Source: Dysgonamonadaceae bacterium
Lineage (GTDB): Bacteria; Bacteroidota; Bacteroidia; Bacteroidales; Azobacteroidaceae
Length of the DNA: 32,822 bases
Assembly: GCA_031267385.1 (NCBI GenBank)
Contig: JAIRZF010000250.1
Location: 1-32,822 of the forward strand
Reading direction: 5' to 3'
Part shown: one piece after another, positions 1-32,822 of the stretch
Numbering within the stretch: the first letter of the stretch is position 1
Layout of the letters: every line of letters starts with the position of its first letter
Made by a program: the position numbers and the translations under genes
The notes under the pieces: model-generated
What the model saw: the letters and a program-made list of their open reading frames with translations, nothing else
Told to the model about the DNA's origin: nothing
Databases searched by the model: none

Positions 1-774
1 ATCACCAAAGACCTGGAAGATGCGATTATCTGCGTCAATGAAAGTCATACGTTTGAGCTTGGAGTCGAAGGAGAAGGTCTGACTTACGAATGGTACTACG
101 GCAACAGCCGCATACTGGGCGCCAATACGAACCGCTACACAATAGTTCATGCCCGCCCGACCGATTACGAGAAATATTATGTGATCGTCTGGAGTAACTA
201 CAACGGTTATCATGCGAGTATTTACAGTAAACAGGTCCGATTATGGGTAACGGAACAGTTGCCTGAAACGCTGCAATTCGAGACCTATCCCGACCCGGCA
301 TTCACGGGAAGTACCTATCATCTGAAGCTGGCAGGCTACTCCGATGTCACGGAATATGCCTGGAGTTACAGCAAGGAAGATGTCACGTTCTCTCCGGAAA
401 CGGGAGTGGTTGGTGAAAACGAAACCTGGGCTACTTTCGGAACATTGTCGGAAGGCACGGGAACGGTTACCGCCACCTTGACTCATCCGTGCGGCACGAG
501 AGAAGCTACCCAAACGATCCGTGTGACTTACCCGACCGGCACCGAGGATGTAACGGACAGTCAGGTTGCGGTTTATCCGAACCCAACGGCAGAAGTGATC
601 CGGATCAGCAACACGGTTTCCAATCAGGTAGTCAGGATCACGGACGTTACGGGTTCTCAGAAATGGAGATACAGAACCCAGGAGGGCGTCACCACGATCG
701 ACCTGACGGGCTATGCTAAAGGGACTTATCTAGTTCACTACGATGGAAAAACCTACAAGGTGATAAAGAAATGA
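1..774 (+). CDS. C-terminal part of a secreted protein with Ig-like region and T9SS type A C-terminal sorting domain (5' truncated by window)
   Basis: Frame 1 is open from base 1 (ITKDLEDAIICVNESHTFELGVEGEGLTYEWYYG...); C-terminus 'VAVYPNPTAEVIRISN...VVRITDVTGSQKW...IDLTGYAKGTYLVHYDGKTYKVIKK' is a classic T9SS CTD. The ORF track start at 181 is an artefact of truncation. Confidence 0.88.
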   Translation: MTKDLEDAIICVNESHTFELGVEGEGLTYEWYYGNSRILGANTNRYTIVHARPTDYEKYYVIVWSNYNGYHASIYSKQVRLWVTEQLPETLQFETYPDPAFTGSTYHLKLAGYSDVTEYAWSYSKEDVTFSPETGVVGENETWATFGTLSEGTGTVTATLTHPCGTREATQTIRVTYPTGTEDVTDSQVAVYPNPTAEVIRISNTVSNQVVRITDVTGSQKWRYRTQEGVTTIDLTGYAKGTYLVHYDGKTYKVIKK

Positions 775-840
775 ATAATGAAAAATGAAAAATAAATAAA
801 CGACGTCGTAAACGGGAAACGCACAAATAGCACGAATAAC

Positions 841-869
841 GCCTTTGCCCGGAGGGCAACAATATCAAT
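841..869. repeat. 29-bp direct repeat copy 1, GCCTTTGCCCGGAGGGCAACAATATCAAT, containing hairpin TTGCCC-GGA-GGGCAA
   Basis: Identical to 1701-1729; flanking bases on both sides differ. Confidence 0.9.
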
Positions 870-1023
870 TTGCGCCAAATGACATGAAAGGGACAAAGTT
901 CTCATAAACAGAGGATGCGGAAAAACGCAAGAATCGGATTAAAAAATGTAGTAATAGACAGAACTTCTTAAAAAAATATTATGAAAAATGTTAAAATTAT
1001 AACGCGGGTATAACAAAAAATAC

Positions 1024-1031
1024 TACATTTG
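1024..1031 (+). promoter_or_regulatory. Bacteroidota -7 promoter box TACATTTG upstream of the DUF2335 cassette
   Basis: Match to TAnnTTTG, about 20 nt upstream of the ATG at 1051. Confidence 0.55.
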
Positions 1032-1050
1032 CGTTGTATCTGTAACCAAT

Positions 1051-1251
1051 ATGATTATGCAATTGATGAAATTAATATTGAGAGCCAACGGCATTTTCCC
1101 TTATGTTTTAGAAGGGCGACATAGGACGTCCGAGTCGTTGGTGTACTTCGGGATTGAAAACGATAAAAAGAATATGAAATCGGACATACGTATTGTTTGC
1201 GGCGATATTAAGAAGTCAGTAGATTTGGCCCGGATAAAATACGTATTGTGA
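1051..1251 (+). CDS. Hypothetical 66-aa protein, translationally coupled to the DUF2335 gene
   Basis: ORF with promoter-like box upstream; its TGA (1249-1251) overlaps the GTG/ATG start of the next gene. Confidence 0.5.
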   Translation: MIMQLMKLILRANGIFPYVLEGRHRTSESLVYFGIENDKKNMKSDIRIVCGDIKKSVDLARIKYVL

Positions 1252-1643
1252 TGGTACAACGACATCAACGGACAACTGGAATTGCTAATCGGGATCATGT
1301 AGCCATTGAGCAAAATACTATTGTGGATGATAATTTATTACCCTCTGCAGAGGAGTTAGAGAAATTGAAACAAGTAGACCCCTCTATCGTACCATGGATT
1401 ATGCAACGGGCAGAAAAAGAACAGGACACCCGATTACAGTTTAATAGGGATCAAATGCGACTCGCCTACAAGGAAAGCGGCATGACTCATTGTGCTTTGT
1501 GGTTTGCTTTCGTGTTGGCCATCGTCGTGCTATTTTTGAGCAGTTTGTTTATATATTTAGGGAAAGAGTTAGCCGGAACAATCTTTGGTGGTGTAGGAAT
1601 ATTGATTCTTATACAGTCGTTTTTAAAATTTGGAAGGAAGTAG
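1248..1643 (+). CDS. DUF2335-like predicted membrane protein
   Basis: 'LPSAEELEKLKQVDPSIVPWIMQRAEKEQDTRLQFNRDQMRLA' followed by two hydrophobic helices resembles DUF2335. Start may be GTG 1248 or ATG 1251. Confidence 0.75.
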   Translation: MMVQRHQRTTGIANRDHVAIEQNTIVDDNLLPSAEELEKLKQVDPSIVPWIMQRAEKEQDTRLQFNRDQMRLAYKESGMTHCALWFAFVLAIVVLFLSSLFIYLGKELAGTIFGGVGILILIQSFLKFGRK

Positions 1644-1700
1644 AAACTAAGAAAATCCTACGAACTAACACCATATCTAACGTTACATGAAATTCAGCTT

Positions 1701-1729
1701 GCCTTTGCCCGGAGGGCAACAATATCAAT
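1701..1729. repeat. 29-bp direct repeat copy 2 (identical to 841-869)
   Basis: GCCTTTGCCCGGAGGGCAACAATATCAAT, same orientation. Confidence 0.9.
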
Positions 1730-1760
1730 AGAAAATACGGAATCAACCCCGGCAATTTTT

Positions 1761-2774
1761 TTATTTCCTTACCAGCAGCAAAATCTGTTTCAACAAGAGG
1801 TACAATACTTTTGGAGAGCAGGATACAAACGGAGGAAAAAAGATTTTTCGTTTTTGTCCGGTCGTTTTGCAAAGCACAATCCAGCGTCCCCACAGAAATG
1901 CCGTCAGCGCTTCTTGTTTGTAGCGTTTGTATTGTTTATTGGCTGAAAGTAATTTGGAAAACCATTCTCCGGATTTTATTAAATCGGATGAGCTGATCCG
2001 GGTTTGGGTTTCTTTTCCAAAGGAATACAAAGAAAAAGAAAGCCGGTGGATACGCATCATTTCAGGGTCGGGTTCCAATCCCGATTTGTGTAATTCTTCA
2101 CGGATAAGTTTCTCTTTGTTCTGCTCCTGAGTCAGTTGTTTTTCCCTTGAGATATTGGTGTTGTGCCACCTGTAGTACAGTGAAAAATCGGGGATATTGG
2201 CTATTTTCGTTTGTTCGTTCAATCTGCACCACAAGTCGTAATCTTCGGCAACGGGGACTTCATGATATAAATTTTGTTTCAGTATTGAGGCTCTGAAACA
2301 GGTGGACGGGTGTATCAGGGGAACACTGAACAAGAGTGAAATGGAAATAAACGGCGGCGAAGTCTGGTTGATAATTTTTCCCGTAATTGTACCTTTGTCA
2401 TCAATGACATAAGCCCATGTTCCGCATAAACCGACATCCGGGCGCTTTTTCATGAACCGAATTTGTTTTTCAATTCGTGTCGGAACGCAAATATCGTCGG
2501 AATCCATGCGGATGATGTATTTTCCTTTACAAATTTTAATTCCTTTGTTTAAGGTTTTTATCAACCCGAGGTTTGTTTCATTTTCGATATAACAAATCCG
2601 TTGGTCGGTATAGGACAAAATAATATTTTTACTCTCATCCGTTGATCCGTCATTGATAATAATCAATTCGAAATCGGCAAAAGTCTGATTTAGTATGCTT
2701 TCGATGGCTTCACGCAAATATTTTTCTGCATTAAAAACCGGCATCACAACGGATAACTGTATATTTTGCCCCAT
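1761..2774 (-). CDS. Glycosyltransferase family 2
   Basis: N-terminus 'LSVVMPVFNAEKYLREAIESILNQTFADFELIIINDGSTDES...RMDSDDIC' is GT2. Confidence 0.92.
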   Translation of the reverse strand: MGQNIQLSVVMPVFNAEKYLREAIESILNQTFADFELIIINDGSTDESKNIILSYTDQRICYIENETNLGLIKTLNKGIKICKGKYIIRMDSDDICVPTRIEKQIRFMKKRPDVGLCGTWAYVIDDKGTITGKIINQTSPPFISISLLFSVPLIHPSTCFRASILKQNLYHEVPVAEDYDLWCRLNEQTKIANIPDFSLYYRWHNTNISREKQLTQEQNKEKLIREELHKSGLEPDPEMMRIHRLSFSLYSFGKETQTRISSSDLIKSGEWFSKLLSANKQYKRYKQEALTAFLWGRWIVLCKTTGQKRKIFFPPFVSCSPKVLYLLLKQILLLVRK

Positions 2775-2792
2775 AGGATAAGTTTGAATTCT

Positions 2793-3560
2793 CTATTTCT
2801 TTTTCAAAATAAATATTCCACAACCATATTGACAATGGATGTTTCCGGCTGTTACATCTACATTCTCGTGCAATTCGTCTGCATCGTCCAGATAAGAAAA
2901 AGAAAGCAAGTCATATTTTTCGGAAAAGTAATTCATTAAATAATTGACGTCAAATATCCGGTGTGCATTAAATTCAATTCGTTGAGTACCAATGGGGACT
3001 GAAAAATAAAATATACCTCCCGGTCGTAAAAGCCGATGGATATTATCCAATCCTTTCAAATGTCCATCGGCGTCAATCGGGTCGCCATACCTGCCTAAAC
3101 CCAAATGTTCGATGGTATGCAGACAGGAAATGGAATCACAATAATTTATCAACGGAAAATCCCGGCTCATTAAATTCGCTTGTGTAAAACGAATATTCTT
3201 AATTGTATTATCAAGGGGTCGTATATCCAACACTTCCACCTCCATAAACGAAGCGAGATGAGCAACAAAGCCATCGATTCGAGAACCAATATCGACATGT
3301 TTCTGAGGCCGCTGTTCAAATATTTTTTGAGCCATATACAAGTCTTGTTTAAAATAGTGTTTGGTATAAGTTCCGCTATTCTCGTTCCGGTCGGTCAGAC
3401 ATAAATAATTCCGGGTAATTCTGAAATCGCGATTATTTCCCATTGATCGTTTGAATATCTTTTTTTCGTGATAAAACAAAGGCAGATTTTTAAATCGAAC
3501 CAGTATTTTCCGGGGATAAAAACCCAGTAAAATTTGCAGATTAAGCAAGAAGTTTTTCAT
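2793..3560 (-). CDS. DUF268-type / class I SAM-dependent methyltransferase
   Basis: 'HVDIGSRIDGFVAHLASFMEVEVLDIRPL...SCLHTIEHLGLGRYGDPIDADGHLKGLDNIHRLLRPGGIFYFSVPIG'. Confidence 0.8.
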   Translation of the reverse strand: MKNFLLNLQILLGFYPRKILVRFKNLPLFYHEKKIFKRSMGNNRDFRITRNYLCLTDRNENSGTYTKHYFKQDLYMAQKIFEQRPQKHVDIGSRIDGFVAHLASFMEVEVLDIRPLDNTIKNIRFTQANLMSRDFPLINYCDSISCLHTIEHLGLGRYGDPIDADGHLKGLDNIHRLLRPGGIFYFSVPIGTQRIEFNAHRIFDVNYLMNYFSEKYDLLSFSYLDDADELHENVDVTAGNIHCQYGCGIFILKKK

Positions 3561-3589
3561 GTCTTAACAGATTAATATTAATATTAAAA

Positions 3590-4480
3590 TTATATTTTTA
3601 TCCAACGATCGGGTATTAAATCCCTGATACGATCATTTTCTTCTGGATTTTTCAACCACTGGTCCGGAGCGATAACGATTTTGTTTTCGTTGTTATTCAA
3701 CCACGCTCCCCACCAACTGAAACTGCTGTTGGCGATGATATTATGTTTACAAAGACTCATTAATTGCATGTCAATATAACTATCCCGTCCTTTGTTCCAG
3801 TTTATATGGACAGCATGAAGAGTAGGGATTGTTTTTTTTGCTTCCTCCGGGTCGTCGGAAAAAACGAAAAAAGTTGGATTATCGAATTCCTGCCGGATTC
3901 GTTCGATTGCTTTTTCGTAATATTCGGTAGAGAGTTCCGTATAAATAGCGGCTGATTTTTTATTACTCACATAATCTCCCCGTCGTATATGAATCGACAC
4001 CGAGTTTGTATCCTTGATTTTTTCAGCAATATCCTTGTTTTTACCGTAAAGATGATTTTTGAAAGTAAAACATCTTCTCACGATCTCCTGAAATGGTATA
4101 AAATATTTTTCTGATTGAAAATAACCTGATAATGATGTGTGGTCCGGCTGAGATAAAAATTCAGGGTCATAACCGGAAGATTCCAATTCTTCATACAGGT
4201 TATAGCATTTGGTAATTCTTCTTCCCAACGACGTCTTCTTTATTTTAGGATAAATTTTCCGAAGCAGAAAACCTCTTTTTTTAGAAGAAATTATTTTTTC
4301 ATGATGTTTGAGGAAGAACAAATCCAGTTCATAAATCCGGTGAGTCACATTTTTGGAACGGATGTTGAGGAGAGATTTGTCTATACAAACCCCCACTCCC
4401 AGTCGATCAGCCAAAGCTCTGGCTGCTGCGTACTGGAACATTTGATTCCCTAAACCTCCGAAAACGAATACCCTGATCAT
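3590..4480 (-). CDS. Alpha-1,2-fucosyltransferase family (GT11)
   Basis: 'GGLGNQMFQYAAARALADRLG', 'VSIHIRRGDYV', 'IIANSSFSWWGAWLN' are GT11 signatures. Confidence 0.92.
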   Translation of the reverse strand: MIRVFVFGGLGNQMFQYAAARALADRLGVGVCIDKSLLNIRSKNVTHRIYELDLFFLKHHEKIISSKKRGFLLRKIYPKIKKTSLGRRITKCYNLYEELESSGYDPEFLSQPDHTSLSGYFQSEKYFIPFQEIVRRCFTFKNHLYGKNKDIAEKIKDTNSVSIHIRRGDYVSNKKSAAIYTELSTEYYEKAIERIRQEFDNPTFFVFSDDPEEAKKTIPTLHAVHINWNKGRDSYIDMQLMSLCKHNIIANSSFSWWGAWLNNNENKIVIAPDQWLKNPEENDRIRDLIPDRWIKI

Positions 4481-4539
4481 AAGCTTTGTTTTGATTCGTT
4501 TTGAATCTGATAAAACTAAAAAATAAAGAACTTCCTGTG

Positions 4540-4547
4540 CAAATGTA
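4540..4547 (-). promoter_or_regulatory. -7 box TACATTTG (minus strand) for the 4480-1761 operon
   Basis: Plus strand CAAATGTA, about 60 nt upstream of the GT11 start. Confidence 0.5.
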
Positions 4548-4716
4548 GTAAAATAAAATCAGTCAGACAGTCAATTCTGAAGTAAATAGATTGAATTTGT
4601 ATGAAATTGTCTTGGAGAAGCGGTGAAGATTCGGGTGAAAATCATTACCTTCGCCTTTTCAAAATAGTCCTCAATGCAAATGAGATGTCGTTGAATATTT
4701 TTTATGTCAATATACA

Positions 4717-5907
4717 ATGATGAAAAGAATCGTTTTAGTAACACAATTTACGCCTACAAAGGAGAATTATTATGGACCAACGGCTTTATTGTATTACATT
4801 ATAAAAAACAGATCAAAAAACATAGAAATTAAAATTTATTCATTCAATTTGACAAACGTGCCTGAAAGTATGCAGGCGAAAAGTGAGAGTGAATTAAATT
4901 GTGAAATAGTAAACGTTAAAAAACGAGAATTTATAAGTAAGTTGGACTACCTGCGTATGCGAATTTCGGGGTGGTTTTCCAATTTGCCGGTGTGGAGTTT
5001 TTTGAAATTGAATAAAAACTATGTTGCAGAGATAAAAGCGTTGCTGCCGGATATGGTTTGGGTGTATCCTTATCAATTGATCCGTATTTCCAAACAGTTT
5101 GAATCTATCCCTTTGGTTGTTACCTGTTGTGATAGTGCATCTCTTCACTATTACAGAAAATTAGGAGATATCAATTATTCGAAAGATAAAGCGACCTATA
5201 AAAATTACAGAAAATACTTAAATCTTGAAAGTCGTTATCTTAAACAAAATGTTCTTTTTCACTTGGTCGGATTGGAAGATCTAAAATTTCTACAACGCTT
5301 ATTATATCCAAATGTAGAAAAAGCATTCTTTTTACCACATCCACATTATTCATTCATAAAAAAAACAACGTATTTTACTGCGGAAAAAATAAAAATATTG
5401 ATTTCCGGGCAATACAATGAATATGTAAAGACTGATTTCGACCGGTTGTTAAATCTATTACTGCAAAATAAGGATTTGATTTCGGAAATAACGATTACAT
5501 TTATTGGGAAAAATTGGAATGTATTCTCTCAGCAACTGCAAAAATGCGGATATGAATCTACGACTATTACATGGGTTGAAGAGTATTTTTCCGAGATAAT
5601 TAATTATGATATTCAACTATTCCCCACTAGCTTAGGTACGGGTACCAAAGGTAAAGTTTTAGATGCATTGTGTTGTGGATTGATTTGCATCGGTTCTAAG
5701 TATGCTTTTGAAAATATTATGGTGCAGAATGGAGAATCTTGTCTGCAATATAACTCAGTAGAAGAGGTTCCTGATATTATACACAATGTGATTAATCAGA
5801 AGGAATTTTATATAAAGTTGGCTTCTTTGGGGCAATCGACAGTAATAGAAAAACATTCTCCGGAATTAATATCTTCTTTGTTTTTTCGAAAAATATTCAA
5901 TGATTAG
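4717..5907 (+). CDS. Glycosyltransferase (GT4/GT-B-like)
   Basis: C-terminal 'LFPTSLGTGTKGKVLDALCCGLICIGSKYAFENIMVQNGESCLQYNSVEEVPDII' resembles the donor-binding half of GT4 enzymes. Confidence 0.75.
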   Translation: MMKRIVLVTQFTPTKENYYGPTALLYYIIKNRSKNIEIKIYSFNLTNVPESMQAKSESELNCEIVNVKKREFISKLDYLRMRISGWFSNLPVWSFLKLNKNYVAEIKALLPDMVWVYPYQLIRISKQFESIPLVVTCCDSASLHYYRKLGDINYSKDKATYKNYRKYLNLESRYLKQNVLFHLVGLEDLKFLQRLLYPNVEKAFFLPHPHYSFIKKTTYFTAEKIKILISGQYNEYVKTDFDRLLNLLLQNKDLISEITITFIGKNWNVFSQQLQKCGYESTTITWVEEYFSEIINYDIQLFPTSLGTGTKGKVLDALCCGLICIGSKYAFENIMVQNGESCLQYNSVEEVPDIIHNVINQKEFYIKLASLGQSTVIEKHSPELISSLFFRKIFND

Positions 5908-6838
5908 CATGATACCGTCAATAATAAAAAAGAATTATCGGAAATTGCTTCCGGAAGAAGTGAGGGAATGGATCATTAAAATTGTCATTATCCCGGCTAA
6001 AGAACTTAATCTGTTTCGCAAATGGAAATTGAATAAGCTAAAGAAGGAAATTATCCGGTATTATGAGAGGAATGCTGAGATGTCGTGTGAGCAGAAAACA
6101 GTCATTGATTTTTTGAAGTCAAATCGATTAGCTATGTTTCCTCTGAAAATAGAGAAAAAGAAAAAATGTCCTGTGTATTACGACTCGTCAAAAGATCTTC
6201 GGTATGTTATGTATAAAGGAAAACGTTTGTATATGAAACGTTCGATGACCCGTCTGGAAATTCAAAGGTCGTATGATAATTTAATTTTTGAGCAACAGCC
6301 ACATTCTCCTCATTGTTATTTTTCAGATGATTTTTTTGTAACGGAAAGTGATATTGTTATAGATGCCGGAACTGCCGAAGGGAATTTTGCTCTTTCCATC
6401 ATAGATAAAGTGAGTAAAATATATTTATTTGAGGCAGATTTAGGTTGGATTGAAGCCTTGGAGGCTACTTTTGAACCATGGAAAGAAAAAGTAATAATTT
6501 CCAACAACTTTATATCGAATAATGATGTGGGAAAAAATATCACTTTGGATATGGCCATAGGAAGTCAATCCGTCGATTTTATTAAAGCGGATATTGAAGG
6601 CGCAGAAGTTGATATGTTAAGAGGGATGGATAAAATTTTATCTCGTCAATCAAATTTGAAATTGGTACTTTGCACTTATCACCACCAATCGGATGAAAAA
6701 GACCTAAGTGATATTTTAAGAAAAAAAGGTTTCTCCATTAGTCCGTCTGAAGGGTATATGATCCTTTTTGATGATCCGGACTTTCAAGCACCTTACTTGA
6801 GGAGAGGAGTTATACGTGTAAGAAAATGTTCAGAATGA
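5900..6838 (+). CDS. FkbM family methyltransferase
   Basis: 'VIDAGTAEGNFALSIIDKVSKIYLFEAD...VDFIKADIEGAEVDMLRGMDKIL' FkbM motifs; 8-nt overlap with the upstream gene. Confidence 0.85.
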   Translation: MISMIPSIIKKNYRKLLPEEVREWIIKIVIIPAKELNLFRKWKLNKLKKEIIRYYERNAEMSCEQKTVIDFLKSNRLAMFPLKIEKKKKCPVYYDSSKDLRYVMYKGKRLYMKRSMTRLEIQRSYDNLIFEQQPHSPHCYFSDDFFVTESDIVIDAGTAEGNFALSIIDKVSKIYLFEADLGWIEALEATFEPWKEKVIISNNFISNNDVGKNITLDMAIGSQSVDFIKADIEGAEVDMLRGMDKILSRQSNLKLVLCTYHHQSDEKDLSDILRKKGFSISPSEGYMILFDDPDFQAPYLRRGVIRVRKCSE

Positions 6839-7815
6839 AATCCTATTTACAAACAACTTATAATTATATAAAGGATCAAAAACAACAATCGGGTGAATCT
6901 GTTCGATTTTATAATTGGATTGGAGAAGTTGGTAGTTTCTGGTTCAGGAAATTTATTCATTCACGAAAAATTCCATGCGATCAAAATAAAGCCATTGCCT
7001 TTTTCTCCGTGTTTGGTGAAAAATTCCCCATATCCATAGACAAAGCGCTTGTAAAGGTGTTTTTCACCGGTGAAAACCTGCATCGAAATGAATTCGGATT
7101 TTCATATCAGAATTATTCCGATTACCTGCAAAACAAGCATTTGGATTTATCCCTCGGCTTTGATTATTTCAAAGATGATTCGTACCTAAGATTCCCGTTG
7201 TGGGTACTTCCTTTTGTTGATCCGGAAAATACGAGTGATTCCGAAATCAGAAAAATTTGTGATAAATTGTCGAATCCTGATCCGGACGGTATTCAGTTGC
7301 GGAGATTTTGTTCATTGGTTTCCAATCATGATCCGAACGGACTGAGGAAAGAAATTTATGATTCTTTGATTGATATTGACGAAGTAAGTTGTGGCGGTCG
7401 TTTTATGAACAATACAAATGAATTAAGGCAGGTTTTTGGAGATGATAAACTTTGTTATTTGAAACAATTCAAGTTCAATATTTGTCCGGAAAACTCAAAT
7501 GCTCCCGGATATGTTACGGAAAAACTGATGGAAGCCGTATTTTCCGGTGCGATCCCTGTTTATTGGGGTTCAGATAATGATCCGGAACCGGACATCTTAA
7601 GCAGGGATGCAATCATTCTTTGGAATAAAAATGGGAATAACACGGAAAATGTGAATTTGATCCATTCCTTGCACAAGGATTCGCAGTTGTACAAGGATTT
7701 TTATGTTCAACCCCGCTTAAAGCCGGATGCAGCCGGGCATTTGAGTGAAATGTTGTGGAATCTTGAAGAGAAACTGATGAAACTGACCACTTCTAAAATT
7801 TCAAAAATCAGGTAA
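6826..7815 (+). CDS. Alpha-1,3-fucosyltransferase family (GT10)
   Basis: 'FNICPENSNAPGYVTEKLMEAVFSGAIPVYWGS' is the GT10 motif; overlaps the upstream CDS by 13 nt. Confidence 0.9.
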   Translation: MFRMKSYLQTTYNYIKDQKQQSGESVRFYNWIGEVGSFWFRKFIHSRKIPCDQNKAIAFFSVFGEKFPISIDKALVKVFFTGENLHRNEFGFSYQNYSDYLQNKHLDLSLGFDYFKDDSYLRFPLWVLPFVDPENTSDSEIRKICDKLSNPDPDGIQLRRFCSLVSNHDPNGLRKEIYDSLIDIDEVSCGGRFMNNTNELRQVFGDDKLCYLKQFKFNICPENSNAPGYVTEKLMEAVFSGAIPVYWGSDNDPEPDILSRDAIILWNKNGNNTENVNLIHSLHKDSQLYKDFYVQPRLKPDAAGHLSEMLWNLEEKLMKLTTSKISKIR

Positions 7816-7855
7816 TTATACATTGGTAGGTCGGACGTATAAAATTTGTGGTAAT

Positions 7856-8785
7856 TTACCAGGCTGAGAATAACGTGACTACAATCACATAAAGCACTAA
7901 AAAGACAGGTGCAAAAAGTGTATTGATAATGAACAAGGCCGTACACATAAGTCGTGATACGGTTTTGGTTTCCCGATACATCAGCCGGTGTGAATGGAAA
8001 AAGTAATAAATCAAATAAACCGGTATCGCCAATGTGATAAGACCGTGGATTTTTGTATGAAAAAACGAAAGTAACCAATCGACGATTATGTGTAATAAAG
8101 TGATAAACAGGATAAGCGAAAAATAATGCAAAGTATAAACGCCGTGATCGAAATAAAGCCATTTTTTCTTGCTGTGAAACAGCCACAACCAAAATGCAAA
8201 AACAGGCATATATAAGAATACGGCTTTGGGGAAATTATGTTTCAACGATTCTTTTATGGCTTTTTTTTCTTGCTTAAAACCCAGTAATGTTCTGGATATC
8301 GCGTATTTATATATCGACAATTTTTCTTCTTCAGGAAGCGTCCGTTGAATGGAATCCAAATCTGCTATATTTCTGAGATTTTTTAATCCGAATATAGATA
8401 GGCTATTTTTCGGATTGACAATATTTTCTTCCTGCGCTTGTTTATGACCTGTTTTTGGAGGATGATCGCTAAAATCAGGCAGAATAGCAGGAATAAAAAA
8501 TACGACAAAACTGATGAATATATATAACTGTACCGGATTAACCTGACTTTTCCGCTTTCCTGCAAGATACTCCTTTGTCAGTTTCGCCGGAAAAAACAAG
8601 GATATAACGGTTTTCCAAAACAGGCCATCGTAATGAATAAAATCAGCCCAAAAATGCACAAACAAATAATGAAAATGCCGTCGGGTTTCCACGTTTTCCT
8701 GTCCACATTCCGGACAAAATCTTGTGGCTACAAAATATCCGCAATTCTGGCAACGTTTATCTTTTCTGATCTTTGAATGGCTCAT
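7856..8785 (-). CDS. DUF3667 domain-containing membrane protein with zinc-ribbon-like N-terminus
   Basis: 'CQNCGYFVATRFCPECGQ' CxxC pairs followed by 'HFWADFIHYDGLFWKTVISLFFPAKLTKEYLAGKRKSQVNPVQLYIFISFVVFF' and TM segments. Confidence 0.82.
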   Translation of the reverse strand: MSHSKIRKDKRCQNCGYFVATRFCPECGQENVETRRHFHYLFVHFWADFIHYDGLFWKTVISLFFPAKLTKEYLAGKRKSQVNPVQLYIFISFVVFFIPAILPDFSDHPPKTGHKQAQEENIVNPKNSLSIFGLKNLRNIADLDSIQRTLPEEEKLSIYKYAISRTLLGFKQEKKAIKESLKHNFPKAVFLYMPVFAFWLWLFHSKKKWLYFDHGVYTLHYFSLILFITLLHIIVDWLLSFFHTKIHGLITLAIPVYLIYYFFHSHRLMYRETKTVSRLMCTALFIINTLFAPVFLVLYVIVVTLFSAW

Positions 8786-8798
8786 GTGGCAAATTTAG

Positions 8799-10910
8799 CT
8801 ACAGTTTCATTCCCAGGTTATACATGATAAATGCATAAATATCAGCTGTTTCCTCCAGTTGTTTGGCAAGCGGTTTGCCGCCTCCGTGACCGGCTTTGGT
8901 TTCAATGCGGATCAGTTTAGGCGCATCGCCCGTGTCGGAAGCCTGTAAAGCAGCAGTGTATTTGAACGAATGGGCAGGAACTACGCGGTCGTCATGATCG
9001 GCGGTCGTTACCAGGATTGCCGGGTAAGGAGTACCGTCGTTTTTGATGGTATGAAGAGGGGAATATGCCTGGAGATAGCGGAACATTTCCTCGTTATCGG
9101 CGCTGGTGCCATAATCGCTCGCCCAATTCCAACCGATAGTAAAGACATGATAACGAAGCATATCCATCACTCCCACCTGGGGAACGGCTACTTTGAACAG
9201 TTCGGGACGTTGGTTGACGACTGCGCCGACCAATAATCCGCCATTAGAACCGCCGACAACCGAAAGTTTTCCGTTATTGGTATATTTTTCCCGGATCAAA
9301 TATTCGGCGGCAGCGATAAAATCATCAAATACATTTTGTTTGTTCAGTTTGGTACCGGCCTGATGCCAACTTTCACCGTATTCGCCGCCTCCGCGCAAAT
9401 TGGTTTGAGCGTAAATACCGCCGCTTTCGAGAAATGGTAGACGACTGGTCGAGAAACCGGGATTCAGGCTAATATTGAATCCGCCGTAACCGTAAAGGAA
9501 AACCGGATTCTTCCCGTTTTTTTTCAGCCCTTTTTTATAAGTGAGGAACATGGGTATTTTCGTTCCGTCTTTGCTGGGATAAAAAACTTGTTCCGTGACA
9601 TAATCTTCGGGAGTAAATGCGACTTTGGGAGCCAGGTACAATTCCGATGTATTTTGTTCTATATCGTACTTAAAGATAGTGGCCGGGTAGGTGAACGACG
9701 TGAAACTGTAGAACGTTTCCTTGTCGTCTTTGTCGCCGCTGAAACCAACCGAACCTAAAGTAGGTAATGCGATTTCATGCAGTTGTTTTCCGTCCAAATC
9801 GTACACATAAGCATGATTCGAGGCATCTTTATTGTAAGTTAATATCAAGTGTCCGCCGATGATTTGGGCGTTGCTCAATACAGATTCATTTTCAGGAACC
9901 AGATCTTCCCATTGGTTTACTTCCGGAGCGGCGATATCGGCGATCATAATCCGGTATTTCGGCGACTGGTAGTTGGTGAAAAGGTACATTTTATTCCCGA
10001 TCACTTCGATGGGATAATACGTGTATTCCATATCGTTCGTTAAAGCGATGACCGGGGCATTTTCTTTTGTTAAATCCTTGATGGAAAGATTGTTTCCGCT
10101 ACCTGCTCCCGATTCAATAAGGAATAAGATCCGTTCGTCTTCACTCACTCCTGCGGTATAAAACCGCTTGGGTTCTTTCGGATTTTGAAAAACGAGTACA
10201 TCTTTCGATTGCGGTTCGCCTAATTTATGATAATAGATCTTATGATTTTCGTTCACATTGGAAAATTCTTTCCCGGTCGTTGGAGCGTCGTAAGCGCTGT
10301 AATAGAAGCCGTCGCCTTTCCAACTTGCTCCTGAAAATTTAGCCCAAAGAATGTGGTCGTCGAGTAGTTGCCGGGTGGTAAGGTCGATGACATAGATTTC
10401 CATCCAGTCCGAACCGCTACGCGAAATGGTGTAAGCCATATATTTTCCGTCGTTGGAAAAACTGGTTCCCGATAGCGCCACGGTGCCGTCGTCCGACAGG
10501 GTATTGGGGTCTAAGAGAACCGTTGCTTCGCCATCCAAAGAGTTCTTTACGTACAGAACGCTTTGGTTTTGCAGGCCGTCGTTTTTGAAAAAGTAATATT
10601 TCCCGTTCTTTTTCCAGGGTATACCGATGCGTTCGTAGTTCACGAGGTCGGTCAGACGTTGTTTCAACTGTTCGCGGAAAGGAATTTTCGCCAGATAAGC
10701 GTTGGTGACCTCATTTTCCGCTTCGACCCAGGCGGCCGTAGCCTGTGAAGTGTCGTTTTCAAGCCAGCGATAAGGGTCGGATATTTCTGTTCCGAAATAA
10801 TTGTCTACGACGTCGTTTTTTTCCGCTACGGGATAAACTAATTTTGTTTTTAGTTGGCAAGCGCTCATAACCATTATTCCGGTTAATAGTAAAACTATTC
10901 GTGCTTTCAT
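8799..10910 (-). CDS. Prolyl oligopeptidase (S9 family), lipoprotein-like N-terminus
   Basis: 'DPYRWLEN', 'GGSNGGLLVGAVVNQRPELF', 'DHDDRVVPAHSFKYTAALQ', 'KAGHGGGKP' motifs; N-terminal signal ending in '..MSACQ' lipobox. Confidence 0.95.
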   Translation of the reverse strand: MKARIVLLLTGIMVMSACQLKTKLVYPVAEKNDVVDNYFGTEISDPYRWLENDTSQATAAWVEAENEVTNAYLAKIPFREQLKQRLTDLVNYERIGIPWKKNGKYYFFKNDGLQNQSVLYVKNSLDGEATVLLDPNTLSDDGTVALSGTSFSNDGKYMAYTISRSGSDWMEIYVIDLTTRQLLDDHILWAKFSGASWKGDGFYYSAYDAPTTGKEFSNVNENHKIYYHKLGEPQSKDVLVFQNPKEPKRFYTAGVSEDERILFLIESGAGSGNNLSIKDLTKENAPVIALTNDMEYTYYPIEVIGNKMYLFTNYQSPKYRIMIADIAAPEVNQWEDLVPENESVLSNAQIIGGHLILTYNKDASNHAYVYDLDGKQLHEIALPTLGSVGFSGDKDDKETFYSFTSFTYPATIFKYDIEQNTSELYLAPKVAFTPEDYVTEQVFYPSKDGTKIPMFLTYKKGLKKNGKNPVFLYGYGGFNISLNPGFSTSRLPFLESGGIYAQTNLRGGGEYGESWHQAGTKLNKQNVFDDFIAAAEYLIREKYTNNGKLSVVGGSNGGLLVGAVVNQRPELFKVAVPQVGVMDMLRYHVFTIGWNWASDYGTSADNEEMFRYLQAYSPLHTIKNDGTPYPAILVTTADHDDRVVPAHSFKYTAALQASDTGDAPKLIRIETKAGHGGGKPLAKQLEETADIYAFIMYNLGMKL

Positions 10911-10933
10911 TTTTCAGGTATTTTTATTTGTTA

Positions 10934-10941
10934 CAAAGGTA
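10934..10941 (-). promoter_or_regulatory. -7 box TACCTTTG (minus strand) for the prolyl oligopeptidase
   Basis: Plus strand CAAAGGTA, 24 nt upstream of the start codon. Confidence 0.55.
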
Positions 10942-10999
10942 GTATTTCATTTTGAAAACTAAAAAATAAATCCGAGAATTCGTAATCGCCTGTCCCCAT

Positions 11000-12451
11000 T
11001 TATTTTATAGATCCTCCTTTTGTTTTGAATAAATCCATGGCTTCTTTTACGATTGCAGAACCCGATAAATAAAGAATCCCCACATAGAGAATACTCACAA
11101 GAGGTATCTGGCACAGCATCAGGACTAATTTATCCGAAATAAAATAATGGAGCAGATAGCCGCAGAATATTGTTCCGGCTGCGATAAAGAAATAAGGCAG
11201 CAGATCTTTACACAACTCTGTCGGACGGTAGTTTATCAAACGGTTGGCAATGAGACTTGTGATTAAATATTTGAGGAAGTAAATTGTTGATGTTGCAAAG
11301 ATTAACCATAAATAATGGAGTTTTAATACGATTGTCAGGCCGATGGTTGCCGAAAAAACAACAATATGCAGAATCATGGATACCATGTACCATCCCGATT
11401 TGTTTTTGATTTTGAAAAGATCGCCGCTAGAAGAATCCAAAGCGTAGAATATTCCGCCAAAGCACAATAATTGTAAGACGGGAATGGCTTCGATCCACTC
11501 ATTACCCAGGCATATGTGTATAAAAGGATCCGCAACCAATATCATACCCATGAATACCGGAAAAATAATGAAGGCTTTTATTCTTACAAATTTGCGGAAA
11601 ACACGTTTTAACCGGTCTTCATCGTCAATTGCCGATAAGACCGGATAGGGAACGCCTAGAACCGAACCGGACAAGAATTCAAGAACGCTGTTGAAATGTT
11701 TGCCGGCATTGCTGTAAATTCCGGCTACCGCCAGTGAATATATTTTGCCGAGTGCGTTTGGCAGAGCGGTAATTACCAATCCCAATAAATTTCCTGCAGT
11801 GAGTTTTGAACTGAAAGCAAAAAGTTCCCTGAAAGATTCTTTACTGAAAGTTCCCGTCGGGCGCCATCCTGTGAAAATCCAGTAATAACCTGTTCTGATA
11901 AAAGCGCAGACAACTATCTGGGAAGCTAAAGCCCAGGCTCCATACCCCCGGTATGCAAGGATCAACGCTACAAAATAGGATATGAAAATTGATACGACAC
12001 TGTTTTTTGTAATCAATTTGTAATTGATGTCTTTATACAACCGCGCGCTCTGAACCGCTCCGAAAGAACTGAATAAAAAAGACAGGAACATAAAACGGGA
12101 TAAAGGGATAAGAGTCGGATCTTTATAGTAATTACTGATGAGTGGGGCGCAAAAGAATAAAACGGCATACAAAAAGGCTGCAATGAAAACATTGGAGTAG
12201 AAAACCGTAAGATAATCCGATTGCGTCACGTTTTTTTTACGGATAAGCGCCGCCGTGAATCCTCCTTCCAGTAATACGTTTGATATTCCTCCGAAAATAG
12301 CCAGTACTCCGTATCTTCCGTAATCTTCTTTCCCAATCAGGCGCGCCAGCACGATACCGCAAACCAGGACGACTATCTGCTGGAATATTTTATCCGCCGA
12401 ACTCCATCCTAATCCGGAGAGCGCTTTCCTTTTAAGTGACTTTTCCGACAT
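11000..12451 (-). CDS. Lipopolysaccharide/O-antigen flippase (Wzx-like, MOP superfamily)
   Basis: Polytopic; 'GLGWSSADKIFQQIVVLVCGIVLARLIGKEDYGRYGVLAIFGGISNVLLEGGFTAALIRKKNVTQSDYLTVFYSN' typical of WzxC-like transporters. Confidence 0.88.
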   Translation of the reverse strand: MSEKSLKRKALSGLGWSSADKIFQQIVVLVCGIVLARLIGKEDYGRYGVLAIFGGISNVLLEGGFTAALIRKKNVTQSDYLTVFYSNVFIAAFLYAVLFFCAPLISNYYKDPTLIPLSRFMFLSFLFSSFGAVQSARLYKDINYKLITKNSVVSIFISYFVALILAYRGYGAWALASQIVVCAFIRTGYYWIFTGWRPTGTFSKESFRELFAFSSKLTAGNLLGLVITALPNALGKIYSLAVAGIYSNAGKHFNSVLEFLSGSVLGVPYPVLSAIDDEDRLKRVFRKFVRIKAFIIFPVFMGMILVADPFIHICLGNEWIEAIPVLQLLCFGGIFYALDSSSGDLFKIKNKSGWYMVSMILHIVVFSATIGLTIVLKLHYLWLIFATSTIYFLKYLITSLIANRLINYRPTELCKDLLPYFFIAAGTIFCGYLLHYFISDKLVLMLCQIPLVSILYVGILYLSGSAIVKEAMDLFKTKGGSIK

Positions 12452-12500
12452 CTGCTATTTTTTCTGCTGTTTAACGGTCTGTTGTCATCCAACGGGCAAG

Positions 12501-12508
12501 CAAATGTA
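12501..12508 (-). promoter_or_regulatory. -7 box TACATTTG (minus strand) for the flippase
   Basis: Plus strand CAAATGTA about 50 nt upstream of the flippase start. Confidence 0.5.
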
Positions 12509-12538
12509 AATATTTATTTTGAGAACTGAAAAAATACT

Positions 12539-12546
12539 TATCTTTG
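12539..12546 (+). promoter_or_regulatory. -7 box TATCTTTG
   Basis: Match to TAnnTTTG; implies start at ATG 12591 for the following gene rather than 12561. Confidence 0.55.
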
Positions 12547-12590
12547 CATGGTGAAAAACAATGCTATACATAGTAGTGAGGAAAAGTTTT

Positions 12591-13520
12591 ATGGAACTAT
12601 TCGAAAGATATAAAAAATTGAATGATTCCTTTTCCTCACGGAGAGTGATTTTCCACGTTGGAGCTCATGCCGGCTTCTTCTCGGAATACAATAACATGAT
12701 CCTGACGATGCTTTATTGTTTATGCAATAAAATAAGATTCACCTTATTTTCAAAAGACGCCAATTTCGGTTATGATAAGGGCTGGACGGATTATTTCTGC
12801 CCTTTTACGGAGGAAGAAGAGGATATCTTCCATTCCCGGTATAATTTCAGATATCCGGGTATTACAAAAACCCTGAGACCTCAGGTGCTTTTTTATCATT
12901 TGTTTCATCCGAATACTTTTCTAACATTTGAAATACTCAACCGGGCAAGAGACAGGAAGTGGGAAAATGAACATTATGATATTCCGGAATTGGGGATCTA
13001 TGGGGATTTACAGGATGCTTGCCGTGCATTGGTTGATATGACCTGGCGGTTTAATAATCGGACTAAGGCGAGAGTAGAGGATTTAATATCATCTTTACAT
13101 CTTCCGGAAAGTTATATCGGATTTCATGTTCGGGCAGGAGATAAAAGCATAGAAACCGGTCTGTTGGATGTATCCAAATACATTAGTAACATTCCGGTGG
13201 ATTATCCGTCGAAAAATGTGTTTGTTCTGACTGATGATTATCTGATTGTGGAAAAATTCAGAAAATTATTGAACGATTGGAATATTTATACTCTCTGTGG
13301 AGAAGAAGAACGAGGTTATTTCCACGAAGAATTTCAAAAAAGGAGAGACCCTGAATCTATACGGAAATCTCATGAAACTCTTTTTGCATCTATGGATATT
13401 CTTCGTAATTCTGATTTATTTATCGGTACTTTCAGTTCCAATCCGGGAATGTTTCTGGGTATGGTGATGGATAAACACAGAGTTTGCGGAGTAGATGTAC
13501 ATTTATGGGAAATTTGGTGA
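12591..13520 (+). CDS. Putative fucosyltransferase-like protein (GT23/O-FucT-like fold)
   Basis: 'YIGFHVRAGDKSIETG', 'VFVLTDDYLIVEKFRKLL', 'SMDILRNSDLFIGTFSSNPGMFLGMV' resemble GT23/NodZ/FUT8-type motifs. Longest ORF starts at 12561, but 12591 fits the promoter position and the GAGG preceding it. Confidence 0.55.
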   Translation: MELFERYKKLNDSFSSRRVIFHVGAHAGFFSEYNNMILTMLYCLCNKIRFTLFSKDANFGYDKGWTDYFCPFTEEEEDIFHSRYNFRYPGITKTLRPQVLFYHLFHPNTFLTFEILNRARDRKWENEHYDIPELGIYGDLQDACRALVDMTWRFNNRTKARVEDLISSLHLPESYIGFHVRAGDKSIETGLLDVSKYISNIPVDYPSKNVFVLTDDYLIVEKFRKLLNDWNIYTLCGEEERGYFHEEFQKRRDPESIRKSHETLFASMDILRNSDLFIGTFSSNPGMFLGMVMDKHRVCGVDVHLWEIW

Positions 13521-13577
13521 TTTTTGCTGTTGAATGGAAAGGGGTTGCTTGGTGTTTTTAAAAAATGCCTTGATAGA

Positions 13578-13612
13578 TTGACAATTCAGAATAAATATAG
13601 TATATTTGTCAA
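13578..13612. promoter_or_regulatory. Promoter with TATATTTG -7 box (13601-13608) overlapped by inverted repeat TTGACAA/TTGTCAA (13578-13584, 13606-13612)
   Basis: 7-bp perfect inverted repeat arms covering the -33 and -7 regions upstream of an XRE regulator. Confidence 0.55.
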
Positions 13613-13660
13613 CCAAACAGGAAGGTTTAATATTATAATATCGGAAGGAAAAATTTATAT

Positions 13661-14719
13661 ATGAATAAGTTATTCTCGAAAAGATTTAAATCTGCCCGTA
13701 TCTTGAATGGGTTTTCGCTACAAGATTTGGCGAATGTGCTGGGTAATAAAATATCGCGTCAGGCGTTGCATAAATATGAAAAAGGCGAAGTAATTCCTGA
13801 TAGCGATATGATCAATCATTTGAGTAAAGCTCTCAATGTACAACCCGATTTCTTTTTCAGAGATGCAAAAATTGAGTTGGGGGAACTGGAGTTTCGAAAA
13901 TTGACAAAATTACCCGCAAAAGAGCAAAATAAAATAGTCGAATCAACCAAAGATATATTATCCAGGTACTTGGAACTGGAAGAGATTTTAGGTGTCGAAA
14001 CCGTTTTTGAGAATCCATTAAAAGATTTTCCTGTCATATCTTCATTTGAGGATATTGAAAAAGCCGCATCGAAGGTGAGGGATTCCTGGCATTTAGGGGC
14101 AGATCCTATTTACAATACGGTTGAGTTATTGGAAGACAATCATATCAAAGTCGTTTCGGTAAATTCGGAAGACAGTTTTGATGGAATGCAGACATGGCTT
14201 AACCGGACGATTCCCGTTATTGTGATAAACAGGATTCGTTTGAAATCGGCAGACAGGATTCGATTTACCGTATTGCATGAATTGGGACATTTATTGCTTC
14301 CGTTAGACAATCTGTCGGATAAAATGAAGGAAAAATACTGTCACCAGTTTGCCGCGACAATGCTTATACCGAAAGTTGCTATTCAAAAAGAATTGGGAAT
14401 ATCCCGTAAGAAGCTGTTTATTCAGGAATTGGGAGAATTGAAAAAACAGTACGGTATTTCCATTCAGGCGCTGATTTACAGATGTAAAGACCTTCATATT
14501 ATTTCCGAAAGCCATTCAAATCAGTTAATGTTTATAATTGCATGCAATGGATGGAAAATTACAGAACCCGTACAATATGCCGGACTGGAAGAATCCAACC
14601 GTTTTATCCAGCTTTTATTCAGGGCATTAGCAGAAGAACTTATTTCTATGAATAAAGCAGCAGTATTGAACAATCAATCGCTGATTGATTTTCGTCAACA
14701 AATTACCACCGTACAATGA
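13661..14719 (+). CDS. XRE family regulator fused to ImmA/IrrE-type metallopeptidase (COG2856-like)
   Basis: N-terminal HTH 'FKSARILNGFSLQDLANVLGNKISRQALHKYEKGEVIPDSDMINHLSKALNV'; HExxH in 'VLHELGHLLLP' followed by 'YCHQFAATMLIP'. Confidence 0.9.
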   Translation: MNKLFSKRFKSARILNGFSLQDLANVLGNKISRQALHKYEKGEVIPDSDMINHLSKALNVQPDFFFRDAKIELGELEFRKLTKLPAKEQNKIVESTKDILSRYLELEEILGVETVFENPLKDFPVISSFEDIEKAASKVRDSWHLGADPIYNTVELLEDNHIKVVSVNSEDSFDGMQTWLNRTIPVIVINRIRLKSADRIRFTVLHELGHLLLPLDNLSDKMKEKYCHQFAATMLIPKVAIQKELGISRKKLFIQELGELKKQYGISIQALIYRCKDLHIISESHSNQLMFIIACNGWKITEPVQYAGLEESNRFIQLLFRALAEELISMNKAAVLNNQSLIDFRQQITTVQ

Positions 14720-15225
14720 AAATTGCAATTACGGATGCTTGCATTTTCATAGACTTGCATGATTTGAAGCTGACAAATCCTCTTTTTTCTTTGGATTTGG
14801 AGATACACACTTCTTTGGATGTTTTTAATGAACTGCATGCTCAGCAACAAGACATTCTATCGGCATTTCATTCTGTTGGGAAACTGACAATTCATAACAT
14901 ATCGGCGGAAGACAGAATAAACATGCGGCGACAAAACTATCCGAAATCGTTATCCGAAAATGATAAAACCGTATTGTATCTTGCTGAAAAAATAGGTGCA
15001 ATGGTTTTAAGCAGTGATAAAGCCGTAAGAATTTGTGCAAGGAAAAAGTCTGTCGAGTATCATGGAATGCTTTGGATATTCGACAGATTGACTGAATGTG
15101 GTTCTCTTTTACCATTGGATGCCGCTGATAAACTGGAATTGCTGATACGGACAAATATCATGTACCAGAATAACACCGAATTAATATTTGAAATGGGGAA
15201 GCGTTTGAAAAATTGGAGGAAATAA
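14716..15225 (+). CDS. PIN-like nuclease domain protein (probable toxin component)
   Basis: 'ITDACIFIDL', 'DVFNEL', 'LSENDKTVLYLAEKIGAMVLSSDKAVR' match PIN acidic motifs; 4-nt ATGA overlap with the XRE-ImmA gene. Confidence 0.75.
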   Translation: MKIAITDACIFIDLHDLKLTNPLFSLDLEIHTSLDVFNELHAQQQDILSAFHSVGKLTIHNISAEDRINMRRQNYPKSLSENDKTVLYLAEKIGAMVLSSDKAVRICARKKSVEYHGMLWIFDRLTECGSLLPLDAADKLELLIRTNIMYQNNTELIFEMGKRLKNWRK

Positions 15226-15299
15226 TCCCAAAATATCCATTAAGACGAACTTTGAAATTGAGATTAGATACGTAGGTAGATGCATGATTGCCTCTTTTT

Positions 15300-15315
15300 T
15301 GTAAACAAATTTACA
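15300..15315. repeat. Perfect inverted repeat TGTAAA-CAAA-TTTACA upstream of the YfhO gene
   Basis: 6-bp arms with 4-nt spacer; a further TGTAAA half-site lies at 15364-15369 overlapping the -7 box. Confidence 0.6.
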
Positions 15316-15365
15316 TGATTAATGCGTAATTTATCTTACTCGCTTGGAAGTACTTGATTTTTATG

Positions 15366-15373
15366 TAAATTTG
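15366..15373 (+). promoter_or_regulatory. -7 box TAAATTTG for the YfhO gene, with TTG at about 15344
   Basis: TTG-N19-TAAATTTG, about 27 nt upstream of ATG 15400. Confidence 0.6.
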
Positions 15374-15399
15374 CAACAGGTTTAACTTATTTTTTAAAA

Positions 15400-17913
15400 A
15401 TGAAAAATATATTCCGCTCCTCATTGCCACACATAGGTGTATTTGTTGTTTTTATAGCGCTGATATTGGTTTATTTTTATCCCGCGTTTGAAGGAAAAGT
15501 CCTGCAACAAGGGGATGTTACTCAGTTCCAGGGAATGGTGCATGAGTTGGAAGAATACGGAAAACCTTCAGGTTGGACGGGATCGATGTTTTCCGGGATG
15601 CCGAGTTATCATATTTCGGGTTTTTCTTCCGGTACGGATTTTGTCTGGGAATTCAAACACTATATCCTGGAAACTGTTCAGTCGCAAACAGCGGGGCCGG
15701 TCTTGATTCTGCTTATCACATCATATATCCTGTTTCTTGTTATAGGAGCTCCTGTTTGGTTGTCTTTGTTGGGGGCTATCGCAATGGCCTTTTCTTCCTA
15801 TAATATTATTATCATTGTCGCGGGACACATCACTAAAGCCTGGGCATTATCGTTTGTGCCATTGATCATTGCGGGCTTGTACCTTGTATTTAAGCGGAAA
15901 TATCCCGCCGGATTGATTATTTTCACTCTTGCTTTGGCGTTGGAAATCACGTCCAATCACCTGCAGATCTCCTATTATACGGCAATCCTGTGTGCGATCC
16001 TGTTTGTCGGATTTTTTATTTCCTGTATTAAAGATAAAAAGTTTAAACATCTTGGTCTCAGTTCCGGTATTTTGGCTGCCGGAGTTCTACTGGCCGTTGC
16101 ATCTAATTTTTCGTCTCTTTACACTAATTATGAATCGGGGCTGGAAAGTATGCGTGGAAAAGCAGAGTTGACTCCTCTAAAAGCAGATGCGGGACAGGCT
16201 CAATCCAGGCCGGCTGAAGGATTGGATAAAGATTATGTCTTTTCCTGGAGTTATGGAAAAGCAGAAACATTCACTTTTCTTATTCCAAATCTGATGGGTG
16301 GCGCTTCGCAACTTTTCAACGAAGAAGATTCGGAAACTTATAAAGTATTGATTGAAAGATCCCGTTCCGGACAGATTACCGGCGAGGAGGCAAATCAATT
16401 GTTTAGCAGGGCGCGTGAATACTGGGGCGATAAGCAGTTCACTTCCGGTCCGGTCTATTTTGGAGCTATCATTTGTTTTCTGTTTCTCTTAGCATTTCTG
16501 ATTGTTCCCGGAAAAAGTAAATGGTGGTTGTTGGGAGCTACTGTCTTTTTTATTTTTCTGGCCTGGGGGAGGAATCTTGCCTGGTTCAATGATTTTATGT
16601 ATTATCACTTTCCTTTGTACAGCAAATTTCGAACCGTGGAAATGGCGTTGGTTATCCCGGGTTTTATTTTTCCGATAATGGCGGTATTGGCTTTGAAGGA
16701 ATTGATTTCCGGAAAATCGGATCGAAAAAAAATAGAAAAAGCTTTACTTTGGGCGGGAGGCATAACTGGAGGAATTTGCTTTATCTTCTGGATTGTACCG
16801 GAAATGTTTTTCGATTTCCAATCGTCTTTCGATCTTCCGAACAAATTTCCGGATTGGTACACCGAATGTATGATCAAGGATCGGAAAGCGCTTTTACAGG
16901 GCGATGCATTGCGTTCTTTGGTTTTTATCCTGTTGGCTATGGCTCTTGTGTTTTGGTACATCCGGGCTAAAAACCGGGGAAAAATATTGAAATATGTAAT
17001 GATTGGCTTGACCGTTCTTATTTTGGTAGACATGTGGCAGGTCGACAGGCGTTATTTAAGCTCCGGCAATTTCCTGAAATCGAAAGATACAGCGAAACAA
17101 TCATTTTCAAAAACACCGGTTGATGAAGCCATATTGAACGATAAGTCGGTATCGTACAGGGTATTGAATTTGATGAATCCTTTTCAGGAAGCCCGTACCT
17201 CGTATTTCCACAAATCCATTGGAGGATATCATGCTGCAAAGTTAGGACGGTACCAGGATTTAATTGATCGTCGCATCACAAAAGAGATCGGTTCGATCTA
17301 TTCCGCTTTCAGTACTGTAAAAACCCTGGATGATTTTGATCCGGTATTATCCGATTGTCCGACATTGAATATGTTGAATACCAAATATGTTATTTTTGAT
17401 AACAACCAACCTCCGATAGTTAATCCTAATGTATACGGAAATGCCTGGTTTGTAGATTCATATCGTTTTGTGAATACTCCGGATGAAGAAATGACTGCGT
17501 TGGAAAATTTAAATCCGCGGACTGAAGCCGTTTTGGATCAAAAATTTGCTGAAAATCTGAAAGGTTTGCAGATCATTCCGGACAGTTTGGCTTCGATTGT
17601 TATGACTTCATATGCTCCGGATATCCTTGAATACAAATCAAGTTCCCAACAGGACGGATTAGCAATCCTTTCGGAAGTTTATTATCCTTACGGGTGGAAA
17701 GCCTATATCGACGGACAACGTGTTCCGATAAGTCGTGCCGACTGGGTATTGCGAGCCGTTGTCGTTCCGGCGGGAGAACATCAGGTTAAACTTGTTTTCG
17801 ATCCGGATGGAGTAAAAGCTTGCGGTGTAGTAACAACCACTGCCAGCGCGTTGATCATGCTTATGCTGATCGGAGGTGTTGTGTTTTATCTATGGCGAAA
17901 ATCAAAACAATAA
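15400..17913 (+). CDS. YfhO family membrane protein
   Basis: 837-aa polytopic protein; 'GDVTQFQGMVHELEEYGKPSGWTGSMFSGMPSYHIS' and C-terminal 'LSEVYYPYGWKAYIDGQRVPISRADWVLRAVVVPAGEHQVKLVFDP'. Confidence 0.88.
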   Translation: MKNIFRSSLPHIGVFVVFIALILVYFYPAFEGKVLQQGDVTQFQGMVHELEEYGKPSGWTGSMFSGMPSYHISGFSSGTDFVWEFKHYILETVQSQTAGPVLILLITSYILFLVIGAPVWLSLLGAIAMAFSSYNIIIIVAGHITKAWALSFVPLIIAGLYLVFKRKYPAGLIIFTLALALEITSNHLQISYYTAILCAILFVGFFISCIKDKKFKHLGLSSGILAAGVLLAVASNFSSLYTNYESGLESMRGKAELTPLKADAGQAQSRPAEGLDKDYVFSWSYGKAETFTFLIPNLMGGASQLFNEEDSETYKVLIERSRSGQITGEEANQLFSRAREYWGDKQFTSGPVYFGAIICFLFLLAFLIVPGKSKWWLLGATVFFIFLAWGRNLAWFNDFMYYHFPLYSKFRTVEMALVIPGFIFPIMAVLALKELISGKSDRKKIEKALLWAGGITGGICFIFWIVPEMFFDFQSSFDLPNKFPDWYTECMIKDRKALLQGDALRSLVFILLAMALVFWYIRAKNRGKILKYVMIGLTVLILVDMWQVDRRYLSSGNFLKSKDTAKQSFSKTPVDEAILNDKSVSYRVLNLMNPFQEARTSYFHKSIGGYHAAKLGRYQDLIDRRITKEIGSIYSAFSTVKTLDDFDPVLSDCPTLNMLNTKYVIFDNNQPPIVNPNVYGNAWFVDSYRFVNTPDEEMTALENLNPRTEAVLDQKFAENLKGLQIIPDSLASIVMTSYAPDILEYKSSSQQDGLAILSEVYYPYGWKAYIDGQRVPISRADWVLRAVVVPAGEHQVKLVFDPDGVKACGVVTTTASALIMLMLIGGVVFYLWRKSKQ

Positions 17914-17919
17914 TTTTTT

Positions 17920-18840
17920 ATGTCAACTCCACTTTTTTCTGTCGTAATTTGTACCTATAACAGGGCAAAATACCTGGAGCAAACGCTTCAAAGCGTGGTG
18001 TCCCAGGATTATCCATCGGAAAAGTTTGAAATAGTGGTCGTCGATAATAATAGTCCTGATCGAACGGAAGCAGCCTCATTTTCTTTTAGAGACCAATATA
18101 AAGATCTTACTATCAGGTATTTTAAAGAGCTTCAACAGGGGATTTCTTATGGTCGTAACCGGGGTGTTTCCGAAGCATCCGGCGAGTATATCGTTTTTTT
18201 GGATGATGATGAAACTGTCGAACCTGTTTTTTTACAGAATCTGGAAGATTTTTATACCGGATATAAAGACGCCTCTCTGACGGCTGGTCCGGTAATTCCG
18301 GTTTATGAGACGACTCCGCCCAACTGGTTGTCTCCTTTCACTATGAGACTGATTACAGGGGCATACGATAAGGGAAAAGAAATAAAAATAGTTGGCCCGA
18401 AAGATTATCCCGGAACGGGACATGCTACTTTTCGACGGAGTCTGTTCCGGAAATACGGCGGATTCAATACCGATCTCGGAAGAAAAGGCAGTTCGCTACT
18501 TGGCGCTGAAGATAAGGATTTCTTTTTCAGGTTGATCCGGAATGGAGTGAAGTGTTTTTATGTGCCGGGCGCCGCTATTTATCATCATATTCCCGCTTCT
18601 AAATTGACAGCGGATTTTTTCGGCCGGTTGACTTATTCCATTGGTGTCAGTGAGCGGGTCAGGACTTTGTCCGAGTCTAAGAACTCCTATTTTAAGCGTT
18701 TGTTTTCCGAAGTTATTAAATGGGGCGCTTCTGTCATTCTTGCTTTTTATTATACGATAATATTTCAATTCCCCAAAGCAAAAAAAATCCTTTTATTCAG
18801 GTATAATGTAACCTTGGGGATGCTTAAGAAGACTCCTTAA
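17920..18840 (+). CDS. Glycosyltransferase family 2
   Basis: 'FSVVICTYNRAKYLEQTLQSVVSQDYPSEKFEIVVVDNNSPD...EYIVFLDDDETVEP'; starts 6 nt after the YfhO stop. Confidence 0.92.
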   Translation: MSTPLFSVVICTYNRAKYLEQTLQSVVSQDYPSEKFEIVVVDNNSPDRTEAASFSFRDQYKDLTIRYFKELQQGISYGRNRGVSEASGEYIVFLDDDETVEPVFLQNLEDFYTGYKDASLTAGPVIPVYETTPPNWLSPFTMRLITGAYDKGKEIKIVGPKDYPGTGHATFRRSLFRKYGGFNTDLGRKGSSLLGAEDKDFFFRLIRNGVKCFYVPGAAIYHHIPASKLTADFFGRLTYSIGVSERVRTLSESKNSYFKRLFSEVIKWGASVILAFYYTIIFQFPKAKKILLFRYNVTLGMLKKTP

Positions 18841-18846
18841 TAAAAT

Positions 18847-19626
18847 TTACATTCCAAGGCATGCCTGTTGTCTGCGAAATTCAGCGCATACAATGGCTGT
18901 CGCTACCGCTACGTTTAAAGACTCCGAGGTTTCTCTGTCCCGGGGAAAGTTCGGGATATGAATTTTCTGAGAAATGAAAGATTCCGTTTCGGATCCGATG
19001 CCGTTTCCTTCATTCCCCATTACAATGAATCCCGTTGAACTTAATTTTTTATTGTACAGGTTTTCTCCTTCGAGGAAAGTTCCGTAGATCGGAAACGGGA
19101 GATCGTCCGGATTTTTGAATTGATTGAAAAAGTCCGTCAGATTGGCGTAATGTGTGCGCACACGGGCTAAGGCGCCCATTGTGGCTTGCATCGTTTTCGG
19201 GTTGTACACATCGACAGTGTCGGGAGAGCAGACAACATTCTCAATCCCAAACCAATCGGCCATTCTGATGATTGTGCCGAAGTTTCCGGGGTCTTGTATG
19301 CCGTCCAATACCAACGTAAGTTTTGTTTTCAAATCTGCGCTATCCAGTTCATAAACAGGCTGTTTGAACACGGCCAGCACATTCTGGGGAGTCCGGAGCA
19401 GGCTTGCGCGTGAAATATCTCCTTCTTCAGCCATAACATGTTCCTTGACATGGATATCTCCTTGAGTAGCCAGCCAGGACGACTCCGACAACAAAAATTC
19501 ACACTCGAAATAAGGAAGCATATCCGAGACCAGCTTATTCCCTTCGGCGAGGAAGCATCCCGTTTCTTTCCGGAATTTTTTATATTCCAGGGAACGAATC
19601 CATTTTATTTTATTCTTATTCAGCAT
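18847..19626 (-). CDS. TrmH/SpoU family RNA 2'-O-methyltransferase
   Basis: 'LVLDGIQDPGNFGTIIRMADWFG', 'YNPKTMQATMGALARV', 'IVMGNEGNGI', 'SLNVAVATAIVCAEFRRQ' SPOUT motifs 1-3. Confidence 0.9.
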   Translation of the reverse strand: MLNKNKIKWIRSLEYKKFRKETGCFLAEGNKLVSDMLPYFECEFLLSESSWLATQGDIHVKEHVMAEEGDISRASLLRTPQNVLAVFKQPVYELDSADLKTKLTLVLDGIQDPGNFGTIIRMADWFGIENVVCSPDTVDVYNPKTMQATMGALARVRTHYANLTDFFNQFKNPDDLPFPIYGTFLEGENLYNKKLSSTGFIVMGNEGNGIGSETESFISQKIHIPNFPRDRETSESLNVAVATAIVCAEFRRQQACLGM

Positions 19627-19639
19627 GATAGGTGATAAT

Positions 19640-20443
19640 TTAGGTGGAAGAAAAACCGCGTTGTCTCATGGCTTCAAAAGTGATAACAGCTGTAGATACA
19701 GAGACATTGAGGGAATCAATTATTCCTCTCATCGGTATTTTAATACGGGCATTTGCTTTTTTTAACCAGAAATCCGTTAAGCCGTCGGCCTCTGTTCCCA
19801 TAATTATCGCAGATGGTGTCGTGAAATCTGTTTCATGATACCATTGAGCTGCGTTCAGTTCTGCCGCAAACGTTTTTATATTCCGGCATTTCATAAATTC
19901 CAAAGCCTCTTCATTGCTGCAAACAGCGATGGGGACAGTGAACAGGCATCCGACACTTGAACGTACAACATTCGGGTTATAAATATCCGTTAAAGGATCG
20001 CAAACAATAACGGCATTTGCTTGTGATGCATCCGCTGTACGTAGGATTGCTCCGAGATTACCCGGTTTTTCGACGGCTTCCAAAATAATGATAAATGGAT
20101 TCGACGGAAGTTTCAGGTCACTTAAGTGGTGGGATTCAGGCCTGGTAAGGGCCAATAATCCATCGGAGCCTTCCCGGTATGCGATCTTTTCAAAAACAGC
20201 TTCTGAAACTTCAAATTGTATCTGTTCGGGAATTTGTTTCAAAAGAGCAGGATAGTCGCTCCTGGAGGATAATTCAGGGCAAACAAAAACAGATTCGAAT
20301 AGATATCCGCCTTCGAGCGCCAGGGAAATCTCTCTTGCACCTTCAATCACAAAAAGATTTGCATTTTTCCTCTCCCGGGCTTTTGTCTGCAGTTTCCCTA
20401 TTTGTTTGATGCGGGAATTTTGTAAACTAACAATCTTTTCCAT
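19640..20443 (-). CDS. TrmH/SpoU family RNA 2'-O-methyltransferase (second tandem member)
   Basis: 'IILEAVEKPGNLGAILRTADASQANAVIV', 'YNPNVVRSSVGCLF', 'AIIMGTEADGLTDFW', 'SLNVSVSTAVITFEAMRQ'. Confidence 0.9.
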   Translation of the reverse strand: MEKIVSLQNSRIKQIGKLQTKARERKNANLFVIEGAREISLALEGGYLFESVFVCPELSSRSDYPALLKQIPEQIQFEVSEAVFEKIAYREGSDGLLALTRPESHHLSDLKLPSNPFIIILEAVEKPGNLGAILRTADASQANAVIVCDPLTDIYNPNVVRSSVGCLFTVPIAVCSNEEALEFMKCRNIKTFAAELNAAQWYHETDFTTPSAIIMGTEADGLTDFWLKKANARIKIPMRGIIDSLNVSVSTAVITFEAMRQRGFSST

Positions 20444-20792
20444 GATGAGCGTCGTCTTTCTTCAACTCTCTGTCCTTAACAAACGCAACATAAACTTGCA
20501 GGATTGCCGAGACGGCCAGAAATAAGAACCATTCATTTTGCCCATGAAACATGAAATAGGAGGAAACCGGCAATAAAATGGCGGCAATAGCTTCCTGGAT
20601 ATTCAGTCGTTTAATTCTTTTGTTATCTCCCATATATGGATTGGTGAGATAGGATACCGCAACTCCGGCGCCTGCTACGGCGTAAATATAAGGCACTAAC
20701 GACCAGTCGGTTATATATAAAACAGCCGAAATTAATAATGCAATGGCTGAAATATAGAATAAATATTCTCTGAATTTTTGATTCATTTTCAA
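20427..20792 (-). CDS. Small multi-pass membrane protein of unknown function
   Basis: 121 aa, hydrophobic segments; overlaps both neighbours in a minus-strand operon. Confidence 0.7.
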   Translation of the reverse strand: MKMNQKFREYLFYISAIALLISAVLYITDWSLVPYIYAVAGAGVAVSYLTNPYMGDNKRIKRLNIQEAIAAILLPVSSYFMFHGQNEWFLFLAVSAILQVYVAFVKDRELKKDDAHHGKDC

Positions 20793-21112
20793 GGAATTAT
20801 AATAAAGAGATCCTCATCGGGTTTCGTCATGTGAAATTGTTCCCGGGCATATTTTTCGAGGCTTTCATTATCGCTTTTCAGCGAGTACAGTTTCTCTGTA
20901 TTTTCCTCTTTTTGTTTTTTATAATATTCGATTTCATTCTGCAGGCGGTTGATTTCCAGATTGTAGGCATATCTCTTTTTCAGGGTGCTGTCTCCGATGC
21001 AGAACGTGACAACCAGAAAAACAAGGATTGTAACATAATACTTGTTGATCGGAATGTTTTTGACGCCAATCTTGCGCAATAAATCCTTTATTTTGTTAAT
21101 GAACTTATTCAT
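20789..21112 (-). CDS. Septum formation initiator family protein (DivIC/FtsB-like)
   Basis: Single N-terminal TM then coiled coil 'LEINRLQNEIEYYKKQKEENTEKLYSLKSDNESLEKYAREQFHMTKPDEDLFII' typical of FtsB/DivIC. Confidence 0.87.
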   Translation of the reverse strand: MNKFINKIKDLLRKIGVKNIPINKYYVTILVFLVVTFCIGDSTLKKRYAYNLEINRLQNEIEYYKKQKEENTEKLYSLKSDNESLEKYAREQFHMTKPDEDLFIIIP

Positions 21113-21134
21113 AGGAAAATAGAATCGAATACCG

Positions 21135-21142
21135 CAAAGGTA
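21135..21142 (-). promoter_or_regulatory. -7 box TACCTTTG (minus strand) for the DivIC-like operon
   Basis: Plus strand CAAAGGTA, 23 nt upstream of the start at 21112. Confidence 0.6.
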
Positions 21143-21188
21143 CGAATAAAAATGAAGAAATGGATAAATGAAAGAATGAAAAAATAAT

Positions 21189-21196
21189 TATCTTTG
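21189..21196 (+). promoter_or_regulatory. -7 box TATCTTTG for dnaX
   Basis: Match to TAnnTTTG 20 nt upstream of ATG 21216. Confidence 0.6.
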
Positions 21197-21215
21197 TGAA
21201 CAGATATAAAATGAT

Positions 21216-22994
21216 ATGGAAAATTATATTGTTTCGGCTCGCAAATACCGCCCGTCGACCTTTCGATCGGTTGTCGGGCAGCAATCTTTAACAACAACCC
21301 TTAAAAATGCTATCCGTAATAACAAATTGGCGCATGCTTATTTGTTTTGCGGGCCGCGTGGAGTTGGAAAGACTACCTGCGCACGTATATTTGCCAAAAC
21401 AATTAACTGTTTAACCCCGAATGAAGACGGTGAGGCTTGTAATACTTGTGAGTCCTGCGTTTCGTTCAATGAACAGCGTTCTTACAATATTCATGAATTA
21501 GACGCCGCTTCCAACAACTCGGTAGACGATATTCGTTCTCTGATAGAGCAGGTACGGATTCCTCCTCAAACAGGTAAATATAAGGTTTATATTATTGATG
21601 AGGTTCATATGCTGTCCCCGGCCGCATTTAACGCTTTTTTGAAGACATTGGAAGAGCCTCCCCGGTATGCGGTTTTCATTCTTGCCACAACAGAAAAGCA
21701 CAAGATCCTTCCGACTATTCTTTCCCGGTGTCAGATATATGATTTTAATCGTATCGGGATCAATGATACCGTTGAATACCTGGAATATGTGGCTTCGCAG
21801 GAACATGTTTCTTTCGAGAAAGAAGCCTTGAGTGTTATCGCTCAAAAAGCGGACGGCGGAATGCGCGATGCCTTGTCTATCTTTGATCAGGTCGTCAGTT
21901 TTACCGGAGGAAATATTACTTACCAATCGGTCATCGAAAATTTGAATGTGCTGGATTATGAGTATTATTTTAAGTTGACCGGAAATTTCCTGCAGAATAA
22001 AGTAAGCGCCTGTCTGCTTATTTTCAATGAAATTCTTGGAAAAGGATTTGAAGGTCAGCATTTTGTAGGTGGATTGACTTCTTTCTTCAGGGATCTGTTG
22101 GTTTGTAAAGATCCGGAAACGATCGTCCTCTATGAAGTGGGAGATGCTGTAAAATCAAAATATCAGACCGTTGCCCAGGCTTGCGATGTTAATTTTTTGT
22201 ACAAAGCGATCGAATTGTCCAACGAATGTGATTTGACCTACCGAGCCAGCCGGAATAAGCGATTATTGGTAGAATTATTATTAATCAGACTCTGCCGGTT
22301 AATGAATCCTCAATCGACGGAAGACGATAAAAAAAAAACACTTGACCCAATAGTTCCCGATGATCCGGAAACAAATACGATTCAAACTGTTCCATCGCAA
22401 GTCGTAACAACTCCGGTGCAAACTCCTGTAGTTCCTGTTCAGGATAGCAATACTCCAAGCGGGGGAACCGTCGATCTGGAGATTCTGAAATCAGCAAACA
22501 GTGCCTCTAAGCCGCGTTCAGGACTATCAGGCGCTCCGGTTAGTGTTTCGTTAAAAGAAACTCAGAGTAAAAAAGAAGAAAAAAAAACGGAAGAAAAGAG
22601 TATTGTCGGGAGCACGAACGCGGAATTGCCGCGTAATTCGTTTACACGTAACGATTTGATTGAGAAATGGAATCTATACGCCGGGAATATCAAAGAAAAG
22701 ATACACCTTAAAAATACGATGTTGAATATTTCTCCGGATCTGAAGAACGGAGAAATTATTTCCGTATCGGTTTATAATCCGGAACAAGCCCAGAAATTGC
22801 AGGAAGAATCCACGGCTCTGGTAGAGTTCCTTCGTCGTGAATTAAAAAATGCATATCTTGTCATGGAAGTTGATATTACCGAACAGGAAAATACACAAAT
22901 TGCATATATGGAAACCGATAAATACAAGTTGTTTGTATCAAAAAATCCTCAGCTTCAGCAGCTTGTTAATGAATTCCGGTTGCGGTTAGACTAA
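21216..22994 (+). CDS. dnaX: DNA polymerase III subunit gamma/tau
   Basis: 'ARKYRPSTFRSVVGQQSLTTTLKNAIRNNKLAHAYLFCGPRGVGKTTCARIFAKTINC', 'IDEVHMLSPAAFNAFLKTLEEPPRYAVFILATTEKHKILPTILSRCQ', zinc-binding Cys cluster. Confidence 0.97.
   Translation: MENYIVSARKYRPSTFRSVVGQQSLTTTLKNAIRNNKLAHAYLFCGPRGVGKTTCARIFAKTINCLTPNEDGEACNTCESCVSFNEQRSYNIHELDAASNNSVDDIRSLIEQVRIPPQTGKYKVYIIDEVHMLSPAAFNAFLKTLEEPPRYAVFILATTEKHKILPTILSRCQIYDFNRIGINDTVEYLEYVASQEHVSFEKEALSVIAQKADGGMRDALSIFDQVVSFTGGNITYQSVIENLNVLDYEYYFKLTGNFLQNKVSACLLIFNEILGKGFEGQHFVGGLTSFFRDLLVCKDPETIVLYEVGDAVKSKYQTVAQACDVNFLYKAIELSNECDLTYRASRNKRLLVELLLIRLCRLMNPQSTEDDKKKTLDPIVPDDPETNTIQTVPSQVVTTPVQTPVVPVQDSNTPSGGTVDLEILKSANSASKPRSGLSGAPVSVSLKETQSKKEEKKTEEKSIVGSTNAELPRNSFTRNDLIEKWNLYAGNIKEKIHLKNTMLNISPDLKNGEIISVSVYNPEQAQKLQEESTALVEFLRRELKNAYLVMEVDITEQENTQIAYMETDKYKLFVSKNPQLQQLVNEFRLRLD
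22329..22345 (+). other. Candidate programmed frameshift / transcriptional slippage site in dnaX (A10 tract followed by -1 frame AAC ACT TGA)
   Basis: A10 run at 22329-22338 after codon GAT; -1 frame stop TGA at 22343-22345; +1 frame stop TAG at 22351-22353. Confidence 0.55.
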
Positions 22995-24197
22995 TACCGC
23001 GCGATCGAGGATACCTATCTTTTTCAGGCATTTTTCCATCCTGTCCAGGGCGATGTCTAATTGCTCGAATGTGTGCGTAGCCATCAAAGAGAAACGAATC
23101 AATGTATCTGATGGAGCAACTGCGGGAGCAACCACCGGATTTACAAAAATTCCCTGATTGAACAGTTCGGTAGTGATGTAGAATGTTTTCTCATTGTTCC
23201 TGATGAAGATCGGAATGATAGGAGTAGAGGTGTGACCGATTTCACAGCCCATACTGCGTAACCCATCCAATGCATAGTGAGTCAGTTTCCAGAGATTTTC
23301 CATTCTTTCCGGCTCGCTTACCATAATGTCGAAAGCTGTACTGGCAGCTGCTGTAGCAGCAGGCGTGTTACTTGCGCTGAACATATAAGAGCGGGAGTTG
23401 TGGCGTAAGAAATCAATGACTTCCTGATCTGCTGCAATGAATCCTCCGATAGAAGCCAGAGATTTGCTGAAAGTACCCATGATCAGGTCTACATCCGGAA
23501 GAGCATTGTAATGATCTGTGGCTCCGCGTCCCTGGCGTCCTAAAACGCCTATCCCGTGAGCTTCGTCGACCATGACATTGGCATTGTATTTTTTTGCGAG
23601 GCGAACAATTTCCGAAATATTGGCTGTATCGCCTTCCATACTGAAGACTCCGTCGACAACGATCAGTTTCACTTTGTCCGGAACACATTTCTGCAGTTGT
23701 TGCTCCAACGACTGCATATCGTTGTGTTTGAATTTCAATTTATGGGAGAAAGATAAACGATGACCTTCGATGATCGAAGCATGGTCAAGTTCATCCCAAA
23801 GGATATAATCTTCGCGTCCGGTGAGGCATGAAACGACGCCTAAATTGACTTGAAAACCCGTGGAATAGGTAATGGCATCGTCTTTTCCTACAAAGTCAGC
23901 TAATTTTCTTTCCAGTTCGAGGTGAATATCCAGCGTTCCGTTAAGGAAACGGCTTCCGGCCATACCGGTACCATATTTTTTTGTTGCCGCAATTGCCGCT
24001 TCTTTTACTCTGGGGTGATTGGTTAATCCTAAGTATGCGTTTGAACCAAACATCAGAACTTTTTTCCCATTGATGACGACTTCCGTGTCCTGATCGCTTT
24101 CAATAGCCCGGAAATAAGGGTAAATACCTGCGGCTTTAGCCTGTTTGGACCTTAGGAGAACATCATTTTTACTTAGTTTGTCGATAAGAAGGTTCAT
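22986..24197 (-). CDS. spt: Serine palmitoyltransferase-type alpha-oxoamine synthase (PLP-dependent)
   Basis: 'GSNAYLGLTNHPRVKEAAIAATKKYGTGMAGSRFLNGTLDIHLELERKLADFVGKDDAITYSTGFQVN', 'VDEAHGIGVLGRQGRG', 'IMGTFSKSLASIGGFIAAD' closely resemble Bacteroides Spt. Confidence 0.8.
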   Translation of the reverse strand: MNLLIDKLSKNDVLLRSKQAKAAGIYPYFRAIESDQDTEVVINGKKVLMFGSNAYLGLTNHPRVKEAAIAATKKYGTGMAGSRFLNGTLDIHLELERKLADFVGKDDAITYSTGFQVNLGVVSCLTGREDYILWDELDHASIIEGHRLSFSHKLKFKHNDMQSLEQQLQKCVPDKVKLIVVDGVFSMEGDTANISEIVRLAKKYNANVMVDEAHGIGVLGRQGRGATDHYNALPDVDLIMGTFSKSLASIGGFIAADQEVIDFLRHNSRSYMFSASNTPAATAAASTAFDIMVSEPERMENLWKLTHYALDGLRSMGCEIGHTSTPIIPIFIRNNEKTFYITTELFNQGIFVNPVVAPAVAPSDTLIRFSLMATHTFEQLDIALDRMEKCLKKIGILDRAVLV

Positions 24198-24298
24198 ATT
24201 AAAATCAGAATGTCAATGTTAATATCAAATTATTAAAATTGCCGCTTTTTTTCTTACATTTAACAGCGAAAAACACCAGCTCAGAAAAAAGCAGGCTG

Positions 24299-24306
24299 CA
24301 AAGATA
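24299..24306 (-). promoter_or_regulatory. -7 box TATCTTTG (minus strand) for spt
   Basis: Plus strand CAAAGATA; implies a leader of about 100 nt. Confidence 0.5.
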
Positions 24307-24364
24307 AACAAAGTTTTGATATTGGAAACAATTCCAGTTAATTTTTTTTATAAATGAATACACT

Positions 24365-24372
24365 TATCTTTG
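24365..24372 (+). promoter_or_regulatory. -7 box TATCTTTG for the lipid kinase gene
   Basis: TAnnTTTG located downstream of the longest-ORF ATG (24354) and upstream of ATG 24387. Confidence 0.55.
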
Positions 24373-24386
24373 TATCCGAAATTAAA

Positions 24387-25358
24387 ATGAAAACAATACG
24401 CTTCATCATTAATCCAATATCAGGAGTTGGTCCGAAGGATAAAATCCCGAAACTCGTGAAAGAACTTTTCACTTCTGATAAATTTAAGGTGGATATCGTT
24501 TTTACAGAATACGCAGGCCATGCCCGCGAACTGACAAAAAAAGCGGTATCCGAGTCGATTGATTGTATTGTTGCTGTGGGAGGAGATGGCACCGTAAATG
24601 AAATTGCCGGAAACATGGTGCATACTTCATCTGTGTTGGGAATTATACCTGCCGGTTCGGGAAATGGCCTGGCAAGGGATCTCCGGATACCATTGGATAC
24701 AAAAAGGGCGATGGAGGTTATTCAAAAAGGAGCTGTCACGCAAATAGATTATTGTAAAGCCAATAAACATTTTTTTTTCTGTACTTGTGGCGTTGGTTTT
24801 GACGCCCTGGTCAGCGAGCGTTTTTCCGGAGGCAAGCACCGAGGGTCGTTATCTTATATGAAAAGTATTATTTCGGAGTACACAAAATTTCGTCCCGACG
24901 AGTACGAGATAGTATTGGATGATGAAGTGATTAAAGATAAAGCATTCCTGATTACTTGTGCAAATGCTTCTCAGTATGGATACAATGCTTATATTGCCCC
25001 ACAGGCAAATATTTCGGACGGGAAAGTCGATGTCGTGATTATTTCGTCGGTTCATCCGGTGGAGGCGGGACCAATGGCAATTCAACTGTTTACAAAAAAA
25101 ATAGATAAAAACAATCGGTTGACTTGCAGGAGTTCGCAAAAAGTAATCATAAAAAGGCAGAAATCCGGTTTAATGCATATCGACGGAACGCCGGTAAAAA
25201 TGGGACGGAAAATAACAATCAGAGTTATCAATGCCGGTTTGAATGTAGTTGTGCCGCTGAAAGGAGGCATGGAATCGCCGATGCAGGCGCAAATACATGA
25301 TATTCAGTCGTTTTTTCAGGAATTGGGACATTGGGTGGGAGATCTTACTTCTTTGTGA
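24387..25358 (+). CDS. Diacylglycerol kinase catalytic-domain lipid kinase (YegS/DagK/sphingosine kinase-like)
   Basis: 'MKTIRFIINPISGVGPKDKIPKLVKELF', 'VAVGGDGTVNEIAGNMVHTSSVLGIIPAGSGNGLARDLRIP'. Start at 24387 preferred over 24354. Confidence 0.9.
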   Translation: MKTIRFIINPISGVGPKDKIPKLVKELFTSDKFKVDIVFTEYAGHARELTKKAVSESIDCIVAVGGDGTVNEIAGNMVHTSSVLGIIPAGSGNGLARDLRIPLDTKRAMEVIQKGAVTQIDYCKANKHFFFCTCGVGFDALVSERFSGGKHRGSLSYMKSIISEYTKFRPDEYEIVLDDEVIKDKAFLITCANASQYGYNAYIAPQANISDGKVDVVIISSVHPVEAGPMAIQLFTKKIDKNNRLTCRSSQKVIIKRQKSGLMHIDGTPVKMGRKITIRVINAGLNVVVPLKGGMESPMQAQIHDIQSFFQELGHWVGDLTSL

Positions 25359-25370
25359 AAACAAAAATAT

Positions 25371-25393
25371 AATCGTCGAATGTACGATTTTTT
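25371..25393 (+). terminator. Possible rho-independent terminator after the lipid kinase gene
   Basis: AATCGT-cgaatgt-ACGATT with a following T tract; short, weak stem. Confidence 0.4.
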
Positions 25394-25443
25394 AGAATTG
25401 TGCGTTAGTATATAAAACATTTTTACGTATTATATTATCATAT

Positions 25444-26271
25444 ATGAAAAAAGAAATTATATTTTTATTTTTTGTTACAGTACTGTTTTTTTCTTGTCAA
25501 TCCGTACCCAAAAACATTACTTATTTCCAGGATTTGGATCGTGATGGCGGACGCTCTGTAACTGAAGTCAATTATGTTGAGTATGAACCGCGCATCAAGA
25601 ACAGTGACGTCCTGATGATTACGGTTTCTTCCCCTACTCTGAATCAGGAAGAAGTCGCTCAATTCAATTTGCCTACGACTTCATATCTGGCGCCTGGAGA
25701 AAAAGTCTCCGTGCAAAGTACGACCTTGCAGACTTATATTGTAGATAATGAGGGAATTGTGAATTATCCCGTGATTGGCAGAGTGAAAGTGGGAGGTCTT
25801 ACTTTATCCAATGCTATTGATACAATAACAAACCGGGTAGCCGAATACATCGAACATCCGATTGTCAACATGAATATCCTGTCTTTTAAGGTTTCTGTCA
25901 TGGGAGAAGTACGTAATCCGGGGCCTATTGTTGTTGAGAACAGTCGTATCTCTATTTTGGATGCGATAGGGGCGGCAGGAGACCTTACCATATTCGGAAA
26001 CCGGAAAAACGTAAAATTGATACGTGATAATAACGGGAAATTGGAAACTGTTTATTTGGATTTGACTTCTTCAAAAGACCTGTTTTCATCAGGATATTTT
26101 TATTTGCAACAGAATGATGTGATATATGTTGACCCGAATGATACCCGTAAAAAAGACAGTAAGTACGGACAGTCCAGGGCTTATAGTTTATCGGCGATCG
26201 GTTCGATTACCGGCGTTGTGTCGTTCGTTGCATCAACTATACTCACAATTATTTCCATCACTAGAAAATAA
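25444..26271 (+). CDS. Polysaccharide export (Wza/BexD-like) outer-membrane lipoprotein
   Basis: Lipobox 'FFSCQS'; 'YLAPGEKVSVQSTTLQTYIVDNEGIVNYPVIGRVKVGGLTLSNAIDTITNRVAEYIEHPIVNMNILSFKVSVMGEVRNPGPI' (poly-export + SLBB). Confidence 0.92.
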   Translation: MKKEIIFLFFVTVLFFSCQSVPKNITYFQDLDRDGGRSVTEVNYVEYEPRIKNSDVLMITVSSPTLNQEEVAQFNLPTTSYLAPGEKVSVQSTTLQTYIVDNEGIVNYPVIGRVKVGGLTLSNAIDTITNRVAEYIEHPIVNMNILSFKVSVMGEVRNPGPIVVENSRISILDAIGAAGDLTIFGNRKNVKLIRDNNGKLETVYLDLTSSKDLFSSGYFYLQQNDVIYVDPNDTRKKDSKYGQSRAYSLSAIGSITGVVSFVASTILTIISITRK

Positions 26272-26291
26272 AGCTTAAATAAATCACTATT

Positions 26292-27902
26292 ATGAGTGAA
26301 AATAAAGAAAAAAGTGAATTTGAATTGATTCTGGATTTGTTAAAAAACTGGATCAGACATTGGTATTATTTTGTTATAGGAATTTTTTTCTGTGGCTTAA
26401 TAGGCGGAATTTATTATAAGTTGAAAACTCCCGAATACGAGATACTTGCCAAAGTAGTCCTTCGTTCGGAAGACAGTAATGGGGGATTTTCCGGTATGTC
26501 GCTTATGAAAACGCTTGGTATTGGTAAAAGTACGCCGGGCAGTAATGTGGAAGATGAGGCCATTATTATGGCGTCGCACGGCCCTGTGAAGAAAATGATC
26601 CGGGAATTAAGCCTTAACAAGAATTATACTTTGTTGAAATATTGGGGAATTAAAAAGAAAAGCCTTTATGATAAGACCCCGGTAACAATTGGTTATGCAG
26701 AAAACTTTACCGATACGATTAATGCCGTCATTTTTGCGGACGTATCCGTAAATGGGGAAAAAGCAACCATCAAAATGAAAGCCAATAAGGAAACATTGGG
26801 CAAGTTTAAATTTGATAAATTGCCGGCTATCGTGAACACCTGTTATGGCGACTTTACATTCGATAAAACTCCATATTTTAGTGATTATGGAAAATCATTT
26901 AAAGTGAAGATAGTTGTTTATGGAGATGATCTTCAGTCCGAAATTTATGGAGGGATATTGAATATTGAGGAAGAGAGGAAATCGTCTGACATCATCCATT
27001 TAAAGCTTATTGATGATAATATAGACCGGGGGAAAGATATTCTGAAGCGTATTATCCAGGTTCATAATGTTGAATATGCAAAAGAAAAATCATTATTGGG
27101 AAATCATACCGCCGAATTTGTTGACAGTCGCCTGGATGAAGTAAAAACCGAATTGGATCAAACGGATGCGGAAATCCGGGTATTCAAAGAAAAGTATGGA
27201 ATAACCGATCCGGTTGTCGATGCTGAAGGATATATGAACATGTCGACAGAGTTAACTCCTCTTTTAATCAGCGCTCAAACGCAATTGGAAGCCGTCCGGT
27301 TGCTGGATACTTATTTATCGGTTCCTGAGAATGAGTATGCCCAAATTCCGTATGTCCTGGTAAGCGGGGCGGAAGAATTGACAAAAGCCATTATTGTGTA
27401 CAATGAGGAATTATCAAAAAGAAGTGAGATGTTCCGGAATGATAAAAAGAAGACTCCCGTATCTAAAAGTTTTGATATTCAATTGAATGCCTTGCGGGAA
27501 AACTTGATTTTGGCTTTGAAAAATACTCGGAGAGGGGTAGAAATATCCGTAAATCATCTGGAAAAGAAACAGGCTGAATTGATCGGCAAGATGAGTGAAT
27601 ATCCTGTTATGGAAAAAACGTTCCTGGAATTAAAACGCAATCAGGAATTGAAGCAGGCCCTTTATCTTTATTTACAACAAAAAAGGGAAGAGACGATCAT
27701 GAATTCGGTTACCGTCAATTCAAAGTTGAGAACTATAGACGAGCCGTACCCCTTGAATAAGCCTGCAGCTCCGAGCTTATTTAAAATCATGTTGATCATT
27801 ATATTCTTTGGAGGGATTGTTATTCCGTTATCAGCAATTAGTTTGGAACCTTATATTCTTGCCGGCAGGAAAAGAAAAGAAGAAGATAAAGAAGGTAAAT
27901 AA
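26292..27902 (+). CDS. Wzz/GNVR-type polysaccharide chain-length determinant
   Basis: N- and C-terminal TM segments, long periplasmic coiled coil, 'LELKRNQELKQALYLYLQQKREE' GNVR-like motif, 'PYPLNKPAAPSLFKIMLIIIFFGGIVIPL'. Confidence 0.88.
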   Translation: MSENKEKSEFELILDLLKNWIRHWYYFVIGIFFCGLIGGIYYKLKTPEYEILAKVVLRSEDSNGGFSGMSLMKTLGIGKSTPGSNVEDEAIIMASHGPVKKMIRELSLNKNYTLLKYWGIKKKSLYDKTPVTIGYAENFTDTINAVIFADVSVNGEKATIKMKANKETLGKFKFDKLPAIVNTCYGDFTFDKTPYFSDYGKSFKVKIVVYGDDLQSEIYGGILNIEEERKSSDIIHLKLIDDNIDRGKDILKRIIQVHNVEYAKEKSLLGNHTAEFVDSRLDEVKTELDQTDAEIRVFKEKYGITDPVVDAEGYMNMSTELTPLLISAQTQLEAVRLLDTYLSVPENEYAQIPYVLVSGAEELTKAIIVYNEELSKRSEMFRNDKKKTPVSKSFDIQLNALRENLILALKNTRRGVEISVNHLEKKQAELIGKMSEYPVMEKTFLELKRNQELKQALYLYLQQKREETIMNSVTVNSKLRTIDEPYPLNKPAAPSLFKIMLIIIFFGGIVIPLSAISLEPYILAGRKRKEEDKEGK

Positions 27903-27928
27903 ATTATTCTATCATTTAGCTCTCCAGA

Positions 27929-29275
27929 ATGGCAATTATTTTTATATTCCTGATCCTTTATGCGTGGTATTTATATTTGCGCGGGAAGAAAGTGTATGCA
28001 CTTCTGATTTTTTATTTTTTTGCATCCTGGGGATTTCAGATCATTCCGGAGGAAACAATGTCTCTAATGCCCGGTTTTTCAAAGGGGCAAGATTATGCAT
28101 TGATCTTGATTGGGGGTTGTGTCGGTTTTGATTTCTTATTTGTCAAGGGTCGTTATTTTAAGCGGGATACATTTTCTGTTTATTTGTTACTCTTTTTTGC
28201 CTTTTTACTGGCTTGTGTGTTATATAGCCGGTTCACGGTCGGATGTAGCTGGAGTGACATTCTGCGAGTCAGCCGGTTATACATGTTGTTTGTCTCCTAT
28301 TTCGTTTTCAGGAATATGACTAAAGAGGAGCTAAATAAGCTACTTAATATTATTTACCACATAACCATTATTCAGTCGTGTATTTATATATTGCAGGTTA
28401 TATTGTCTGTAGAGATATTGAACACAATGAGTCATTCCGTGATTACCATTGGAGATTGGAAAATAATGCGTTACTACAATCAGCCGTTAGCTTTGTATTT
28501 TGCAGCGTTTATGTCGATTTATAATCCACCGTCCAAAGGCTTGCTCAGAGTATTTGCAATCGTTGTTTTTTCCCTGTCCATCCTTTTGGGATTCAATCGA
28601 AGTTCTACCGGTTTGTTTGTTCTTGCCCTGTTTTTAGGCTATATACTCCGTTTGCCTAAAGTGAAACAAATAAATGTAACTCTTATTGCCGTTGCCATAA
28701 TGATTCCCGTCATCGCCGTTGTCGGACATAATTTTGTCAAGTCGAGAACTTATCAGGATTTCAAAGCTGTGGCCGAAGGCCGGTTTGCCGATGCTAATGT
28801 GGAATTATATATAATGTACAATTCTACTTTTGCATATCGTGTCGGGCACCTTTTTGAACGCATCCATTATCTGGATGAAAATCCTCAGGCGCGTTTGATG
28901 GGGCCCGGCCTCATTGCGGAAGATTCACCCATGGCAGGACAGTTCAATTTTATATTGGGATTACAGAATACTTCAGGAAACATTTATCAATTGGAGACGT
29001 CAGATATAACCTATTCGGTCTTGTTGATCCGGTTCGGATATCTGGGGACTGTTCTGTTTGTGATGATGTATTTTTACATGATATATTTTTTCTTTAAAAA
29101 GAGGTCGAATAAACATGCTTTTGCATCTTTTCTGTTTATGTTCCTTACCCTGGGAGTCTCTTTCTTTTCTTCGAACCTGATGATTTCGGTGTATTTTATA
29201 ATACCGCTCCTTATGATGAACCTTATCAATAAGGAGATGAAATCTGAAACTGATTCGATTGAAAAGAAAAAATAA
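27929..29275 (+). CDS. O-antigen polymerase/ligase-like (Wzy-like) membrane protein
   Basis: Polytopic 448-aa protein downstream of wza/wzz; 'LGFNRSSTGLFVLALFLGYILRLPK' plus large periplasmic loop. Confidence 0.7.
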   Translation: MAIIFIFLILYAWYLYLRGKKVYALLIFYFFASWGFQIIPEETMSLMPGFSKGQDYALILIGGCVGFDFLFVKGRYFKRDTFSVYLLLFFAFLLACVLYSRFTVGCSWSDILRVSRLYMLFVSYFVFRNMTKEELNKLLNIIYHITIIQSCIYILQVILSVEILNTMSHSVITIGDWKIMRYYNQPLALYFAAFMSIYNPPSKGLLRVFAIVVFSLSILLGFNRSSTGLFVLALFLGYILRLPKVKQINVTLIAVAIMIPVIAVVGHNFVKSRTYQDFKAVAEGRFADANVELYIMYNSTFAYRVGHLFERIHYLDENPQARLMGPGLIAEDSPMAGQFNFILGLQNTSGNIYQLETSDITYSVLLIRFGYLGTVLFVMMYFYMIYFFFKKRSNKHAFASFLFMFLTLGVSFFSSNLMISVYFIIPLLMMNLINKEMKSETDSIEKKK

Positions 29276-29276
29276 T

Positions 29277-29307
29277 TTTGTTGACATGTTCTTTTTTTCT
29301 AACTTTG
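29277..29307 (+). promoter_or_regulatory. TTTG-N19-TAACTTTG promoter for the HU-CCDC81/SPOR gene
   Basis: -33 TTTG 29277-29280; -7 TAACTTTG 29300-29307; ATG at 29312. Confidence 0.7.
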
Positions 29308-29311
29308 CAAC

Positions 29312-30277
29312 ATGCAAAAAGAATTCCTTCATTTGGCTTATTTATTAACAAAGCATGAATGTGTAACACTTCCGGGCTTTGGTGCATTTGTGGTGCAACC
29401 TGTTCCTTATTCGGAAATCCGGATTCCAGGTTCGTTCCCGGCTCGTGTTTTTTCTTTAAGTTTTAATCCGGAATTATCTCATAATGACGGATTGTTGGTG
29501 AGTTCCATTCAAAAGGAGCAGCAAATCTCATACAATGAGGCCAATTTGAAGGTCAACCGATTTGTGGGAGATTTGTCCCGGAAATTACTACAGCAGGAAA
29601 TTTTTATTCCCGGTGTAGGGAAATTGCACCTGATGGGAGGTAGAATTGTCTTTTCTCCGGATGATTTTTTGAGCTGTAATGCTTCAAATTACGGTTTAAC
29701 TAATTTCTTCATGCCTTCTTTGAGTGATTTGTCCCGCGAGGTCATCAGGGCGCCGTTTAACAACAAGGGAATAATCAGGGCTGTGACTTCAGCAGCTGCA
29801 GTTGCGGTGTTGTTTCTTGTGTTTTCTACTCCATTAAGCGATTATCAGGCTCAAACCCAGAGCGCTGCAGTAATTTCGCTTAAAAGGGAAGAAGCAAAAA
29901 CCTTAGAGATGCTGACTGAAGATTCATTGTCGGAAGAAATTTTGTCTAAAAACACTGTTTCTGTGGAAAATTTTACTCAAAACAAGGTAGAAGAAACTGT
30001 TGTTGAATCTGAAACAGCGATTTTAAACCCTCAGCCGAATTCCCGTAGTTATTTCATTGTAATAGGAAGTTTGCCGTCTTTGCAGACCGCTCAAGATCAA
30101 TTAAGACAGGTCAAAACGAAGTTTAATTCTGCAGATATTGTAGGAAATGGAGAACGTTTTCGTATTTATGTCGGGAAATTTTCCGATAAAAAAGAAGCCG
30201 AATCGTATCTTGAAACGTTCAGAGATGCAAATCCGGACTACAAGAATGCCTGGTTGCTTTCTCAGAAAAATGTGTAA
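29312..30277 (+). CDS. HU-CCDC81 + SPOR domain protein (cell envelope/division associated)
   Basis: N-terminal 'LAYLLTKHECVTLPGFGAFVVQPVP' HU-CCDC81-like; TM segment; C-terminal 'RSYFIVIGSLPSLQTAQDQLRQVKTKFNSADIVGNGERFRIYVGKFSDKKEAESYLETF' SPOR domain. Confidence 0.87.
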   Translation: MQKEFLHLAYLLTKHECVTLPGFGAFVVQPVPYSEIRIPGSFPARVFSLSFNPELSHNDGLLVSSIQKEQQISYNEANLKVNRFVGDLSRKLLQQEIFIPGVGKLHLMGGRIVFSPDDFLSCNASNYGLTNFFMPSLSDLSREVIRAPFNNKGIIRAVTSAAAVAVLFLVFSTPLSDYQAQTQSAAVISLKREEAKTLEMLTEDSLSEEILSKNTVSVENFTQNKVEETVVESETAILNPQPNSRSYFIVIGSLPSLQTAQDQLRQVKTKFNSADIVGNGERFRIYVGKFSDKKEAESYLETFRDANPDYKNAWLLSQKNV

Positions 30278-30306
30278 AACAATTTTCAGGTTTCAATTAT
30301 TTGTTG

Positions 30307-30314
30307 TACCTTTG
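30307..30314 (+). promoter_or_regulatory. -7 box TACCTTTG for rpsP
   Basis: TAnnTTTG 42 nt upstream of ATG 30356. Confidence 0.6.
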
Positions 30315-30355
30315 CACCCGCTAATACGAATTTCAAATTAACAAAATTATTAAAA

Positions 30356-30979
30356 ATGGCAACTAAGATCAGATTGCAAAGACATGGTCGCAAAGGGTAC
30401 GCGTTTTACCACATCGTGATCGCAGATAGCAGGGCTCCACGTGATGGAAAATTTATCGAAAGGATCGGTTCGTATAATCCGAATACCAATCCTGCTACAA
30501 TAGATTTGAATTTCGACAGGGCTTTGTATTGGCTGCAAGTAGGCGCTCAACCTACAGATACAACTCGTAACATTCTTTCTACTCAAGGAGTTTTGTTGAA
30601 AAAACATTTATTGGGAGGTGTTGCAAAAGGTGCATTCTCAGAAACGGAGGCTGAAAAGAAATTCGAAGCTTGGGTCACTACAAAACAGTCCGTTTTGAAT
30701 GCTGTAAAAATTAAAGACAGCGAAGCTGCGAAAGCTGATGCGAAAGCTAAATTAGATGCTGAAAAAATTGTGAATAAAGTCCGTGCTACTGCTTTAGCTG
30801 AAAAACGTACTGAGGTTAAGACTACCGCCGCAGAAGCGGAAGTTGTTGCCGTAGAAGAAATTCCTGCGGAAGAAGCTGTTGCTGAGGCTCCGGTTGCAGA
30901 AGTTCCAGTTGAAGTTCCGGCAGTTGCAGAAGCCCCTGCAGAGGAAACTCCGGTTGCAGAAGTTCCGGCAGCAGAGTAA
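30356..30979 (+). CDS. rpsP: 30S ribosomal protein S16 with long Ala/Val/Glu/Pro-rich C-terminal extension
   Basis: '[75 protein letters not shown]'. Confidence 0.97.
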
Positions 30980-31002
30980 GCATCGTCGCAGTTTAGAAAT
31001 AG

Positions 31003-31038
31003 AAAACTCCGGGATTATAATTTCCCGGAGTTTTTTTT
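31003..31038 (+). terminator. Rho-independent terminator downstream of rpsP
   Basis: Perfect 12-bp stem AAAACTCCGGGA / TCCCGGAGTTTT with 8-nt loop TTATAATT and T tract. Confidence 0.93.
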
Positions 31039-31101
31039 GCAAAAAGCTTTTGAATAACATTCCAGGGTTTATAATAATTGACCTCTCCTTTCGTTTGTAT
31101 T

Positions 31102-32637
31102 ATGAAATCTTCGCAGCCAACAAACGATATTGTTAATATGCAATTTAGTAACAAGAAAAAACTTCTCTTTTTTAATTCAATCACAGGAGTTGTACAACTA
31201 GTACTGACTGTTGCTCTTATTTTTGTTTGTACTCCTTTGTTTATTAGTGTCTTAGGCCTTGAAGCGTTTGGAGCTTTCGGTACAGTGTCTGTTATCGGCA
31301 GTTTAAGTTCTTACGCAAATTTGTCTTTAGATTCAACTTTAATAAAATATATTTCGGAACAGGGGAAAACAAGAGAATCAGATTACGATATTATTACTTC
31401 ACTTATTTTACTTCTTCTTATTCTGGTACCTCTTACCATATTTGTATTTGTTTTCAAAGATTTTTTTTTATTAACGATACTGAAGATGCCTTTGGATTTT
31501 TTGGAACCTTCCCGTATCCTGCTCGATTGTCTTTTGGTTGCTAATCTGGTTTTATTGCCGGGGCGTATTTTTACGACGATTTTAGATGTTAATCATAAAA
31601 TATACTTGACTAATCTGTATCAGTTTATCTATAATCTTATTTATTGGGGAGGAATCATTCTTGTTCTTACAAATGGTTTTGGATTAGAATATGTTGGTTT
31701 TGTTGTGCTTGTTGCTGCATTTGTTTGGTTCGGTTTAGCGGTTTATTCTTCTTTGAAAATATGGGGCAGATTTTCTGTCAAAGGTTTGAAGCGGAATTTC
31801 GGGCGTATTGTCAGAAAACAATTGAAGTATAGCACAAAGATATATACCGGCAGTTTACTCAATTTTTTTTATGAGCCGTTGACAAAAATTCTGATATCTA
31901 ATTTCCTGGGATTATCATATGCCGCGATATATGATATTACCCTCAGGATCAAAATAAACCTGTTTTCAGTCTATCAGAAGTTATTATATCCCATCCAGCC
32001 TTTGATCGCTCAGGAACAAAGCCGTGATCGTTTGAAGACTTTGATTGAAAAAGTATCTCAGATATTTTTCTACCTGGTCATACCTTCCGCCGTTATTTTA
32101 TTAGTTTGTACAAAACCTATTATGACTCTTTGGATTGGTGGAGACAATATTGACTTACTGACATTCTCAACAGTGATTATGGTATGTCTTAGCCTACTCA
32201 TGGTGACAACAGTTACACCTATCTATATTTATCTCAGACTGAAAAATCAGCCTTCGAAAGAGATTTATGTACAAGGGTTGAATGTTGTTGTAAACCTTTT
32301 GTTTATCCTTGTTTTTTATCGCTCGATGGGATATTACGCTATTGTTCTGGCCAATGCGGTATCTGTACTTGTGTCTTTTTTAGTGTTGCAGTATTATCAG
32401 AAAAAATATTTGAATTTTTATTCCTTCTCAAACTGGAGGGAGTTGCTGAGATATATCTCAGTTTTTGGGATGATATTGTTATTCACGATACTGTTCTCCC
32501 TGTTATTCAAAGAGTTTAGTTGGATAAATATCATTCTTGTTTTCTTATTCTGTGGTTTGATTAGTTTGACGGCATTTTATTTTGTGAAAATATTGAAGAA
32601 GGAAGATCTGTTCCTTTTCAGAAAAGAAGAAAACTAA
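31102..32637 (+). CDS. Polysaccharide flippase / MOP superfamily transporter (second Wzx-like protein)
   Basis: Polytopic; 'GVVQLVLTVALIFVCTPLFISVLGLEAFGAFGTVSVIGSLSSYANLSLDSTLIKYISEQGKTRESDYD'. ATG at 31102 (or 31138) is more likely than the TTG at 31078. Confidence 0.82.
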   Translation: MKSSQPTNDIVNMQFSNKKKLLFFNSITGVVQLVLTVALIFVCTPLFISVLGLEAFGAFGTVSVIGSLSSYANLSLDSTLIKYISEQGKTRESDYDIITSLILLLLILVPLTIFVFVFKDFFLLTILKMPLDFLEPSRILLDCLLVANLVLLPGRIFTTILDVNHKIYLTNLYQFIYNLIYWGGIILVLTNGFGLEYVGFVVLVAAFVWFGLAVYSSLKIWGRFSVKGLKRNFGRIVRKQLKYSTKIYTGSLLNFFYEPLTKILISNFLGLSYAAIYDITLRIKINLFSVYQKLLYPIQPLIAQEQSRDRLKTLIEKVSQIFFYLVIPSAVILLVCTKPIMTLWIGGDNIDLLTFSTVIMVCLSLLMVTTVTPIYIYLRLKNQPSKEIYVQGLNVVVNLLFILVFYRSMGYYAIVLANAVSVLVSFLVLQYYQKKYLNFYSFSNWRELLRYISVFGMILLFTILFSLLFKEFSWINIILVFLFCGLISLTAFYFVKILKKEDLFLFRKEEN

Positions 32638-32757
32638 GTGTGATGAAAGTATAGCAAATTATCTTTTGCTTAAGTTAACAATTATTAACGATTACGGAAG
32701 CAGCAGTAACTACTCAGTTTCCCTATGCTTCAATAGCGATGGTTTTTAGCGCAACAA

Positions 32758-32822
32758 ATGGCGATTGTTTATTTTTCCGGGCAGTATCAGCGACAGAATG
32801 CAGTATTGCATAGAGATGAGCA
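32758..32822 (+). CDS. Possible 5' end of another ORF running off the window (MAIVYFSGQYQRQNAVLHRDE...)
   Basis: ATG at 32758 and open to window end; too short to assign. Confidence 0.25.
   Translation, partial: MAIVYFSGQYQRQNAVLHRDE

Follow-up and report, generated by a model that had tools for sequence, protein, structure and literature searches.

Near the left end of the window, by which we mean the whole stretch of 32,822 nucleotides that was analysed, two overlapping genes are enclosed by two identical copies of a 29-mer, GCCTTTGCCCGGAGGGCAACAATATCAAT, in the same orientation (Table 1). No other exact repeat within the first 4 kb of the window is as long; since the maximum in 200 first-order Markov simulations was only 15 nt, the pair is not a product of chance. 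An earlier note on this DNA had described the bracket, and the positions, identity and orientation that it gave for the 29-mers proved correct. It was also right that the interior holds nothing beyond a promoter box, an ORF of 66 aa and a DUF2335-like gene for a protein with two transmembrane (TM) segments, that the stop and start codons of the two genes truly overlap (they share one base, TGATG), and that the module sits between a T9SS cargo gene with a Por_Secre_tail domain on the left and the glycosyltransferase gene of a polysaccharide operon on the right. The box TACATTTG fits the Bacteroidota type of -7 box, and the pattern TAnnTTTG likewise occurs upstream of the small ORF at three other loci (L023, L071 and L072). 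The interval between the two 29-mers contains neither an ORF for an integrase or a transposase nor terminal inverted repeats, which speaks against an integron gene cassette or a transposon.

Table 1. Features at the left end of the window (positions count from its first nucleotide)
Feature	Position	Strand	Remarks
T9SS cargo gene (Por_Secre_tail), 3' part	1..774	+	Pfam 7.6e-10
Upstream part of resident composite intergenic repeat (ACGGGAAACGCACAAATAGCACGAATAAC)	811..840	+	Aligns with the context upstream of copies L007, L003 and L009
Left 29-bp repeat	841..869	+	TTGCCC-GGA-GGGCAA hairpin, then CAATATCAAT; not followed by A[AG][AG]A as in other copies
Putatively inserted segment, 831 bp, GC 37%	870..1700	+	
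Promoter box TACATTTG	1024..1031	+	
Small partner ORF, 66 aa, motif NDKKNMKSDIRIVCGDIKKS	1051..1251	+	Long C-terminal helix predicted
DUF2335-like ORF, 130 aa	1251..1643	+	Start at ATG 1251 (GTG 1248 possible)
Right 29-bp repeat	1701..1729	+	Continues with AGAAAATAC, like other family copies
Glycosyltransferase gene	1761..2774	-	Convergent; end of polysaccharide operon; 79% ortholog in G001

The product of the second gene scores 20.2 bits against the Pfam model DUF2335 (PF10097), which is under the 25-bit gathering cut-off, and relatives score above it (26.0 bits for L022 and 28.7 bits for G348). The window protein also matches PHROG 3996, 'membrane protein, moron' of the host takeover category, at 1.3e-14. 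Alignment, hydropathy and a structural model all describe a soluble N-terminal part with LPSAEELEKLKQVDPSIV..RAEKEQ.TR followed by two TM helices. The two hydrophobic segments were found with 19-aa windows starting near 75-91 and 103-110. In the AlphaFold2 model (pLDDT 75), a helix at 33-42 is followed by a long helix at 46-102 that runs into the first TM segment, and then by a TM helix at 106-129. The protein thus resembles the DUF2335 family (PF10097; PHROG 3996), in which the region LPxPEELxxYxxIxPxxxxxIxxxAEKEQxxR precedes two TM helices; it differs in its sub-cut-off score, and the family entries omit the small partner. Foldseek searches against PDB and BFVD (medium-confidence models) returned nothing informative, and a PDB sequence match to AopB at E 0.14 was discounted as evidence.

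The 66-aa protein encoded by the first gene has no hydrophobic segment by hydropathy. It carries the motif D..N/AL..D(W)...G.D(I/L)R.A that is conserved among the partners (alignments A2, A4 and A8), and the AlphaFold2 model (overall pLDDT 74) places this C-terminal motif on one helix, residues 33-65, with pLDDT mostly above 90. The partners matched no model in Pfam or NCBIfam, and their PHROG matches were to uncharacterised families only. When an HMM of the partner was run over the 12,468 ORFs of all fetched loci, each of its 100 matches lay directly upstream of a DUF2335 gene (100/100); the HMM was seeded with upstream ORFs (17 seeds), so that what is informative here is the zero matches elsewhere and the roughly 48 non-seed loci. 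A partner was detectable in this way at 65 of the 94 distinct DUF2335 loci, and some of the other 29 are contig ends or hold diverged partners. Across 396 whole genomes of the phylum the profile gave 26 matches, 21 of which adjoin a DUF2335 gene. The DUF2335 frame is open ahead of the partner's stop codon in 55 of 63 distinct pairs, and partners without a TM segment account for 61 of the 63.

Homologs of the window protein occur in a Prevotellaceae MAG (L023, 69%), in two genomes of the same family (63% and 33%) and in Porphyromonas phages (31%), and all of them have a small overlapping or abutting ORF upstream despite completely different surroundings. Most of the more distant DUF2335 genes across the phylum are likewise preceded by a small ORF. 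By these comparisons of sequence and gene order, the 66-aa ORF and the DUF2335 gene form a conserved overlapping gene pair, in which the small protein is a true conserved partner. At one locus, L240 (G649:C3), a partner-like ORF is followed by a DNA cytosine methyltransferase-like ORF instead of DUF2335, and the second gene of the pair has possibly been exchanged there.

In the literature searched, open-access papers other than bioRxiv preprints, only two papers name DUF2335, and neither the pair nor a mechanism is described in them; by that measure the pair would be a variant, so far undescribed, of the two-gene phage accessory module. One published label that makes DUF2335 a phospholipase was, we assume, meant for DUF2235, the family of Tle1 phospholipases. 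The label, 'DUF2335 (phospholipase)', stands among T6SS effectors (PMC6267618). The other paper counts a DUF2335 gene among the Dickeya genes that reportedly relate to pathogenicity, and gives no mechanism (PMC8809351).

The DUF2335 gene is sporadic: of 393 Bacteroidales genomes 10 have it, and of 396 genomes across the phylum 32. At least five phyla (Bacteroidota, Pseudomonadota, Bacillota, Actinomycetota and Spirochaetota) have the pair, on a phage, a plasmid or a chromosome. Its chromosomal surroundings include mraZ, which it adjoins at L023, and the interval between folP and the diadenylate cyclase gene cdaA in G019 (L071, G019:C327), where it interrupts an operon that is tight elsewhere. 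The folP-cdaA gap measures 695 bp there; the 17 other genomes compared have -36 to +67 bp. No 29-mer is present at the occupied site, and the inserted pair carries a TACCTTTG promoter box. This is a clean comparison of occupied and empty sites within the same family.

Phages carry the pair at various positions. It lies between the portal and tape-measure genes in Porphyromonas phages, directly behind the endolysin gene in Staphylococcus IME-SA4 (with the integrase next), Streptococcus Javan433 and Lactococcus D6890, beside the integrase in Pseudomonas MD8 and Arthrobacter Gusanita, and among head-tail genes in Klebsiella RAH1. Further phage or plasmid carriers belong to Leptospira, E. coli, Enterobacter, Klebsiella, Alteromonas, Agrobacterium and Azospirillum; in several of the phage and plasmid loci the partner was recognised by eye only. 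Positions behind the endolysin and beside the integrase are usual for lysogenic-conversion cargo. The module spreads horizontally and, on phages, is carried as cargo. Because the position in phages varies, lysis or particle production could be the task of some copies.

The 29-mer is not confined to the module. Its source genome, in an assembly that is 87% complete, holds 11 further copies at up to 3 mismatches (13 including the window pair), and a relaxed pattern finds about 25 other copies. They occur singly, in tandem or as inverted composites. A tandem array on contig C102 has a period of ~56 bp, with copies at 431, 487, 540, 596 and 653, and single strands of the inverted composites ATTGATATTGTTTCCC...GGGCAACAATATCAAT fold with z = -8.3. 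Many copies share a contig with a neighbouring copy, and a gene between them is usually absent. In other genomes, homologous modules read base by base are not bracketed by the 29-mer. The 29-mer is a dispersed intergenic hairpin repeat and not a cassette-specific site. That the module has the 29-mer as a recombination site of its own, as the earlier note proposed, is therefore not supported: genome-wide, the copies are dispersed and common, mostly with no gene between neighbours, which is the first of the two findings that the note had named as counting against its reading. Just past one cluster of hairpin repeats, at L018:900-1150 (C48), a sequence that by eye resembles a cobalamin riboswitch precedes an outer-membrane receptor-like gene.

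As a short extragenic palindrome present in many copies, with strongly folding composites, the 29-mer is like REP and BIME elements. It differs from them in that no cognate TnpA-REP transposase for it was found in its own genome (87% complete). Only two Y1_Tnp matches were found in that genome, and the 29-mer flanks neither. The idea of a resident TnpA-REP with the 29-mer as its REP is not supported, as these Y1 transposases lack flanking 29-mers. One of them, intact and located on C210, has the motif YIENQKEHH, which matches Y1 transposase subclass 1.2, described as being without REPs (PMC6006769). This gene (L107 283-624) is flanked by another short repeated motif, which is AATGAGGTTTG-like.

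The sequences on either side of the two window copies were compared with those of the repeat family against a Markov null. The outer flanks resemble the family context: the fraction was 0.001 for ACGGGAAACGCACAAATAGCACGAATAAC upstream of the left copy, a signal that rests mainly on three other copies (L007, L003 and L009), and 0.022 for AGAAAATAC downstream of the right copy. The inner flanks, with fractions of 0.53 and 0.42, have no family resemblance. After ATATCAAT, A[AG][AG]A follows in all of the 24 other copies scored; the right window copy reads AGAA at this place and the left window copy TTGC. By this contrast between outer and inner flanks, the module appears to be an insertion into a resident repeat, although the upstream signal is suggestive and not conclusive. 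Entry into one unit with a 29-bp duplication and entry between two tandem units would look alike here. The repeat would then be a landing place that lies outside the module itself.

The neighbouring genomes fit into this comparison as follows. The DUF2335 gene and the pair are absent from three other genomes of the genus (G001-G003), two of which are incomplete, and the 5' part of 870-1700 has no detectable copy in its own or same-genus genomes except for a 28-bp AT-rich match. The only contig with an orthologous right flank, in G001, stops 243 bp past the glycosyltransferase gene. On the left, the T9SS cargo gene belongs to a large paralogous family with 45 matches in its own genome, so that its ortholog in relatives is not distinguishable. 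Many of these similar T9SS cargo C-termini (45 matches, including window 1-774) are cut at contig ends, from which it follows that the conserved 3' end of the T9SS cargo genes breaks the assembly; this end may be recombinogenic. The same genome has a second cassette-like arrangement at L111:786-3189 (C242), where a different T9SS cargo gene is followed by a SLFN_AlbA_2/Fic_C gene. Its bracket consists of ~240-bp direct repeats that duplicate the T9SS gene's 3' end, the terminator of that gene and one copy of the same hairpin repeat.

The bracket might also be a coincidence, with a resident gene pair lying by chance between unremarkable members of a clustered intergenic repeat family. The repeat is indeed common and clustered, with five copies in 250 bp on C102, but chance placement leaves unexplained the family-like outer flanks next to unlike inner ones, and a left copy without the continuation that is present in all 24 others; we regard it as unlikely. 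What stands of the mobile cassette that the earlier note had proposed is that the two genes are a unit, that this unit is mobile and that the copy here looks inserted into a repeat, as argued by the flanks, by the genus relatives without the pair and by the folP-cdaA site. What finds no support is the 29-mer as a recombination site belonging to the module. In our overall explanation, positions 870-1700 would be a chromosomal copy of a widespread accessory module of two genes, which moves horizontally, has its own promoter, entered a resident repeat by recombination and encodes a membrane effector and its controller; we are as ready to accept this reading in full as to doubt it.

Carriage by temperate phages leads us to infer that the most likely role of the pair is exclusion of other phages, or abortive infection through damage to the membrane; as a sign of anti-phage defence, being cargo of temperate phages is no more than suggestive. 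DUF2335 would be an inner-membrane effector made of a cytoplasmic helical stalk and a TM hairpin capable of oligomerising. The conserved C-terminal helix of the partner would dock on this stalk, and the docked partner would either keep DUF2335 inactive or couple it to a trigger. Infection by another phage would then lead to a blocked membrane step or to depolarisation. No PADLOC model matched the module convincingly. Membrane-acting exclusion systems of prophages are similar to the pair in that a membrane protein carried by the prophage serves the lysogen; some, such as RexA/RexB, add a cytoplasmic partner to it. SieA of P22 and PdpSau of S. aureus are further examples (PMC10883804, PMC10127798), and PdpSau alters the membrane potential and permeability of infected cells (PMC10127798). 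The pair differs from all three in that no sequence relation was found and in that DUF2335 combines a helical stalk with two TM helices at the C-terminus.

The main rival to a role in phage exclusion is a toxin-antitoxin pair without a phage-specific role, in which the DUF2335 protein would be a membrane toxin and the small protein its antitoxin, the two being kept for addiction or as a stress element. The small size and overlap of the genes, with the membrane protein second, and a sporadic, mobile distribution are consistent with it. At one locus (L087, G627:C38), moreover, the partner motif is fused behind a domain weakly matching SocA_Panacea antitoxins. The 225-aa ORF in question (626-1303 in oriented coordinates) has the partner motif C-terminal to the Panacea/SocA-like domain and lies ahead of DUF2335. 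Validated membrane toxins that are neutralised by Panacea have a charged or coiled-coil N-terminal part and C-terminal TM helices, and they depolarise cells (PMC8832971). The likeness to PanA/PanT therefore comprises the two-gene layout, the membrane toxins with C-terminal TM helices and this one natural fusion; the difference is that the small partner itself has no Panacea domain. The match in the fusion is below the Pfam cut-off (15.5 versus 25.7 bits) and was seen once. No DNA-binding domain was recognised in the small protein, and the position as phage cargo points instead to a lysogen trait. Overall, we consider a toxin-antitoxin pair to be fairly unlikely, with a small but real share of the probability.

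A helper of phage lysis or membrane remodelling, similar to a spanin or an antiholin and with remnants as its chromosomal copies, would suit the Bacillota phages, in which the pair comes after the holin-endolysin block, and one member weakly matches a spanin PHROG (0.022). Other phages, however, place the pair by the integrase or among head-tail genes, and the chromosomal copies keep their own promoter and have no lysis genes nearby, which makes such a helper improbable. A contact-dependent effector/immunity pair, which the earlier note had also suggested, would fit the upstream T9SS cargo gene and the fact that a small soluble protein and a membrane protein can form such pairs, but no delivery domain was recognised in either protein, and because the pair also occurs independently of T9SS loci, on phages as well as in hosts that belong to Bacillota, Leptospira and Actinomycetota, this reading is disfavoured to the point of being very improbable.

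Returning to the module as phage-borne cargo with a membrane effector, we propose tentatively, with slightly less than even confidence, that it represents an undescribed, phylum-crossing system of phage defence or toxin-antitoxin type, in which a two-TM effector and a small partner without a model in the databases are spread by temperate phages, plasmids and insertion into repeats. Since most DUF2335 genes travel next to the gene of one particular small protein, what had been an orphan membrane protein becomes half of a two-component module. Since the partner is missed by Pfam and NCBIfam, annotations hide this system. The copy in the window illustrates how such modules can enter the short dispersed repeats of Bacteroidales chromosomes.
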